A stretch of DNA of 64,000 bases from Erythrobacter sp. (GTDB lineage Bacteria > Pseudomonadota > Alphaproteobacteria > Sphingomonadales > Sphingomonadaceae). Of the stretch, positions 1 through 64,000 are shown piece after piece (positions within the stretch are counted from its first letter, which is position 1; each line of letters starts with the position of its first letter). Below the pieces are notes generated by a model that worked only from the letters and a program-made list of their open reading frames with translations, was not told where the DNA came from and ran no database searches. The stretch lies in contig JAPYPR010000001.1 in assembly GCA_029937545.1 (NCBI GenBank), positions 281,645 to 345,644 on the forward strand, read 5' to 3'. Both the position numbers and the translations under genes were made by a program.

Positions 1-2
1 TC

Positions 3-1169
3 GAGCTGGTAGCGACACTCTCGCGCGGCGACGATTTCGAGCGCATGCTGCGCCGTGCGGGCCTCGGTCGCGAGGATTCGCAGCTGGTCACCGACATGGT
101 CGGCAAGGCCATGCCGCTGGGCGACATCGAACCCGGTACGCGCATCGACATCGTGCTGGGCCGCAGGAACGGCACCGGCGAACCGCGACCGCTGGAAGAG
201 CTCGCTTTTCGCGCCCGTTTCGATCTGGAGCTGTCCGTCGGCCGGCTGGACGAGGGCGGTCCGCTCACCCTCGTGCGCAAGCCAATCCGCGTCGACGACA
301 CGCCGCTGCGCATTCGTGGCGTCGTCGGCGACAGTCTCTATCGCTCCGCGCGCGCTGCCGGAGCGCCTGCCAGCGCCGTGCAGGCCTATCTCAAGACACT
401 CGGTCAGCACGTAAATCTCGACCGCGAGATCCGCTCGACCGACACTTTCGATTTTATCATCGCCCATCGCCGTGCCGCCACGGGCGAGCGGCAAGCCGGA
501 CAGCTACTTTACGCCGGCGTCGAGCGGGGCGACAAACCGCGCGTCCAGCTTATGCGCTGGGGCACGGATGGCGAGTTCTACGAGGCGTCGGGCGTCGGCG
601 AACAACGCGGCGGGCTGATGGCCCCCGTGCCGGGCCGGATGAGCTCGCGCTATGGCATGCGCCGCCACCCGATCCTCGGCTACAAGCGGATGCACGCCGG
701 TCTCGACTACAAGGCACGCCACGGCACGCCGATCGTCGCGGTCACCGATGGCCGTGTTCTTTCGGCCGGACGCGCGGGCGGCTGCGGCAATGCGGTCAAG
801 CTGCGCCACGACGGCGGGATCGACACACGCTATTGCCACATGAGTCGCATGGCCGCGGACCGCGGCCAGCGCGTGCGGCGCGGGCAGGTGATCGGCTATG
901 TCGGCTCCACCGGCCTCTCGACCGGGCCGCATTTGCATTACGAGATGTACCGCGGCGGGCGCTCGGTAGACCCGGCATCGGTAAAATATGTGACTCGCGC
1001 CCAACTGAGCGGAGCCGAACTGGCTCGCTTCAAAGGCGCGCTGGAGAAGCTGCGCCAGGTCGAAGCCGGTGCCGCGCTGGCCGAACTCGCGCCGACGGCC
1101 AACGAAACGGCGGCGGAGACGCCGCAGCGCGAAATCGACAAGGTGGAGCGCGTCGAAACGGTGCGTTGA
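3..1169 (+). CDS. M23 family metallopeptidase (5' truncated by window edge)
   Basis: Zinc endopeptidase of the LytM/M23 class that would cut peptidoglycan cross-links in the periplasm. The reading frame is already open at the first codon of the window (reading ELVATLSRGDDFER before the first ATG at 45), so the true start and any signal peptide lie upstream. Counting from the ATG at 45, the catalytic domain covers about residues 200-310, with zinc ligands in HAGLD (His217, Asp221) and HLHYE (His296, His298). The N-terminal half resembles the substrate-binding region seen before the M23 domain in other sphingomonad peptidases. It ends 46 bases before hemB. The class is certain; the exact bond cut is not. 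Confidence 0.9.
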   Translation, partial: ELVATLSRGDDFERMLRRAGLGREDSQLVTDMVGKAMPLGDIEPGTRIDIVLGRRNGTGEPRPLEELAFRARFDLELSVGRLDEGGPLTLVRKPIRVDDTPLRIRGVVGDSLYRSARAAGAPASAVQAYLKTLGQHVNLDREIRSTDTFDFIIAHRRAATGERQAGQLLYAGVERGDKPRVQLMRWGTDGEFYEASGVGEQRGGLMAPVPGRMSSRYGMRRHPILGYKRMHAGLDYKARHGTPIVAVTDGRVLSAGRAGGCGNAVKLRHDGGIDTRYCHMSRMAADRGQRVRRGQVIGYVGSTGLSTGPHLHYEMYRGGRSVDPASVKYVTRAQLSGAELARFKGALEKLRQVEAGAALAELAPTANETAAETPQREIDKVERVETVR

Positions 1170-1215
1170 CCGGCTTGCGATTGCGCCGCGCCGTGGCTTG
1201 CGGCATTTGCGTGCC

Positions 1216-2214
1216 ATGACTCATGCTACATATCCGAACACCCGCCTGCGCCGCACGCGCGCCCATGCCTGGAGCCGGCGGATGCACCGTGAGACGGTGA
1301 TGACCTCGGCGGACCTCATCTGGCCGCTGTTCGTAACCGATGGCTCCGGGGTCGAGGAGTCAATTGCGAGCCTGCCCGGTGTCTCACGCTGGTCGGTGGA
1401 CGGGATTGCGCAGCGCGCGAGGGAAGCCGTCGATCTGGGCATTCCGTGCATCGCGCTGTTCCCGAATACGCAACCCGACAAACGCAGCGACGACGGGGCC
1501 GAGGCCTATAATCCCGACAATCTGATGTGTCGTGCAATCAAGGCGGTGCGCGATGCTTGCGGTAGCGACATCGGCATCCTCACCGATGTCGCGCTCGATC
1601 CCTACACCAGCCACGGGCAGGACGGGCTGCTCGACGAGAGCGGCTATGTCGTCAACGACGATACGGTGGCTGTGCTGGTCGACCAGGCGGTCAATCAGGC
1701 GGAAGCCGGAGCGGACATCATCGCCCCGTCGGACATGATGGACGGCCGCGTGCGCGCGATCCGCATGGCGCTGGAAATGGGTGGTCACCACAATATCCAG
1801 ATCATGGCCTATGCGGCGAAATATGCCTCGGCCTTCTACGGTCCATTCCGTGATGCCGTGGGGTCTGGCGGACTGCTTAAAGGCGACAAGAAAAGCTACC
1901 AGATGGATCCGGCAAACGGCGACGAGGCGATGCGCGAGATCGCCATGGACATCGCCGAAGGCGCGGACAGCGTGATGGTGAAGCCGGGCCTGTCCTATCT
2001 AGACGTGATCTGGCGCGCGAAGGAGCAGTTCCGCGTGCCCGTCTTCGCCTATCAGGTGAGCGGCGAATATGCGCTGATCGAGGCGGGCGCGGCGGCCGGC
2101 GTGGCCGATCGCGAGGCACTGCTGATGGAAAAGCTGCTCGCCTTCAAGCGCGCCGGCTGCTCCGGCGTGCTGACCTATCACGCGCCATTCGCCGCGCGTA
2201 TCCTGAATGGCTGA
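1216..2214 (+). CDS. hemB: Delta-aminolevulinic acid dehydratase (porphobilinogen synthase)
   Basis: Condenses two 5-aminolevulinate molecules to porphobilinogen in cytosolic heme and (bacterio)chlorophyll synthesis. The product is 332 aa, the normal size. The two active-site lysines are visible as AAKYAS (Lys202) and MVKPG (Lys256, Schiff base). At the metal site the sequence is DVALDPYTSHGQDG, with Asp where zinc-type enzymes carry Cys, so this is the Mg-dependent type found in many alphaproteobacteria and pseudomonads. The ATG at 1216 begins MTHATYPNTR; longer in-frame extensions run through the end of the upstream peptidase gene and have no coding character. Its stop overlaps the next start by 8 nt. 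Confidence 0.96.
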   Translation: MTHATYPNTRLRRTRAHAWSRRMHRETVMTSADLIWPLFVTDGSGVEESIASLPGVSRWSVDGIAQRAREAVDLGIPCIALFPNTQPDKRSDDGAEAYNPDNLMCRAIKAVRDACGSDIGILTDVALDPYTSHGQDGLLDESGYVVNDDTVAVLVDQAVNQAEAGADIIAPSDMMDGRVRAIRMALEMGGHHNIQIMAYAAKYASAFYGPFRDAVGSGGLLKGDKKSYQMDPANGDEAMREIAMDIAEGADSVMVKPGLSYLDVIWRAKEQFRVPVFAYQVSGEYALIEAGAAAGVADREALLMEKLLAFKRAGCSGVLTYHAPFAARILNG

Positions 2215-2785
2215 CGCATTCCGGCACCAAACCGAGCGGTTGGTCTTGCGCGACTGGCGCGAGGAGGACTGGCCACGGTTCTGGGAACTTTGCAACACAC
2301 CAAATGTCATGCGCTGGCTAGGCGGTGTGGCGGATGATGCAACGCAGGCGGGCGCGCAGGAGCGGCTCGAGGGCTATCGCCGCGATCATGGACACACCTT
2401 CTGGGTCTGCGAACGCAAGGCCGATGGCGGACACCTGTCGGGCGAGATGCTCGGCTTTTGCGGATTGAAGCGCTCCAATGTCGAGAACGAGCCCGTCTTC
2501 GGCATGATGGAGGTCGGCTGGCGCCTGCGTGAAGACGCCTGGGGCCATGGCTACGCCAAGGAAGCTGCCGTCGCCTCGCTCGATCTCGGCTTCGGCCGTT
2601 TCGGAGGGCAAGAGATTGTCGCCCTGACCGTTCCCGGCAATACGGCAAGCTGGGGCCTTATGCGGTGCCTAGGCATGTGGCGCCGCGAAGATCTGGATTT
2701 CACCGATGCGCGCTGGGGACCGGAGCTCAATCCGACTATCGTCTATTCCATCGACCGCGACGCCTGGTTGGCGCGCAATGGCTGA
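2207..2785 (+). CDS. GNAT family N-acetyltransferase (first of tandem pair)
   Basis: A 192-aa RimJ/RimL-like acetyltransferase that moves acetyl from acetyl-CoA to an unknown amine. The beginning resembles QTERLVLRDWREEDW, and the acetyl-CoA loop is AWGHGYAKEAA near residues 108-118, followed by the typical NTASWGLMRCLGM segment. It starts inside the end of hemB (8-nt overlap, ATGGCTGA) and ends inside the next gene with the same 8-nt overlap, so all three are likely translated in a coupled way. It is clearly a paralogue of the next gene. The substrate cannot be read from sequence. Confidence 0.85.
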   Translation: MADAFRHQTERLVLRDWREEDWPRFWELCNTPNVMRWLGGVADDATQAGAQERLEGYRRDHGHTFWVCERKADGGHLSGEMLGFCGLKRSNVENEPVFGMMEVGWRLREDAWGHGYAKEAAVASLDLGFGRFGGQEIVALTVPGNTASWGLMRCLGMWRREDLDFTDARWGPELNPTIVYSIDRDAWLARNG

Positions 2786-3320
2786 CATCGTCGCCGAAAC
2801 CGAGCGCCTCATATCGCGTACCGTCGACGAGGGTGACGAGGCGGAGCACGCGCGCTTGCTCAACTCTCCGACGATCATGAAATTCATCGGCGGCCCGATG
2901 GAGCCTGCGGAAATCGAGCAGCGGCACGCCAAGGCCATGGCGATGTATGCGCGCGAGGGTTTCAGCTTCCTGTTCGTGATCGAGAAGGCGAGCGGCGCCA
3001 TGGTCGGCTATTGCGGGATCAAGCGCGTCGACGACCCCGCCGCGCCGAATCTCGGCGACCACGAGATCGGCTGGAAAATCCGCGAGGATCGCTGGGGCAG
3101 GGGCTATGCGAGCGAGGCTATGCGCGCGGTGATAGACTGGGCCTTTACTCGCGTCGGGGTGCCGCATGTCGTCGCCATCACCGATCCGGACAACACGGCA
3201 AGCTGGAAGCTGATGGAAAAACTCGGCATGGTGCGGCGTGACGATCTGGACTTCGAAGCCGATCACGGCCCGCTGATCCAGTATTCGCTGACCGCAGACC
3301 AATGGGAGAGCGCGGCTTGA
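2778..3320 (+). CDS. GNAT family N-acetyltransferase (second of tandem pair)
   Basis: A 180-aa acetyltransferase, paralogous to its upstream neighbour: the acetyl-CoA loop RWGRGYASEAM and the segment NTASWKLMEKLGMVRRDDL closely match it. The ATG at 2778 (MADIVAETERL) is chosen because it aligns with the family N-terminus and because it repeats the ATGGCTGA junction found at the hemB/first GNAT boundary. A longer frame back to 2706 lies wholly within the upstream gene. Substrate unknown; the family includes ribosomal-protein and small-molecule acetyltransferases. Confidence 0.85.
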   Translation: MADIVAETERLISRTVDEGDEAEHARLLNSPTIMKFIGGPMEPAEIEQRHAKAMAMYAREGFSFLFVIEKASGAMVGYCGIKRVDDPAAPNLGDHEIGWKIREDRWGRGYASEAMRAVIDWAFTRVGVPHVVAITDPDNTASWKLMEKLGMVRRDDLDFEADHGPLIQYSLTADQWESAA

Positions 3321-3889
3321 GTATCCATCGCCCCGGAGTGACCATCATCCCGATCCACGGCCACACGCCGAAAATCCACGACAGCGCTTTCGTCGCGCCC
3401 GGCTGCACGATCGTCGGCAATGTCGAGATCGGGGCCGACAGCTCCGTCTGGTACAATTGCGTGCTGCGCGCCGATGTCAGCCGCATCGTGATCGGCGAGC
3501 GCTCGAACATCCAGGACGGCAGCGTCTGCCACTGCGACGCAGAGCGCCCCGGCGATCCCGACGGCTCGCCGCTGATCATCGGCGACAACGTGCTGGTCGG
3601 GCACATGGCGATGGTTCACGGCTGCACCATCGAGGACCGCGGCTTCGTCGGTCTCGGCGCAATCGCCATGAACAAGGCGGTGATCGGTAGCGACGCGATG
3701 CTGGCGGCCGGGGCCATGCTGACCGAGGGCAAGGTGATGGGCGCGCGCGAACTCTGGGGTGGCCGCCCTGCGCGCAAGATGCGCGACCTCGACGACGCAG
3801 CCATCGCCGGGATGCGGATGGGCGTGGCGCATTACGCGGAGAATGCGAAGGCGCATGGCAAGGCGATCGGGGAAGCCGACCCGGCCTAA
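3317..3889 (+). CDS. Gamma-class carbonic anhydrase family protein (YrdA/PaaY-like)
   Basis: Left-handed beta-helix protein of about 190 aa with the hexapeptide repeats of gamma-carbonic anhydrases (for example PGCTIVGNVEIGADSSVW) and metal-ligand histidines in CHCDAE, VGHMAMVHG and nearby. It may hydrate CO2, or act as a thioesterase-like PaaY relative; activity cannot be decided here. The start is uncertain: TTG at 3317 overlaps the upstream stop by 4 nt and has GGAGAG 7-12 bases before it, while an ATG at 3302 would overlap the upstream gene by 19 nt. I favour the TTG. It closes the hemB-GNAT-GNAT operon and faces the DNA ligase gene tail to tail. Confidence 0.85.
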   Translation: MSIHRPGVTIIPIHGHTPKIHDSAFVAPGCTIVGNVEIGADSSVWYNCVLRADVSRIVIGERSNIQDGSVCHCDAERPGDPDGSPLIIGDNVLVGHMAMVHGCTIEDRGFVGLGAIAMNKAVIGSDAMLAAGAMLTEGKVMGARELWGGRPARKMRDLDDAAIAGMRMGVAHYAENAKAHGKAIGEADPA

Positions 3890-3923
3890 GTTGCGCGGCG
3901 CGACTTTCTGGTTTGCGTGTGGT

Positions 3924-3939
3924 CCGGACATTCGTCCGG
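3924..3939 (+). repeat. Small hairpin with ATTC loop
   Basis: Perfect 6-bp stem CCGGAC/GTCCGG closing the loop ATTC, 35 bases after the carbonic anhydrase stop. In shape and loop it resembles the ATCC-loop hairpins at 21021, 50362 and 59833, and it lies just left of the 34-bp inverted repeat at 3948. It might also help end transcription, although no T-run follows. Confidence 0.6.
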
Positions 3940-3947
3940 CCCTTGCG

Positions 3948-4030
3948 GCGGCACCAGCCCACGCCCCCACCCGGCCACCCACGGCATTATACTGTTTGGG
4001 TGGCCGGGTGGGGGCGTGGGCTGGTGCCGC
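3948..4030. repeat. Perfect 34-bp inverted repeat with 15-base spacer
   Basis: The arms at 3948-3981 and 3997-4030 are exact reverse complements over 34 bases, beginning GCGGCACCAGCCCACGCC on the left. The spacer 3982-3996 is AT-richer (CATTATACTG). Homology continues outward as CTTGCGG on the left and CCGCAAG on the right if one extra CGG triplet on the left (about 3946-3950) is allowed. The element lies between two convergent genes. The transcript of either strand would fold into a very stable stem. It has no coding potential of its own, no target duplication I can see and no transposase. A MITE/REP-like element or a bidirectional terminator are both possible. Confidence 0.92.
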
Positions 4031-4036
4031 AAGCAA

Positions 4037-4050
4037 TCGACGGATGTCGA
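4037..4050 (-). repeat. ATCC-loop hairpin (minus orientation), copy 1
   Basis: TCGAC-GGAT-GTCGA, a 5-bp stem whose loop reads ATCC on the minus strand. A second copy with similar flanks (GCGCACTC here, GCGTACTC there) follows at 4105-4124, so this is also a direct repeat of about 24 bases. Its orientation is opposite to the hairpin at 3924, so the pair brackets the 34-bp inverted repeat. Confidence 0.6.
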
Positions 4051-4104
4051 TAGCGCACTCAGCAAAGGCTCCGGGAAGGGGGAGTGGGACGGAACAGTCG
4101 CAAA

Positions 4105-4124
4105 CCTTCGACGGATGTCGAAGG
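4105..4124 (-). repeat. ATCC-loop hairpin (minus orientation), copy 2
   Basis: CCTTCGAC-GGAT-GTCGAAGG, an 8-bp perfect stem with the loop ATCC on the minus strand. It sits 22 bases from the DNA ligase stop, so on the minus strand it follows that gene and could act as part of its transcript end. The stem differs from copy 1 at 4037 while the loop is unchanged. Confidence 0.6.
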
Positions 4125-4145
4125 CGTACTCCACAAAAACCAAAC

Positions 4146-5738
4146 CTAATCCCGCACTAACGCTCTCAGCGCTTCCACCCGGTCCGCCTCATGCGGCGGC
4201 TTGTCCCAGCGAATACGGTGGATGCGAGGAAAGCGCATAGCGAGGCCGCTCTTGTGGCGTTTGCTCTCGTGCACGCTGTCGAAGGCGACTTCGAACACCA
4301 GGCTCTTGTCGGTCTCGCGCACGGGGCCGAAGCGATTGACCGTGTTGCGGCGCACATGGCGGTCGAGCTTCTTCAGCTCCTCGTCGTTGAAGCCCGAATA
4401 GGCTTTGCCGACCGGTAGCAGGTCCGCGCCGGCATCGGGGTCCCCATCCCAGCAGCCGAAGGTGTAGTCCGAATAGAAGCTCGAGCGTTTGCCGCTGCCG
4501 CGCTGGGCATACATCAGTACGCAATCGACCAGCAGCGGGTCGCGCTTCCACTTGTACCAGTATCCGACGCGCCGCCCGGCGATGTAGGGGCTTTCCTTGC
4601 GCTTCAGCATCAACCCTTCGATGGCATCGTCGCGGCTGCCCTCGCGGATGGCGGCAAGGTGCTCGAAATCCTTTGCTTCGACGATGCGGCTGAGGTCGAA
4701 GTGGCTGTCGGGCAGGCGCTCCATCAGCGCTTCGAGCCGAGCGCGGCGCTGCGTCCACGGTAGCTGGCGAAGGTCCTCCCCTTCGACTAGCAGCGCATCG
4801 TATAGCCGAACGAAAGCCGGTGCTTCCTTCAGCATCTTTTTGCTGACTGTCTTGCGCCCTAGCCGTTGCTGCAAGGCGTTGAAGCTGGCCGCGCCGCCAT
4901 CTTCTCCGCCTTGCACCTTGCCGCGTACCAGTAGCTCTCCGTCGAGTACGGCGGGAAAGGGCAGCACGTCGAGCAGTTCGGGAAATGTCGCCGAAATATC
5001 GTCGCCGGATCGCGAGTAGACGCGTGTTTCGTCGCCGGCGCGGACGAGTTGTACGCGGATGCCGTCCCATTTCCATTCGGCTGCGTAATCGCTGAGGTCG
5101 ACTACTGTCTCTTCCAGCGGATGCGCGAGCATGAAAGGGCGGAAGGTCGGCAGATTGTCGATATCCGGCGGGTCTTCGCCATCGGCCGCCCAGGCAAACA
5201 GCTCGGGATAGGGCGGAGCGAGGCCGTGCCAGTATTCCTCGACCTCGTCGACCGACACCTCGAACGCCTGCGCGAAGGCCGTCTTGGCAAGGCGGCTGGA
5301 GACGCCGATGCGCATGCCGCCGGTGGCGAGTTTCAGCAGCGCGTAGCGGCCCGAGGGATCGAGCCGGTCGAGCAATTTCGGCAATTCGGCGACCACGGTC
5401 TTGCGATTCATCGCTTCGAGCAGCTCGACCGTTTCGCTGACCGAGGGAGGCGAGGGCGGCTGGTCGGGTGCGGGCCAGAGCAGGCTGGCCGTCTCCGCCG
5501 TATCGCCCACGAAATCGCGGCTGAGCGACCATAGCACCGGATCGATGCGGTCCTTCATCAGATTGCGGATGGTCGAGCTTTTCACAGCCGGAAAGTCGAG
5601 TCCGTCCGAGAGCGCCGCCAATGCCCAGCCGCGGTCGGGATCGGGCGTTGCGCGCAGATACTCGGCGATCAGGCGCAGCTTCTCGTTGCGGCTGCGCGTG
5701 TAGACCAGCGCATCGATGAGGGCGGCGAACTCTTCCAC
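4146..5738 (-). CDS. ATP-dependent DNA ligase (bacterial DNA-damage-response type)
   Basis: Joins nicks in DNA using ATP; of 530 aa, it belongs to the bacterial family that is encoded with a dedicated exonuclease. The order is N-terminal DNA-binding domain (about 1-190), adenylation domain with the nucleotide-binding motif KWDG (Lys223 forms the AMP adduct), and OB-fold domain to the C terminus. The start is GTG at 5738, three bases after the stop of the exonuclease gene, so the two are co-transcribed. This bacterial family is thought to act in repair beside the NAD-dependent replicative ligase. The helicase and phosphoesterase often found in the same cluster are not adjacent here. Confidence 0.93.
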   Translation of the reverse strand: MEEFAALIDALVYTRSRNEKLRLIAEYLRATPDPDRGWALAALSDGLDFPAVKSSTIRNLMKDRIDPVLWSLSRDFVGDTAETASLLWPAPDQPPSPPSVSETVELLEAMNRKTVVAELPKLLDRLDPSGRYALLKLATGGMRIGVSSRLAKTAFAQAFEVSVDEVEEYWHGLAPPYPELFAWAADGEDPPDIDNLPTFRPFMLAHPLEETVVDLSDYAAEWKWDGIRVQLVRAGDETRVYSRSGDDISATFPELLDVLPFPAVLDGELLVRGKVQGGEDGGAASFNALQQRLGRKTVSKKMLKEAPAFVRLYDALLVEGEDLRQLPWTQRRARLEALMERLPDSHFDLSRIVEAKDFEHLAAIREGSRDDAIEGLMLKRKESPYIAGRRVGYWYKWKRDPLLVDCVLMYAQRGSGKRSSFYSDYTFGCWDGDPDAGADLLPVGKAYSGFNDEELKKLDRHVRRNTVNRFGPVRETDKSLVFEVAFDSVHESKRHKSGLAMRFPRIHRIRWDKPPHEADRVEALRALVRD

Positions 5739-5741
5739 GCC

Positions 5742-6773
5742 TCAATCGTCCTCGTCGTCATAGCCGACCAGCGCGAGTGCGCGGGCGCGGCGCTGGTGAA
5801 GCTGGCACCAGCGCAGCAGCGCGTCCTCGCGCCCATGGGTGATCCAGTTCTCCTGTGCGTCGACCTCCTTGATCGTGCGCGTCAGCTCGCCCCAGTCGGC
5901 GTGGTCGGAAATGACCAGCGGCAGTTCGACATTGCGCTGGCGGGCGCGCTGGCGGACACGCATCCAGCCGCTGGCCATGGCTGTAATCGGGTCGGGCAGG
6001 CGGCGGCTCCAGCGGTCGTTCAGCGCGGAGGGCGGACAGACCACGATTGCGCCGCGCATGTCATCCTTGGAATAGTCGGCTACGAGTCGAAGTTCGCCCA
6101 AATCGACGCCGTGCTCCTCATAGAGCCGGCACATCTTCTCCATCGCGCCGTGGAGGTAGATCGGCTCGCGGTGCCCCGCGCGGCGTAGCTCGGCGATCAC
6201 GCGCTGGGCCTTGCCCAATGCATAGGCCCCGACCAGCACGCAGCGATCGGGATGCGCGGCCAACCGGTAGATTAACTTAGCCATTTCGTCCTCGATCGGC
6301 GGATGGGTAAAGAGCGGCAGGCCGAAGGTGGCTTCGGTGATGAAGATGTCGCAGGGGGTGACTTCGAAGGGCGGGCAGGTGGGGTCTTTGCGCCGTTTGT
6401 AGTCGCCGGTCACGATCACGCGTTCGCCCGCGTGCTCCAGCAGGATCTGCGCGCTGCCGAGCACATGGCCTGCCGGAATATAGGTCGCATCGACGCCGCC
6501 CGTCAGCCGGATCGTCTCGCCATACTCGACCGGCACGGCCTTGTGCGGGATCTCTCCCGCATCGTCCTCGGTGCCGGTGCGATAGCGCAGCTCCATGATT
6601 GCGAGCGTTTCGGGCGTGGCGACTGTCTCTCCATGCCCGCCGCGTGCGTGATCGGCATGGCCATGGGTGACCAACGCCTTGCCAACGGCTTTCGAAGGAT
6701 CGACCCAGCAATCGGCGGGCGGGATATAGATGCCGTGCGGTTCAGGCTTGATCCAGGAGAAGGGCGCGCTCAC
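5742..6773 (-). CDS. Ligase-associated DNA damage response exonuclease (metallo-beta-lactamase fold)
   Basis: A 343-aa MBL-fold nuclease of the CPSF/SNM1-like group. The metal motif THGHADHARGGH (His37, His39, Asp41, His42) is near the N terminus and a late ISDHADW gives a further ligand. In related bacteria this protein is always next to the ATP-dependent ligase and is assigned to DNA-end processing before ligation. The start is GTG at 6773 (reading MSAPFSWIKP). It precedes the ligase gene by 3 nt on the same strand. Separated by 43 bases from the ABC permease stop, which is upstream on the same strand, so read-through is possible. Confidence 0.92.
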   Translation of the reverse strand: MSAPFSWIKPEPHGIYIPPADCWVDPSKAVGKALVTHGHADHARGGHGETVATPETLAIMELRYRTGTEDDAGEIPHKAVPVEYGETIRLTGGVDATYIPAGHVLGSAQILLEHAGERVIVTGDYKRRKDPTCPPFEVTPCDIFITEATFGLPLFTHPPIEDEMAKLIYRLAAHPDRCVLVGAYALGKAQRVIAELRRAGHREPIYLHGAMEKMCRLYEEHGVDLGELRLVADYSKDDMRGAIVVCPPSALNDRWSRRLPDPITAMASGWMRVRQRARQRNVELPLVISDHADWGELTRTIKEVDAQENWITHGREDALLRWCQLHQRRARALALVGYDDEDD

Positions 6774-6816
6774 CCCGACTCAAGCGGGCAGCGCGCCAAC
6801 CGTTCCCGCCGCGGCG

Positions 6817-8313
6817 TTACGCAGGTGCCTTGAAGCGCTCCATCAGCTGCTTGAACCCCGGCTTCTGCCCTGTCGCGAGCAGGCTCGCGCGGAACAGGCG
6901 GCCGAGGAAGATGACTTCCAGCGCCACGAAGCCTGCGAGCAGGATGCCCGACCCGATCATTTCCCACCATTCGATGCCCATGCCGAGGCGCGCAAGCATT
7001 GCGAAGGGCGTCCACAGCGGGACCCAGGTAAGGATTTGCACGAGCAGACCGTCCTTGCCCGCCACGAGTGAGGACAGCAGGAAGGTGATCGGCAGCAGGA
7101 TGCCGAGCAGCACCGGCATCAGGTACCCCTGCGCCTCGCTCATCGAATCGGCCATCGCGCCGATCGCCACGAAGATGATCGAGACGGCGATATATCCCAT
7201 CACGAAGAAGTAGATCATCGCGATGATGGCGGTAGGCGAAGACACCGGCTCCAGCGCAGGGCGGATCATGTCGGCGATCTCCCCTTGCGTGAAGAAGGCG
7301 ACGACGATTGCGCAGCCGACCCAGACCCCGATCATCGAGAAGCCGACGGCGAGCGCGCCGAGCAGTTTGCCCTGCATCAGTTCCTCGGGCCGGATGCAGG
7401 CGAGCAGCGATTCGAGCAGCTTGTTCGAGCGTTCCTCGACCGACCCCTGCAACATCCAGCTGCCCGACAGCATCAGGCTGAGCATCAGGATATAGGACAG
7501 CGCCAGCGGTACGATAGAGCGGATCAGCAGCGCCTCACGCGCCCCGCCTCCGGGAGGCGGCGTCGTGACCGCAATGGCGGGCGCTGCGCCCTGGATCGCG
7601 GCGGCTTGCGATGCGGGAATGCCCTGGTCGGTCAACAGGCGCTGGCGCAAATCCGCAGTCAGCACTTCCTGCACCTGAGACACGAAGCTCGAGCGTGGCT
7701 GGTCCTTCGACCAAAGCCGGATAGTCGGATCGGCGGGGTAGCCTTCCCCGACCAGCAATACGTAATCGGCTGCTTCGCCGTCGGGTCCATCTTCTCCGCC
7801 ATCGAGCAGCGCATCGACGCGGCTCTGCAGCTCGTCGCCCTGCGCCGACGCCAGTGCGGCAGGGGCGGACGCAAAGCTGTATTCGGGTTCGGGAATATCG
7901 AATTCGGGCATGCCCTCAAGTCGTACTTCGTCGATCTGCGCCACCGCGGCATCCACGCCGCCGGACTGGCGAAAGGCCAGCACATCGGCATCGGTATACC
8001 AGCGGTCGTGCCGGGCCCAAGGAGCGTCGGGATCGGCATTTTCGAGGCCGTGACGTCGCACGTAACGCGACAGTGAGCGTAGGACGTAACGGTCTTCCTC
8101 AAACCCGAAGCGCTGTTCGAGAGCGGTCGCGGCCGATCCTCCTGCGCGGTCTGATACGACGACGCGCGTCGCCTCCTCCTCGTCCAGCGCGCTTCCGAAA
8201 AGCGGACCGATGGCGAGTGCGACCGGGACGAGCAGAAGCGTCAGCCAGAAGCTCTTCATCGCGGCGATCTGACGGAACTCGCGCGCCGCCACAAGCAGAA
8301 CATTGCGGTTCAT
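6817..8313 (-). CDS. ABC-2 type transporter permease (NatB-like)
   Basis: Membrane half of a two-gene ABC exporter. The 498-aa product has one N-terminal membrane segment (about 22-40), a large extracytoplasmic domain (about 41-265), then five or six hydrophobic segments (about 270-490), the usual layout of NatB/YhaP proteins. Its ATG overlaps the stop of the ATPase gene by 4 nt, so the two are translationally coupled. NatAB systems export Na+ in Bacillus, but other members export lipids or peptides; the substrate here is unknown. Confidence 0.88.
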   Translation of the reverse strand: MNRNVLLVAAREFRQIAAMKSFWLTLLLVPVALAIGPLFGSALDEEEATRVVVSDRAGGSAATALEQRFGFEEDRYVLRSLSRYVRRHGLENADPDAPWARHDRWYTDADVLAFRQSGGVDAAVAQIDEVRLEGMPEFDIPEPEYSFASAPAALASAQGDELQSRVDALLDGGEDGPDGEAADYVLLVGEGYPADPTIRLWSKDQPRSSFVSQVQEVLTADLRQRLLTDQGIPASQAAAIQGAAPAIAVTTPPPGGGAREALLIRSIVPLALSYILMLSLMLSGSWMLQGSVEERSNKLLESLLACIRPEELMQGKLLGALAVGFSMIGVWVGCAIVVAFFTQGEIADMIRPALEPVSSPTAIIAMIYFFVMGYIAVSIIFVAIGAMADSMSEAQGYLMPVLLGILLPITFLLSSLVAGKDGLLVQILTWVPLWTPFAMLARLGMGIEWWEMIGSGILLAGFVALEVIFLGRLFRASLLATGQKPGFKQLMERFKAPA

Positions 8314-9227
8314 CGCTGGACCTCCCCTTCGCCGACCATGCTGACGAATACTTCGTGCAGCGATGCGCGCTGCTCCTCGAACCGGCGGAGCGCGATGCCC
8401 TTGGCAGTGCAGGCCTCGAGCACCGTCTCAGCGTTGGTGCCGGGCGCGAGCCGCAGATCGTAGCGATGGAAGCCGTCTCCGGCATCCTCGACAGGTTCGG
8501 CGCTTGCCACTCCGTCGACCGAGGCAATCGTGGGATGGGCCACGGCGGTGATCCGCGCCGGCAGCGTGTCGCGCGCTTCCTCTAGCGTACCTTCGAACCG
8601 CTTCGCGCCCTTCTTCAGGAGCAACAACCGGTCACACAATCGTTCGGCATGCTGCATCACGTGGGTAGAGAAGATGACTGCTGCGCCGCGCTGCGATGCT
8701 CTCACGATCTCGTCTTCGAGCAAGCCCTGGTTGACGGGGTCGAGGCCCGAAAACGGCTCGTCCAGCATCAGCAGTTCGGGCCGGTTGACCAGCGAACACG
8801 CGAGCTGGACCTTTTGCGCCATGCCCTTGGACATGTCGCCGATCTGGCTCTTCGCCCGATCGGCAAGATCGAAGCGTTCGAGCAATTCCATGCCATGTTC
8901 ATGGGCGTCCGCCGGGTCCATGTGCTTGAGCCGACCGAAATAGACGATCGTCTCGATCGCCTTCATATGCGAATAGAGTCCGCGTTCCTCGGGCAGGAAG
9001 CCGATCGCATCGGACTTGCGCTTGTCCGGCGCCGCGCCGAGCACTTCGATCCGGCCGGATGTCGGCCGGATGATGTCGAGCACCATCCGCAGCGCAGTCG
9101 TTTTGCCCGCGCCGTTCCCGCCGAGAAATCCGAAAATTTCGCCCGGCTGCACGGCGAAGGACAGATCGTCCACCGCCATAACATCGCCAAATCGCTTTGT
9201 AAGGTTCTCGACCCTTAGAACCGACAC
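8310..9227 (-). CDS. ABC transporter ATP-binding protein (NatA-like)
   Basis: ATPase subunit partnering the permease that follows. From the chosen GTG at 9227 it is 305 aa: Walker A GGNGAGKTT at 36-44, a signature-like MSKGMAQKV, Walker B LLMLDEPFSGLDP, and a C-terminal domain of about 90 residues typical of the NatA/YhaQ group. The GTG is preferred because an AAGGGGG ribosome-binding site lies just upstream and the protein then begins MSVLRVENLTKRFG, as relatives do; a longer frame to 9287 adds unrelated residues. Confidence 0.92.
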   Translation of the reverse strand: MSVLRVENLTKRFGDVMAVDDLSFAVQPGEIFGFLGGNGAGKTTALRMVLDIIRPTSGRIEVLGAAPDKRKSDAIGFLPEERGLYSHMKAIETIVYFGRLKHMDPADAHEHGMELLERFDLADRAKSQIGDMSKGMAQKVQLACSLVNRPELLMLDEPFSGLDPVNQGLLEDEIVRASQRGAAVIFSTHVMQHAERLCDRLLLLKKGAKRFEGTLEEARDTLPARITAVAHPTIASVDGVASAEPVEDAGDGFHRYDLRLAPGTNAETVLEACTAKGIALRRFEEQRASLHEVFVSMVGEGEVQR

Positions 9228-9302
9228 AGTGCAATCCCCCTTTTTCGCTTTCGAGCGGTATGGGAGCGATGCCGAAGCCTCAAGCATTTACCGGGCAGAC
9301 GG

Positions 9303-9332
9303 CAAAAAGGGGCCAACAAACGCCGACCCCTT
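9303..9332 (-). terminator. Rho-independent terminator of clpA
   Basis: On the minus strand AAGGGG (9332-9327) pairs with CCCCTT (9312-9307) and runs into TTTTT (9308-9304). It begins 24 bases after the clpA stop. It lies before the ABC operon, which therefore needs its own promoter in the short gap 9228-9302. Confidence 0.75.
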
Positions 9333-9355
9333 GGTGTTTCGTGTGGTGCGAGAGC

Positions 9356-11734
9356 TTACTTGCTCTCGTCGGTGCTTTCGCTGGTGCCCGCTTCGGGTTT
9401 CTTGTCCGCAGGTTTTGTCTTTGCCGTCGACTTCTTCTTCGGCTTGGCCTTCGCCTTGGGCGGGGCGGGGGTGAGTTCGAAGGACGGCTTGCCATCCTTC
9501 ATCGTCACCGACACCTCGCCGCCATCGGCGAGCTTGCCGAACAGCAATTCCTCGGCCAGCGGCTGCTTGATCTTCTCCTGGATCAGGCGGCCCATCGGGC
9601 GGGCACCGTACAAGCGGTCATAGCCTTTGTCCGCCAACCAGGCGCGGGCCTCCTTGTCGAACTGGATGTCGACGTTCTGCTCGGCCAGCTGCAGTTCGAG
9701 CTGGAGGATGAACTTGTCGACCACGCGAGCGACGGTGTCCTTCCCGAGATAGCCGAACGGCACAATCGCATCGAGACGGTTGCGGAATTCCGGGGTGAAC
9801 ATGCGCTTCACCGCCTCCTCGCTCGCATCCTCCTTCGACACGTCGCCGAAGCCGATGCCCTGGCGCGCCATGTCGGCAGCCCCGGCATTGGTCGTCATGA
9901 TCAGCACGACATTGCGGAAATCCACGGTCTTGCCGTGGTGGTCGGTCAGGCGGCCATTATCCATTACCTGCAACAGGATGTTAAACAGGTCGGGATGCGC
10001 CTTCTCGATCTCGTCGAGCAGCAGCACGCAATGGGGGTTCTGGTCGATAGCATCGGTCAGCAGACCGCCCTGGTCGTAACCGACGTAGCCCGGAGGCGCG
10101 CCGATCAGGCGGCTGACGCTATGGCGCTCCATATATTCGGACATGTCGAAACGCTTGAGCTCGATGCCCATGATGCTGGCCAGCTGGCGCGCGACTTCGG
10201 TTTTGCCGACGCCGGTCGGGCCGCTGAACAGGAACGAGCCGATCGGCTTGTCCGGATCGCGCAGGCCCGCGCGGCTGAGCTTCATTGCAGTCGACAGCCG
10301 GTTTACGGCCGAGTCCTGCCCGAAAACGACGTGCTTGAGATCGCGTTCGAGATTCTCGAGCGCCTTCTTGTCGTCCTTGCTGACCGATTTAGGCGGAATG
10401 CGTGCCATCGTCGCGATGACAGCTTCGATCTCGCGCGCAGTAATCTTCTTCTTGCGACGGCTCGGCGGCACCAGCATCTGCATCGCGCCGACCTCGTCGA
10501 TCACGTCGATCGCCTTGTCGGGCAGCTTGCGGTCATTGATGTAGCGCGCCGACAGTTCGACGGCCGTCTTCAGCGCATCCTGCGTGTAGGTCACCTTGTG
10601 ATGATCCTGGAACGCGCTCTTGAGACCCTTGAGGATCTTGATCGTATCCTCGATCGTCGGCTCGTTCACGTCGATCTTCTGGAACCGGCGCAGCAATGCG
10701 CGATCCTTTTCGAAGTGGTTGCGGAATTCCTTGTAAGTGGTCGAACCGATGCAGCGGATCGCCCCGCTGGAGAGGGCCGGCTTCAACAGGTTGGACGCAT
10801 CCATCGCGCCGCCGCTGGTCGCGCCCGCACCGATGACCGTGTGGATTTCGTCGATGAACAGGATCGCCTCGGGCATGCCTTCGAGTTCGTTGACCACCTG
10901 CTTCAGGCGCTCCTCGAAGTCGCCACGATAGCGGGTGCCGGCCAACAGCGCGCCCATGTCGAGCGAATAGATCACCGCGTCCTGCAGCACTTCGGGCACG
11001 TCGCCCTCGACGATCTTGCGCGCCAGGCCTTCGGCAATCGCCGTCTTCCCGACGCCGGGATCGCCGACATAGAGCGGGTTGTTCTTGCTCCGGCGGCACA
11101 GGATCTGGACCGTGCGGTCGACTTCCGGCCCGCGACCGATGAGCGGGTCGATCCGACCGTCCTCGGCCTTCTTGTTGAGATCGACAGTGAACTGGTCGAG
11201 TGCGGTTTCCTTCTTACCCTTGCCGTCAGCCTTTTCGTCCGCCTGCGCTTCGCCTTCCGCCGCGCCTTCGGCAGGACGGCTCTCGATCTGCTTCCCGCCT
11301 TTGCCGATCCCGTGGCTGATGAAGCTGACCGCGTCGAGACGGCTCATGTCCTGTTGTTGAAGGAAATAGACCGCGTAGGAATCGCGTTCGGAGAACAGCG
11401 CGACCAGCACGTTCGCGCCGGTCACCGTGTCCTTGCCGGAAGACTGGACATGCAGGATCGCGCGCTGGATCACCCGCTGGAAACCAGCGGTCGGCTGCGG
11501 ATCGGCGCTCTCGTCCGATTGCAGCGCCTGGTATTCCTGTTCGAGATATTGCTTCACCACCGCACCGAGCTCACCGAGATCGACACCGCAGGCATTCATG
11601 ACCTGCGCCGCATCGTCGTCTTCGATCAGCGCCAGCAACAAGTGTTCGAGCGTGGCATATTCGTGCCGCCGCTCGCCCGCGTCGCTGAGCGCTGCGTGGA
11701 GGGTTTTCTCGAGGTTTGCTGCAAAGCTTGGCAT
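9356..11734 (-). CDS. clpA: ATP-dependent Clp protease ATP-binding subunit ClpA
   Basis: Unfoldase that feeds substrates, including N-end-rule proteins delivered by ClpS, into ClpP. The 792-aa protein shows the Clp N-domain repeats (about 1-150), AAA domain 1 with GDPGVGKTAIAEG and AAA domain 2 with GPTGVGKTEVARQ plus the D2-small domain. It carries an additional C-terminal tail of about 38 residues rich in Lys, Ala and Pro (KAKAKPKKKSTAK) beyond the usual end. The clpS gene that often precedes clpA is not adjacent; the upstream gene on this strand is a DUF1192 protein. Confidence 0.95.
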   Translation of the reverse strand: MPSFAANLEKTLHAALSDAGERRHEYATLEHLLLALIEDDDAAQVMNACGVDLGELGAVVKQYLEQEYQALQSDESADPQPTAGFQRVIQRAILHVQSSGKDTVTGANVLVALFSERDSYAVYFLQQQDMSRLDAVSFISHGIGKGGKQIESRPAEGAAEGEAQADEKADGKGKKETALDQFTVDLNKKAEDGRIDPLIGRGPEVDRTVQILCRRSKNNPLYVGDPGVGKTAIAEGLARKIVEGDVPEVLQDAVIYSLDMGALLAGTRYRGDFEERLKQVVNELEGMPEAILFIDEIHTVIGAGATSGGAMDASNLLKPALSSGAIRCIGSTTYKEFRNHFEKDRALLRRFQKIDVNEPTIEDTIKILKGLKSAFQDHHKVTYTQDALKTAVELSARYINDRKLPDKAIDVIDEVGAMQMLVPPSRRKKKITAREIEAVIATMARIPPKSVSKDDKKALENLERDLKHVVFGQDSAVNRLSTAMKLSRAGLRDPDKPIGSFLFSGPTGVGKTEVARQLASIMGIELKRFDMSEYMERHSVSRLIGAPPGYVGYDQGGLLTDAIDQNPHCVLLLDEIEKAHPDLFNILLQVMDNGRLTDHHGKTVDFRNVVLIMTTNAGAADMARQGIGFGDVSKEDASEEAVKRMFTPEFRNRLDAIVPFGYLGKDTVARVVDKFILQLELQLAEQNVDIQFDKEARAWLADKGYDRLYGARPMGRLIQEKIKQPLAEELLFGKLADGGEVSVTMKDGKPSFELTPAPPKAKAKPKKKSTAKTKPADKKPEAGTSESTDESK

Positions 11735-11876
11735 TCAGGTGTCTCTTTCGTGGGACTCGCAAGCGGCGAGATGGAAGCAGCCTAGGCCGGGAAACTTGCC
11801 CAAAGCTGTATGTATCGCAGATATGGGAACGGGGTTCGGATTTTTCAGCCCCTGCTGCCCCGCCCCGTCCACCGCC

Positions 11877-12101
11877 CTATTCCTTCCGGCCGAACAGGGC
11901 TTCGGCGGCATCGCGATGAGCGGCAGCTTTCGATCGGTGGCTTTCCACCCGGACGATTTCGGCTTGCAGCAGTGCAATCCGCTCGGCGAGTTCGTCCTGC
12001 GAATAGGGGCCGAGATCTTCCGCGGCGAGCTTGCTCGCGGCGTCGCCTCCCGCAGCGGAGCTGCCAACAGAGGTTTTGCGGGGACGGTCCTCGTCTTCCA
12101 T
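11877..12101 (-). CDS. DUF1192 domain-containing small protein
   Basis: A 74-aa protein whose second half, LGPYSQDELAERIALLQAEI, is the DUF1192 signature; a short helix with heptad character follows (about residues 38-65). Family function is unknown; it is widespread in alphaproteobacteria. ATG at 12101 has no strong ribosome-binding site. It lies upstream of clpA on the same strand, with 142 bases between in which I see no gene. Confidence 0.8.
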   Translation of the reverse strand: MEDEDRPRKTSVGSSAAGGDAASKLAAEDLGPYSQDELAERIALLQAEIVRVESHRSKAAAHRDAAEALFGRKE

Positions 12102-12228
12102 TGCCAGCCAGTGTTCCCCTCTCTCCTGTTGCTGTCAACGGGGCGCTTGGGTAATGCCCCCTCAAATGCGATGAGGCGTTGCAGCGCCGCACCGCGACCG
12201 GACCAGTGCGGGCACACAGGGGAATTGC

Positions 12229-13239
12229 GTGACTGACGATCTACCCGAGACGATGACGGCGATGGGTTTCGACGATCCGGGCGGCCCCGACGTCCTGCGG
12301 CCGGAGACACTGCCGGTGCCGCAACCGGACGAGAACCAGGTCCTGATCAGGGTCAGCCATGCGGGCGTCAATCGGCCCGACGTCATCCAGCGGCAGGGCT
12401 TCTATCCGCCGCCACCCGGCGCCTCGCCGATTCCGGGGCTGGAGGTCTCGGGCACAGTCGTCGCGATCGGTGACGGCGCGCCGCCCGAAATGCTCAACCG
12501 CAAGGTCTGCGCGCTGGTCTCCGGAGGGGGCTACGCCGAATATTGCCTCGCCCATTCCGCGCATTGCCTCGCCGTGCCGGACGGCATGGAAATGGACGGC
12601 GCGGCGGCGATTCCCGAAACGCTGTTCACCGTCTGGCACAATGTGTTCGAACGGGGCTTTGCGCGCGATGGCGAAACCCTGCTGGTCCACGGCGGGACAT
12701 CGGGCATCGGTACGATGGCGATCATGCTGGCCAAGGCCTTCGAGATGACCGTCATCACCACGGCGGGCAGCGAGGAGAAATGCCAGGCAGCGCGCGATCT
12801 CGGTGCGGATCTGGCAATCAATTACAAGGACGAGGATTTCGTCGAGAAGGCGAAGGCGTTTACCGATGGCAAGGGCGTGGATGTCGTGCTCGACATGGTG
12901 TCGGGCGATTATGTCGCGCGCAACATCGAATGCCTCGCCGACGATGGCCGCCATGTGACGATCGCCGTGCTTGGCGGACTCAAGGCCGAGATCAATATGG
13001 CGACGGTGATGCGCAAGCGGCTGATGCTGACCGGCTCCACGCTGCGTCCCCGCTCGGACGAGTTCAAGGCGCTGCTCGCGGACGAAATCTACAATCACGC
13101 CTGGCCGCTGTTCGAAGACGGTACGATCCGCCCGGTGATGGACCAGACCTTCCCGTTCGCCGAAGCGGGCGCGGCGCATGCCCGGATGGAGGGCGGCGAC
13201 CATATCGGCAAGATCGTCCTCGCGGTCGGAGGGGACTGA
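12229..13239 (+). CDS. NAD(P)H-quinone oxidoreductase (PIG3-type MDR family)
   Basis: Zinc-free medium-chain reductase of 336 aa that passes electrons from NADPH to quinones or other electrophiles. The alcohol-dehydrogenase-like N domain covers about 1-130 and the nucleotide-binding domain contains LLVHGGTSGIGTMA near 145-160. No structural zinc cysteines are seen, which fits the quinone reductase/PIG3 branch. It starts with GTG at 12229 behind GGGGAATTGC, and reads away from DUF1192, so the gap 12102-12228 holds a divergent promoter region. Confidence 0.9.
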   Translation: MTDDLPETMTAMGFDDPGGPDVLRPETLPVPQPDENQVLIRVSHAGVNRPDVIQRQGFYPPPPGASPIPGLEVSGTVVAIGDGAPPEMLNRKVCALVSGGGYAEYCLAHSAHCLAVPDGMEMDGAAAIPETLFTVWHNVFERGFARDGETLLVHGGTSGIGTMAIMLAKAFEMTVITTAGSEEKCQAARDLGADLAINYKDEDFVEKAKAFTDGKGVDVVLDMVSGDYVARNIECLADDGRHVTIAVLGGLKAEINMATVMRKRLMLTGSTLRPRSDEFKALLADEIYNHAWPLFEDGTIRPVMDQTFPFAEAGAAHARMEGGDHIGKIVLAVGGD

Positions 13240-13241
13240 CT

Positions 13242-13268
13242 CCGAACCGTCGCAAAGTCTCGGTTCGG
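13242..13268 (+). terminator. Hairpin after the quinone reductase gene
   Basis: CCGAACCG (13242-13249) and CGGTTCGG (13261-13268) form an 8-bp perfect stem with an 11-base loop, directly after the stop. No T-run follows, so it is a weak terminator candidate or an RNA-stability stem. Confidence 0.4.
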
Positions 13269-13340
13269 TAACCGCGCTGTGCGACGCTCGTAACAATCCT
13301 GCGGCAAGGCTTTCCCCATCATGCAGCGGGGAGTCCGATC

Positions 13341-14240
13341 ATGACCGAACTGCCGAGCGGCCTCGAAGCCTTTCACAACGTCGCGAATTTTCCCTCGATC
13401 AAACCGGCCGTGCCGGAAGTCACCAAGGGCGAGCGGCGGCGCTTCCGCACCATCTGGATCAGCGATGTGCACCTCGGAACCAAGGGCTGCAATCACGAGC
13501 TTCTGATCGACTTCCTCGACCATACCGATAGCGACACCATGTACCTCGTCGGCGATATTATCGACGGCTGGCGGCTGAAGAAGAAGTTCTACTGGCCGGC
13601 CGAGCACAACGACATCGTCTGGCGAATCCTCAAGCGGGCGAAGCGCGGCACGCGGATCGTCTATATTCCCGGCAATCACGACGAGATGGTGCGTCCCTTC
13701 TGCGGCATGAATTTCGGCGGCGTGGAGATACGGCGCGCGGCCTTTCACGACACTGCCGACGGGCGGCGCCTGATGGTGCTGCATGGCGACGAGTTCGATG
13801 CGGTCATGCTGGCCCACCGCTGGCTCGCCTTCGTGGGCGACGCGGCCTACCATGTGATGATGAAGCTGAACGGCTGGGTGGCGAATGTCCGCAAGCGGCT
13901 CGGCCTGCCCTACTGGTCGATTTCCAAGGCGGCCAAGCACAAGGTCAAGAATGCGGTCGAGTTCATCGGAAAGTATGAAGAGGTCGTCGCCCGCGCCGCC
14001 GGGGAGCGGGGCGTAGACGGCGTGGTCTGCGGTCATATCCATACGGCGGAATCGCGCCTTTTCCTGCACGACGGCTTGCCGGTCGAATACTGGAACGATG
14101 GCGACTGGGTCGAAGGCTGCAATGCGCTGGTCGAACATCACGACGGGCGGATGGAGATCCTCGACTGGGCCGACGAAGTCGCGCGGCGCGACATGCCGGA
14201 GCATGCTACCCAGCCGCAGGCGGAACCGGAGGCGGCGTGA
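13341..14240 (+). CDS. UDP-2,3-diacylglucosamine diphosphatase-like metallophosphoesterase
   Basis: Calcineurin-like phosphoesterase of 299 aa of the LpxH/COG2908 group. Metal-binding motifs appear in order: ISDVHLG (about 38-44), VGDIIDGW, GNHDE, HGDEFD and GHIHTAE. LpxH cleaves UDP-diacylglucosamine to lipid X in lipid A synthesis, but sphingomonads often carry LpxI elsewhere and this group includes phosphoesterases of other substrates, so the role is tentative. It overlaps the glycosyltransferase start by 4 nt, suggesting a shared glycolipid pathway. Confidence 0.85.
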   Translation: MTELPSGLEAFHNVANFPSIKPAVPEVTKGERRRFRTIWISDVHLGTKGCNHELLIDFLDHTDSDTMYLVGDIIDGWRLKKKFYWPAEHNDIVWRILKRAKRGTRIVYIPGNHDEMVRPFCGMNFGGVEIRRAAFHDTADGRRLMVLHGDEFDAVMLAHRWLAFVGDAAYHVMMKLNGWVANVRKRLGLPYWSISKAAKHKVKNAVEFIGKYEEVVARAAGERGVDGVVCGHIHTAESRLFLHDGLPVEYWNDGDWVEGCNALVEHHDGRMEILDWADEVARRDMPEHATQPQAEPEAA

Positions 14241-15328
14241 CGGCATTGCCGCTCGAGGCGCTTGGCGGAAGGGCGAAATTGACGCCTCCACTCGGTCTCC
14301 CGCGCCGGATCGCCATCGTCACAGACGCCTGGCTGCCGCAGATGAACGGTGTGGTACGCACGCTGACCACGACTTGCGACCTTCTGCGCCAGCAAGGTCA
14401 CGAGGTGCTGGTGATCTCGCCCGATTTGTTCGCGAGCCTGCCGTGCCCGACGTATCCCGAAATCCGCCTGGCCCTCGCGCCGCCGGGCAAGGTCGCGGGT
14501 TTGCTGCGAGAGTTTGCGCCGGAGGCGATCCACATCGCCACCGAAGGCCCGCTCGGGATGACGGCACGGCGTTATTGTGCCAGCGCCAAAGCCGAGTTCA
14601 CCACGGCCTATCACACGCAGTTTCCGGATTACGTCGCGCGGCGCACGCACCTGCCCGCGCAGTGGTTCTGGCGGTACATCACCTGGTTCCACCGGCCGGC
14701 GAGCCGGGTCTTTGTCGCCACCGAGAGCATCCGCGGCGAGTTGCGCGAACACGAATTGGACCAGTTGCATCATTGGGGCCGCGGGGTCGACCTCGGCTGT
14801 TTTACACCGGACGCGCCGACGCCGCCCGAATTTGCCGACCTGCCGAGACCTATCCAGCTTTACGTCGGTCGGGTCGCAGTCGAAAAAAACATCGAGGCGT
14901 TCCTGTCTGGTCATTATCCCGGCAGCAAGGTCGTGGTCGGCGATGGGCCGCAAACTGACGAACTGCGCGCAAAGTTTCCCGGTGCCGTGTTCCTTGGTCG
15001 CAAATCCGGCCACGACCTTGCCGGTTGCTATGCCGGAGCGGACGTGTTCGTGTTCCCGAGCCGTACCGATACGTTCGGCCTCGTCATGATCGAAGCGCTG
15101 GCCTGCGGCACGCCCGTCGCAGCCTATCCCGTCGCCGGGCCGCGCGACATCGTGACCGACGATGTCGGTGCTCTCTCGGACGAGCTGGATCGGGCCATTG
15201 CCGCGGCGTTGTTCTGCGACCGCAAGGCGTGCGCAGCCTATGGCGCGACCTTCAGTTGGGAGGCTGCCACGGCGCAATTCCTCTCAGGGCTCGCCCCCGT
15301 TGCCCACGATAAGCTGTCCCCGGCCTAG
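14237..15328 (+). CDS. Glycosyltransferase family 4-type (GT-B fold)
   Basis: A 363-aa retaining glycosyltransferase. The N-terminal domain begins RIAIVTDAWLPQMNGVVRT, typical of the MgtA/SqdX/Pim-like group, and the C-terminal donor site shows FPSRTDTFGLVMIEALACG with the conserved E-x7-E region. GTG start overlaps the phosphoesterase stop (GTGA). The group includes glycolipid sugar transferases (mannosyl, glucosyl, glucuronosyl), which fits a membrane-lipid role with its neighbour; donor and acceptor are unknown. A terminator follows. Confidence 0.88.
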   Translation: MTALPLEALGGRAKLTPPLGLPRRIAIVTDAWLPQMNGVVRTLTTTCDLLRQQGHEVLVISPDLFASLPCPTYPEIRLALAPPGKVAGLLREFAPEAIHIATEGPLGMTARRYCASAKAEFTTAYHTQFPDYVARRTHLPAQWFWRYITWFHRPASRVFVATESIRGELREHELDQLHHWGRGVDLGCFTPDAPTPPEFADLPRPIQLYVGRVAVEKNIEAFLSGHYPGSKVVVGDGPQTDELRAKFPGAVFLGRKSGHDLAGCYAGADVFVFPSRTDTFGLVMIEALACGTPVAAYPVAGPRDIVTDDVGALSDELDRAIAAALFCDRKACAAYGATFSWEAATAQFLSGLAPVAHDKLSPA

Positions 15329-15376
15329 GGATTTGCTTGCCGAATCCGGTCCGCTCGCCTACATCGAAAGCATACC

Positions 15377-15411
15377 GGCCGTCCCGCGAGGGGCGGCCTC
15401 TCTATTTTCAG
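15377..15411 (+). terminator. Terminator after the glycosyltransferase gene
   Basis: Stem GGCCGTCCC (15377-15385), loop GCGA, GGGGCGGCC (15390-15398), all nine pairs formed with one G-T wobble, followed by TCTCTATTTTC. It separates the phosphoesterase/glycosyltransferase pair from trcR. Confidence 0.65.
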
Positions 15412-15433
15412 ACCCCGCGAAAAGGGCATAGAC

Positions 15434-16174
15434 ATGGCCGACCAACCCAAACCGCTGATGCCGCACGCGACCGCCACCTGGCTGGTCGACAACACTGGTC
15501 TCTCCTTCGAACAAATCGCCGAATTCTGCGGCCTCCACATCCTCGAAGTTCAGGCCATGGCGGACGATCTGGCGGGCAGCAAATATACCGGCCGCGATCC
15601 GGTCCATGCCGGTGAACTGACGCAGGACGAGATCGCCAAGGGCGAGAAGGACAGCGAATATTCGCTGGTCATGCAGCGCGCGCCGGTCGCGGTCAGCCGC
15701 ACCAAGGGTCCGCGCTACACGCCCGTGTCGAAGCGGCAGGACAAGCCCGACGGCATCGCCTGGATCCTGCGTAACCACCCGGAAATCTCGGACGCGCAGA
15801 TCGGCAAGCTGATCGGCACGACGCGCAACACCATCGGCGCGATCCGCGATCGTAGCCACTGGAACATCCAGAACATCCAGCCCAAGGACCCGGTGACGCT
15901 GGGCCTGTGCTCGCAGCGCGAACTCGACGCCGTCGTCGCCAAGGCCGCCAAGAAGGTCGCCAAGGAAGAAGGCGAGGAAGCGGCAGTCGAAGCACCCGTC
16001 AGCGGCTCCAGCGATCGCGAGCGCCTGATCGAGGAGCTGCGCGCCGAACGCGACGCGAACGAAAAGGCAGCCGCCGAAGCCGCTCAGGAGGCCGAAGCCG
16101 AAGAATGGCTGCGGGCCAAGCGCGCGGCGGAAGAGGCCGGCGAAGCGCCCGCAACACCAGGCGAGGACACCTGA
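15434..16174 (+). CDS. trcR: Cell cycle transcriptional regulator TrcR (DUF1013)
   Basis: A 246-aa protein matching the alphaproteobacterial DUF1013/TrcR family. Two conserved blocks are visible: TWLVDNTGLSFEQIAEFCGL (about 14-33) and the helix-turn-helix-like DAQIGKLIGTTRNTIGAI (about 119-136). The last 80 residues are Ala/Glu-rich, low complexity and probably coiled. In Caulobacter TrcR associates with RNA polymerase and tunes cell-cycle genes; the same role here is inference. It stands alone, bounded by terminators at 15377 and 16205. Confidence 0.9.
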   Translation: MADQPKPLMPHATATWLVDNTGLSFEQIAEFCGLHILEVQAMADDLAGSKYTGRDPVHAGELTQDEIAKGEKDSEYSLVMQRAPVAVSRTKGPRYTPVSKRQDKPDGIAWILRNHPEISDAQIGKLIGTTRNTIGAIRDRSHWNIQNIQPKDPVTLGLCSQRELDAVVAKAAKKVAKEEGEEAAVEAPVSGSSDRERLIEELRAERDANEKAAAEAAQEAEAEEWLRAKRAAEEAGEAPATPGEDT

Positions 16175-16204
16175 TAGCTCGGGCAGCGCCAAACCTTAAT
16201 CGGA

Positions 16205-16240
16205 GGGCAGGAGAGGCAGACCGCCTCTTCTGCCCTTTTT
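16205..16240 (+). terminator. Strong rho-independent terminator after trcR
   Basis: GGGCAG-G-AGAGGC (16205-16217), loop AGACC, GCCTCT-T-CTGCCC (16223-16235): a 13-bp stem with one G-T pair, then TTTTT. It ends 18 bases before the acyl-CoA ligase ATG, leaving little room for a promoter, which may overlap it. Confidence 0.9.
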
Positions 16241-16258
16241 ACTTGCCTTTAGGGCGGG

Positions 16259-17947
16259 ATGCCGCATGTAACTGACATGGATGTAAGCAAGCTCCCGAAC
16301 TTCCATCCCGTACCATGGGATACCGAATTCGAGCCCATGGCTCTTCCCGATATGTTCGCGCGCACGGTCGAGCGACGCGGCGATGCACCGCTGCTGCATT
16401 TTCTCGGTCGCAGCTACGGTTACAATGAGCTTTTCATAGAGGCGCATTCCTTCGCACGCGCTTTGCAGGCCCGCGGGATCGCGCCTGGGGATCGGGTCGG
16501 CCTGTTCCTGCCTAACGTGCCGAGCTACGTTTCTGCTTACTACGGCGCGATGATGGCCGGTGCGGTGGTGGTGAATTTTTCGCCGCTCTACTCCGTCGAC
16601 GAATTGGCGCAGCAGGTGGCGGATTCAGGCACCCGGCTCCTCGTGACGGTCGATGTCCCCGAGCTCTACGCAACGGCCGAGAAGGTGCTGCGTGGCTCGG
16701 CGCTCGAAACGCTGGTCGTGAGCAAGCTTTCGGCAATGCTGCCGAAGCTCAAGGGCATTGCGCTGCGTATTTTCGGTCGCAGCAAGATTGCTTCGGTCAC
16801 ATACGGGGAGGACATCCTCGACTGGACGGCGCTGATCGACGGGGCGCCGCAGCAGATGGACTTGCCCCATGTTGAGCCGCAGTCGATCGCGCTGCTGCAA
16901 TATACGGGCGGCACCACCGGCGTGCCAAAAGGCGCGATGCTCTCGCACGCCAATCTCAGCGTGAATGCCCAGCAGACGGCTGGCCTCAACCCCTTCGGCG
17001 ATCCCGAAGGCGAGGTGTTCATGGGCGCGCTGCCGTTCTTCCATGTCTTCGCCAATACTGCGCTGCTGAACCATGCCGTCGTCACGGGCGCCGCCATCGC
17101 CATGGTGCCGCGCTTCGAAATCAGGCAGGTGCTGCAGACGATCGAGCGCTACGGCGCGACCGGCTTTCCCGGCGTGCCGACGATGTTCCAGGCGCTCCTC
17201 GATCATCCGGACCTGGCGCAAACGGATCTCTCCACCCTCAAGGTCTGCATCTCCGGTGGTGCGCCGCTGCCGGGCCAGCTGCGGGAGAAATTCGAGGCAG
17301 CCACGGGTGTTCGTCTAGTCGAAGGCTACGGCCTCACCGAAAGTTCGGGCGTGGTCTCGGCGAACCCCTACGAAGGCCGGCGCAAGCTCGGCACGATCGG
17401 CCAGGTCATCATGGGTACGGAAGTGCTGCTGCTCGACAAGGAGGATCCCGCGGTATTGGCACCGGAGGGTGAGCCGGGCGAGCTCGCGCTCCATGGGCCG
17501 CAAATCATGCAGGGTTACTGGAAACGGCCCGAGGCAGCGCAGGATGTCTTCATCGAGCATCACGGCAAGCAATGGCTGCGCACCGGCGACGTCGCGACGC
17601 TGGACAGCGATGGCTTCCTCGAGATCGTCGACCGGATCAAGGACATGATCGCGGTGGGCGGCTTCAAGGTTTTTCCCAGCCAGGTCGAAGATGTCCTGCT
17701 CGAAAACGACGCGGTGAAGGAAGCGCTCGTGATCGGTGTGCCGGACGATTATCTCGGCGAACGCCCGCGCGCCTATGTGACGCTGAACGCGGATGCGGAC
17801 GCGAGTGGCGACCAGCTGGCCGAGTGGATGAACGCGCGCGTCGGCAAGCATGAGCGAGTGGAAAGCGTTGTGGTGCGCGAGGAGTTGCCCAAAACGATGA
17901 TCGGCAAGCTCGACCGCAAGGCGCTGTGCGCCGAAGTCTTCGGCTGA
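16259..17947 (+). CDS. Long-chain fatty acid--CoA ligase (AMP-binding, FadD-like)
   Basis: Activates fatty acids to acyl-CoA through an acyl-AMP for beta-oxidation or lipid synthesis. 562 aa; the AMP-binding P-loop is YTGGTTGVPKG from residue 215, the second motif is EGYGLTESS, and the C-terminal domain has GFLEIVDRIKDMI and the catalytic-lysine region KTMIGKLDRKAL near the end. ATG at 16259 is used; a second in-frame ATG at 16277 (MDVSKLP) is possible. Fatty acids are the most likely substrate, but chain length is not deducible. Its last 20 bases are duplicated downstream. Confidence 0.92.
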   Translation: MPHVTDMDVSKLPNFHPVPWDTEFEPMALPDMFARTVERRGDAPLLHFLGRSYGYNELFIEAHSFARALQARGIAPGDRVGLFLPNVPSYVSAYYGAMMAGAVVVNFSPLYSVDELAQQVADSGTRLLVTVDVPELYATAEKVLRGSALETLVVSKLSAMLPKLKGIALRIFGRSKIASVTYGEDILDWTALIDGAPQQMDLPHVEPQSIALLQYTGGTTGVPKGAMLSHANLSVNAQQTAGLNPFGDPEGEVFMGALPFFHVFANTALLNHAVVTGAAIAMVPRFEIRQVLQTIERYGATGFPGVPTMFQALLDHPDLAQTDLSTLKVCISGGAPLPGQLREKFEAATGVRLVEGYGLTESSGVVSANPYEGRRKLGTIGQVIMGTEVLLLDKEDPAVLAPEGEPGELALHGPQIMQGYWKRPEAAQDVFIEHHGKQWLRTGDVATLDSDGFLEIVDRIKDMIAVGGFKVFPSQVEDVLLENDAVKEALVIGVPDDYLGERPRAYVTLNADADASGDQLAEWMNARVGKHERVESVVVREELPKTMIGKLDRKALCAEVFG

Positions 17948-17987
17948 GGCAGCCATAAGAACACGCGCCGAAGTCTTTGGCTGAGGC
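17928..17987 (+). repeat. Short duplication of the acyl-CoA ligase 3' end
   Basis: The 23-base end of the gene, GCGCCGAAGTCTTCGGCTGA plus GGC (17928-17950), recurs at 17965-17987 with a single C-to-T change, offset 37 bases. The first copy includes the stop codon; the second copy is untranslated. Looks like a small tandem duplication that added a new 3' flank. Confidence 0.85.
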
Positions 17988-17992
17988 CGCGC

Positions 17993-18028
17993 AAGAAGAA
18001 GGCCGCCGGCGTCGTTGCGCGGGCGGCC
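17993..18028 (-). terminator. Terminator of the bactofilin gene
   Basis: On the minus strand GGCCGCC (18028-18022) pairs with GGCGGCC (18007-18001) and is followed by TTCTTCTTG. It starts about 24 bases after the bactofilin stop and lies in the convergent gap with the acyl-CoA ligase gene. Confidence 0.6.
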
Positions 18029-18051
18029 CTCATCCCTTCCGAACGGAAAGA

Positions 18052-18507
18052 TCAGTTGGCGACCGAAAGCTCCGGCTTGCTTCCCTGGGGCGTGGCGGCA
18101 GGCTGCGAAGCCTTCTGCGCATCGCGATGGGCGAAGCGGCCTTCGACCTGCGCGCCCTGCTCGATCGTCAGCGCGTCGTAGAACACGTCGCCGTCGATCT
18201 TGGCGGTCTTGAGGATCACCAGTTCGCGCGCGGTAATCGATCCGGTTACCGTGCCGGCGAGCCGGGCGGTTTCCGCCGTGATCGCGCCGGTCACCTTGCT
18301 GGTTTCGCCCTGGACCAGGCTGTCGCAGGCGATATCGCCGTCTACCGAACCGTCGATATGCAGGTCGGCCGAGGCCTTGATGTCGCCCTTGATCGACAGG
18401 TCCGATCCCAGGACCGAGAAGGTCGAGTTGTTCTTGCTGGCCATGCTGCGTCCCCCGTTAGTCGGCGCGGGTGAGCTGGGGAGCTCGTCGGATTTCTTCG
18501 AGAACAT
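18052..18507 (-). CDS. Bactofilin (polymer-forming cytoskeletal protein)
   Basis: A 151-aa bactofilin: a disordered N terminus (1-28), a central beta-helix (about 30-125, with FSVLGSDLSIKGDI and repeated hydrophobic-Gly turns) and a short polar tail. Bactofilins form membrane-attached filaments that place cell-wall enzymes. The start at 18507 (MFSKKSDEL) matches the family beginning but overlaps the upstream peptidase gene by 50 nt; an internal ATG at 18444 (MASKNNSTF) is the alternative. The overlap and pairing with an M23 peptidase match the known bactofilin-peptidase partnership. Confidence 0.92.
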   Translation of the reverse strand: MFSKKSDELPSSPAPTNGGRSMASKNNSTFSVLGSDLSIKGDIKASADLHIDGSVDGDIACDSLVQGETSKVTGAITAETARLAGTVTGSITARELVILKTAKIDGDVFYDALTIEQGAQVEGRFAHRDAQKASQPAATPQGSKPELSVAN

Positions 18508-19615
18508 GGGGGGCGGTCTCCAGAAAGGTGCGCGGATTCACCGCGCGATTGTTGATGCGGACCTCGAAATGGAGGTGCGGGCCGGTCGAGCGACCGGTGC
18601 TGCCGATGGCGCCGATGGTCTGGCCGGGCTCAACGCGCTCACCCACCTTCGCACGGAAGGCGGACATGTGGGCGTAGCGGGTCATCAGGCCGTTGCCGTG
18701 GGTAATCTCGACGGTCTTGCCGTAACCCGACTTCCAGCCGACGTAGCTCACGCGACCGGCGGCAGCGGCATAGATCGGCTCGCCGCGGGGGCCGCGGAAA
18801 TCGAGGCCGCTATGCATCGCGGCGGCGCCGGTGAACGGGTCGCGGCGGTAGCCATAGCTCGAGGTGACCATGTCGACAGAGGCGGGGGCGACCTGCGGCA
18901 CGCCGGCTAGGCCGTTTTCTAGCGCGGCCATGCGGGCGATTGAAAGCCCGAGGCGCTCGAAGCGCGGGTCGATTGTGCCGTCGGCGGAGGTGGCGAGCTT
19001 TTCGAGCGGACCACCCATCGCGCTGTGATCGGCGCTGCGGATCATGCTGTCGGGATTGAGACCGAGCTGCTTGAGCGCCGAAGCGGCCTTCTTCGCGCGC
19101 CAGTCGGCGTAGCGGGTGAGACCCTCGACGAAGGCGAGCTGGCGAGCCTCGATGCGGGCAAGTTCGGCCGCTTCGGGAATCGATGCGCTGACCTTTTCGA
19201 CCGTGGCCGTCGCTTCGGTAGTGGAGTCGGACACGTTCTCGACCGACTTAACATCTTCGGGCAGCGAGGCGACCATGTCCTCGATGAATTCCTGCCGCTT
19301 GACGAGGTCGCTCGTGACCGCGTCGAGATTGCCGCGATAGGCATTCACGCGTTCGGTTGCCGTGGCGACCTTGGCTTCGCGGTCGAGCAGCGAGAGGCGA
19401 TCGGCGGTCGCGCGGTATTGCGTCCAGCCAGCAATCGCCATCGACACGGCCCAGATCGTGAGGACCGCGACAGCAACGGCCGCAGCGGTCATCTGCACGC
19501 GCGATGAGATGGTTATGAAGCGAACCTGGCCTTCCGATCGCATGAAGAATTCGCGATCCGGGAACCAGCTACGCAAGCGGCTCCCCCAGCCGGTGGAGGC
19601 TTGTGTGTTGTTCAA
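18458..19615 (-). CDS. Membrane-anchored M23 metallopeptidase, bactofilin partner
   Basis: A 385-aa bitopic peptidase. A membrane segment lies near 42-66, then a coiled-coil region (about 70-170), and a C-terminal M23 domain with HSGLDF and HLHFEV carrying the zinc ligands, so it should be an active peptidoglycan endopeptidase in the periplasm. The start is TTG at 19615 (MNNTQASTG) with GGGACGGG upstream on the minus strand; the only nearby ATG (MRSEGQV) would remove cytoplasmic residues. It overlaps the bactofilin gene, which supports co-recruitment to a shape- or division-related site. Confidence 0.92.
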   Translation of the reverse strand: MNNTQASTGWGSRLRSWFPDREFFMRSEGQVRFITISSRVQMTAAAVAVAVLTIWAVSMAIAGWTQYRATADRLSLLDREAKVATATERVNAYRGNLDAVTSDLVKRQEFIEDMVASLPEDVKSVENVSDSTTEATATVEKVSASIPEAAELARIEARQLAFVEGLTRYADWRAKKAASALKQLGLNPDSMIRSADHSAMGGPLEKLATSADGTIDPRFERLGLSIARMAALENGLAGVPQVAPASVDMVTSSYGYRRDPFTGAAAMHSGLDFRGPRGEPIYAAAAGRVSYVGWKSGYGKTVEITHGNGLMTRYAHMSAFRAKVGERVEPGQTIGAIGSTGRSTGPHLHFEVRINNRAVNPRTFLETAPHVLEEIRRAPQLTRAD

Positions 19616-19776
19616 AACGACCCGTCCCTTATGGTCTTACGTCCCTGGGTAAGATCGTTATCAGTGGTTCCCGACCAAATCTAATCGAGTTCCCGATTAA
19701 TCTACGAGTCGAAGCCTCGGTGCGATGAGTCGTTTCATCGATGGGGAATTTTGCTGCACGATCTGGGAACGAAAGA

Positions 19777-19792
19777 TTAAGTCTTTGTTTAC
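19777..19792. promoter_or_regulatory. CtrA-box-like element between the peptidase and nadD operons
   Basis: TTAA-GTCTTTG-TTTAC matches the CtrA consensus TTAA-N7-TTAAC with one mismatch. It lies in the 254-base divergent gap (19616-19869), a stretch visibly richer in A/T than its surroundings that must hold promoters for both directions. Single short motif; could be chance. Confidence 0.25.
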
Positions 19793-19869
19793 CAGAGGCT
19801 TGCGGCGCACCGATCCGACCGGGGCACAAAGCTTTGTATAAAAACGACAATCATCGACGGGAGCTTGTC

Positions 19870-20532
19870 TTGGGTGGGAATCGGCGAATCGGCCTGCTCG
19901 GTGGCAGCTTCAATCCGGCGCATGGCGGCCATCGTCGGATTTCGCTGTTCGCCCGCGACGCGTTGAAGCTCGACGAGGTCTGGTGGCTGGTTTCGCCCGG
20001 CAATCCGCTCAAGCCGCGCAAGGGTATGGCACCACTTCCGGCACGGGTCGGGTCTGCCATTGCCCAGGCCCGCCGCGCGCCGATCCGGGTTACGGCGATC
20101 GAGCGGCAGCTGGGCACCCGCTATACTGTCGATACGCTGGCAGCGCTCTCTCGCCGCTACCCGAAAAAGCAGTTCGTCTGGCTCATGGGCTCAGATAATC
20201 TCGCCCAATTCCATCGCTGGCGCCACTGGCGCAGGATAGCGCACACCATGCCGATTGCAGTCATCGCGCGACCCAGCTATACCGATGCCGTCGTCGCAAG
20301 CCCCGCGATGGCCTGGCTGAGGCGCTTTCGCGTGCCGCTGTCCAGTCTTACCAATGGGGGCGCTTGGAGTGTACCGGCACTGGTGACTTTGCGTTTCGAT
20401 CCCGATCCCAGATCGGCCACGGCCATCCGCCGCGGCGATCCCGATTGGGCCGCTCGCTTCACCGGGCCTCCCGTGCGGGACCAGCTGACACAGCGGATCA
20501 TATCGGCGCAGGAGGAAACCCCTGCGCCATGA
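19870..20532 (+). CDS. nadD: Nicotinate-nucleotide adenylyltransferase
   Basis: Forms deamido-NAD from nicotinate mononucleotide and ATP in NAD synthesis. The N-terminal nucleotidyltransferase motif is GLLGGSFNPAHGGH (residues 8-21), followed by LMGSDNLAQFHRW and the late SATAIRRGD (SxTxxR motif). I choose TTG at 19870 (220 aa) because GGGAG sits 6 bases upstream and the protein then starts just before the motif; a frame back to an ATG at 19741 adds residues with no family match. First gene of the conserved nadD-rsfS-rlmH-envC-ctpA order. Confidence 0.93.
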   Translation: MGGNRRIGLLGGSFNPAHGGHRRISLFARDALKLDEVWWLVSPGNPLKPRKGMAPLPARVGSAIAQARRAPIRVTAIERQLGTRYTVDTLAALSRRYPKKQFVWLMGSDNLAQFHRWRHWRRIAHTMPIAVIARPSYTDAVVASPAMAWLRRFRVPLSSLTNGGAWSVPALVTLRFDPDPRSATAIRRGDPDWAARFTGPPVRDQLTQRIISAQEETPAP

Positions 20533-20592
20533 TGCGCGTTGTTTCTCCCATGTCCTTCTACGCCCCTCGATCCAGGAGTACCGCATCCGCCT

Positions 20593-21006
20593 ATGACTCA
20601 GGCGCACACCGACCCGGCGCAGACCGGGCAGGCCAAGGTGATCCCGATGACCAAGGCTGACACCGATCCGCTGCTCGACCTCGTGCTCGCGCAGCTCGAC
20701 GACGACCAGGCGCAGGACGTCGTTTCCATACCTCTCGAAGGCAAGAGCTCGATCGCCGATCACATGATCATCGCGTCGGGCCGCTCGACCCGCCAGGTCG
20801 CCTCGATCGCGCAGAAACTGGCCGAGAAGATCAAGCAGGCCGGTTTCGGTCCCGTGAAACTCGAAGGCTTGCCCGCAGCCGACTGGGTCCTGCTGGATGC
20901 CGGTGACGTCGTGGTTCACCTGTTCCGTCCGGAAGTCCGCAGCTTCTACAATCTGGAGCGCATGTGGGCCTTCGGAGACGCGCCGCCGGTGGCCGGTACG
21001 GCATAA
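20593..21006 (+). CDS. rsfS: Ribosome silencing factor RsfS
   Basis: Binds uL14 on the 50S subunit and blocks subunit joining when nutrients are scarce. The family core runs from DPLLDLVLAQLDDDQAQDVV to WVLLDAGDVVVHLFRPEVR and ends FYNLERMWAFG. The ATG at 20593 gives 137 aa, but its AGGAG lies 13-14 bases away; an in-frame ATG at 20647 (MTKADTD, 119 aa) with AAGGTG eight bases before it is also plausible and nearer to the usual size. Between nadD and rlmH as in other alphaproteobacteria. Confidence 0.9.
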   Translation: MTQAHTDPAQTGQAKVIPMTKADTDPLLDLVLAQLDDDQAQDVVSIPLEGKSSIADHMIIASGRSTRQVASIAQKLAEKIKQAGFGPVKLEGLPAADWVLLDAGDVVVHLFRPEVRSFYNLERMWAFGDAPPVAGTA

Positions 21007-21020
21007 GAGTTTGGTTTTCC

Positions 21021-21130
21021 GCAGCCGCATCCACGGCTGCGTCCTCGCTCACGCGACCTGACGGTCGCATCGCTGCGGGCGGCCGCATGGCCTTGCTTCG
21101 CCTTTGGCTCGGTGCTCTGGGAGGGGCGAG
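21021..21130 (+). repeat. Palindromic repeat R1 (single unit) between rsfS and rlmH
   Basis: Single copy of a roughly 100-base unit that occurs as inverted pairs at 50.36-50.63 kb and 59.83-60.12 kb. It opens with the hairpin GCAGCCG-CATCCA-CGGCTGC (21021-21040), followed by GCGACC-TGAC-GGTCGC (21053-21068) and GGCC-GCAT-GGCC (21081-21092), and ends in GGCTCGGTGCTCTGGGAGG (to about 21124). Shared stretches with the right half of R3 include TCCTCGCTCACGCGACCTGA. It stops only a few bases before the rlmH ribosome-binding site. Confidence 0.88.
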
Positions 21131-21145
21131 CGGTGGAGGGTCATC

Positions 21146-21568
21146 TTGCTTTTGCACATTATTGCGCGTGGGAAGATTGCTCGGTCGCCCGAGGCGGAGC
21201 TGGTTGCGCGGTATGAGAAGCGGCTGACGTGGCCGGTCAAGCTGACCGAACTGCCCGAGACCGGCGGGCGCATTCCCGAGCCGCAGGCCCCGTTCAAGAC
21301 CGTGCTGCTCGACGAACGCGGCAAGGACCTCTCGTCCGAGGACTTCGCTGCCATTCTAGGGCGCTGGCGCGATGAGGGCATGCGCGAATGTCGCTTCGTC
21401 CTCGGTGCCGCGGACGGCCACTCGGAGGAGGAGCGGTGCGATGCGGATCTGCTGCTCGCCTTCGGGAGCGCGACCTGGCCGCACCTTCTCGCGCGCGCCA
21501 TGCTGGCCGAGCAAATCTACCGCGCGACAACCATTCTCGCCGGTCACCCCTATCATCGCAGCGGTTGA
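21146..21568 (+). CDS. rlmH: 23S rRNA (pseudouridine1915-N3)-methyltransferase RlmH
   Basis: SPOUT-class methyltransferase acting on pseudouridine 1915 in helix 69 of 23S rRNA of assembled 70S ribosomes. The TTG at 21146 gives a 140-aa protein starting MLLHIIARGKIARSPEAEL as relatives do, with GGAGGG five bases upstream. The C-terminal knot region TWPHLLARAMLAEQIYRA and the ending GHPYHR are family hallmarks; FVLGAADGH replaces the usual GGADG-like loop. The upstream repeat R1 abuts the translation start. Confidence 0.94.
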   Translation: MLLHIIARGKIARSPEAELVARYEKRLTWPVKLTELPETGGRIPEPQAPFKTVLLDERGKDLSSEDFAAILGRWRDEGMRECRFVLGAADGHSEEERCDADLLLAFGSATWPHLLARAMLAEQIYRATTILAGHPYHRSG

Positions 21569-21586
21569 TGGTGCAGGACTGACGCC

Positions 21587-22807
21587 ATGATCCGTCCGGC
21601 GCTTCCCTTGATCGCAGTCACAGCGCTTGGAGCAGCGCTTCTGACAATCGAGCCGCTCGGCGCGCAGTCCACGACCGGGTTCCGCACGGCGGGTGAGGCG
21701 CGCGACGCGCTCGATGCCGCCCGCCAGCAGCAGCGCAATGCCCGGGCGCGCGGAGAACGGCTGGAGCAGCAAGCGGCCCGGTCGAGCGAGGCAGCGGAAA
21801 AGAAGGCCGCCGAGGCCGCCGCATTGGCGGCACGGGTTCAGCAGGCCGAAGCTGCGATCACTGCAGCAGAAGCGCGCCACGCCATTGCCACACGACAGCG
21901 TCGCGCACTGGACTCTCGCCTGGCGGATCGCCGCGAACCTCTCATCCGGCTTACGGGCGCGCTGCAGAGCATGTCGCGCAGGCCGTTGACGCTCTCGGCC
22001 CTGCAGCCGGGCTCGCTGCGTGACCTGGTGCATACTCGCGCAGTGCTGGACAGCACGATCCCGCAAGTGCGCAAACGGACCGCAGCCTTGCGCTCGGAGC
22101 TGGATCGCGCCCGCGCTCTCGAAGCCGAAGCGCGCGCGGCGCTGGCCGACCGGCGGCAGAGCGAGGCGGAGCTTGCCGCCCGCCGCACCGAACTTGTCGC
22201 CGCCGCCCGGCGCGAGCGTCTGGTCGCGCAGCAGGCTTCCGGGGGTGCCGATCGCGAGGCGCAACGCGCTCTCGTGCTCGCCGAACAGGCCCGCGATCTC
22301 GACACTCTGGTGGGACAGCTCGAAGAGGCGGGATCGCTGCGCAGCGAACTGGCGGCCTTGCCCGGTCCGATCATCCGCCCCGCGAATCCTTCGCAGGCCA
22401 GCTTGTCCGCAACCCCTTCACCGAGAGCAAGCGCCACCGCGCCGCCAGCACGCTACATCCTGCCCGTTGCCGGGCGTATTGCGCGTGGGTTCGGCGAAGG
22501 CGCCGAGGGCGGTCCGCGCGAATCCGGCATTGTCCTCGTCACCCGGCCCAAGGCGCAGGTCGTGGCTCCCGCGGCAGGGCGGGTCGTATTCGCCGGTCCC
22601 TATCGTGGGTACGGGCGGATCGCGATCGTCGAGCACGCTAATGGCTGGACCAGCCTGGTGACCGGCCTCGGTTCGCTGGATGTTGGCGTCGGCCAGGATG
22701 TGACGGCTGGGACTGCGCTCGGCCTCACCGCATCGGGGTCGCAGGGCGTGTCGCTCGAGCTGCGCCGCGACGGTGAACCGGTGAACCCGCTCGACTATCT
22801 GCAATAG
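21587..22807 (+). CDS. EnvC-like murein hydrolase activator (degenerate LytM domain)
   Basis: Periplasmic protein of 406 aa: signal peptide (about 1-25, ending near LGAQS), a long Ala/Arg/Glu-rich coiled coil (about 35-260), a Pro/Ser linker and a C-terminal LytM-like domain (about 285-406). The zinc motifs HxxxD and HxH are absent (ESGIVL and SLELRR occupy those places), so it should not cut murein itself but activate an amidase, like EnvC in cell separation. It follows rlmH by 18 bases and precedes ctpA, the standard order. Confidence 0.88.
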   Translation: MIRPALPLIAVTALGAALLTIEPLGAQSTTGFRTAGEARDALDAARQQQRNARARGERLEQQAARSSEAAEKKAAEAAALAARVQQAEAAITAAEARHAIATRQRRALDSRLADRREPLIRLTGALQSMSRRPLTLSALQPGSLRDLVHTRAVLDSTIPQVRKRTAALRSELDRARALEAEARAALADRRQSEAELAARRTELVAAARRERLVAQQASGGADREAQRALVLAEQARDLDTLVGQLEEAGSLRSELAALPGPIIRPANPSQASLSATPSPRASATAPPARYILPVAGRIARGFGEGAEGGPRESGIVLVTRPKAQVVAPAAGRVVFAGPYRGYGRIAIVEHANGWTSLVTGLGSLDVGVGQDVTAGTALGLTASGSQGVSLELRRDGEPVNPLDYLQ

Positions 22808-22910
22808 GCTTCCGTCGATTTCGGCTTCACAATTCTGCAGTCGCCCGCTCATGTGGTATTAAGCGGGCCTGCGCCATATGCCGCCGCTGAAGATTGGAGA
22901 AATTCCGCCG

Positions 22911-24251
22911 ATGACAATTGCCGCCTTGCTACGTTCTGCCGCTCTCGTGACTGCCGTCGCGCTGATTCCCGCGACGACGGCGGGCATGGCGCAGGTCGAA
23001 GGCCGGGCAGGTCCGGAGTTCGCCAAGGTCATGGCAGTCTACCAACGCATCAAGGCGAGCTACGTCGACCAGGTGGACGATGACAAGCTGATGCGCGGCA
23101 TGATCGACGGGATGCTGACCTCGCTCGATCCGCATTCGGGCTATCTCGACGGCAGCGATCTCCAGCGTCTCGAGACCATGATCGACGGCAATTATTCCGG
23201 GCTCGGCCTGTCGGTCGTGATGGAGGATGGCGCGGTCAAGATCATCTCGCCTTTCCGCGGCAGCCCCGCCGATAAAGCCGGACTAAAGGCAGGCGATTTC
23301 ATCACGCATCTCGATGGCAAGCTGATTGTCGGCGGCAGCCTCGATGAAGCGGTGGCCCAGATGCGGGGCCGCGAAGGCACCTCGATCGGGCTTACCGTTT
23401 TCCGTCCCGGCCGTGATGAGCCGTTCGATGTGACCGTGACGCGCGGCGTGATCGAGCTCGAGCCCGTCACCTGGGAGCTCGAAAGCGGCAACATCGGCCA
23501 CATCATGATCAACGAGTTCTCGCGCGATGTCGGCAGCGATGTTTTCGCGGCGTGGGAAAATTTGAAGAGCAAGGCGTCGGGCCGCCTCAACGGGTTGGTC
23601 CTCGACTTGCGCTCCAACCCAGGCGGCAGCCTCGACGAGGCGGTGGCACTCTCGGACCTTTTCCTCACCGAAGGGCGTATCGTGTCGCAGCGCGGTCGCG
23701 CGCGAGGTGAGAACATCTATTACGACGCCGAAACCGTGTTCCGCGGCGATATCGCGCAGGATGTGCCGATCATCGTGCTGATCGACGAAGGTTCGGCTTC
23801 GGCATCGGAAATCGTCGCCGGCGCGCTCAAGGACCATCGCCGCGCGATCGTCATGGGTCAGCGCAGCTTCGGCAAGGGCAGCGTGCAATCGCTCCTCCCG
23901 CTCGGCCGCGACGCCGCGCTCAAGCTGACGACGGCGCGCTATTATACGCCCTCGGGTCACTCGGTGCAGGAAGGCGGGATCAAGCCGGACATCGCCGTAC
24001 CGCAATTGTCGGACCCCGACCTGGCGAAGAAATCGCGCTTCACCGTGCGCGAATCGGATCTGCGCGGCCATCTGGTCAACGAGGCCGGCCTTGCCGACGA
24101 GGCGATGGAGCGCGACCAGCGCGACGATCCCCGGTTCCAGCTGACCGCCGAAGAGCTGGAAGAGCAGGGGATCGAGGATTTCCAGCTGCACTATGCGCTG
24201 GAGACGCTACGCCGCACCTCGCCGAACACGGTTGCCCGCCGCGCCAACTAG
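22911..24251 (+). CDS. ctpA: S41 family C-terminal processing peptidase
   Basis: Periplasmic serine/lysine protease that trims or degrades envelope proteins. From ATG 22911 (446 aa) it begins with a signal peptide ending near TTAGMAQ, then a PDZ domain (about 75-165) with the GLGLSV loop, and the catalytic core: GSASASE at 294-300 for the nucleophile and Lys322 in FGKGS. An earlier in-frame ATG at 22878 would put charged residues before the signal peptide; GGAGAA lies 13 bases before the preferred one. Related CtpA enzymes control levels of cell-wall hydrolases, fitting the neighbouring EnvC-like gene. Confidence 0.93.
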   Translation: MTIAALLRSAALVTAVALIPATTAGMAQVEGRAGPEFAKVMAVYQRIKASYVDQVDDDKLMRGMIDGMLTSLDPHSGYLDGSDLQRLETMIDGNYSGLGLSVVMEDGAVKIISPFRGSPADKAGLKAGDFITHLDGKLIVGGSLDEAVAQMRGREGTSIGLTVFRPGRDEPFDVTVTRGVIELEPVTWELESGNIGHIMINEFSRDVGSDVFAAWENLKSKASGRLNGLVLDLRSNPGGSLDEAVALSDLFLTEGRIVSQRGRARGENIYYDAETVFRGDIAQDVPIIVLIDEGSASASEIVAGALKDHRRAIVMGQRSFGKGSVQSLLPLGRDAALKLTTARYYTPSGHSVQEGGIKPDIAVPQLSDPDLAKKSRFTVRESDLRGHLVNEAGLADEAMERDQRDDPRFQLTAEELEEQGIEDFQLHYALETLRRTSPNTVARRAN

Positions 24252-24266
24252 GCTAAACGACGGGGC

Positions 24267-24743
24267 ATGAGCCTGTCTCCTTCATCGCGGCTGGCCCGCG
24301 TGCTGGCCATTGCGGTACCGGCCCTCCTGCTGGGCGGAGCTTATGTTTCGCAATACGGCTTCGGCCTCTATCCGTGCGAAATGTGCTGGTGGCAGCGCTG
24401 GCCGCATTTTGCGGCGGTCGGTTTCGCCCTGCTGGCGTTCGTCGCTCCGCCGGAGCGGTTCTGGGCCGGCCTCGCGGCCATCGCCATTCTGGTGTCGGGC
24501 GGGATCGGCCTCTTCCATGCCGGGGTCGAATACGGCTGGTGGGAAGGGATCACTTCCTGCGCGGCCACCGTCACGAGCGGGGGCGGAAGCGCGCTCGACA
24601 ATATCATGAATGCTCCGCTGACCCGCTGTGACGAACCGGCCTGGACGCTGTTCGGCATTAGCCTGGCGGGCTACAACTTCCTCATCTCCACTGCAGCGGG
24701 CATCGCTATACTCGCCCTGCTGGCAAAGGATCGCCGAGTATGA
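24267..24743 (+). CDS. Disulfide bond formation protein DsbB family
   Basis: Four-helix inner-membrane protein of 158 aa that reoxidises a periplasmic thiol oxidase with quinone. The first cysteine pair is YPCEMCWW (about residue 36), and the second pair lies in the periplasmic loop as SCAATV and LTRCDE. The stop overlaps the coq7 start by 4 nt; co-expression with a ubiquinone-synthesis gene makes sense because DsbB uses ubiquinone. Confidence 0.9.
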   Translation: MSLSPSSRLARVLAIAVPALLLGGAYVSQYGFGLYPCEMCWWQRWPHFAAVGFALLAFVAPPERFWAGLAAIAILVSGGIGLFHAGVEYGWWEGITSCAATVTSGGGSALDNIMNAPLTRCDEPAWTLFGISLAGYNFLISTAAGIAILALLAKDRRV

Positions 24744-25279
24744 CTCCAGCATCGAAAAAGGTCCCTGACCACATCGCTCGTATGATCCGCGTCGATCAGG
24801 CCGGAGAATTCGGCGCGACGCGTATCTACGCCGGCCAACTCGCCGCGATGGGCGACCGTGGCCCCCATTCGGCAGAGATCGCCGGCATGGCCGAGCAGGA
24901 AGCCGGTCACCGGGAGAAGTTCGATGCGCTGATGGCGCGGCGCGGTGTGCGCCCTACTGTGCTGCAGCCGTTCTGGGATCGCGCCGGTTTCGCCCTGGGC
25001 GCGGTGACCGCGCTGATCGGGCCCGAGGCCGCGATGGCCTGCACCGCCGCGGTCGAGACCGAGATCGACGATCATTATTCGCGCCAGCTCGACCGGCTGA
25101 TGGAGACAGGTGAAGATCCCGAGCTCGCTGCCATGATCGAGGAGTTTCGCGAAGACGAACGCGAACATCGCGATGCCGCGCTGGCCGCAGGGGCCGAACG
25201 CGCGCCTGCCTATCCGGTTCTCTCGGCGGTTATTCGCGCAGGCTGCCGCGCCGCGATCGGCATTTCGCAGCGCATCTGA
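24740..25279 (+). CDS. coq7: Demethoxyubiquinone hydroxylase Coq7
   Basis: Di-iron monooxygenase of 179 aa for the next-to-last hydroxylation in ubiquinone synthesis. The carboxylate/histidine ligands are seen in DQAGEFGATRIYAG, EQEAGHREKF, ETEIDDHYSRQL and EDEREHRDAAL. The ATG at 24740 overlaps the dsbB-like stop. Length and motifs are normal. Confidence 0.94.
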   Translation: MTPASKKVPDHIARMIRVDQAGEFGATRIYAGQLAAMGDRGPHSAEIAGMAEQEAGHREKFDALMARRGVRPTVLQPFWDRAGFALGAVTALIGPEAAMACTAAVETEIDDHYSRQLDRLMETGEDPELAAMIEEFREDEREHRDAALAAGAERAPAYPVLSAVIRAGCRAAIGISQRI

Positions 25280-25364
25280 GGGAACATCGCAGGCGCTTCG
25301 CGCGCTTCATAGACAGTTCACCGGCGCGCGCGCCTTATGCGCGCCACACACGTTCCGAGAGGCC

Positions 25365-25991
25365 ATGATGACCAGACTGCTTACCCCGATCGCTTCCGCA
25401 GCCGCGCTTGCCGCCGCCATCATGGCCGCGCCCGTCGCGGCGCAGACCCCGGTCGAAACCGACGACGACAGCTACAACATGGTCATCGTCTATGGCGACG
25501 ACCAATGTCCGGAAAGCACGGGCGACGTGATTGTCGTCTGTGCCCGCCAGGACGAAAACGAGCGCTATCGCATCCCTGAGCGCCTGCGCTTCTCCGACGA
25601 TCCGGCGAACCAGGCCTGGGCCGAGCGGGTCCAACAGCTCGAATATGTGGGCGCGTCGGGGATCATGTCCTGCTCGCCGGTCGGCGCGGGCGGCTTCACC
25701 GGTTGCACGCAGGAGCTCATCCGCGAGGCCTATGCCGATCGCGAAAATGCCTCCGAGGTCCGCTTCGGCCAGCTGGTCGCCGAAGCGCGGGCCGAGCGGC
25801 TCGAAGGCATCGATGCCGAAGCCGCTGCCGAGCAGGAGAGGGTCGAATCGCTCGAGCGCGCCTATATGGAGCGGCTCGAACGCGAACGGGCCGGTGCCGC
25901 ACCGGGCGAGGCCACCGAAACGCCCGACTCCGTAATCGATACGGATGGTGACCGGGAGGTCGAAGATCTGGCGCGCCAACCCGAAGGCTGA
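25365..25991 (+). CDS. Secreted conserved hypothetical protein (sphingomonad type)
   Basis: A 208-aa protein of unknown function. A signal peptide (MTRLLTPIASAAALAAAIMA, cut near VAAQ) is followed by a domain with four cysteines in DQCPES, VVCARQ, MSCSP and TGCTQE, probably two disulfides, around the core RYRIPERLRF. The last 80 residues are charged and helical. ATG at 25365 (or the next codon) is chosen since the longer frame lies within coq7. Similar proteins are, to my knowledge, common but uncharacterised in Sphingomonadales. Convergent with fabI. Confidence 0.75.
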   Translation: MMTRLLTPIASAAALAAAIMAAPVAAQTPVETDDDSYNMVIVYGDDQCPESTGDVIVVCARQDENERYRIPERLRFSDDPANQAWAERVQQLEYVGASGIMSCSPVGAGGFTGCTQELIREAYADRENASEVRFGQLVAEARAERLEGIDAEAAAEQERVESLERAYMERLERERAGAAPGEATETPDSVIDTDGDREVEDLARQPEG

Positions 25992-26008
25992 GCGCGCACT
26001 TTCTCGGC

Positions 26009-26818
26009 TCAGCCCTTGTCCAGGGCGATATCCGGCGCGTCTTCCTGCTTCATTCCCACGACGTGATAGCCGGCATCGACATGGTGCGTTTCGCCGGTCA
26101 CGCCCGATGAAAGGTCTGAGAGGAAATAGAGGCCCGACCCGCCGACATCCTCGATCGTTGTGTTGCGACGGAGTGGCGAGTTCAGCTCGTTCCACTTCAG
26201 GATATAGCGGAAATCGCCGATTCCACTCGCCGCCAGCGTCTTCACCGGCCCGGCGCTGATCGCATTCACACGGATGTTCTGCGGCCCGAGGTCGTTGGCG
26301 AGATATTGCACGCTGGTCTCGAGCGCAGCCTTGGCCACGCCCATCACGTTGTAATGCGGAATGACCTTTTCGGCGCCATAATACGTCAGCGTCACGATAG
26401 AGCCGCCGTCCGGCATCATCTCCGCCGCCCGCTTGGTAACGGCAACCAGCGAATAGGCAGAGATGTTCATCGTCATCAGAAAGTTGTCGAGACTGGTATC
26501 GACATATTTTCCGCGCAGCTCCCTCTTGTCGGAAAAACCGATCGCGTGGACGACGAAATCGATCGTGTCCCAGCGCGATTTCAGCGTATCGAACGCCCGG
26601 TCGAGTGCTTCCATGTCGGACACGTCGCATTCGAACATGAAGTCGCTATGGAGCTGCTCGGCGAGCGGACCGACACGCTTTTTCAGCGCCTCGCCCTGAT
26701 AGGAAAACGCGAGTTCCGCGCCATGCTCCGCCAGTTTCTTGGCGATGCCCCACGCGAGCGACTTGTCGTTGGCGAGGCCCATGATCAGCCCGCGCTTGCC
26801 CTGCATCAATCCGCTCAT
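26009..26818 (-). CDS. fabI: Enoyl-[acyl-carrier-protein] reductase (NADH) FabI
   Basis: Last reductive step of each fatty-acid elongation cycle. 269 aa, SDR fold with GLANDKSLAWGIA at the cofactor site and the FabI pair Tyr146/Tyr156 with Lys163 (Y-x6-K: YNVMGVAK), same numbering as in E. coli. The start may be 26818 or the in-frame MQGKRG four codons later. Its ATG overlaps the yihY stop by 4 nt, and dnaJ-like, yihY and fabI form a minus-strand operon. Confidence 0.95.
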   Translation of the reverse strand: MSGLMQGKRGLIMGLANDKSLAWGIAKKLAEHGAELAFSYQGEALKKRVGPLAEQLHSDFMFECDVSDMEALDRAFDTLKSRWDTIDFVVHAIGFSDKRELRGKYVDTSLDNFLMTMNISAYSLVAVTKRAAEMMPDGGSIVTLTYYGAEKVIPHYNVMGVAKAALETSVQYLANDLGPQNIRVNAISAGPVKTLAASGIGDFRYILKWNELNSPLRRNTTIEDVGGSGLYFLSDLSSGVTGETHHVDAGYHVVGMKQEDAPDIALDKG

Positions 26819-27831
26819 GCCGTGCCCTCTTCCGCTTCCTTCGCCAGCTCCGCTCGTCTCCGGTCGTCAGCCTGGCCGATGGTGTTCATTTCCTCTTCCG
26901 GCGTCTCTGCGAGCGCCGCGTTCAGTTCCGCGCCGATAACCACGCCGAGGCCGACAAGCCAGAAAAAGAACAGCGCGATCATGATCCCCGCGAGGCTGCC
27001 GTAGGTCAGATTGTAGGTGAAGAAACTGCGCAGCACCAAGGGCAGCAGGGTCGTCACCAGGATCCACCAGACGGTCGTGAACAGCACGCCGGGCCATTTC
27101 GGATAACGGCGCGCGCGGTATCGCGATGGGGTCAGCGTATAGAAGATGAGATAGAGCGAACCGAACAGCCCCAGTGCCGGAATGATGCGCGAAAGGCGCA
27201 GGTCGCTGATCCGGTCGACGAGATCGGGGAAATAGGCCTCGATCACCTGCTGCGCCGCCCCGATCGCGATCTGCGCGATAAGGGACAGCATCAGGAGGAG
27301 CACCGCGCCGAGGATCACGCCCGACGAGAACAGCCGGTATTTCCAGAAGGCATGGGTCAGCTTGGTGCCGTAGGCGCGGCGCAGGATGTCGCGAATCGTC
27401 TCGATCAGGCTGCCGACCGTCCAGAGCGCCACGGCGGCACCGGCCCAGAGCAGCCAGCCGCTGCGCGAATTGATGACGTCGCGCGCCACCGGCTCGATGA
27501 CGTTGCCGACACTGGGCGGCAGAGTCACGAGGATGGCGTTGATCGATGCGGCGCGGTCGCTTTCCTCACCCACGAGCGAGAAGAGCGCTGCGCCGAGGAT
27601 GAAAAACGGGAAGATCGAGAACATCGCCAGATAGGCGAGATTGCCCGCGTGAATGAAACCGTCGTTGAATGTGCCTACGGCAGTGCGCTTGGCGACTTCC
27701 CAGGCGCGCGTCCCGGGGCCAACCCGATCGACCACCCGGCCGCGCAAGGTCGCCGCGTGCTGGCGGCGTGCCTCGGGGGACAGCGACTGGACTTCGCGCT
27801 CTTCCTCGCTTGGAAGATCGTTTGCACTCAA
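26815..27831 (-). CDS. YihY/BrkB family inner-membrane protein
   Basis: A 338-aa integral membrane protein with about six hydrophobic segments between residues 60 and 320, including the family core NLAYLAMFSIFPFFILGAAL and later GSLAGIMIALFFFWLVGLGV. Function is not settled for the family (once annotated as RNase BN, wrongly). TTG at 27831 (MSANDLPSEEE) directly follows the DnaJ-like stop; a frame extending to 27897 is inside that gene. Charged cytoplasmic ends. Confidence 0.85.
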   Translation of the reverse strand: MSANDLPSEEEREVQSLSPEARRQHAATLRGRVVDRVGPGTRAWEVAKRTAVGTFNDGFIHAGNLAYLAMFSIFPFFILGAALFSLVGEESDRAASINAILVTLPPSVGNVIEPVARDVINSRSGWLLWAGAAVALWTVGSLIETIRDILRRAYGTKLTHAFWKYRLFSSGVILGAVLLLMLSLIAQIAIGAAQQVIEAYFPDLVDRISDLRLSRIIPALGLFGSLYLIFYTLTPSRYRARRYPKWPGVLFTTVWWILVTTLLPLVLRSFFTYNLTYGSLAGIMIALFFFWLVGLGVVIGAELNAALAETPEEEMNTIGQADDRRRAELAKEAEEGTA

Positions 27832-27835
27832 ACGG

Positions 27836-28804
27836 CTACACCCCGAGCTTGCTGCGTGGGTCGCTGTCGTCCTTCCAGCCTTCGAGCCGCTTGGCAAGCT
27901 CCGTGAGATCGCCGGGCAGCTGGATTTCCAGCGTGACGAGCTGGTCGCCGCGGGTGCCGTTCTTCTTTGTGAAGCCCTTGCCCTTGAGGCGCAGCACCGT
28001 GCCGCCGTCGGTGCCGGCCTTGATGGTCATCATCACAGGGCCATCCACAGTGGGCACGCGCACCTTGCCGCCATTCACCGCCTCGTCGAGCGTGATCGGC
28101 AGGTCGAACCGCACATCGTCGCCATCGCGTTTGTAGAGCTTGTGCCGTTCGATCTCAATCGTGACCAGCCCGTCGCCCGCGCCCCCGGGTCCCTGCTCGC
28201 CCTTGCCCTTGAGGCGCATCTGGGTGCCGTCATCGACCCCCTTGGGCAGCTTGAGATCGATGGTCTTGCCGTCGGCCAGCGTGATGCGCTGGTCCTTTAG
28301 CGTCGCCGCCTCGACGAAGGGGACGCGCAGGCGATAGACGATGTCCGCGCCTTTGGGGGGCGGGGCTCGGCGCCCGCCACCGAAAGGTCCGCCGCCCATG
28401 CCGGACGACCGCGCCCTGCCGCCGCCGAACAAGCCTTCGAATATGTCGCCGAGATCGGCTTCCTGCCCGAACCCCTGGAAATCTTCCGCGCGATAGCCGC
28501 GCTGCCCGCCACCGGGACCGGCACCGCCGAAGCCGCCACTCCCACCCATGCCGGCAAAGGGATTGGCCGGATTGCCGTCGGCATCGATCTCGCCGCGGTC
28601 GAACTGGGCGCGCTTGTCCTTGTCGGACAGCAGGTCGTAGGCCTGCGTGACCTGGCTGAAGCGCTCCGCCGCCTGCGGATTATCCTTGTTGCGGTCGGGG
28701 TGCAGCTCCTTCGCCAGCTTGCGATAGGCGCTCTTGATGTCCTTCTCCGACGCGCCGCGGGCGACGCCGAGAGTGGAATAGGGATCGCGGGAATTGGTAG
28801 CCAT
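27836..28804 (-). CDS. DnaJ domain co-chaperone without zinc finger (CbpA-like)
   Basis: A 322-aa Hsp40. The J domain fills residues 5-70 with the HPD motif in LHPDRNKD; a Gly/Phe-rich linker (about 85-150) follows, then the two beta-barrel substrate-binding domains. The four CxxCxGxG zinc repeats of DnaJ are missing, making this a class II (CbpA-type) protein that recruits DnaK. First gene of the operon with yihY and fabI; divergent from pdxH. Confidence 0.93.
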   Translation of the reverse strand: MATNSRDPYSTLGVARGASEKDIKSAYRKLAKELHPDRNKDNPQAAERFSQVTQAYDLLSDKDKRAQFDRGEIDADGNPANPFAGMGGSGGFGGAGPGGGQRGYRAEDFQGFGQEADLGDIFEGLFGGGRARSSGMGGGPFGGGRRAPPPKGADIVYRLRVPFVEAATLKDQRITLADGKTIDLKLPKGVDDGTQMRLKGKGEQGPGGAGDGLVTIEIERHKLYKRDGDDVRFDLPITLDEAVNGGKVRVPTVDGPVMMTIKAGTDGGTVLRLKGKGFTKKNGTRGDQLVTLEIQLPGDLTELAKRLEGWKDDSDPRSKLGV

Positions 28805-28989
28805 CAGGCGTGTTTAGCTAGGTGCAACAGCGCGGCCGTGCAAGCGCGAGTGGTTTCCCGAGCGGACGGATGCGGTTAGGGGGTGGCCGATGCGCAGCGA
28901 TTGTCTCCATAATGCGAGCCTGTTTTGCCCCAAACGGGCGCGCATGCGTTTTGCTCCGGAACCGACCCTCATTGCCTAGGACCAGACTG

Positions 28990-29613
28990 ATGCAGACCGA
29001 CGAAAGCGCTATTCCCAAGGCAGACCCCTTCTCGCTGTTCGAGGTGTGGTTCGGCGAGGCCAAGGCGAGCGAGCCGAACGATCCCAACGCCATGGCCCTG
29101 GCAACGGCCACCGCCGACGGGATGCCGTCGGTCCGGATGGTGCTGCTGAAGGCGCGCGGCGTCGATCAGGGCGAAGGCGGGGGGTTCGTCTTCTACACCA
29201 ATGCCGAAAGCCGCAAGGGCGAGCAGATTCGCGCCAACATGCGCGCCGCGCTGCTGTTCCACTGGAAAAGCCTGCGCCGCCAGATCCGCATCGAAGGCCC
29301 CCTGGAGGAAGTCGATCCCGCACAGGCCGACGACTATTTTCACTCGCGCCCTCGCGCCTCGCAGATCGGCTCGGCCGCCAGCGACCAGTCGCGCCCCCTG
29401 CCCGACCGGCAAGTCTATCTCGACCGGGTTGCCGCGCTGGAGGAACGCTATCCCGAAGGCGACATCCCGCGCCCGCCGCACTGGACCGGCTTCCGGCTGA
29501 GCCCGCGCCGGATCGAATTCTGGCAGGACCGCGAATATCGCCTGCACGACCGGCGGTTGTTCATGCGCAACAGCGCGACGGAAGCGTGGGACGACACGCT
29601 GCTCTACCCATGA
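28990..29613 (+). CDS. pdxH: Pyridoxamine 5'-phosphate oxidase
   Basis: FMN-dependent oxidase giving pyridoxal 5'-phosphate from pyridoxine or pyridoxamine 5'-phosphate. From ATG 28990 it has 207 aa. Recognisable blocks: PNAMALATATADGMPSVRMV, FVFYTNAESRKGEQI, and the C-terminal PPHWTGFRLSPRRIEFWQ with the ending DDTLLYP. A frame extending to 28822 has no family match. The gap 28805-28989 is a divergent promoter region with nothing else identified. Confidence 0.95.
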   Translation: MQTDESAIPKADPFSLFEVWFGEAKASEPNDPNAMALATATADGMPSVRMVLLKARGVDQGEGGGFVFYTNAESRKGEQIRANMRAALLFHWKSLRRQIRIEGPLEEVDPAQADDYFHSRPRASQIGSAASDQSRPLPDRQVYLDRVAALEERYPEGDIPRPPHWTGFRLSPRRIEFWQDREYRLHDRRLFMRNSATEAWDDTLLYP

Positions 29614-29623
29614 GGGAAAGGCC

Positions 29624-30559
29624 ATGACCGACGACCGCGCCCGGCTCGCCCGCAGCGCAGCATTCGCCTCGATCACGGTCGCGGTGATTCTCGTTGCGCT
29701 GAAGAGCCGGGCGAGCTGGCGGACCGGATCGACCGCCATGCTCGGCAGCCTTGCCGATTCCGCGCTCGACCTCATTGCGAGTATCGCCACGCTCACCGGC
29801 GTATGGATTGCTTCCATGCCGGCGGACGAGGATCACCGGTTCGGCCATGGCAAGGCGGAAGCGCTGGCGGCGATCTTCCAGGTCATGCTGATCGCGCTCT
29901 CCGCGTTCGGGATCGCGACGCGGGCGGTGATGCAATTGTCCGGCCAGGTCGAAACCGCGGCAGCGGAAGAGGGCATCGCGGTCTCGCTGATCGCCATCGT
30001 ACTGACCTTCGCGCTGCTCGCATGGCAGCGCTATGTGATGAACCGGACGCGCAGCCTGGCGATCCAGACAGATCACTTGCACTACAAGTCCGATTTGCTG
30101 CTCAATCTCGCGGTCATCGCCGCGCTCGCGCTGGACCAGTTTGCAGGGCTTGGCATTGCCGATCCCCTCTTCGGCCTCGCCATTGCCGCGTGGCTGGCGT
30201 GGGGCGCATGGCGCGGGGCGAGCGACGCGGTGGACGATCTGATGGATCGCGAATGGCCCGAAGACAAGCGGCTCGCCTTCGTCGAAGCGGCGGCCCGGCA
30301 CCCCGAGCTTACGAACCTGCACGATTTGCGCACGCGCACCAGCGGTCATCGCGATTTCGCGCAGTTCCATGTCGATCTGCCGCCGATCATGACGGTGGAG
30401 GAAGCGCATGACATTATCGAGCGAGTGGAGGCCGATCTGTGCCAGCGCTTCCCCGGGCTCGAATTGCTGATCCATATCGACCCCGAGGGTCATATCGACG
30501 AGCCGGACAATCCGCTGGTCGAGGACAATGAATTCGCCAAGCTGGAGAAAGATGCATGA
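29624..30559 (+). CDS. Cation diffusion facilitator family transporter
   Basis: Divalent-metal/proton antiporter of 311 aa with six membrane segments. The zinc-site motif in helix 2 is DSALDLIAS (about residue 45-53) and helix 5 has QTDHLHYKSDLLLN with His/Asp ligands; HRFGHGKAEALAA is the CDF loop. The C-terminal cytoplasmic domain (about 210-311) is of the usual ferredoxin-like type. Most such proteins export Zn, Fe or Mn; the metal cannot be told. Its stop overlaps the PhzF start by 4 nt. Confidence 0.9.
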   Translation: MTDDRARLARSAAFASITVAVILVALKSRASWRTGSTAMLGSLADSALDLIASIATLTGVWIASMPADEDHRFGHGKAEALAAIFQVMLIALSAFGIATRAVMQLSGQVETAAAEEGIAVSLIAIVLTFALLAWQRYVMNRTRSLAIQTDHLHYKSDLLLNLAVIAALALDQFAGLGIADPLFGLAIAAWLAWGAWRGASDAVDDLMDREWPEDKRLAFVEAAARHPELTNLHDLRTRTSGHRDFAQFHVDLPPIMTVEEAHDIIERVEADLCQRFPGLELLIHIDPEGHIDEPDNPLVEDNEFAKLEKDA

Positions 30560-31353
30560 CCACTGCACTGCCCTATTGGCATGTCGACGCCTTTGCCGAC
30601 CGCCCTTTCGCCGGCAACCAGGCCGCAGTGATGCCTCTCGATGCCTGGCTCGACGACGACATTCTTCAGGCAATCGCCGAAGAGAACAATTTCGCCGAGA
30701 CCGCTTTCGTGGTGCCCGATGGCAGTGGCGAGGCAGATTACGAATTGCGCTGGTTCACCCCGACCGAGGAAGTGCGGCTATGCGGGCATGCGACGCTGGC
30801 GAGCGGCCATGTGCTGCTGAGCCGCGACGGGGGCGAGCGCGTGACCTTCTGGACGCGGCGCGCGGGCAATCTGGAGGTCAGGCGAGCGGGCTCAGCCTAC
30901 GAACTAGGCCTGCCACTCATTCCCACCGAACCCGGATCGTGGGACGAGGCGGCGGTGTTGCTGGGCGCGGAGCCGCGCGAGATATGGCTCAATCCCGATG
31001 GATACGGCATCTATCTGTTCGACGGCGAGGAGACGGTGCGCGGGCTCGACCCCGACATGCGTGGGTTGCGGGCGTTGGGGAACGACCAGTTCATCTGCAC
31101 GGCGCAGAACGGCGAGACCGATGTCGTCAGCCGGGTGTTCGTGCCGGGCGGCGGTGTCGACGAGGACAGCTTCACCGGCTCGGCCCACGCGGCGCTGACG
31201 CATTTCTGGACCAACCGGCTCGGGTGCGAAAGCTTCACCGCGTTCCAGGCATCGCAGCGCGGGGGACGCGCCACATGTCGGCGCGAAGGCGATCAGGCTT
31301 GGCTGTCCGGCCCCTGCGTCACAGTAGTAGAAGGGCGTTTCCTGCTGCCCTAG
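30556..31353 (+). CDS. PhzF family epimerase/isomerase
   Basis: A 265-aa member of the DAP-epimerase-like PhzF fold. The conserved N-terminal block HVDAFADRPFAGNQAAV, the catalytic Glu in NNFAETAFV (about residue 46) and GSAHAALTHFW in the second half are present. Only a few members make phenazines; most, as here without other phz genes, have unknown substrates. Convergent with the serine hydrolase, with a shared 4-base overlap of the stop codons (CTAG). Confidence 0.88.
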   Translation: MTTALPYWHVDAFADRPFAGNQAAVMPLDAWLDDDILQAIAEENNFAETAFVVPDGSGEADYELRWFTPTEEVRLCGHATLASGHVLLSRDGGERVTFWTRRAGNLEVRRAGSAYELGLPLIPTEPGSWDEAAVLLGAEPREIWLNPDGYGIYLFDGEETVRGLDPDMRGLRALGNDQFICTAQNGETDVVSRVFVPGGGVDEDSFTGSAHAALTHFWTNRLGCESFTAFQASQRGGRATCRREGDQAWLSGPCVTVVEGRFLLP

Positions 31354-32480
31354 CTTGCCGGATAAAGCTCGATGATGTCCGCGAGCTGCTGGAGCATGGC
31401 CTTGCGCTGCGGGGTATCTGAGTGGCCGAGGCGCACCACGGTCAGCTTCTGGCTTGGCGAGACGAAGATATACTGCCCCATGTGCCCGATCGCGGAAAAG
31501 GCGCTGTGGGGGGCGCGGTCGGGGAACAGCGGATGCTCCTCGCCATCGGGTAGCGGGCGGTTGAGCCAGGTCTGCAAGCCGTAATGCGGGCTCGCGGGGC
31601 TGGGTTCGAGCATCTCCTCGACCCACTGGCGCGGCACCAGTTGCTCGCCCTTCACCGATCCCTTGTTGCGCAGCATCTCGCCGAACTTCGCCCAGTCGCG
31701 GGCGTTGGCGTGGATCAGGCTGCCGCCGATCAGCGTGCCCGCGCGATCGAATTCCGGCACGGCGCTGGTCATGCCCAGCGGCCCGAACAGGCGGGCTTGC
31801 AGATAGTCGGCGACAGCTTTGCGGCGCGCGTCGGGATTGGTGCTCTCGGTCAGGGCGCGCGCGGCGATATCGGCCAGGATCACCGTGGTATTCGAGGAAT
31901 ATTCGAAGCGCGACCCCGGCTCCGCTTCGAGCGGCTGGGCAGTGGCGTAATCGGCCATGTCGTCGCGTCCGTCGAGGAACAACATCCGCACCTCGCTGCT
32001 CTCGTAAGGCGGATCGCCTGCCTCGGTATGCTCCAGGCCGGAGCGCATCTGGAGCAAGTGGCGTAAGGTGATTTCGGCGCGCGGGTCGCCGGCGCGCTGC
32101 CAGCGCGGCACGGGGGCGGGCGCATCGAGCCGCAGCTGCCCGTCCGCGACCAGCATGCCGATCATCACCGCAGTCACCGTCTTGGCCATCGACCAGCTGA
32201 CGAAGCGTGTCTGCGGGCCGTAGCCTTCGCCATAGCGTTCGACGGCAATCTCGCCGCCGTGCATGACTACCAGCGCCCGCGTTTCGCCCAGCCTGTCGAG
32301 CGTGAACAGCTGGTCCGATTCGCGTGCCAGCGCCTTGGTCGGCGCTCCGGGATCGTTCTTCACCGCCGCCAGCGCTTCCTCGCTCAACGGCGGCTCTTCG
32401 GCAGGGCCGGACCCGCCGCACGCGGCGAGGCTTGTGGCGGCGAGGGCAAGCGCGATAAGGGGGGTGGTCCGCAGGGGCAT
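31350..32480 (-). CDS. Beta-lactamase-fold serine hydrolase lipoprotein
   Basis: A 376-aa class C beta-lactamase/esterase-like protein. The N terminus is a lipoprotein signal with lipobox LAAC (Cys21). The catalytic SxxK is Ser97-Met-Ala-Lys100 in FVSWSMAKT, and a YxN-type motif appears as YSSN. Members include esterases and D-amino-acid peptidases; true beta-lactamase activity is not implied. Read divergently from the small membrane protein at 32510. Confidence 0.87.
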   Translation of the reverse strand: MPLRTTPLIALALAATSLAACGGSGPAEEPPLSEEALAAVKNDPGAPTKALARESDQLFTLDRLGETRALVVMHGGEIAVERYGEGYGPQTRFVSWSMAKTVTAVMIGMLVADGQLRLDAPAPVPRWQRAGDPRAEITLRHLLQMRSGLEHTEAGDPPYESSEVRMLFLDGRDDMADYATAQPLEAEPGSRFEYSSNTTVILADIAARALTESTNPDARRKAVADYLQARLFGPLGMTSAVPEFDRAGTLIGGSLIHANARDWAKFGEMLRNKGSVKGEQLVPRQWVEEMLEPSPASPHYGLQTWLNRPLPDGEEHPLFPDRAPHSAFSAIGHMGQYIFVSPSQKLTVVRLGHSDTPQRKAMLQQLADIIELYPAS

Positions 32481-32509
32481 GACGCGTCACTCGCACGAAG
32501 GAATCCGAC

Positions 32510-34641
<2,132 letters not shown>

Positions 34642-34675
34642 TCAAGCAAGGGCGCTTGCCCGGAAACGCAGGGGT

Positions 34676-35842
34676 TTAAGCCTCGACCGGCACCGTCGCC
34701 TCGATCCAGCCGCCGCCGACAACCCGGTCACCGGCGTAAACAACCGCAGCTTGCCCTGGGGCGACGCCGTATTCGGGCTGCGCGAACCGCAGATTTGCGC
34801 TGCGACCCTCACCGAGGGGTCCGTCGAGCTCGACCGGGACAGGTTTGGCGAGACTGCGGACCTTGGCCGTCAGCGGCTTGTCGGGCAGAGGGCCGATCCG
34901 GTTTGTTTCGCCGATGCGGGCCTCGGTCACTGCCAGCAGCCGCTTGGGGCCGACGCGGACTTCGGCACTCTCGGCATCGATTTTCACGACGTAGAGCGGT
35001 TCGGGCTGGCCACCGATCTCCAGCCCGCGACGCTGACCGACCGTATAATGGATCACGCCGCGATGCTCGCCCAGCTCCTCGCTGGTAGTTGCGTGGACAA
35101 TCTTGCCCGGTCGCACGCCTTCCGGACGCATCTTCTTGACGATCTTCGCATAATCGCCGTCGGGCACGAAGCAAATGTCCTGGCTGTCGGGCTTGGCGGC
35201 ATTCCGCAGCCCCGCTTCCTCGGCCAGCTGGCGGACTTCGGCCTTGGGCAGGCCGCCGAGCGGAAAGCGCAGGTAGGCGAGTTGGTCTTCCGTGGTCGCG
35301 TAGAGGAAGTAGGACTGGTCGCGAGCAGGATCGTGCGCCCGGTGCAGTTCCGGTCCCGCCGGGCCCGTCACGCGGCGCACGTAATGGCCGGTGGCGAGGC
35401 AATCGGCACCCAGTTCTCGCGCCATTGCGAACAGATCGGTGAATTTGGGCCCCATGTTGCAGCGAATGCAGGGCACCGGCGTCTGCCCGGCGAGATAGGA
35501 ATCGGCAAAGGCCTCGACCACGTCTTCGCGAAACGCGCTTTCATGGTCATGCACGTAGTGGGCAATGCCGAGCCGGTCCGCCACGGCACGCGCGTCGGCA
35601 ATGTCGTCACCCGCGCAGCACGCGCCTTTGCGCCCCGTCGCCGCACCGTAATCGTACAGCTGCAGCGTGACGCCGATCACTTCCGCACCGCTGCGCGCGG
35701 CCAGCGCGGCCACGACGGAGCTGTCGACCCCGCCCGACATGGCGACGACGATGCGGCAATCGGATACCGGACGCGGCAAGTCGAAGAGGCCGGCTGCCTG
35801 TACCGGGGAAAGGGCAATATTTTCGGGCATGGCGTGGCCCAT
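34676..35842 (-). CDS. mnmA: tRNA-specific 2-thiouridylase MnmA
   Basis: Thiolates uridine 34 of tRNA-Lys, -Glu and -Gln using persulfide sulfur. 388 aa with the PP-loop SGGVDSS at 36-42, the catalytic cysteines in PCIRCNM and DSQDICFV, and the central and C-terminal beta-barrel domains. ATG at 35842 (MGHAMPEN) or the second ATG at 35830 could be the start. Separated by 82 bases from the gmd remnant downstream and read divergently from the sciP pair. Confidence 0.95.
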
Positions 35843-35935
35843 ACACGGCTGGAGGGCTTGCCACCAGAGGCCAGCGCGCGAGTTCGCATGCGATGTTTTA
35901 CGATTCGTTCACCATGTGCCGTTATCCCCAGGCAA

Positions 35936-36229
35936 ATGATCGAGGGGCAATTTCAGAGAGCCGATCTGGCCGACAAGCGCGAAGTCGCGGATCTCCGCCG
36001 GTTTCGCTGGACCGATCTGGTCGCGCGATTGGCAGCGACTCGCGAACTCCGGGAAGAGATCGCGCAGATCGAAGGGGGCTTCGGGGCCTTTGCGGAAGTC
36101 CGCCGCGAAGGCAGCGAAAAGAATGAAGACGCTGTTAACCATGATATTTCAACGGATGGCAAACCAGACCCGCTAGGCCTTGGCGACACCGCAGGTGATG
36201 AAACCGACGGCGACAGAGAGACGGAATGA
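35936..36229 (+). CDS. Small hypothetical protein translationally coupled to sciP
   Basis: A 97-aa acidic protein starting MIEGQFQRADLADKREVADL at an ATG with AGG a few bases upstream. The first 60 residues look helical (LRRFRWTDLVARLAATRELR), the last 35 are a disordered Asp/Gly/Glu-rich tail. No known family. Its TGA overlaps the sciP ATG by 4 nt, the main reason to believe it is expressed; the open frame also runs far upstream opposite mnmA, but that part is a shadow. Confidence 0.7.
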   Translation: MIEGQFQRADLADKREVADLRRFRWTDLVARLAATRELREEIAQIEGGFGAFAEVRREGSEKNEDAVNHDISTDGKPDPLGLGDTAGDETDGDRETE

Positions 36230-36525
36230 TTGAGAACCAGGATATCCGGCCCGCGCAGGTCATCGGCCCTCTCGGGGAGCCGCTGACGCTCGAGGATCTG
36301 CCGTCGCCGCAGACCAAGCGATGGGTGGTGCGGCGCAAGGCCGAGGTCGTGGCTGCCGTCAATGGCGGACTTCTGTCGATCGACGAGGTTCTGGAGCGCT
36401 ATAGCCTGAGCCTGGAGGAGTTTGCTTCCTGGCAGCGCGCCGTCGACCGCTCCGGCATGCAGGGCCTGCGTGTCACTCGCATCCAGCACTATCGCGATCT
36501 GTACGAACGCCAGCTCAAATACTGA
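36226..36525 (+). CDS. sciP: SciP-type CtrA inhibitor (DUF1153)
   Basis: A 99-aa DNA-binding protein. The DUF1153 core GPLGEPLTLEDLPSPQTKRW through RRKAEVVAAVNGGLLSIDEV and SWQRAVDRSGMQGLRVTRIQ matches Caulobacter SciP, which binds CtrA at its promoters and stops activation of cell-cycle genes. The recognition helix part is a homeodomain-like HTH (about residues 38-75). It overlaps the preceding small gene by 4 nt. With trcR this window holds two cell-cycle regulators. Confidence 0.93.
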   Translation: MIENQDIRPAQVIGPLGEPLTLEDLPSPQTKRWVVRRKAEVVAAVNGGLLSIDEVLERYSLSLEEFASWQRAVDRSGMQGLRVTRIQHYRDLYERQLKY

Positions 36526-36551
36526 GCCGTTCGGGCCGAGACGCGGCCTCG

Positions 36552-36576
36552 GGAACAAAACTCATTACCATCCGCT
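36552..36576 (+). promoter_or_regulatory. Possible EcfG (general stress sigma) promoter of the GlsB gene
   Basis: GGAAC (36552-36556), 16 bases, CGCT (36573-36576). The alphaproteobacterial general stress promoter is GGAAC-N16/17-CGTT, so three of four -10 bases match. It lies about 95 bases before a gene of a family usually stress-induced. Confidence 0.4.
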
Positions 36577-36670
36577 CCTCTAGGTAGTCCTGCACGATGC
36601 AGGAAACCGTTTTCCTGTCGAAGTCTGAAAAAGAATATCAGGCGGTCAGGATAAAACAGGAGGAGATACA

Positions 36671-36937
36671 ATGGGTTGGATTATTGCAATTATCGTCGGC
36701 GGTGTCGCAGGCTGGCTCGCTAGCCTGGTCATGAACCGCGATGCCTCCATGGGCATCTTCTGGAACATCATCGTCGGCATCATCGGTGCGCTGATCGGCA
36801 ACTTCCTTGCCGGCGCCGTTTTCGGCATCGAAGGCACTATCCAGACCTTCAACCTGACCGGCTTCATCATCGCGATCATCGGCGCAATCGTGCTGCTCGG
36901 CATTGCGAACCTCGTCCAGCGTGGACGCGTTCGCTAA
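36671..36937 (+). CDS. GlsB/YeaQ/YmgE family stress-response membrane protein
   Basis: An 88-aa protein of three hydrophobic helices with the family pattern GWIIAIIVGGVAGWLASLVM, NIIVGIIGALIGNFL and FIIAIIGAIVLLGIANLV, called transglycosylase-associated protein in older annotation; biochemical role unknown. A perfect AGGAGG lies 8 bases before the ATG, so it is probably highly expressed. A possible stress promoter lies upstream and a hairpin follows. Confidence 0.92.
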   Translation: MGWIIAIIVGGVAGWLASLVMNRDASMGIFWNIIVGIIGALIGNFLAGAVFGIEGTIQTFNLTGFIIAIIGAIVLLGIANLVQRGRVR

Positions 36938-36967
36938 GCGAACTACCGCTTAATGACCATAAACCGA

Positions 36968-36999
36968 GAGCCGGGGGTCGCGAGATCTCCGGCTCTTGT
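36968..36999 (+). terminator. Terminator after the GlsB gene
   Basis: GAGCCGG (36968-36974) pairs with CCGGCTC (36989-36995) around a 14-base loop, followed by TTGTCGTT. The T-tract is poor, so efficiency is uncertain. Confidence 0.5.
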
Positions 37000-37168
37000 C
37001 GTTATCGGCGGCTCTGAGTTGCCGTTCGTCCACTCATAGTCCACACCGGTCGATAGCCCCTTTGCTCGCGTTTCGCATAAGCTCTAGCGGCTACTGAGCT
37101 AGCATCTTGCGTTAAGTGACCTAGCAGGATAACACACTGCGATCCAAAAGGATGCATACCGGGGCAAT

Positions 37169-38365
37169 ATGGCCATGAATTACGAATCTGGTTTCGAGGC
37201 GGAGCGAGTAGAGCCGATGACTGGCAGTGCTTCGCTCGAATCCGATAGGGCGGATGCAGTGACACGTCGTCGCCGCTGGTACATTGGCGCTGCTATTCTT
37301 GCCTTGCTGCTCGCCATCGGGACCTACTTCGTCGTCTCCGGGGCCGGTGCCGAAGAGAGCGTGGGGGGCGAGGCCCAGTTGCCGAGCGTGACCGTGGTCG
37401 CGCCGGGCCAGAGCACCGTCGATGGCGAGATTTCCGCGACCGGAACGCTTGCAGCTCGCCGCGATTTGCCAGTGGGCGTCGTGGGCGAAGGCGGCCGGGT
37501 CACGGCGATCAGCGTCGATGCCGGCGACTGGGTGCGCCAGGGCCAGGTTCTCGTCTCGATCGATCGCTCGGTCCAGTCGCAGCAGGTCCAGAGCGCCGCG
37601 GCCCAGGTTCAGGTCGCCCAGTCGGACGCCAATATTGCGCAAGCTAATCTCGACCGCTCGCTCCAGCTCGTCGAGCGCGGCTTCGTTTCGGAAGCGGACG
37701 TCGATCGCCTCACCGCAACGCGCGATGCGGCCGTCGCGCGAGTGCGTGTGGCGCAGGCGCAAGTCCGCGAATTGCAGGCGCGCAATGCCCGGCTCAACAT
37801 CGTCGCGCCAGCCTCGGGTCTCGTGCTCGAACGCAATGTTGAGATTGGCCAGACGGTCAGCGCAGGCTCTCCGCCGCTGTTCCGCATCGCCCGGGGAGGC
37901 GAGATGGAAGTGCTCGCGCGCCTCAGCGAAACAGATCTCGCGCAGATCAACGTGGGCACCACGGCCACCGTCACGCCCGTGGGGTCGGACAATAGTTACA
38001 CCGGGAGTGTGTGGCAGGTCGCGCCACTGATCAGTTCGCAAGACCGCCAGGGGACGGCGCGGATCGCGCTGCCTTATGCGGAAGGCCTGCGGCCCGGCGG
38101 TTTCGCGACGGTCTTAATCAAGAGCGGCACGGTCAGCGCTCCGATCCTGCCCGAAAGCGCGATCCAGTCGGACGACGAGGGCAGCTATGTCCTCATCGTC
38201 GACGCGGAAAATACGGTGCAGCGCCGCAATATCGAGCTCGGCCAGGTGACTTCCGAAGGCATCGTCATCGCAGACGGGCTCGCAGGCAATGAGCGGGTGG
38301 TGCTGCGCGCGGCCGGCTTCCTCAATCCGGGCGAAACGGTCCGCCCCATCGCCGACGGCGCGTGA
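37169..38365 (+). CDS. Efflux RND transporter periplasmic adaptor subunit
   Basis: Membrane-fusion protein of 398 aa. Short cytoplasmic N terminus (1-38), one membrane anchor (about 39-60), then the barrel-sandwich lipoyl halves (PVGVVGEGGRVTAISVDAGD; LNIVAPASGLVLERNVEIGQ), a coiled-coil hairpin (about 135-215) and beta-barrel/membrane-proximal domains. It connects the RND pump encoded 14 bases downstream to an outer-membrane channel, whose gene is not in the window. Drug or lipid efflux is typical; substrate unknown. Confidence 0.93.
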   Translation: MAMNYESGFEAERVEPMTGSASLESDRADAVTRRRRWYIGAAILALLLAIGTYFVVSGAGAEESVGGEAQLPSVTVVAPGQSTVDGEISATGTLAARRDLPVGVVGEGGRVTAISVDAGDWVRQGQVLVSIDRSVQSQQVQSAAAQVQVAQSDANIAQANLDRSLQLVERGFVSEADVDRLTATRDAAVARVRVAQAQVRELQARNARLNIVAPASGLVLERNVEIGQTVSAGSPPLFRIARGGEMEVLARLSETDLAQINVGTTATVTPVGSDNSYTGSVWQVAPLISSQDRQGTARIALPYAEGLRPGGFATVLIKSGTVSAPILPESAIQSDDEGSYVLIVDAENTVQRRNIELGQVTSEGIVIADGLAGNERVVLRAAGFLNPGETVRPIADGA

Positions 38366-38378
38366 GCGGGACAAGCAC

Positions 38379-41300
38379 ATGAATTTTCGTAACATCTCCG
38401 CCTGGTCGATCCGGAACCCGGTCATTCCGCTGGTCGCGTTCACGGTGCTGCTACTGGCCGGCCTGATCAGCTTCATGCGGATGGATGTCGTGAACAATCC
38501 CGACATCGAATTCCCGGCAGTCAGCGTGAATATTTCGCAGCCGGGCGCCGCGCCGACCGAGATCGAGAACCAGATCACCCAGCGGGTCGAGGCCGCCGTG
38601 CGCTCGATCAACGGCGTGAAGACGATCAATTCCACCGCTCGTGAGGGTGGGTCCAACACATTCATCGAGTTCGAAATCGGCACCGATCCGAATGATGCCG
38701 TCTCGGAAGTGAAAAACGCGATCGACACCGTCCGCGGCTCCCTTCCCGACGGCATTCTGGAGCCGCGCATCACCAAAGAGGAGATTTCGGGGGGCTTCCT
38801 GGCCATCTACGCCGTCGAGGCGGACGACATGACGATCGAGGGCCTCAGTTGGTTCATCGACGACACCGTTGCAAAGCAGCTCCTCTCAGTCGAGGGGATG
38901 GCCGAGGTCAATCGCTTCGGGGGGGTCGATCGCGAGATCGAGGTCATCCTCGACCTGCCGCGGATGCAGGCGCTCGGCGTGACCGCCAGCCAGATCAACG
39001 GCGTGCTCCGCCAGAACAATATCGACGCAGCCGGCGGTGTTACCGAGGTGGGCGGAACCCGTCAGTCGGTGCGCGTGCTGGGTAACAATGCTTCGGCCTA
39101 TGAGCTCGGCGAGCGACGTATCCAGCTCGGCGGCGGGCGGACGGTCAAGCTGGCCGACGTGGCCACCGTGCGCGACGGCTATTCGGAACGGACATCGATC
39201 AGCACGGTGCGCGACAAGGAAGTCGTGAACTTCGCCATGAGCCGCGCCAAGGGCGCATCGGACGTCACCGTTTACGAAAATGCTCTCGAAAAGATTGCGG
39301 AAATCGAAGCCGAGAATCCCGGCGTCAAATTCATCCCGCTATTCAACACGGTCAAGTATACAAAGGACCAGTACGAGAGCGCGATGGCCGCGATGATCGA
39401 GGGTGCCATCCTCGCCGTGGTGGTCGTGTTCTTTTTCCTGCGCGACTGGCGCGCGACGGCGATTTCCGCCGTGGCGATTCCGCTCTCGGCCATCCCGACC
39501 TTCTGGTTCATGGACCTGCTCGGCTTCAATTTGAATCAGCTGTCGCTGCTTGCTCTGGCCCTTGTCGCCGGGGTGCTGGTCGACGACGCGATCGTGGAGA
39601 TCGAGAACATCGTGCGCCATATGCGCATGGGCAAAAGCGCATATCAGGCATCAATCGACGCTGCGGACGAGATCGGCCTGCCGGTGGTCGCGACCAGCTT
39701 CTGCATCGTCGCGGTGTTCTTCCCGGTCGGCGCCATGCCTGGAATTTCCGGACAGTTCTTCAAGAACTTCGGATTCACCGTGGTGGTCGCGGTGCTGATG
39801 TCGCTCGCCGTGGCGCGCATGATTACCCCTATGCTGGCGGCCTATTTTCTCAAAGCCCAGGGCGAGGCTTCGCATGGCGAAGGGCCAATGATGGACCGGT
39901 ACATGAGCGTCCTTCGGTGGTCGCTCGACCGTGGCAAAATGCATCGCATTCGCGAAGGCCTCGAGGAACCGCGGCATCGCTGGCTTTACGTGCTGGCGCT
40001 TTTCCTTGTGATCGTCGGTGCGCTCGCGGTCGGTGCTGCAGGTACTTTCGGCGCATTCGGCGCAATCTCGAGCCTTGGTATTCCGGAAATGATTACGGCT
40101 GGCGGCGAAAACATACTCGCTTCCGTGATTGCGAAAATTGCCGCTCTCGCTCAGCTGGCTTTGGCATTGGGCGCAGGTGTGCTCGCCACGATCCTCTATT
40201 TCCGGCTCCTCGGCGTCATCTCGGGCTTTTTCGGAAAGCATATCCGTGACGTGTGGCAATACCTCTATGCTCGCTTTGTCGATCACCGGGTATGGATGCT
40301 TGGCATCGGCTATTTTTCGCTTCTCCTTACCATTCTGCTGTTCTCGGCAACGCCTGCGCAGTTTCAACCGTCGATAAACGTCGATAACAGCCAGGTTGAA
40401 ATCGAAATGGTGCCGGGCACGACGCTGGAGACGACCGCGCGTGTGACCGGCCAGGTGGCCGATCTGCTGTACGAGCAACAGGAGGTCGAACTCGCGCTCG
40501 AGCGCGTGCGTGAGGGGCAGGCGACAATCTTCGTAACGCTAAAGCCCGACCGCGACCGAACCTCGATAGAATTCGAGCGCAGCCTCGCACCGACCCTAGC
40601 GCAGATTCCCGATGCCCGTGTACGTTTCGCCTCGCAATCGGGTGGGTTCGGCTCGGGCCGCGATATGACCGTACTGCTGGCCGGATCGGATCCAGAGCTG
40701 CTCAACGAGACCGCGACCCAGCTGGTAGAGCAGATGCAGGGCCTCGAGACTCTCGTGGCGCCGCGCATTTCCGCGGACATCAATCGGCCGGAAATCGTCA
40801 TTCAGCCGCGCGAGGATATCGCCGCGGAACTGGGTGTATCCACCATAGCGCTGAGCCAGACCATCCGCATCGCGACGCTCGGCGAGATCGAGCAGAATGC
40901 GGCGAAATTTTCGCTGTCGGATCGTCAGATTCCGATCCGCGTAAAACTGTCGGAGCAATCCCGCGAAAACCTCGATACGATCCGAAATCTGCCGGTGCAG
41001 ACAGCCAGCGGTGGTTCGGTGCCTCTCTCCCGCGTGGCTGAGGTCACCTTCGGCTCAGGCCCGACGACGATCCAGCGCTACAACCAGAACCGCCGCGTTC
41101 TGGTCGGGGCAGACCTTGCCAGCGGGGTGCTGGAAGGCGTTGCTCAAGAACAGATCGATGCCCTGCCGATCCTTCAGGATCTGCCGACGGGCGTCGTGCG
41201 CGACGTGGTCGGCCAGCAGGAAATCCAGCAAGAGCTGACCGATAACTTCAGTGTCGCCCTGCCGACCGGCGTAATGCTCGTTTTCGCAGTGCTGGTGCTA

Positions 41301-41840
41301 CTCTATGGCAAGGTTATCAGTCCATTGGTCAATATGACCTCGCTCGCGCTCGCGCCGCTCGGCGGTATCCTGCTTGTCTGGCTGGTAGGTCAGCCGGTCT
41401 CCATGCCCGTTCTGATCGGCACGCTATTGCTGCTCGGTATCGTTTCGAAGAATTCGATCCTGTTGATTGATTTCGCGATCGAGGAAATGGCGAGAGGGAC
41501 ACGCAAGTTCGAGGCGATTATGGATGCGGGCCACAAGCGCGCCCAGCCGATCGTGATGACTACAGTTGCCATGGTCGCGGGCATGGTCCCGACCGCCTTG
41601 TCATTGTCCGGCGACGGAGCGTGGCGCGCACCCATGGGTACAATGGTTATCGGCGGCCTTATCCTATCGACGCTCCTGACTCTCTTGATCGTGCCCGCTG
41701 GCTTCAGCCTGGCGGACGGCTTCGAGAAGCGCATCGGCCCATGGCTGCGCCAGCGCATGCTCACCTATCGCCCGGGTGACGACAAGCGCGGGCTGGCCGG
41801 CACGGGAACGGCCGAACCGGGGGCAGAGCCCGCCGAGTGA
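38379..41840 (+). CDS. RND efflux pump, inner-membrane subunit with extra membrane segment
   Basis: Proton-driven exporter of 1153 aa (usual 1030-1060). HAE1-type features: proton-relay Asp402 and Asp403 in GVLVDDAIVEIEN and the Lys in GIVSKNSILLIDFA. Between helix 6 and the normal helix 7 (WMLGIGYFSLLLT, from about 639) there is an additional stretch, residues about 535-635, with two more hydrophobic segments (LYVLALFLVIVGALAVG and LAQLALALGAGVLATILYF). The ATG at 38379 (MNFRNISAWSIRNP) starts 13 bases after the adaptor stop. Stop overlaps the DUF445 start. Confidence 0.93.
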   Translation: MNFRNISAWSIRNPVIPLVAFTVLLLAGLISFMRMDVVNNPDIEFPAVSVNISQPGAAPTEIENQITQRVEAAVRSINGVKTINSTAREGGSNTFIEFEIGTDPNDAVSEVKNAIDTVRGSLPDGILEPRITKEEISGGFLAIYAVEADDMTIEGLSWFIDDTVAKQLLSVEGMAEVNRFGGVDREIEVILDLPRMQALGVTASQINGVLRQNNIDAAGGVTEVGGTRQSVRVLGNNASAYELGERRIQLGGGRTVKLADVATVRDGYSERTSISTVRDKEVVNFAMSRAKGASDVTVYENALEKIAEIEAENPGVKFIPLFNTVKYTKDQYESAMAAMIEGAILAVVVVFFFLRDWRATAISAVAIPLSAIPTFWFMDLLGFNLNQLSLLALALVAGVLVDDAIVEIENIVRHMRMGKSAYQASIDAADEIGLPVVATSFCIVAVFFPVGAMPGISGQFFKNFGFTVVVAVLMSLAVARMITPMLAAYFLKAQGEASHGEGPMMDRYMSVLRWSLDRGKMHRIREGLEEPRHRWLYVLALFLVIVGALAVGAAGTFGAFGAISSLGIPEMITAGGENILASVIAKIAALAQLALALGAGVLATILYFRLLGVISGFFGKHIRDVWQYLYARFVDHRVWMLGIGYFSLLLTILLFSATPAQFQPSINVDNSQVEIEMVPGTTLETTARVTGQVADLLYEQQEVELALERVREGQATIFVTLKPDRDRTSIEFERSLAPTLAQIPDARVRFASQSGGFGSGRDMTVLLAGSDPELLNETATQLVEQMQGLETLVAPRISADINRPEIVIQPREDIAAELGVSTIALSQTIRIATLGEIEQNAAKFSLSDRQIPIRVKLSEQSRENLDTIRNLPVQTASGGSVPLSRVAEVTFGSGPTTIQRYNQNRRVLVGADLASGVLEGVAQEQIDALPILQDLPTGVVRDVVGQQEIQQELTDNFSVALPTGVMLVFAVLVLLYGKVISPLVNMTSLALAPLGGILLVWLVGQPVSMPVLIGTLLLLGIVSKNSILLIDFAIEEMARGTRKFEAIMDAGHKRAQPIVMTTVAMVAGMVPTALSLSGDGAWRAPMGTMVIGGLILSTLLTLLIVPAGFSLADGFEKRIGPWLRQRMLTYRPGDDKRGLAGTGTAEPGAEPAE

Positions 41841-43114
41841 ACGATCCCCGCCACGCCGGCCCAGTCTCCGCGCCTCCGGCATTGCCGCCGGATCGTGCGC
41901 GGATCATGCGGCGGACCGCCACCGGGCTGATAGTCTTGATGGCGGGCCTGTTCCTGCTGTCGGGCCGCTATCTCGAAGTACATCCGGCGTGGGGCTATCT
42001 CCACGCCTTTGCGGAGGCCGCCATGGTCGGCGGGCTAGCCGACTGGTTCGCGGTGACGGCGCTGTTCCGCCGCCCGCTCGGCCTGCCGATCCCGCACACT
42101 GCGATCATCCCGGAGAACAAGGACCGCATCGCCGACACGATGGCGGGCTTCCTGCGCGAAAACTTCCTCACCCCCGCAGTCGTGGGACGGCGGATGGGAT
42201 CGATGAACCTCGCCAAAGCGGTTGGCAGCTATCTTGCCGATCCCAAGGCGACGCGCGACTCGCGTATCCGGCTGGGTGCGGGCGAGCTAGCGGTTGAGGT
42301 GCTCGAATCGCTCGACCCCGAGCGGCTCGGCACGCAGGTGCGCAGCGGCATCAAGTCGCAGCTCGACAAGCTCGAGATCGCGCCGCTGATCGGCGGGATG
42401 CTCACCGCCATGATGGCGGACGGCAAGCACAAGCCGTTGATCGACAAGATCATTCGCTGGGCCGGGCTGGTGCTCGAAGACAATGAGGAGCTGGTGCGCG
42501 AGATGGTCCATCGCCGGGCCAACGGCATCCTGCGCTTCACCGGGCTGGACGAACGGCTAGCCAATTCGGTGATCGATGGGCTGTACAAGCTGCTCGCCGA
42601 GGTGCTTGTCGACCCGAACCATCCGCTGCGCGACAAGATCGAGGAAGGCCTTGCCGAATTCGCCACCGGTCTGCGCGAAGATCCTGAACTGCAGGCCCGC
42701 ATCGAGCGGATGAAACGCGAAATGCTCGGCAATCCGGCGATCGCCGAATGGTGGCAAGGTACGTGGGAACGCATCCGCGCGAACCTTATTGTCTCGATCC
42801 GCGAATCGGGTGGGCTCGGCTCGGGTTATGTCAGCGAGACCTTGGCCGAGCTCGGCGGGGCGCTACGCAACGATCTGCGCCTGCAACGCCAGATCAACCG
42901 CTTCGCCCGCCGCACGGCAGTGGGGATCGCGACGCGCTATGGCGACCAGATCGTGCGGCTGGTGTCCGAAACCGTGCGCCGCTGGGACGCGCATACGATC
43001 ACCGACCGGGTCGAAAGCGCCGTTGGCCGCGACCTCCAGTTCATCCGCATCAACGGGACGATGGTCGGCGGGCTAGTGGGCTTGACGATCCACGCGGGGA
43101 CCCAGCTGTTCTAG
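41837..43114 (+). CDS. DUF445 family membrane protein
   Basis: A 425-aa protein with an N-terminal pair of hydrophobic segments (about 30-50 and 58-80, with the family block AEAAMVGGLADWFAVTALFR), a long helical middle region and a C-terminal membrane segment (GTMVGGLVGLTIHAGTQ). The function of DUF445 is unknown. GTG start overlaps the RND stop (GTGA), so it is co-translated with the pump and may belong to the same envelope system. Confidence 0.9.
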   Translation: MNDPRHAGPVSAPPALPPDRARIMRRTATGLIVLMAGLFLLSGRYLEVHPAWGYLHAFAEAAMVGGLADWFAVTALFRRPLGLPIPHTAIIPENKDRIADTMAGFLRENFLTPAVVGRRMGSMNLAKAVGSYLADPKATRDSRIRLGAGELAVEVLESLDPERLGTQVRSGIKSQLDKLEIAPLIGGMLTAMMADGKHKPLIDKIIRWAGLVLEDNEELVREMVHRRANGILRFTGLDERLANSVIDGLYKLLAEVLVDPNHPLRDKIEEGLAEFATGLREDPELQARIERMKREMLGNPAIAEWWQGTWERIRANLIVSIRESGGLGSGYVSETLAELGGALRNDLRLQRQINRFARRTAVGIATRYGDQIVRLVSETVRRWDAHTITDRVESAVGRDLQFIRINGTMVGGLVGLTIHAGTQLF

Positions 43115-43124
43115 GACCGGACAA

Positions 43125-43991
43125 TCAATTGGTCTGGTAGATTACCGACGTCTTCCAGACGCCGTATTGCGGCTCACCATTGGCATCGGTCGCCGGTTCG
43201 AACGTAGCGTTCCGCATGAGGCCGAAACAGACGTAATCGTCAAACGCGGCAGGCCGGTCGGACTGGGCGATCTGGCAGGATGTCGGCTTGCCGTCTCGAT
43301 TCACGATCATTTTCACGGACACTTCGCCGCCGATGCCTTTTTGCAGCATACGGGACGGATAGTATTCCTGGATTTCCCGTACCAACTTTCGCCGGTTCTT
43401 TGGTTTCGGTGAACTGGCAAGCTCGGAAATGCTTTCGGGGTCGAGCCGAAGTGTTTCGACCAAATCGCCCACGCACAAGCGCATCGCGTCCAGTGGCGCA
43501 TTCATCGGCCCCAATTGGAGGACGATCGGATCGGGTATGCCCTTCTCAAGCCGCAATTCCGTAATCGCGGTTTCCGTTTCGGATCCGATATTCACCACCG
43601 CGAATTCGCCTTGTTTCGCCCCGTCGGGGACGGGGGCAAGATGGATGCCGTGCATGAGGATAAAAGGCGGATCGGCGTCCTTCAGTTCTCCTGCAAGGAA
43701 GCTCCGCTCCGTGCCTTCTTCATCAGGGCCGAAGGTAATCCGGATAATGCGGTTGGAACTCGTATCGACGGGCTCGCCGAAAACAGCGAGGTTGTAAAAT
43801 GGTTCGCGCCCAGTCTGTTCGATATGCAGTATGACCCGCTCGTCACCTTCTCCAAACTCGCGGATAAGGCGACACTTGTCTTCGGCATGGTCCACGTTCC
43901 ATGGAGAGACCGGAGAGAGGCGAAGCGTGTCGTCGGCCCGCGCAACGCTCGGCGGAGCGCCGAATGCGAGCGCCGTCGCCGTTAGAAGCAA
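43125..43991 (-). CDS. TonB-C-terminal-like periplasmic protein; amber codon in the apparent native start region
   Basis: From TTG 43991 the product is 288 aa: a signal peptide core (LLLTATALAFGAPPSVARA), a middle domain of unknown type and a C-terminal region (about 195-288) like the TonB C domain (GGEVSVKMIVNRDGKPTSC). On the minus strand an ATG at 44012 with GGGGA seven bases upstream reads MFDFK, then TAG (43997-43995), then NLLLTATAL in the same frame; with a sense codon there it would be a textbook signal peptide. So the gene may be inactivated, or use the TTG weakly. Convergent with DUF445. Confidence 0.7.
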   Translation of the reverse strand: MLLTATALAFGAPPSVARADDTLRLSPVSPWNVDHAEDKCRLIREFGEGDERVILHIEQTGREPFYNLAVFGEPVDTSSNRIIRITFGPDEEGTERSFLAGELKDADPPFILMHGIHLAPVPDGAKQGEFAVVNIGSETETAITELRLEKGIPDPIVLQLGPMNAPLDAMRLCVGDLVETLRLDPESISELASSPKPKNRRKLVREIQEYYPSRMLQKGIGGEVSVKMIVNRDGKPTSCQIAQSDRPAAFDDYVCFGLMRNATFEPATDANGEPQYGVWKTSVIYQTN

Positions 43992-44017
43992 ATTCTATTT
44001 GAAATCGAACATTATAA

Positions 44018-44046
44018 ATCCCCGCCGTCGCGATAACGGCGGGGAT
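44018..44046 (-). terminator. Hairpin between etfA and the TonB-like gene
   Basis: ATCCCCGCCGT (44046-44036 on the minus strand) pairs perfectly with ACGGCGGGGAT (44028-44018), a 11-bp stem with a 7-base loop, followed by TTATAATG. It starts 22 bases after the etfA stop. Its second arm contains the GGGGA that would be the ribosome-binding site of the TonB-like gene, so folding could both end etf transcripts and hide that site. Confidence 0.6.
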
Positions 44047-44068
44047 CGATACTGTCCAGCTATCGGAC

Positions 44069-44998
44069 CTAAAGCTTTTCGGTAAGCTCCGGCACCGCCT
44101 TGTAGAGATCGGCGACGAGGCCGATGTCGGCGACCTGGAAGATCGGGGCATCCTCGTCCTTGTTGATGGCGATGATGGTCTTGGAATCCTTCATGCCAGC
44201 AAGGTGCTGGATCGCGCCGGAAATGCCGATGGCGATGTAGACTTCCGGCGCCACGATCTTGCCCGTCTGGCCGACCTGGTAGTCGTTGGGGACGTAGCCC
44301 GCATCGACTGCCGCACGGCTTGCGCCGATGCCTGCGCCGAGCTTGTCGGCGAGCGGGGTAATAACCTCGTCGAAGGTTTCCGCATCCTTGAGCGCGCGGC
44401 CGCCGGAAACGATGATCTTGGCGCTGGTCAGCTCGGGACGATCGCTCTCGGCGATTTCTTCGCTGACGAAGCTGGAAATGCCTGCATCGGTCGGTCCGGA
44501 GATTTCCTCGACCGTACCGGAACCGCCCTCGGGTTCCGCCTTGTCGAAGGCGGTGCCACGCACCGTCAGGACCAGCTTGTCCTCGGTGCTTTCGACCGTT
44601 GCGATGGCGTTACCGGCGTAGATCGGGCGGGTGAAGGTCTTGTCGCCTTCGACCGAGAGGATGTCCGAAATTTGCATCACGTCGAGCAGCGCGGCCACGC
44701 GCGGAGCGACGTTCTTGCCCGTAGTGGTGGCCGGTGCGACGAAGGCGTCGTGATGGCCCATCTGGTCGGCGATCAGCGGCGCTACGTTCTCGGGCAGCGC
44801 GTGCTCGTAAGCCGGATCGTCGGCGAGGTGGACCTTGCCCACCCCGGCAATCTTGGCAGCGGCATCGGCTACCGCGCGGCAGCCCGAGCCGGCGACCAGC
44901 AGGTGGACTTCACCCAGCTTCGAAGCGGCGGTGACCGCAGCCAGCGTGGCGTCGGCCATGGTGGAATTGTCGTGTTCGACCCAAACGAGGGTTTTCAT
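44069..44998 (-). CDS. etfA: Electron transfer flavoprotein subunit alpha
   Basis: FAD-binding subunit (309 aa) that takes electrons from acyl-CoA dehydrogenases and passes them to ETF-ubiquinone oxidoreductase. Domain I covers about 1-185 and the FAD domain about 190-309, with [35 protein letters not shown] and AIQHLAGM. It follows etfB by 27 bases as usual. Confidence 0.96.
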
Positions 44999-45025
44999 AT
45001 CTGTGTTCCTTCTCGTTGGAGTGGA

Positions 45026-45772
45026 TCAGGCGACGCCCATCGCCTTCAGCTTGGCGACCAGCGCGTCGACATCCTCGACCTTTTCGCCTGCCTGGCGAAC
45101 CGGCGGTTCGGAGACATTGGTGGTCTTGAGACGCGGCGCGGTATCGACGCCGTAGTCGGCCGGGTTCCTGGTATCGAGCGGCTTTTTCTTCGCCTTCATG
45201 ATGTTGGGCAGCGAGGCATAGCGCGGCTCGTTGAGGCGTAAATCGGTGGTGACGATGGCCGGCATGGTCAGCTTGACGGTCTGGAGGCCGCCGTCGACCT
45301 CGCGCTTGACCGTGACGCTGTCGCCATCGACTTCGACCGTGTTGGCGAAAGTGCCCTGGGGGCGCTCCATCAGCGCGGCAAGCATCTGGCCGGTCTGGTT
45401 CGAATCGTCGTCGATCGCCTGCTTGCCGAGGATGATCAGGCCGGGCTGCTCTTCCTCGGCGATGGCCTTGAGGATCTTGGCGACCGCCAGCGGTTCGACT
45501 TCGTCATCGGTTTCGACGAGGATCGCACGGTCGGCGCCCATCGCCAGCGCGGTGCGCAGCGTTTCCTGAGCCTTTGCCGGGCCGATCGAAACGGCGACGA
45601 TTTCTTCCGCCTTGCCCGCTTCCTTGATGCGGATGGCTTCCTCGACGGCGATTTCGTCGAACGGGTTCATGCTCATCTTGACGTTGGCAAGATCGACGCC
45701 GGAGCCGTCGGCCTTGACCCGCGGCTTGACGTTGTAATCGATCACCCGCTTGACGGGGACGAGGATTTTCAT
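45026..45772 (-). CDS. etfB: Electron transfer flavoprotein subunit beta
   Basis: AMP-binding partner of EtfA, 248 aa. The start [20 protein letters not shown], the [20 protein letters not shown] block and the recognition loop region [20 protein letters not shown] are all standard. ATG at 45772. A 14-bp perfect palindrome lies 44-57 bases upstream and may be the operator of the etfBA operon. Confidence 0.96.
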
Positions 45773-45815
45773 GGCGTTCCTTCCTCTCGAATGAATTCGC
45801 GGTCCACCTACCTTG

Positions 45816-45829
45816 CGTTTACGTAAACG
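45816..45829. promoter_or_regulatory. Perfect 14-bp palindrome upstream of etfBA (putative operator)
   Basis: CGTTTACGTAAACG reads the same on both strands, flanked by near-symmetric CTTG/CAAG. It is 44 bases from the etfB ATG. Its core TTTACGTAAA resembles sites of regulators of branched-chain amino acid and fatty acid catabolism (LiuR-like MerR or TetR types), pathways that feed ETF. Which regulator binds is inference. Confidence 0.55.
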
Positions 45830-45965
45830 TCAAGTGGGCCGCTGGCGAAGCTTACTCTCAAAAAGCCGCGGAAAGTCGGGCGTTCCCGCGCTGCAAACGA
45901 AAAGGGGCGGACTCGCTGCCGCGGGCCTGCCCTTTCGAATTGCAGTCCGTGGAAAGACAATTGGT

Positions 45966-47165
45966 TCAGGCCGCTTTCTTCACCTCGGCCACGATCTTGC
46001 GGGCGGCGTCGCCCAGATCGTCGGCGCTGACGATCGGCAGGCCGGAGTTCTCGAGGATTTCCTTGCCTGCTTCCACATTCGTCCCTTCGAGGCGGACGAC
46101 CAGCGGCACCGAGAGGTTCACGTCCTTCGCCGCCTGGACGATGCCGTTGGCGATCACGTCGCACTTCATGATCCCGCCGAAGATGTTGACGAGGATGCCT
46201 TCGACCGCCGGGTCCTTGAGGATGATCTTGAACGCCGCCGTGACCTTTTCGGTCGTCGCGCCGCCGCCGACGTCGAGGAAGTTGGCCGGGAAGGCGCCGT
46301 TCAGCTTGATGATGTCCATGGTCGCCATGGCGAGGCCTGCGCCGTTGACCATGCAGCCGATGTTACCGTCGAGCTTGATGTAGGCGAGATCGTACTCGCT
46401 CGCTTCGACTTCGGCCGGGTCTTCCTCGGTCTCGTCGCGCATTTCCTCCACGTCCTTGTGGCGATAGAGCGCATTGCCGTCGAAGCTCATCTTGGTGTCG
46501 AGGACGAGGAGGTTGCCATCCTTGTCTTCCACCAGCGGGTTGATCTCGAGCATTTCCATGTCGAGGTCCATGAAGGCGGTGTAGAGCTGCTTGGCGAGCT
46601 TCTGGCACTGCTTGTTGGTGTCGCCCGTCAGCTTGAGGGCGAAAGCGACCGCGCGGCCGTGATGGGGCATGAAGCCCTGCGCCGGGTCGATGGTGATGGT
46701 GGTGATCTTCTCGGGCGTTTCGTGCGCCACGTCCTCGATGTCCATGCCGCCTTCGGTCGAGGCGATCATGGCGACCTGGCCGGTGGCGCGGTCGACCAGC
46801 ATGGAGAGGTAGTATTCCTTCTCGATGTCGACGCCGTCGGTGACATAGAGGCGGTTGACCTGCTTGCCCTCGTCGCCGGTCTGGATCGTCACCAGCGTGT
46901 TGCCAAGCATTTCCTTCGCATTGGCTCCGACCTCGTCGACGCTCTTCGACAGGCGGACACCGCCCTTGGCATCGGGGCCCAATTCCTTGAATTTGCCCTT
47001 GCCGCGGCCGCCGGCGTGGATTTGCGCCTTCACGACATAGAGCGGCCCGGGAAGCTTCTTTGCGCCCTCGACCGCTTCTTCGACGTTCATCGCTGCATAG
47101 CCCGTGGGCACGGCGATGCCGTATTTCGCGAGCAGTTCCTTGGCCTGATATTCGTGAATGTTCAT
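45966..47165 (-). CDS. sucC: Succinate--CoA ligase (ADP-forming) subunit beta
   Basis: TCA-cycle enzyme subunit that carries the ATP-grasp nucleotide site. 399 aa, starting [20 protein letters not shown], with [14 protein letters not shown] in the grasp fold, [13 protein letters not shown] at the metal site and [15 protein letters not shown] for CoA/phosphate contact. The alpha subunit gene sucD is not adjacent: etfB follows 193 bases later. An imperfect G/C-rich hairpin with TTTT on the minus strand (about 45935-45900) could terminate it. Confidence 0.96.
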
Positions 47166-47284
47166 GGGAGCGTGTGTCCTTCGCGTGGATGCGCGGCTGG
47201 GGGTGGGAAGTCTTGTGGGCGCATAAGCATACGTAGACCTTCTTGAAAAGTGCCGCGTTCGGGTGCAACTGCCGCACTGCTCTC

Positions 47285-48067
47285 GTGATCGACAGCCAGC
47301 GCCTCGAATCGATCGTCTCCGAAGCGGGACGGATCGCCCACGACCTTTGGCCGGGGGCGGGCAATTCGGTGCGCAGCTGGGAGAAGGAACCCAACAGCCC
47401 GGTTTGCGAAGCCGATCTGGCGGTGGACGCTTTCCTGAAGCGCGAACTTGGCGCGCTGCTGCCCGCAGCGGGGTGGCTGTCGGAAGAAACGGCGGACGAT
47501 CCGGCGCGGTTGGGATGCGATCTCATCTGGCTGGTCGATCCGGTGGACGGCACGCGCGATTTCATCCGTGGCCGTAGCGGCTGGGCAGTATCGGTCGCGC
47601 TCATCAGCGCCGGGCGACCGCTGATCGCCATGCTGTCCGCCCCGGCGCGCGGGGAGATGTGGAGCGCGGTCGCCGGGCGCGGTGCGGAGCGCAATGGCGC
47701 CGTCCTGACGGCCTCGATGCGGGAGCGTTTCGAGGGTTCGCGCGTACCGGCAGCCTCGCTGCCCAAGACCGACCGCGATCTCGTCTGCGTCGACCAGCCC
47801 AATTCCATCGCCCTGCGAATAGCAATGGTGGCCGCCGACGAGGCCGATCTCGTCGCGACGCTGCGCTGGGGTTTCGAATGGGATATCGCCGCTGCGGGCC
47901 TGATCGCCCGCGAAGCCGGCGCGGCCGTAAGCGATGCTTTCGGCAAGAAACTAGATTACAACAAACGCGATCCACGGGCTTTCGGCGTGCTGGCCTGCTC
48001 GCCGAATATCCACGAGGCCGCGGTCGAGCGGCTGGCCGGTCGAGCGGCGCAGATCGGGCAAGAGTAG
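47285..48067 (+). CDS. Inositol monophosphatase family protein, CysQ-like (3'(2'),5'-bisphosphate nucleotidase)
   Basis: Mg-dependent phosphatase of 260 aa. Metal motifs: [21 protein letters not shown] and the C-terminal WEWD-type [16 protein letters not shown]. The family place nearest by eye is CysQ, which recycles PAP from sulfate assimilation, but inositol phosphatases look similar. I use GTG at 47285 ([18 protein letters not shown]), matching where relatives begin; a TTG at 47243 is the longer option. Divergent from sucC, convergent with the OmpA-like gene. Confidence 0.85.
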
Positions 48068-48089
48068 GGCGCGCTCGAGCTGGCGCACG

Positions 48090-48119
48090 AAAAAAGGGCC
48101 GATCCGAAGACCGGCCCTT
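48090..48119 (-). terminator. Strong terminator of the OmpA-like lipoprotein gene
   Basis: On the minus strand GGGCCGGTC-TTCG-GATCGGCCC (48117-48096), a nine-pair stem with a UUCG tetraloop, is followed by TTTTTTCG. In the plus direction the same stem could serve the CysQ-like gene, though its tail (TTCCCC) is weak. Confidence 0.92.
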
Positions 48120-48139
48120 CCCCTGCTATTTAGCTGCGA

Positions 48140-48838
48140 TCAGTAGCCTTGCGACTGCTGGGCAGCTTCGACATCTTCTTGATCGAACGGGATGATCTTG
48201 ATTTCGACGCGGCGGTTGAGCGGTTCGTTCACGCCGTCGGCGGTTTGCACCGCGAGACGCGTTTCGCCGAAGCCCATCCAGCGGATGCGCGATGAGGCGA
48301 CGCCTTGCGAGATGAGATAATTGGCGACCGCCTGGGCGCGCTGTTCGGACAAGCGCTGGTTGGCATCGGAGGGGCCGGTCGTGTCGGTGTGGCCATACAC
48401 GTCGACCAGGCTGTTCGGATACTGGCGCAGGCTGTCCGCCACGCGGTCGAGCAGATCACGGAAGCCCGGCGTGATCGTGTAGCTGCCGGTGGCGAAGGTC
48501 ACGCCGTCGGGCAGGTTGACGAGGATCGCGTCGCCGCCATCGACCGAGCTGACATCCACGCCCGAACCGGCGGTCTGCTCTTCGAGCTCCTTGATCTGCT
48601 GGTCCATGCGATAGCCGACATAGCCGCCCGCTGCGCCGCCGCCGACTGCACCGATGATGCGTCCGGTCTTGCCGCCGATAACCCCGCCCAGCAGGCCGCC
48701 GACGACTGCACCGCCGGCACCGCCGAGCACGGTGCGCGAAACCTTGCGTTCGCCGGTGTTGGGATCGGTAACGCAGGCCGAAACCGTCATCAGCGATACG
48801 GCTGCGAGGCTGGCTGTAAGAATACGCGATTTTTTCAT
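48140..48838 (-). CDS. OmpA family lipoprotein with glycine-zipper segment
   Basis: A 232-aa outer-membrane lipoprotein. Lipobox TVSAC (Cys22), then a glycine-rich zipper (about 36-75, GGAGGAVVGGLLGGVIGG), and a C-terminal OmpA/peptidoglycan-binding domain (about 110-225, VDVYGHTDTTGPSDANQRLS, RRVEIKI). It tethers the outer membrane to murein. ATG 48838 is chosen because GGAGG is 7 bases upstream; another ATG two codons earlier is too near. A possible stress promoter is 87-111 bases upstream. Confidence 0.9.
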   Translation of the reverse strand: MKKSRILTASLAAVSLMTVSACVTDPNTGERKVSRTVLGGAGGAVVGGLLGGVIGGKTGRIIGAVGGGAAGGYVGYRMDQQIKELEEQTAGSGVDVSSVDGGDAILVNLPDGVTFATGSYTITPGFRDLLDRVADSLRQYPNSLVDVYGHTDTTGPSDANQRLSEQRAQAVANYLISQGVASSRIRWMGFGETRLAVQTADGVNEPLNRRVEIKIIPFDQEDVEAAQQSQGY

Positions 48839-48924
48839 TGTCATTCCTCCTTCAAGGCGGCCCGGTATCCTCCGGAAATACCGCACGCGGTTTGGGACGC
48901 GCCCATCCCGCGTCGTGCCCCTTC

Positions 48925-48949
48925 AACCGTCATCCCGCGTCCTCGTTCC
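48925..48949 (-). promoter_or_regulatory. Possible EcfG-type promoter of the OmpA-like lipoprotein gene
   Basis: On the minus strand GGAAC (48949-48945), 16 bases, GGTT (48928-48925). Consensus is GGAAC-N16/17-CGTT, so the -35 is perfect and three of four -10 bases match. It sits in the divergent gap with the CNNM-type gene. Confidence 0.35.
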
Positions 48950-49029
48950 GAGCCAGCGTATCGCGGCGCTTGCGCAGAAAGTCGTCGCAGGCGCTGGCAG
49001 AGCCGTGCAATTGTGCTAGCGCGAGCGGC

Positions 49030-50343
49030 GTGACACCCTTTCCCTGGACCGACCTGTTCATTATCGCGGGCCTGATCGTGCTCAACGGCGTTTTCGCCAT
49101 GAGCGAGCTCGCGATCGTTTCCGCCAAGACCTCGCGCCTGCAGCAGGCCGCCAACAAGGGCAGTGGCGCGGCGCAGACCGCGCTCGATCTCGCAGCCGAT
49201 CCGGGCAAGTTCCTCTCGACCGTGCAGATCGGCATTACGCTGGTGGCCATCGTGTCCGGCGCCTATTCCGGAGCCAGCCTGGGGGGTCCGGTCGGCGAGC
49301 GGCTGGTGATGCTGGGCGTCCCTGCCGAGTACGCGGAAGAGGTCGGCTTTGCGCTGGTCATTGCGCTGACCACTTATGCGACGCTGGTCGTCGGCGAACT
49401 CGTGCCGAAGCAGATCGCCTTGCGGGCGGCGATGCCAATTTCGCTGGTCATGGGCCGGCCGATAGCGCTGCTTGCCAAGGTGGCCGCGCCATTGGTCTGG
49501 CTGCTCGATGCGTCCTCAGGCCTGCTCATCAAGCTGCTCCGCGTTCGCAAGAGCGGGCAGGCGGCGGTCACCGCGGAAGAGCTGCACATGCTGTTCGCAG
49601 AAGCCACCCAAAGCGGGGTAATCGAGCACGAGCAGCACCAGATGCTTCAGGGCGTGGTCCGCCTCGCCCAGCGCCCGGTGCGCGAGGTGATGACTCCGCG
49701 TCCTGAAATCGACTGGCTCGACGTCGCTGCGGACGAGGACGCGATTCGCGCCGCGATCGAAACCTCGCCCCATTCGCTGATGCCCGTGGCCGAAGGCTCG
49801 CCCGACAAGGTGATCGGCGTGGTCAAGGTACGCGATATCATGACACGCATGGTTGCAGGCGAACCGATCGATCTCGCCGCGCTGCTCAAGAAAGCCGAGG
49901 TCGTGCCCGACCAGCTGGACTCGGTGGACGCGCTGCGCGTGCTGCAGCAGGCCGAAGTCCCGCTGGCGATGGTGCATGACGAATACGGCCATCTCGACGG
50001 TATCGTCAGCCCGGTCGACCTGCTGACTGCGCTGGTCGGCGATTTCGCCAGCGACCAGGACCCGGGCGATACGCCCGGCGTGGTCGAGCGGGAGGACGGC
50101 TCGCTGCTGGTCTCCGGCTCGCTCTCGGCCGATGCGCTAGCCGACCGCCTCGACCTCGAATATGGGGAAGACCGCGAATTCGGCACCGCGGCAGGCTACG
50201 CGCTGCATGTCTTGAAGAAACTGCCCGCCGAAGGCGAGTATTTCACCGACCAGGGTTGGCGATTCGAAGTCGTCGACATGGACGGCCGCCGGATCGACAA
50301 GCTGCTTGTGTCTGACGCCAGTGAGGACGCAGAAGACGGCTGA
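49030..50343 (+). CDS. CNNM/CBS-domain hemolysin family protein (CorC/HlyC-like)
   Basis: Membrane protein of 437 aa: DUF21/CNNM membrane domain (about 1-185, several helices, with NGVFAMSELAIVSAK and VVGELVPKQIALR), paired CBS domains (about 210-330, VREVMTPRPEIDW, VPLAMVHDEYGHLDG) and a CorC_HlyC transporter-associated domain (about 350-430). Relatives act in Mg/Co homeostasis; true haemolysin activity is not implied. The start is GTG at 49030 (VTPFPWTDLF); a longer frame to 48838 runs over the lipoprotein promoter region. Confidence 0.9.
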   Translation: MTPFPWTDLFIIAGLIVLNGVFAMSELAIVSAKTSRLQQAANKGSGAAQTALDLAADPGKFLSTVQIGITLVAIVSGAYSGASLGGPVGERLVMLGVPAEYAEEVGFALVIALTTYATLVVGELVPKQIALRAAMPISLVMGRPIALLAKVAAPLVWLLDASSGLLIKLLRVRKSGQAAVTAEELHMLFAEATQSGVIEHEQHQMLQGVVRLAQRPVREVMTPRPEIDWLDVAADEDAIRAAIETSPHSLMPVAEGSPDKVIGVVKVRDIMTRMVAGEPIDLAALLKKAEVVPDQLDSVDALRVLQQAEVPLAMVHDEYGHLDGIVSPVDLLTALVGDFASDQDPGDTPGVVEREDGSLLVSGSLSADALADRLDLEYGEDREFGTAAGYALHVLKKLPAEGEYFTDQGWRFEVVDMDGRRIDKLLVSDASEDAEDG

Positions 50344-50356
50344 GTGTAGAGCCTTT

Positions 50357-50632
50357 GTTGGCGAACCCGCATCCGTGGGTTCGTCCTCGGGGCTGTTCCT
50401 CCGCTGCGCTACGGGCCCCTGCGGGCGGGCGGGCGCCCTTGCCGGACCTCCACCGGCCCGGTGCTCTGGGAGGGGCGGCCTTGCACCAACCATTCCTCTC
50501 CTAGAGAACCGAGCCGAAGGCGAGGCAAGCGCGACTGCGCGCCCGCAGCGATGCGACCGCCCGGTTGCATGAGCGAGGAAACCCAAGTGAGCGGATGCGA
50601 ACGCCGGCGACTGAGGCCACAAAGACGAAAAA
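50357..50632. repeat. Palindromic repeat R2 (two units in inverted order)
   Basis: About 275 bases forming one long imperfect palindrome between the CNNM gene and tRNA-Thr. Left unit: hairpin CGAACCC-GCATCCGT-GGGTTCG (50362-50383), then TCCTCGGGGCTGTTCC and onward to CGGTGCTCTGGGAGG. Right unit, reversed: CCTAGAGAACCGAGCC, GAGGCAAGCG, GCGACC-GCCC-GGTTGC hairpin (about 50554-50569) and GAGCGAGGAAACCC, ending with GCGGATGCG. The right unit, reverse complemented, aligns with R1. It reaches right up to the tRNA 3' end. Confidence 0.88.
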
Positions 50633-50707
50633 TGGTGCTGCTGGGGAGGATTGAACTCCCGGCCTCACCCTTACCAAGGGTGCGCTCTACCACTGAGCTA
50701 CAGCAGC
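50633..50707 (-). tRNA. tRNA-Thr (anticodon GGT)
   Basis: 75 bases including encoded CCA. Acceptor stem GCTGCTG/CAGCAGC, D-arm GCTC-AGTGGTA-GAGC, anticodon stem CACCC/GGGTG with loop TTGGTAA (anticodon GGT, reads ACC/ACT), T-arm GGGAG-TTCAATC-CTCCC, discriminator A. A TTTTT follows CCA at once on the minus strand. It is read toward repeat R2. Confidence 0.98.
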
Positions 50708-50818
50708 ACATCGGCCCGCGAAAAGCCTCGCGGGGTGGAGGCGCGCGCTAATGGCAGAGCGGGCGGCAAAGTCAACCTTCGCTTGAGCCGCGCAGCGAAA
50801 TTGGCAAAAGGTTGCGCG

Positions 50819-50962
50819 ATGAGCGCCGACAACGACAAATCGACCCGCGAAGAGCGCCTCGCCGCGAAACTTCGCGAGAACCTCCGCCGCCGCAAGGTGC
50901 AGACACGCGAACTGCGCGACTCGGGCGAAGACGGGCTTTCCAAGGATGGGCCGGACCGCTAA
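50819..50962 (+). CDS. Small basic/charged hypothetical protein upstream of gpmA
   Basis: A 47-aa protein, [20 protein letters not shown] to the end at SKDGPDR, mostly a charged helix ([17 protein letters not shown]). AAAAGG lies 6-11 bases before the ATG. I recall similar tiny proteins before gpmA in sphingomonads, but no function is known. 31 bases separate it from gpmA. Confidence 0.65.
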
Positions 50963-50993
50963 CGCGCGAGGCCACGCAAGCCGGGGAGCATCG

Positions 50994-51680
50994 ATGTCCA
51001 AACTGATCCTAGTCCGCCATGGCCAGAGCGAGTGGAACCTCGCCAACCGCTTCACCGGCTGGTGGGATGTCGACCTGACCGAAAAGGGCGAGATCGAAGC
51101 GCGCGAGGCGGGCGAGCTGATGAAGGCCAAGGGTGTGCTACCGACCACTGCCTTCACGAGCGTGCAGAAGCGCGCGATCAAGACGCTCAACATCGCGCTG
51201 GAAGCCTGCGATCGGCTATGGATCCCTGTCACGCGCGACTGGCATCTGAACGAGCGGCATTATGGCGGGCTGACCGGTCTCAACAAGCAGGAAACCCGCG
51301 ACCGGCACGGCGACGAGCAGGTCCATATCTGGCGCCGCAGCTACGATGTGCCACCGCCCGAAATGGAGCAGGGCAGCGAATTCGAAATGGCGGACGATCC
51401 GCGCTATGCCGGGATCGAGGTGCCACGCACCGAAAGCCTCAAGCTGACGATCGAGCGCGTGCTGCCCTACTGGAAAAGCGCGATCCTGCCGAAGCTGGGC
51501 GAAGGCGAGACGGTCATCATCTCGGCCCATGGCAATAGCCTGCGCGCGCTAGTGAAGCACCTCTCCAACATTTCGGACGACGAGATCACCGGCCTCGAAA
51601 TCCCGACCGGCCAGCCGATCGTCTACGAGTTCGACGGCACGCAGGTTTCGGGCGAGCGCTATTATTTGAAGGATAGTTGA
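50994..51680 (+). CDS. gpmA: 2,3-bisphosphoglycerate-dependent phosphoglycerate mutase
   Basis: Interconverts 3- and 2-phosphoglycerate in glycolysis/gluconeogenesis. 228 aa, with the phosphohistidine motif [10 protein letters not shown] (His near residue 9), [14 protein letters not shown] and the late [10 protein letters not shown]. The ATG at 50994 ([10 protein letters not shown]) has GGGGAG upstream. It is followed one base later by purE. Confidence 0.96.
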
Positions 51681-51681
51681 G

Positions 51682-52176
51682 ATGGCTGCCTCAAGCGCGC
51701 CGAAGGTTGCAATCGTCATGGGCAGCCAGTCCGACTGGGACACGATGCGCTGCGCGGCGGCCGTCTTAAAGGAGCTTGAGGTCGAAACCGACGTACGGAT
51801 CGTCTCGGCACACCGCACCCCCGACCGCATGTACGAATTCGCCAAGGGCGCGGCCGAGGCCGGTTTCGAGGTCATCATCGCTGGCGCAGGCGGCGCGGCG
51901 CATCTGCCGGGCATGATTGCTGCCCTCACGCATGTGCCGGTGCTGGGCGTGCCGGTGCAATCGAAAGCGCTTTCGGGTGAGGACAGCCTGCTATCGATCG
52001 TACAGATGCCTGCCGGGGTTCCGGTTGGGACGCTGGCGATCGGACAGGCGGGCGCGACCAATGCGGGCTTGCTCGCTGCCGCGATTCTCGCAAATCACGA
52101 CACGGACTTGTCGCAGCGCCTGCAGGATTGGCGCGCGGCGCGCAGCGCAGCCGTGACCGAGCGGCCGGTCGACTGA
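51682..52176 (+). CDS. purE: N5-carboxyaminoimidazole ribonucleotide mutase
   Basis: Class I PurE (164 aa) that moves the carboxylate from N5 to C4 in purine synthesis. Motifs: [12 protein letters not shown] (about 12-23), [13 protein letters not shown] and [10 protein letters not shown]. It takes the product of PurK, encoded next with a TGATG overlap. Confidence 0.96.
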
Positions 52177-53234
52177 TGCTGCAGCGCGGGGGCACGATCG
52201 GCATACTCGGCGGCGGCCAGCTTGGCCGGATGATGGCGATGAGCGCCGTCCAGCTCGGCTATCGCTGTATCGCCTACGTACCCGATGGCGACACCGTCGC
52301 GACGGACGTCTGCGACGACGTGTTCACCAATTGCTGGGACGATACCGCCGCGCTCGCCGCCTTTGCGGCCAAGTGCGATGCCGTGACGTGGGAGTTCGAG
52401 AACGTTCCCGTCGCCACTGCCAAGGCGATGCCGGAGGGTCGCATCTTCCCGCACCCGCGTGCGCTCGAAACAGCGCAGGACCGCCTGAACGAGAAGCGCT
52501 TCGTCGAGGGCCTTGGCGGCAAGCCTGCCGCCTATGCCCGCGTCGATTCGCCCGACGAGCTGATGGCGGCGGTCGACCGTCTCGGCGCGCCCGGCATCCT
52601 CAAGACCCGTCGCGACGGGTATGATGGCAAAGGCCAGTGGCGCATCGGATCGAGCCGCGATGCGGATGCGCTGCGCCTGCCCGATTCCCCACTGATCTAC
52701 GAAGGCTTCGTCGAGTTCGGGGCGGAGTTCTCCGTCATCCTCGTGCGCGGACAGGATGGCGAGATTCGCTTCTGGGACAGCACGCGCAATGTGCATGAGG
52801 ACGGCATATTGTCGGCCTCGCTATGGCCGGCGGGCGAACTGGTCGAAGAGCAGGTGGGCGAGGCGCGGCGGCTGGCGGGCGAAGTCGCCGATGCGCTGAA
52901 ATATGTCGGCGTGCTGACCTGCGAATTCTTCGCCACGCATGAAGGGCCGATCTTCAACGAGATGGCGCCGCGCGTGCACAATTCGGGCCACTGGACGATC
53001 GAGGGCGCGGCCACCAGCCAGTTCGAAAACCACATCCGCGCGGTCGCGGGCCTGCCGCTGGGCGACACCGCCACCACCGCGGCGGGCGTCGAGATGCGCA
53101 ATATCCTCGGCAAGGAGATCGAGGGAGCGCACGCCTTCCTCGCCGATGCCGACAGCCATCTGCACGATTACGGCAAGCGCGAAGTGCGCGAAGGGCGCAA
53201 GATGGGCCACCTGACGCGTCTGGCGCGCGCATGA
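52176..53234 (+). CDS. purK: 5-(carboxyamino)imidazole ribonucleotide synthase
   Basis: ATP-grasp ligase of 352 aa that carboxylates AIR with bicarbonate and ATP. Starts TIGILGGGQLGRMMAMSAVQ near residue 7; the grasp domain has KTRRDGYDGKGQW and the metal site FNEMAPRVHNSGHW. ATG 52176 shares its A with the purE stop; the upstream extension is in purE. Confidence 0.96.
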   Translation: MLQRGGTIGILGGGQLGRMMAMSAVQLGYRCIAYVPDGDTVATDVCDDVFTNCWDDTAALAAFAAKCDAVTWEFENVPVATAKAMPEGRIFPHPRALETAQDRLNEKRFVEGLGGKPAAYARVDSPDELMAAVDRLGAPGILKTRRDGYDGKGQWRIGSSRDADALRLPDSPLIYEGFVEFGAEFSVILVRGQDGEIRFWDSTRNVHEDGILSASLWPAGELVEEQVGEARRLAGEVADALKYVGVLTCEFFATHEGPIFNEMAPRVHNSGHWTIEGAATSQFENHIRAVAGLPLGDTATTAAGVEMRNILGKEIEGAHAFLADADSHLHDYGKREVREGRKMGHLTRLARA

Positions 53235-53737
53235 GCCTGTTCTGCATCTATGCCCGCGCCGCCAATGGCGCGATCGGCAAGGACGGTCGCCTGCCGTGGC
53301 ATCTGCCCGCCGATCTGAAGCGCTTCAAGGCGCTGACGATGGGGCCGGACAAACAGGGCCTGCCGATGATCATGGGCCGCAAGACCTTCGAGAGCCTGCC
53401 CGGCCTGCTCCCCGGCCGCCGCCATATCGTGTTGACCCGGCGCGAGCGGTGGGATTCGACCGGCGCGGAAGTCGTCCGCTCGGTCGAGGAAGCGCTGGCC
53501 GTCGCGGGCGACACCGACATCGCCGTCATCGGCGGCGCGGCGATCTTCGATGTCTTTCTGCCGCAGGCGGAGCGGGTCGAGCTGACGCAGATCCACCAGG
53601 AATTCGATGGCGACGTATTCATGCAGCCACTCGGCCCCGAATGGGAAATCGCCGGACGGCAGGACTTCGAGGCCGAGGGCGACGTGCCGGCCTATTCCTT
53701 CCTCACCTACGAACGTGTCGGCGAAAGCGCGGCGTGA
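53231..53737 (+). CDS. folA: Dihydrofolate reductase
   Basis: NADPH-dependent reduction of dihydrofolate, 168 aa. ANGAIGKDGRLPWHLPADLK with the acidic active-site Asp, MGRKTFESLPGLLPGRRHIV for NADPH, and VIGGAAIFDVFLP are characteristic. The ATG overlaps the purK stop and the stop overlaps the ribF GTG, so folate, purine and flavin genes are coupled. Confidence 0.96.
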   Translation: MSLFCIYARAANGAIGKDGRLPWHLPADLKRFKALTMGPDKQGLPMIMGRKTFESLPGLLPGRRHIVLTRRERWDSTGAEVVRSVEEALAVAGDTDIAVIGGAAIFDVFLPQAERVELTQIHQEFDGDVFMQPLGPEWEIAGRQDFEAEGDVPAYSFLTYERVGESAA

Positions 53738-54660
53738 GGTTCCTCGATCACCGCGACGAATTGCCCGAGAGCCTGCGGGGCGCGGTGATCGCGCTCGGCA
53801 ATTTCGACGGCTTCCACCTCGGCCACCAGGCAGTCGCGCGGCAAGCGATCGACTGGGCGCGGGCCGAGGGCCGGCCCAGCATCATAGCGACCTTCGATCC
53901 GCATCCCGTGCGCCATTTCCAGCCCGACGCGCCGCCGTTCCGCCTGACGACGCTGGAGCAGCGGCAGGAACTCTACCTTGCCGCCGGGGCCACCGCGATG
54001 CTGGTGTTCCATTTCGACGCCGAACTTGCGGGCACGACGGCGGAGGATTTCGTCCGGAAGCTGCTCGGCGAGCATCTCGGCGTGACGGGCGTCGTCACGG
54101 GCGAGGACTTTACCTTCGGCAAGGCGCGCGGCGGCAATTTCGACAAACTGGTGAGCCTCGGCAGGGAGGTCGGCATCGAAGCGCGCGCCGCCACGCCGGT
54201 GATGGACCATGGCAAGCCCGTCTCCTCCAGTCGCGTGCGCGACGCCCTGCGTGAAGGCGACCCGCAGGAAGCCGCGCGCCTGCTCACCCGCCCCTTCGCG
54301 ATTCGCGGGATAGTGCAGCATGGCGACAAACGCGGGCGCGAGATCGGCTATCCTACGGCGAACCTGCCGATAGAGCACTATCTGCGCCCGAAATACGGCA
54401 TCTACGCCGTCACCGGGCGCATCCTCTCGACCGGGCAGGAGCTAAAGGGCGCGGCCAATCTCGGCGTCCGCCCGCAATTCGATCCGCCCAAGGAATTGCT
54501 CGAGCCCTATTTCTTCGACTTCTCCGGCGACCTCTACGGGCAGGAGATCGAGGTGGCCTTCCACCACTTCCTGCGCGGCGAGGCGAAGTTCGACAGCCTC
54601 GATGCGCTGATCGAGCAGATGGAGCGCGATTGCCAGCGGGCGAAAGACTTGCTCGCGTGA
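53734..54660 (+). CDS. ribF: Bifunctional riboflavin kinase / FAD synthetase
   Basis: Makes FMN from riboflavin and then FAD. 308 aa from GTG 53734 (VRFLDHRDEL), which overlaps the folA stop. The FAD synthetase domain (about 15-180) has LGNFDGFHLGHQ at 21-32 and SSSRVRDAL; the kinase domain (about 185-305) has RGREIGYPTANLP and the FDFSGDLYGQEIEV end. The very long frame back to 53296 runs through folA and is not real. Confidence 0.96.
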   Translation: MRFLDHRDELPESLRGAVIALGNFDGFHLGHQAVARQAIDWARAEGRPSIIATFDPHPVRHFQPDAPPFRLTTLEQRQELYLAAGATAMLVFHFDAELAGTTAEDFVRKLLGEHLGVTGVVTGEDFTFGKARGGNFDKLVSLGREVGIEARAATPVMDHGKPVSSSRVRDALREGDPQEAARLLTRPFAIRGIVQHGDKRGREIGYPTANLPIEHYLRPKYGIYAVTGRILSTGQELKGAANLGVRPQFDPPKELLEPYFFDFSGDLYGQEIEVAFHHFLRGEAKFDSLDALIEQMERDCQRAKDLLA

Positions 54661-55709
54661 AACGCTGGCTCAAGATACTCGGCATGGCGGGCGCGGTGCT
54701 GTTCCTCGTCCTCACCGTGGTCAATGCCAGCTGGCTCGCGCCCGAACCCAAGGGCGCCGCCAAGATCATCGCCCATCGCGGGATCTCCCAGCAATATGAC
54801 AAGACCGGGCTGGGCCGCGACGATTGCACCGCCACCCGTATCGAGCAGCCGGTGCATGATTACCTCGAGAACACCACCCGCTCCATCGCCCGCACGGCGA
54901 AGCTTGGCGCCACTCTGGTAGAGGTCGATATCGCCCCCACCAGCGATGGCGAAATGGCGGTGTTCCACGACTGGACCGTCGATTGCCGTACCCAGGCGAG
55001 CGGCGACACGCGGGACTTCGCGCTCGAGGAGCTGAAGGCACTCGACGCGGGCTATGGCTACACTGCCGATGGCGGCGAGAGCTTCCCGTTCCGCGACGAA
55101 GGCGTGGGCGCGATCCCCTCGCTGGAAGAAGCGATGCAGGCGTCGGGCCGGGCGCAGCTGCTCTACACCTTCAAGAGCAAGGATTCGTCGGAAGCCGATT
55201 TGTTGGCGGCGAAGATCAAAGCAGCCGATCGCGACACCGGCCCGCGCGGCGATGCCTTTTATGGCGCGAAAGGTCCGGTGGACCGCATCCGCACGCATTT
55301 CCCCGATGCTTGGGCCTTCTCGCTGGAAGAGGGCCAGCAATGCTCGCGCGACTACATGCTGCTCGGCTGGAGCGGCTATGTGCCCGAGAGCTGCCGGAAC
55401 GGCACCGCCTTCGTGCCGCTGGATTATCAATGGGCGTTCTGGGGTTGGCCCAACCGCATGATCTCGCGGATGGAATCGGTCGGCGCGCGCATCGTGGTGC
55501 TCGGCCCGCAGGGCGAGGGGCGACCGCGTGGACTCGACCTGCCCGAACAGCTCGGCGAGATCCCGGCGAGCTTCAACGGCTACGTCATGGTTGACGACAG
55601 CCTCGCGGTCATCCCCGCCCTGATCCAGCGCTTCGACGACCGCACGCCGGAGGAATTCGAGCGCTTGCAGGGCGGGCTGGAGCGCAGGCGGGCGCGGCGG
55701 GGGGACTGA
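54657..55709 (+). CDS. Glycerophosphodiester phosphodiesterase family protein
   Basis: A 350-aa GDPD-type TIM barrel. N-terminal membrane anchor/signal (about 7-25), catalytic IIAHRGISQ (about 39-47), VEVDIAPTSDGEMAVFHDW with metal and catalytic residues. GTG at 54657 overlaps the ribF stop. Probably faces the periplasm and cleaves glycerophosphodiesters from lipids; specificity unknown. Last gene of the purE-to-GDPD chain. Confidence 0.9.
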   Translation: MKRWLKILGMAGAVLFLVLTVVNASWLAPEPKGAAKIIAHRGISQQYDKTGLGRDDCTATRIEQPVHDYLENTTRSIARTAKLGATLVEVDIAPTSDGEMAVFHDWTVDCRTQASGDTRDFALEELKALDAGYGYTADGGESFPFRDEGVGAIPSLEEAMQASGRAQLLYTFKSKDSSEADLLAAKIKAADRDTGPRGDAFYGAKGPVDRIRTHFPDAWAFSLEEGQQCSRDYMLLGWSGYVPESCRNGTAFVPLDYQWAFWGWPNRMISRMESVGARIVVLGPQGEGRPRGLDLPEQLGEIPASFNGYVMVDDSLAVIPALIQRFDDRTPEEFERLQGGLERRRARRGD

Positions 55710-55745
55710 TTGGTCTGCTCACTTGGCGGTGTCGCGCTTGATTTT

Positions 55746-55918
55746 GTTTTTCGCAGAGAGCGCAAAGGAAAAAGAGCCGCAGAGATGTCTCGCCTAGCCG
55801 AAGGCTCATCTCATCTTATCGACGTTGCGGCTGGAGGGATGTCTGGAGAAGGAGAGCGGCTTCGCCGCAGGCACAACATCTTCGCGTCTTTCTTCCCTCC
55901 GCGCTCTCTGCGAGAAAC
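55746..55918. repeat. Imperfect inverted repeat R4 before ileS
   Basis: Arms of about 42 bases at 55746-55787 and 55877-55918 pair with perfect core TCGCAGAGAGCGC (55751-55763) against GCGCTCTCTGCGA (55901-55913), then alternating matches through AGG, CGC and AGATG. The 90-base interior includes smaller stems around GCCGAAGGC. It is unrelated to R1-R3. The rest of the 289-base gap (55710-55998) shows no gene; the ileS promoter should lie right of the repeat. Confidence 0.85.
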
Positions 55919-55998
55919 CATAGCCCGCACGACGCCCGCAGCCCCGCACGCGCGAAACACTTTCTCGCCTCGCGCAAATCGGCTAGCGGGCTGCGCGT

Positions 55999-58869
55999 AT
56001 GTCCGAACAGCGCGATTATAGAGACACGGTCTTCCTGCCCAAGACCGATTTTCCCATGAAGGCCGGCTTGCCCCAGAAGGAGCCGGGCATCCAGTCGCGC
56101 TGGGAGGACGAGCAGCTCTATACCCAGCTGCGCGAGGCCCGCATCGGGCGGAGCAAGTTCATCTTCCACGACGGCCCGCCCTACGCCAATGGCGACATGC
56201 ATATCGGCCATGCGCTGAACCACGTGCTGAAGGACATGGTCTGCCGCACGCAGAACCTGCTCGGCAAGGATGCGCCCTATGTGCCCGGCTGGGATTGCCA
56301 CGGCCTGCCGATCGAATGGAAGGTCGAGGAGCAGTATCGCAAGAAGAAGCTCGACAAGAAGGCCGTTCCCCCGGCGGAATTCCGCGCCGAATGCCGCGCC
56401 TATGCGCAGCACTGGGTCAATGTGCAGCGCGAGCAATTGAAGCGCCTCGGCGTGATGGCGGATTGGGACAATCCCTATCTCACCATGCAGTTCGACAGCG
56501 AGGCGACCATCGTGGCCGAGCTGATGAAGTTCGCCGAAGCAGGCAATCTCTATCGGGGCTCGAAGCCGGTGATGTGGAGCCCGGTCGAGGAAACCGCACT
56601 GGCCGAGGCGGAGGTGGAATACGAGGACATCGTCTCGACCCAGATCGACGTGGCGTTCGAGATCACCGAGAGTCCGATCGAGGAACTGAAGGGTGCTTAC
56701 GCGGTAATCTGGACCACCACGCCGTGGACGATACCGGTGAACCAGGCGATCGCCTATGGGCCGGACGATGAGTACAAATTGTTCCGCATCACGGTTTCAA
56801 TGACTGGCTTTGACACGGTCAATGCGTTGGAGCGACCCACCTTCGACGCTCTGAACGAGCGTAAGGTTGTCATCGCCAACGATGAGGTCTTGATCGCTGA
56901 GTTCAACAGCCGACTGAGAGAAAGCTGGCCTGGAGCCGGACTGGTCGATCTCGAAGAATGGTCAGGCAAAGGCTCCGACCTCGCCGAAACCGTCGCCCGC
57001 CACCCGATGCACCATCTCGGCGGGTTCTACGCCAAGCCGCGCCCCTTCCTGCCGGGCGATTTCGTCACCACCGACAGCGGCACGGGCCTCGTCCACATGT
57101 CGCCCGATCATGGCGAGGACGATTTCCTGCTGTGCCGCGAATACGGGCTGGAACCGCAATTCGCAGTCATGGCCGACGGGCGCTATCGCGACGACTGGCC
57201 GTGGCTGGGCGGGGATGACGAGCGCCGCCGCGCGGTGATCAACAAGGGCCTGAATGCGCCCGACGGCCCGATCTGCTCCGACCTGCGCGAAGCGGGCGCG
57301 CTGCTCTCGGCGAGCGACGACTACCAGCACTCCTACCCGCACAGCTGGCGCTCCAAGGCCAAGGTCATCTACCGCTGCACCCCGCAATGGTTCGTGCCGA
57401 TGGACAAGGAACTGAGCGGCGGCGGAACCCTGCGCGAGCGCGCGACACAGGCCATCGCCGACACCCGCTTCGTGCCCGAAAAGGGCCGCAACCGCATCGG
57501 TTCGATGGTCGAAGGCCGCCCCGACTGGGTGCTCTCCCGCCAGCGCGCCTGGGGCGTGCCGATCACGCTGTTCGTCAAGACCGGCACCGGCGAGTATCTG
57601 CAGGACACAGCTGTCAACGCGCGCGTCGTCGAGGCGGTGCGCGAGCAGGGCGTCGATGCCTGGGACGAAAGCCGCAAGGCCGAATTTCTCGGGTCCGATC
57701 ACGATCCCGACGATTACGAGATGGTCACCGACATTCTCGACGTCTGGTTCGATTCGGGCTGCACCCATGCCTTCGTGCTCGAAAGCGGGCGCTGGCCGGA
57801 AATGCAGTGGCCTGCGGACCTCTATCTCGAGGGCAGCGACCAGCATCGCGGCTGGTTCCAGTCCTCCCTGCTCGAAAGCTGCGCCACGCGGGGCCGTGCG
57901 CCCTATAACCAGATCCTGACCCACGGCTTCACCATGGATGCCAAAGGCAAGAAGATGTCGAAGAGCCTCGGCAACACCATCGATCCCCTGAAGGTGATGG
58001 AGCAATATGGCGCGGATATCATCCGCCTGTGGGCGCTCTCGGTCGACTATACCGAGGATCACCGCATCGGCGACGAGATCCTGAAAGGGGTCGCCGACCA
58101 GTACCGCAAGCTGCGCAACACCTTCCGCTATTTGCTCGGCGCGCTCGACGGTTTCGTCGGCGACATGGGCGATGCGGGCGAGGTGCCGGAGCTGGAGCTT
58201 TACGTGCTCGCCCTGCTGGCCGATCTGGACGGCAAGCTGCGCAAGGCGGTCGATGATTACGACTTCAACGCCTACACCCGCCTGCTCGTGGATTTCTGCA
58301 ACGAGGACCTGTCGGCCTTCTTCTTCGATATCCGCAAGGACGTGCTCTATTGCGACGGGCCGGACAGCACCAGGCGCAACGCCTATCGCACCGTGCTCGA
58401 CCTGCTGTTCCACGCGCTGGTCCGCTATGCGGCGCCGGTTCTGGTGTTCACGGCGGAGGAAGTCTGGAGCACGCGCTATCCGGATGGCGGAAGTGTTCAC
58501 CTGCTCGAATGGCCGCAGGTGCCCGGCGTCACTGCGGACGGAGCGAAGTGGAGCAAGCTGCGCGACTTGCGCGAAGACGTGATGGAAGCGATCGAGCCGC
58601 TGCGGCGCGAGAAGGTGATCCGCTCCGGCCTCGAAGCCGATGTCACCGTGCCTGCCGATGCGGTGCCGGAGGGCTTTAGCGATGCCGATCTCGCCGAACT
58701 GTTCATCACCGCGTCAGTCACGCGGGGGCAGGGCGACGCGGTGACCGTGAGCCGGACAGACGAGAACAAGTGCGGGCGCTGCTGGCGCCTGCTGCCGAGC
58801 GTGGCCGAAGACGGCGCGCTGTGCGACCGCTGCGAGGATGTTGTCGTCCAGCAGGACGCAGCCGCATGA
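55999..58869 (+). CDS. ileS: Isoleucine--tRNA ligase
   Basis: Class I synthetase, 956 aa. HIGH motif HIGH at 68-71 (DMHIGHALN), KMSKS at 652-656, CP1 editing domain in between with WTTTPWTIPVN, and a C-terminal zinc knuckle CGRCWRLLP/CDRCEDVV. Residues about 258-325 (56770-56970) differ in codon use and base composition from the rest and look longer than in common IleRS, yet the frame is intact. The stop overlaps lspA by 4 nt. Confidence 0.96.
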   Translation: MSEQRDYRDTVFLPKTDFPMKAGLPQKEPGIQSRWEDEQLYTQLREARIGRSKFIFHDGPPYANGDMHIGHALNHVLKDMVCRTQNLLGKDAPYVPGWDCHGLPIEWKVEEQYRKKKLDKKAVPPAEFRAECRAYAQHWVNVQREQLKRLGVMADWDNPYLTMQFDSEATIVAELMKFAEAGNLYRGSKPVMWSPVEETALAEAEVEYEDIVSTQIDVAFEITESPIEELKGAYAVIWTTTPWTIPVNQAIAYGPDDEYKLFRITVSMTGFDTVNALERPTFDALNERKVVIANDEVLIAEFNSRLRESWPGAGLVDLEEWSGKGSDLAETVARHPMHHLGGFYAKPRPFLPGDFVTTDSGTGLVHMSPDHGEDDFLLCREYGLEPQFAVMADGRYRDDWPWLGGDDERRRAVINKGLNAPDGPICSDLREAGALLSASDDYQHSYPHSWRSKAKVIYRCTPQWFVPMDKELSGGGTLRERATQAIADTRFVPEKGRNRIGSMVEGRPDWVLSRQRAWGVPITLFVKTGTGEYLQDTAVNARVVEAVREQGVDAWDESRKAEFLGSDHDPDDYEMVTDILDVWFDSGCTHAFVLESGRWPEMQWPADLYLEGSDQHRGWFQSSLLESCATRGRAPYNQILTHGFTMDAKGKKMSKSLGNTIDPLKVMEQYGADIIRLWALSVDYTEDHRIGDEILKGVADQYRKLRNTFRYLLGALDGFVGDMGDAGEVPELELYVLALLADLDGKLRKAVDDYDFNAYTRLLVDFCNEDLSAFFFDIRKDVLYCDGPDSTRRNAYRTVLDLLFHALVRYAAPVLVFTAEEVWSTRYPDGGSVHLLEWPQVPGVTADGAKWSKLRDLREDVMEAIEPLRREKVIRSGLEADVTVPADAVPEGFSDADLAELFITASVTRGQGDAVTVSRTDENKCGRCWRLLPSVAEDGALCDRCEDVVVQQDAAA

Positions 58870-59414
58870 ACCCTGTGATGACGAACCGCCTGATCGGCTG
58901 CGTCGTCGCGCTGGTGCTGTTCGCCGTCGACCAGTGGTCGAAGAATTACGTCACCAAGACGCTCGGCATTGACGAGATCGGCAAGGCGATGGAGCTGCTG
59001 CCGATATTCGATCTGCGTTTCACCCGCAATTTCGGCGTCTCGCTTGGGATGTTCGAGGCGACCAGCCCGGAGATGCGCTGGGGCCTCGTGCTCGTCACCG
59101 GCCTCATCGCGCTGGTGGTGACGGTGTGGATGCTGCGCGAGAAGCTGCTCGGCGATATCATTGCGCTGTCCTTCATCCTCGGCGGGGCGCTGGGCAACAT
59201 CAAGGATCGTTACGAGCTCGGCTATGTGGTCGATTTCGCCGATCTGCATTTCGGGGATTTCCGCCCCTTCCTGATCTTCAATGTCGCCGATGCCGCCATT
59301 ACCATCGGCGTCGTCATCGTCCTTGCGCGCGCCTTCTTCATGCGCGACAATGACGACAAGGAGGTCGACGACCTCATGAACACCAAGGCGGCCGATGCCG
59401 CGGAGAGCAAGTGA
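58866..59414 (+). CDS. lspA: Lipoprotein signal peptidase (signal peptidase II)
   Basis: Aspartic membrane protease that removes lipoprotein signals. 182 aa, four membrane helices, catalytic Asp in VVDFADLHF and FNVADAAITIG, plus RNFGVSLG and GGALGNIKDR. ATG 58866 (MNPVMTNRL) overlaps the ileS stop. Next to a lipoprotein gene (bamF) which is its likely substrate. Confidence 0.95.
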   Translation: MNPVMTNRLIGCVVALVLFAVDQWSKNYVTKTLGIDEIGKAMELLPIFDLRFTRNFGVSLGMFEATSPEMRWGLVLVTGLIALVVTVWMLREKLLGDIIALSFILGGALGNIKDRYELGYVVDFADLHFGDFRPFLIFNVADAAITIGVVIVLARAFFMRDNDDKEVDDLMNTKAADAAESK

Positions 59415-59824
59415 TGACCAAATTCGCCCGTATCGCCCTCATCGCCGGGCTCGGCGCCATGACCGCAGCCTGCGGCAGCGGCGGCCTGCTCAATCGCGAC
59501 CGGCCCGACGAATTCGCCGTGCAGCGCCAGGCGCCGCTGGTGGTCCCGCCCGATTTCAACCTCGAACCGCCCGCACCCGGCGCTCCCCGCCCGGCGGAAG
59601 GCACGACGGCCGAGCAGGCGCTCGACGCTCTGTTCGGCGGCCCGGCCCCGCGCTCCAGCGTGGAAACCAGCGTCCTCGACCGCGCCGGAGCAGCCGCTCC
59701 CGGCATCCGCTCCAGCGTCGGCGACCCCGGCACCGCCACGGTCGCCAAGGGTTCGGTCACCCGCGACATCATCGCCGCGCCCGAAGGCGACGGCGCGACG
59801 GCGGTCGCGGTAATACCGGGTTGA
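59411..59824 (+). CDS. bamF: DUF3035 lipoprotein, BamF-type BAM complex subunit
   Basis: A 137-aa lipoprotein with signal ending at lipobox TAAC (about residue 21) and the family motif RPDEFAVQRQAPLVVPPDFN (about 31-50). In Caulobacter such a protein, BamF, is an alphaproteobacterial subunit of the outer-membrane beta-barrel assembly complex. The remainder is low-complexity Pro/Ala/Gly. GTG 59411 overlaps the lspA stop; the ATG right after may be used instead. Confidence 0.85.
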   Translation: MMTKFARIALIAGLGAMTAACGSGGLLNRDRPDEFAVQRQAPLVVPPDFNLEPPAPGAPRPAEGTTAEQALDALFGGPAPRSSVETSVLDRAGAAAPGIRSSVGDPGTATVAKGSVTRDIIAAPEGDGATAVAVIPG

Positions 59825-59830
59825 TTGCTT

Positions 59831-60116
59831 TTCGCACCGACATCCGTCGGTGCGTCCTCGGCGCTGTTCTTCCTTCGTTACGCTCAGTCAGGCACCTGTG
59901 GGCGGGCGGTCGCCCTTGCCGGGCCTCCCCCGGCCCGGTGCTCTAGGAGAGGTGAGATTGCACGCTCTGGCGCGACGTAGCGCCACCTAGAGAACCGAGG
60001 CGAAGCCGAGGCAAGGGCCGACCGGCGGCCCAGCAGCGATGCGGCCGTCAGGTCGCGTGAGCGAGGAAAGCCTAAGGCCGCGGACGCGGCCGCCGGCGCT
60101 TGAGGCCAGACAAACA
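59831..60116. repeat. Palindromic repeat R3 (two units in inverted order)
   Basis: About 285 bases between the convergent bamF and SDR genes. Left unit opens with CGCACCGAC-ATCC-GTCGGTGCG (59833-59854), a 9-bp stem. The centre is CGGTGCTCTAGG (59936-59947) paired with CCTAGAGAACCG (59986-59997, one mismatch), enclosing the hairpin TGGCGC-GACGTA-GCGCCA (59968-59985). The right unit reversed matches R1 (GCTCACGCGACCTGACGG is identical). It ends near GGCCAGACAAACAAAAACC. Nearly the whole convergent gap is repeat. Confidence 0.88.
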
Positions 60117-60121
60117 AAAAC

Positions 60122-61018
60122 CTATATACTCTGCTCGGCCTTATCCTGCGCATTCGCCCCTTTGATCATGTCGCGCATCGCGCTCCATTCCTCGTCGCCC
60201 AGCCCGTGCAGCGCGCCCCAGAAGGTGCCGCCGGTCGCCTGGTAGCCTGCGCCGTCGATGGCGATGGTCTGGCCGTTCACCCATTCCGCGCCCGGCCCCA
60301 TCAAGAAGGTCGCAAGATTGGCGAGTTCGTGCATCTCGCCATGGCGCCCCATCGGGTTCATTTCGTCGTTCGAATTGCCGCCGCGCCCGCCGGGTGAGAG
60401 CCGCGCGCTCATGCCCTTGGTCGGGAAGAGGCCGGGGGCAATGGCGTTGAAGCGCAGGCCATAACGGCCCCATTCGACCGCGAGGCTCTGCGTCATCGCA
60501 TTGATGCCTGCCTTGCTCATCGCGCTGGGCACAACGAAGGCGCTGCCGTTCCACACCCATGTCGTGAGGATCGAGAGAAAACTCGCCTTGCGCTTTTCCG
60601 CGATCAGCCTCGTGCCGACTTCCAGCGTGACGTAGAACGTTCCGCGAAAGACGATGTCGCTGATGGCGTTGAAACCGTTGACCGACAGATCCTCCGTCCG
60701 GCTGACGAAATTGCCCGCCGCATTGTTGACCACGCCGGTCAGCGGCCCGCGCTCCCAGATGGCATCGACCATCGCCTTGATCGCGTCCGCATCGCGAATA
60801 TCGCAGGCATGGCCGACCACCGTGCCGTCATGCGCGTCCATCATCTGTTGCGCGGTTTCGTCGAGCTTGCCCTTTCGCCGCCCGCAAATGTGGACCTCGG
60901 CGCCCAGCTTGAGGAAGGCTTCGGTCATCACCTTGCCGAGGCCCGTGCCGCCACCGGTGACGAGAATGCGCTCCCCGTCCATCAGGCCATCGCGGAACAT
61001 CAGCTTGTCGATTTCCAT
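60122..61018 (-). CDS. SDR family oxidoreductase, 2,4-dienoyl-CoA reductase-like
   Basis: Short-chain reductase of 298 aa with cofactor motif VTGGGTGLGKVM and NNAAGNF. The usual YxxxK is replaced by FVVPSAMSKAGINAM, where Ser and Lys remain; the same arrangement occurs in mitochondrial-type 2,4-dienoyl-CoA reductase (DECR1), so it probably reduces dienoyl-CoA with NADPH during degradation of unsaturated fatty acids. ATG 61018 has AAGGAGAG upstream; the frame extending to 61564 lies under the PH-domain gene. Confidence 0.87.
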   Translation of the reverse strand: MEIDKLMFRDGLMDGERILVTGGGTGLGKVMTEAFLKLGAEVHICGRRKGKLDETAQQMMDAHDGTVVGHACDIRDADAIKAMVDAIWERGPLTGVVNNAAGNFVSRTEDLSVNGFNAISDIVFRGTFYVTLEVGTRLIAEKRKASFLSILTTWVWNGSAFVVPSAMSKAGINAMTQSLAVEWGRYGLRFNAIAPGLFPTKGMSARLSPGGRGGNSNDEMNPMGRHGEMHELANLATFLMGPGAEWVNGQTIAIDGAGYQATGGTFWGALHGLGDEEWSAMRDMIKGANAQDKAEQSI

Positions 61019-61102
61019 GTTTCTCTCCTTCCCGCCGGAGCCTAACGAGTCAGCCGGCGGAAACAATTGAAAGCGCGCGCTGTATTGCGTAGCTATGACG
61101 GT

Positions 61103-61567
61103 ATGGACGACCAACCGCTCACGCCGCTCGACCCGGCCTATGCCTCCATGCTCCGGCTGCAGTTCGCGATTGTCGCGCTGGTGCTGCTCGCCGGGGCGAC
61201 TGCGGCGGAGATCGCGATCCCGGGCTATACCGGGGCGGTCTGGATCCCGGTCATCGTCTTTTCGCTCTGGCTGCTGATCCGCATGCCTATGCGCCGCTAT
61301 GCCGCGCGGGGATATTCGCTGGCCGAAGAGCGGCTGCGCGTGGTGCGCGGCATCCTGTTCCGCTCGGACACGGTCGTGCCGTTCGGGCGCGTGCAGCATA
61401 TCGACGTGAACCAGGGCCCGCTGGAGCGCTTGTTCCACCTCGCCACGCTGACCGTGCATACTGCGGGATCGCACAATGCCTCGGTGTCGCTGCCCGGCCT
61501 CGCGCAGGAAGACGCGGCGGCGATGCGCGAGGAGATCCGCGCGGCCATCCGGCGCGATACGCAATGA
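61103..61567 (+). CDS. PH domain-containing membrane protein (YdbS-like)
   Basis: A 154-aa protein with two adjacent hydrophobic helices (about 18-38 and 42-62) followed by one bacterial PH domain (about 70-150, GILFRSDTVVPFGRVQHIDV). ATG at 61103 (MDDQPLTPLD). Its stop overlaps the start of the larger PH protein by 4 nt; such pairs are YdbS/YdbT-like and of unknown function. Divergent from the SDR gene. Confidence 0.88.
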   Translation: MDDQPLTPLDPAYASMLRLQFAIVALVLLAGATAAEIAIPGYTGAVWIPVIVFSLWLLIRMPMRRYAARGYSLAEERLRVVRGILFRSDTVVPFGRVQHIDVNQGPLERLFHLATLTVHTAGSHNASVSLPGLAQEDAAAMREEIRAAIRRDTQ

Positions 61568-63096
61568 GCCCCGAAGGGGCAGGCAAGCCGCAGCGCACGC
61601 ATCCGAAGACCTTCGCGGTCAAGGCGGCGACGATGCTCACGCAGCTTGTCGTGCCACTGGTCGTCGGTGCATTCACGATCCTGGACGATGGCGATCTCGG
61701 CGATTTGCTGACCTATTTCCTGCCCCTGATCGTGGTCGTGATCGGCCTGCAGTTCGTGCTCGCCTATCTGCAATGGACGCGCCTCACTTACGAGGTGCGC
61801 GAAAGCGACATCCGGGTCGAAAGCGGCCTGCTGTCGCGCGCCGCGCGCTCCGTCCCCTATGAGCGCATCCAGGACGTCAGCGTCGAACAGAAGCTCATCC
61901 CGCGCCTGTTCGGCCTGGTCGAGGTGAAGTTCGAAACCGGTGCGGGCGGGGGCGACGATCTCAAGCTTGCCTATCTCACCGAAGCCGAGGGCGACCGCCT
62001 GCGCGACACCGTCAAGGCGCGGCGCGAGGGGCGCGAAGTCTCGGGAGCAGCGGTCGAGGTCCAGCGACCGCAAGCCGACGTTCTCTTCGCCATGCCCCCG
62101 CGCCGCGTACTGACCTTCGGCCTGTTCGAGTTTTCGCTCGCAGTCGTCGCCGTGGTTTTCGGCGCGGTCCAGCAATTCGATTTCCTGATCGATTTCGACC
62201 TGTGGGATATCGACGAATGGCAGCAGCGGCTGGCCGGGCCGGGACAGTATCTTGCCGGGCTCGGCCCTCTCGCCCAGTTCGTCGGCATCGCGGCCGGGGT
62301 CGCGGCGCTGCTCGCGGTGGGAGTCACGACGGGGGTCGTGCGCACGGCCCTGCGCGAATGGGATTTCCTGCTGGAGCGCACCGAGACCGGACTGCGGCGG
62401 CGGCGAGGCCTGATTACGCGGACCGATGTCGTCATGCCGATCCACCGCGTGCAGGCCCTGCGGCTCAATACGGGCTTCGTGCGGCGTGTCTTCGGCTGGT
62501 ACGGGCTCGGCGTGGTCAGCCTCGCCAGCGACAGCGCGTCGGCCAATCACGAAGCTGCGCCTTTCGCGAAGATCCGGGAGATCGAGCCGATTGCCGCGAC
62601 CACAGGCTTCTCCCTGCCGAGCGACGATCTGAACTGGAGCAGACGCAGCGCCAAGGCAAGCGTGGATGGCGCGCTGATCGATCTCGCCATCATGGGCGCG
62701 ATCGCCATCCCGGTGTGGCCGTTCTCCCCGCTGTGGTGGAGCGCGCTGCTGCCGCTCGGCATCGGTGTGCTGGGGGCGGTGCGCGAATATTATCTCTACC
62801 GGTTCGACCGCCATGCTCTCGGCGATCGCTTTATCTACTCCCGCCATGGTTTGCTGGCCCCGAAAACCATTATCGGCTCTAGGGTCCGGTTGCAGTCGGT
62901 CGAGATCAGGCAGGGCCCGCTGGCGAAACTACGCGGTTACGGCGTCCTGAAACTCGGCCTCGCGGGCGGCGCATTCGAGGTCGAAGCCATGCCGGTCGAA
63001 CAGGCGCAGCGCTGGCGCAGCGCTATCCTCGACAGCATCGCCACGACGGATTTTTCGCAGATGCTTGGGCGCGAGCCTTCAGGCGCGCAGGTCTGA
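61564..63096 (+). CDS. PH domain-containing membrane protein (YdbT-like)
   Basis: A 510-aa protein with three bacterial PH domains separated by membrane helix pairs: the first near 75-160 (GLLSRAARSVPYERIQDVSV), the second near 270-350 (RRRGLITRTDVVMPIHRVQA), the third near 415-490 (RHGLLAPKTIIGSRVRLQSV). Each carries the PxxRIQ-like motif of the family. ATG overlaps the preceding gene. The 3' end overlaps the convergent GNAT gene by 18 bases. Confidence 0.88.
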   Translation: MSPEGAGKPQRTHPKTFAVKAATMLTQLVVPLVVGAFTILDDGDLGDLLTYFLPLIVVVIGLQFVLAYLQWTRLTYEVRESDIRVESGLLSRAARSVPYERIQDVSVEQKLIPRLFGLVEVKFETGAGGGDDLKLAYLTEAEGDRLRDTVKARREGREVSGAAVEVQRPQADVLFAMPPRRVLTFGLFEFSLAVVAVVFGAVQQFDFLIDFDLWDIDEWQQRLAGPGQYLAGLGPLAQFVGIAAGVAALLAVGVTTGVVRTALREWDFLLERTETGLRRRRGLITRTDVVMPIHRVQALRLNTGFVRRVFGWYGLGVVSLASDSASANHEAAPFAKIREIEPIAATTGFSLPSDDLNWSRRSAKASVDGALIDLAIMGAIAIPVWPFSPLWWSALLPLGIGVLGAVREYYLYRFDRHALGDRFIYSRHGLLAPKTIIGSRVRLQSVEIRQGPLAKLRGYGVLKLGLAGGAFEVEAMPVEQAQRWRSAILDSIATTDFSQMLGREPSGAQV

Positions 63097-63378
63097 CCAC
63101 TCGGGATTGCGGTGGAAGGCGGCCTCGACATAGGAACAGTCGGGCGCGACCTTGAAGCGTTGCTCGCGCGCATCGGCAATCAGCGCATCGACCAGCTTTC
63201 CGGCAATCCCCTTGCCGCGCATCTCGGGCGGCACGAAGGTGTGATTGGCATGACGCACACCGTCTTGCGTGACCCAGGTCAGTTCCGCCTGCCGTTCGAC
63301 GCCGTCGAGGTCGACCGTATAGGCACCCCGGCTTTCGTCGCCCTGTTTCTCGACGGTGATTTCGCTGCTCTGGCTCAT
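63079..63378 (-). CDS. Small GNAT acetyltransferase (YjdJ-type)
   Basis: A 99-aa single-domain GNAT. The acetyl-CoA binding loop is PPEMRGKGIAGKLVDALIAD and the end NPEWSDLRA is typical of the YjdJ/GATD1-type family, whose substrates are unknown. ATG 63378 has AAGGAA eight bases upstream on the minus strand; longer frames upstream are without family match. It converges with the PH-domain gene and its start faces the threonine aldolase gene. Confidence 0.88.
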   Translation of the reverse strand: MSQSSEITVEKQGDESRGAYTVDLDGVERQAELTWVTQDGVRHANHTFVPPEMRGKGIAGKLVDALIADAREQRFKVAPDCSYVEAAFHRNPEWSDLRA

Positions 63379-63417
63379 GCATGAATTCCTTTCTGTGCAA
63401 CCAATGCCTGCCCCGTT

Positions 63418-64000
63418 ATGCGCGTTCCCATGCAGTTCCTGTCCGACAATGCCGCCAGCGTTCACCCTGCCGTGTGGGAAGCGATGCGCGCTGCCGACGA
63501 ACCGGACAGCCCCTATGACGGAGACGCGCTGAGCGCCGCGCTCGACGAGAAGCTCTCGGCGCTGTTCGGCCGCGAATGCGCGGGCCTCTGGGTTGCGACC
63601 GGAACCGCGGCCAACTGCATCGCGCTCGCCACCATGGTGCAGCCGCATGGCGCAGTGGTCTGCCACCGTGAGGCGCATATCGAGATGGACGAAGGCGGCG
63701 CGCCCGGCTTCTACCTCCACGGTGCGAAACTGCTGCTGGCCGAAGGCGAGGGCGCGAAGCTTACGCCCGAAAGCATCCGCGCGGTGATCGACCCGATTCG
63801 CGACGATGTGCACCAGGTTCAGTCGCATGCCATCTCGATCACGCAGGCGAGCGAATACGGCCGCAGCTACCGCGTGGACGAAGTCGCCGCGATTGCCGCG
63901 CTGGCGAAGGAGCGCGGGCTCGGCCTGCATATGGACGGTGCGCGCTTTGGCAATGCTGCGGCCTTCCTCGATTGCAGCGCTGCAGAAGCCGCAGGGTCGG
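63418..64000 (+). CDS. Low-specificity L-threonine aldolase / beta-eliminating lyase family (3' truncated by window end)
   Basis: PLP enzyme that splits L-threonine or allo-threonine to glycine and acetaldehyde. About 194 codons are visible, from MRVPMQFLSDNAAS, with the N-terminal SDNAASVHPAVWEAM, the PLP-stacking region REAHIEMDEGG and the Asp that contacts PLP in HMDGARFGNA. The Schiff-base lysine lies beyond the window. Either ATG 63418 or ATG 63430 (MQFLSDN) may be the start; neither has a clear ribosome-binding site. Confidence 0.88.
   Translation, partial: MRVPMQFLSDNAASVHPAVWEAMRAADEPDSPYDGDALSAALDEKLSALFGRECAGLWVATGTAANCIALATMVQPHGAVVCHREAHIEMDEGGAPGFYLHGAKLLLAEGEGAKLTPESIRAVIDPIRDDVHQVQSHAISITQASEYGRSYRVDEVAAIAALAKERGLGLHMDGARFGNAAAFLDCSAAEAAGS

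Follow-up and report, generated by a model that had tools for sequence, protein, structure and literature searches.

A dispersed family of paired palindromic repeats at gene ends in Erythrobacter

The 64,000-nt stretch of an Erythrobacter sp. genome analyzed here (the window) carries five arms of a dispersed palindromic repeat family, as one single arm (R1) and two inverted pairs (R2 and R3). With a probability of roughly two in three, this family works like REP/BIME repeats, as a non-autonomous DNA repeat of ~257 bp that is composed of inverted arms (A> <B) and located behind stop codons. The family is real and genome-wide, far beyond what chance would produce. All five units proposed in the first-pass annotation (21021–21130, 50357–50632, and 59831–60116) were recovered at about those places (Table 1), and a DNA search of the whole genome with R3 gave 19 matches (E ≤ 0.001), R3 itself counted. 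With covariance models built from 11 A arms and 7 B-type arms of this genome, the A model had 21 matches and the B model 30 at E ≤ 0.1. At E ≤ 0.01, with the matches of both models merged by hand, the genome holds 20 sites (9 paired and 11 single), such that the five copies of the window are not the only ones.

Architecture and distribution of the arms

Each arm is a string of four hairpins (H1–H4), about 115–130 nt in length, and is of type A or type B. The usual element consists of two arms placed tail to tail, A> <B, with A> <A pairs also present, and complete pairs (n = 41) span 206–302 bp (median, 257 bp). An A arm comprises, in order, a T-rich leader, H1 (common form, CGnACCC-GC-MTCC-GC-GGGTnCG), the linker TCCTCGCT, H2, the linker CCGCTGCGGG, H3, CTTGC, and H4 (CCGGGCC..GGCCCGG). 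B arms have GGCCTCAAGCGCCGG ahead of H1 and an H4 that is weaker than in A arms. The T-rich ends extend over ~12 nt (majority consensus, TTTTTTGTTT) and are inverted at the two ends of the element, while the composition of the flanks is ordinary past 13 nt from the ends (179 A-type and 29 B-type ends for both). No convincing target-site duplication was identified in the 41 pairs when the boundaries were allowed to shift; the longest exact candidate, 5 nt, occurred once.

Among the five units of the window, R2a and R3a are A arms, R2b and R3b are B arms, and R1 is a chimera in which the alignment joins an A-type H1 to a B-type body. The T-rich leader of R2b, reaching to about 50632, abuts a tRNA-Thr gene (50633–50707), and that of R3b, reaching to about 60121, adjoins the stop codon (60122–60124) of a convergent SDR gene (Pfam). 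The ATCC loop, originally described as the conserved feature of H1, proved to be one variant among several: of 226 H1 hairpins, 92 have ATCC, 87 CTCC, and 6 GTCC, the last being the loop of R3b. The H1 of R2b pairs poorly (by eye). On C31 of this genome, two B-type arms (L347, 1836–1945 and 2616–2725) have ACGCCGGGCG ahead of H1 together with a TTCGGCCTAACCGGCCGG block, and may form a separate subfamily.

Table 1. Repeat arms, outer hairpins, and neighboring features in the window
Feature	Position	Strand	Basis or remark
R1, single arm, A-type outer hairpin and B-type body	21008..21131	+	covariance models and alignment
R1 neighbors, rsfS (stop ends 21006) and rlmH			Pfam RsfS, SPOUT_MTase
H1 of R1, 8-bp stem, ATCC in loop	21020..21041	+	
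R2 A arm (R2a), 3' of the stop of a CNNM/CorC-type gene (ends 50343)	50350..50470	+	A covariance model, Pfam
H1 of R2 A arm	50362..50383	+	
R2 B arm (R2b)	50490..50618	-	B covariance model
Segment between R2 and R3 (tRNA-Thr to DUF3035), ~9 kb	50633..59824		inverted in 3 of 6 relatives examined
R3 A arm (R3a), model match begins at the stop of the DUF3035 gene (ends 59824)	59821..59947	+	covariance model, Pfam
H1 of R3 A arm, 9-bp stem, ATCC loop, 8 nt 3' of the DUF3035 stop	59833..59854	+	
R3 B arm (R3b)	59976..60107	-	B covariance model

Within the genus, an A-arm match was present in 22 of 24 relatives, and one of the two genomes that lack it (G018) has a B-type arm; A-arm matches were absent from all 16 genomes of other families of the order. 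In a broader sample of the family, copies occurred in 63 of 199 genomes (34 of 96 genera), and in a sample of the order in 72 of 296 genomes, all 72 from one family (this genome counted in both samples). Because scoring in these samples was limited to the 17 or 12 best candidates of a genome, the copy numbers obtained there are lower bounds. In the samples searched, the element is confined to one bacterial family. The exact A-arm pattern matched seven stretches in named records, four from Erythrobacter and three from Qipengyuania. Carriage on plasmids was rejected, R3 having no match to the plasmid records of PLSDB, where records very near this genome may be absent.

Gene ends, turnover, and a 9-kb inversion

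The first-pass annotation suggested tabulating position relative to gene ends, and this was possible for 166 elements with an A-model match and a gene called on both sides, after dropping duplicates (three loci) and elements <300 nt from the end of a locus. Genes were called with a simple codon-bias script and individual distances may be wrong. The elements lie predominantly (151 of 166) between convergent (n = 65) or tandem (n = 86) genes, abutting stop codons, with 15 between divergent genes. Control gene pairs numbered 22 convergent, 94 tandem, and 26 divergent (p = 1.1e-5); these controls were drawn from the window together with six regions that share orthology with a part of it. The other junctions at the same loci were 25 convergent, 144 tandem, and 34 divergent. 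Of 216 element edges that face a stop codon, 148 were ≤15 nt away from it (median distance, 1 nt), against 12 of 116 for edges that face a start codon. Almost all convergent elements (62 of 65) had at least one edge ≤25 nt from a stop, and 37 had both. For predicted REPs of E. coli, a passage of PMC12306157 places about 11% (446 of 4,072) within 15 nt of a stop codon.

At shared junctions, the element is absent or different in close relatives, and often reduced to one arm. The gap between rsfS and rlmH ranged from 12 to 268 nt in 18 gene copies from 17 genomes (G012 has two), and was short (12–67 nt) in six gene copies. An arm occupied this gap (A model, E ≤ 0.01) in nine of the 17 genomes (G000, which is this genome, G004 with E = 0.008, G005, G006, G007, G010, G011, G013, and G015). 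In a tree of rsfS and rlmH (698 columns, 3 of 15 inner branches well supported), the well-supported sister pairs G000/G006, G005/G011, and G013/G015 each have different repeats at this junction, with one arm versus a pair in two of the three and different stems in the third. The pair of G011 is also among the 41 complete pairs, and the second arm of G015 was recognized by eye (E = 0.073). In G002 and G014, a few nucleotides separate the DUF3035 and SDR genes, and this junction contains one arm in G006 and a pair in this genome.

The ~9-kb segment between R2 and R3 is inverted in G004, G013, and G015 relative to G000, G006, G014, and G002, with the caveats that the gene beyond tRNA-Thr was not found in G006 and the tRNA letters of G002 were not matched exactly. 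Repeats were present at the ends of the segment, as pairs at both junctions in G004, a pair at one junction in G013 and G015, and R2 and R3 in this genome, and the repeats may have caused the inversion.

Stem pairing and likeness to known repeats

Two-sided changes that keep the stems paired, as noted for the outer hairpins in the first-pass annotation, were confirmed by covariation. In the A arms (n = 11), 92.5% of cells were paired and 27 were double-change cells (shuffled mean, 8.1; 0 of 500 shuffles as high), and in the B-type arms (n = 7), 91.7% were paired and 15 were double-change cells (shuffled mean, 4.6; 0 of 500 as high). The paired percentage, the double-change cells, and the covariation score exceeded all 500 shuffles for both arm types, and further pair types in the B-type arms did not (163 of 500 as high). 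Sliding the structures reduced pairing to 27–43%. This is strong but non-independent proof of the fold, as the aligned arms are related to one another and themselves served as the basis for drawing the structure. Single-sequence folding was little or no better than shuffles for four of the five units (z, −0.33 to −1.42; R2a, −2.69), and so the support for the fold comes from covariation and not from energy.

Conservation of H1 as an RNA of the arm strand would predict a greater tolerance of G–U than of A–C. The mismatches in the 226 H1 hairpins were 15 G–T and 51 A–C, and among distinct H1 stems (n = 107) there were 14 G–T and 30 A–C (p = 0.023), opposite to the expectation for RNA. For distinct stems of H2, H3, and H4, the ratios of G–T to A–C were 29/19, 7/2, and 32/21, a small G–T excess that was not significant, with H3 poorly anchored and its loops misplaced. 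The G–U asymmetry was therefore discarded as a proof of RNA selection, H1 giving no G–T excess over A–C. According to a passage of PMC8794818, template switching during replication can create, maintain, and repair hairpins without stepwise selection. Because H1 lacks a G–U excess and template switching can correct palindromes, covariation was not taken as proof of an RNA role; thus, the compensatory changes stand, while the accompanying deduction that it is the fold which is kept is not secured by them. The palindromes are probably kept at the DNA level at least as much as by RNA folding.

The proposal that this lineage has a dispersed family resembling REP/BIME elements or MITEs is supported in form, dispersal, location at gene ends, and turnover. 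With the REPs of the GTAG superfamily the element shares inverted unit pairs, convergent and tandem junctions, and proximity to stop codons, and with BIMEs it shares inverted pairs of two distinct unit types (A> <B). REPs, however, are 20–40 bp with one palindrome, compared to an arm of about 115–130 bp with four hairpins, and the alignments have no GTAG tag at either end. The suggested RayT partner did not materialize: PF01797 (Y1_Tnp) had no match in this genome and matched only one of 24 same-genus genomes, although 22 of the 24 carry elements, and RAYT was rejected as partner on the basis of these searches, for which a control search was positive in 5 of 14 named genomes. According to PMC3733652, REP singletons are remnants of pairs in one species. 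The same text describes CGTC-tagged REPs of Alphaproteobacteria that lack a transposase, form inverted dimers, have no known mover, and lie between convergent genes at <20 bp from their 3' ends or, in tandem pairs, near where the upstream gene ends, as defined by a 5' CGTC tag, A–T at the first two stem positions, and a CCA tail. An alphaproteobacterial host, the lack of a dedicated transposase, adjacency to the 3' ends of ORFs, and inverted pairs are all likenesses to these, but the arms here have no unpaired 5' CGTC tag, no CCA tail, and, as a rule, no A–T in the first two stem pairs. In the arms, a CGTC string is restricted to the 3' side of H1, where the CG is base-paired, and a pattern for the classical CGTC REP had no match in the window. 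The element is classed here as working like REP/BIME repeats and as a member of neither tagged superfamily.

MITEs are similar in being short, without a gene, and with terminal inverted ends, here T-rich (TTTTTTGTTT), but differ in that the 41 pairs have no target-site duplication. As to an autonomous parent with matching ends, the one gene seen between inward-facing arms of this genome is small-terminase-like (see below), and the transposase family searched, Y1_Tnp, gave no match in this genome. No known RNA family was matched, as Rfam gave only tRNA for the window at gathering scores and nothing for R3 alone at E ≤ 1. RIME, Bru-RS, ERIC, and RPE-1 are intergenic palindromic elements of about 100–150 bp. 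The present element resembles them in being intergenic, palindromic, and of similar size. RPE-1 and the Brucella repeats are mentioned in PMC3733652, which in the passages available covers sphingomonads and names 'E. lithoralis' (abbreviated there; REP type not given in the passage) among REP hosts, and its figures (consensus sequences and species list) could include an Erythrobacter family that overlaps this one. The literature covered, with few subscription papers, contained no description of the repeat or of the link to small terminases described below.

Gene transfer agent genes, small-terminase paralogs, and competing explanations

Three pairs of this genome are inside a gene transfer agent (GTA)-type head/tail gene cluster (C61, 43.9–48.5 kb), whose Pfam families include portal, prohead protease, capsid, connector, tail completion, tail tube, and a GTA-gp10 family protein. 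The GTA cluster of G004 has the same three junctions occupied and a fourth pair. Across 14 same-genus loci, an element was located 3' of the capsid gene in six (G000, G004, G007, G023, G001, and G003) and was not seen there in eight (G024, G006, G011, G016, G002, G017, G009, and G015), and four genomes have elements flanking the major capsid gene (G000, L314, C61:42000–50500; G004, L315; G007, L324; G023, L325). At the capsid junction, by eye, the element follows a hairpin and T-run in G000 and G004 and precedes the hairpin in G007 and G023. The eight species without an element at the capsid have a hairpin directly 3' of the capsid stop, mostly followed by a T-rich stretch (by eye; L317–L320, L322, L323, L326, and L328), which is possibly an attenuator of the GTA cluster.

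One gene was seen between inward-facing arms of this genome, a terminase small subunit (TerS)-like gene in a region of C31 (L346, 2062–3407) between an A and a B arm, the gaps from arm to gene to arm being 27 and 16 nt for a gene start at L346:3205. A related TerS-like gene lies 3' of a B arm, and both match phrog_4044, terminase small subunit (E = 4.5e-21 and 3.3e-7). In tblastn searches with both genes, 21 of 187 loci obtained via the repeat had matches (6 of 20 own sites, around three genes, and 15 of 167 others; the latter 9 of 57, 1 of 7, and 5 of 103 in a hand-made grouping), compared to 0 of 106 loci obtained via rlmH, SDR, capsid, Y1_Tnp, or synteny, roughly half of them from other families. 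A search with an alignment of 15 members identified 126 members in 25 same-genus genomes (G000 counted; 1–11 each), many outside the GTA cluster, and one or two members in all but one of the 16 genomes from other families of the order. As members directly precede the large terminase gene (in two other-family genomes and in the GTA cluster of this genome), the family is one of GTA small-terminase relatives. In this genome, the members on C99, on C15, and in the GTA cluster have no nearby element, while those on C20 and C31 (two) do.

Of the 126 same-genus members, 44 were inspected (the best of each of 24 genomes and 20 further members, the latter with the B covariance model and DNA profiles, without the A covariance model). 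An element was near 24 of the 44 (≤350 nt upstream of 21, ≤250 nt downstream of 8, and both for 5), with none near 20. If a genome is assumed to have 2,800 genes, its 9.4 A-arm matches would lead one to expect about 0.3 of 44, an expectation that uses A-arm matches alone while the observed neighbors were counted with more models; even at five times this rate the binomial probability is 4e-24 (shared ancestry uncorrected). The 24 are not independent, as the loci are partly orthologous, yet they represent several distinct gene neighborhoods. With the alignment built from element-adjacent members, the association is a lead and not a measured effect size. The location upstream of TerS-like genes runs counter to the rule that elements abut stop codons, and would be consistent with self-regulation or a REPtron-like unit. 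Similar to a REPtron, the TerS-like gene family is repeatedly flanked by the repeats (on both sides in 5 of the 44 and on C31), though the gene resembles a small terminase (phrog_4044) and not a Y1 (HUH) transposase.

In the preferred explanation, a dispersed family working like REP/BIME repeats, the element would spread or be exchanged as DNA via a trans-acting factor and recombination between copies, and would persist at gene ends because it is least harmful there. Recombination between copies could explain replacement without transposition, no transposase being tied to the element and no target-site duplication being present. The palindromes would be kept via template-switch repair or the recognition of single-stranded or cruciform DNA. 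Once transcribed, the hairpins would form the 3' end structure of the upstream gene and act by blocking exonucleases or as a site of processing; they are not followed by a U-run, which speaks against a classical terminator. The preference for stop codons is stronger than expected from harm avoidance alone, which counts against this explanation. A role for the arms as RNA, in which selected 3'-UTR structures end or protect mRNAs under purifying selection on the fold, is a doubtful alternative: the covariation in both arm types, the position directly behind stop codons, the single arms between tandem genes that point in the gene direction (28 of 45), and the elements flanking the major capsid gene agree with it, whereas H1 has no G–T excess, the other 17 of 45 single arms face against the genes, junctions of close relatives lack the repeat, no Rfam family matched, and the capsid junction has a separate hairpin in all eight repeat-free species (by eye). 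As a bidirectional intrinsic terminator, the element would suit the 65 convergent junctions, but the T-run precedes H1 on the arm strand (by eye) rather than following the hairpin, and more than half of the elements (86 of 166) are between tandem genes, some inside an operon-like cluster, making this reading very unlikely.

Neutral palindromes without function, kept by template switching and spread by recombination only, would account for near-perfect but changing stems without wobble bias in H1 and for an inversion that ends at copies, and the passage of PMC8794818 allows for such maintenance. The linkers (TCCTCGCT, GCTGCGGG, and CTTGCC) and the ends are nevertheless conserved and the own-genome model matches 34 of 96 genera, and since conservation of linkers and ends is unexpected without constraint or recent spread, this reading is disfavored and appears rather unlikely. 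It is also unlikely that the repeats belong to a REPtron-like module in which they are bound, regulated, or moved by GTA TerS paralogs encoded next to or between inward-facing arms. The frequency of elements beside the inspected members, the arrangement on C31, the phrog_4044 matches, the members that directly precede the large terminase, and the confinement of tblastn matches to element-derived loci are in its favor; against it, the search alignment favors orthologs of element-adjacent members, the 44 are those inspected of 126, 20 of them lack an element, and the expected count is A-arm-based with an assumed gene number. Further, G002 has 11 members and no A-arm match, and the paralogs match helix-turn-helix (HTH) families weakly, under the Pfam cut-offs, one paralog having no such match; no Pfam family reached its cut-off in them. 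Small terminases are not known to have strand-transfer activity. The TerS-like paralogs are, from their position beside elements, a candidate partner of the repeat. The fuller scenario, that a GTA small terminase multiplied into paralogs which recognize palindromes by their own genes, in the head cluster, and behind stop codons, and regulate or move them or mark packaging sites, is improbable.

If the link to small terminases holds, dispersed chromosomal palindromes would be tied to GTAs, the packaging of which is held to be random, and specific DNA binding by the TerS paralogs is a testable question. The repeat family amounts to a natural experiment: closely related species show one junction occupied, empty, or exchanged, the two arm types can be set against each other, and a candidate partner can be named among protein families. 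Elsewhere in the window, a perfect inverted repeat (3948–4030; 34 nt with a 15-nt spacer), seemingly unrelated to the arm family, is followed by a direct repeat (4028–4066 and 4099–4137).
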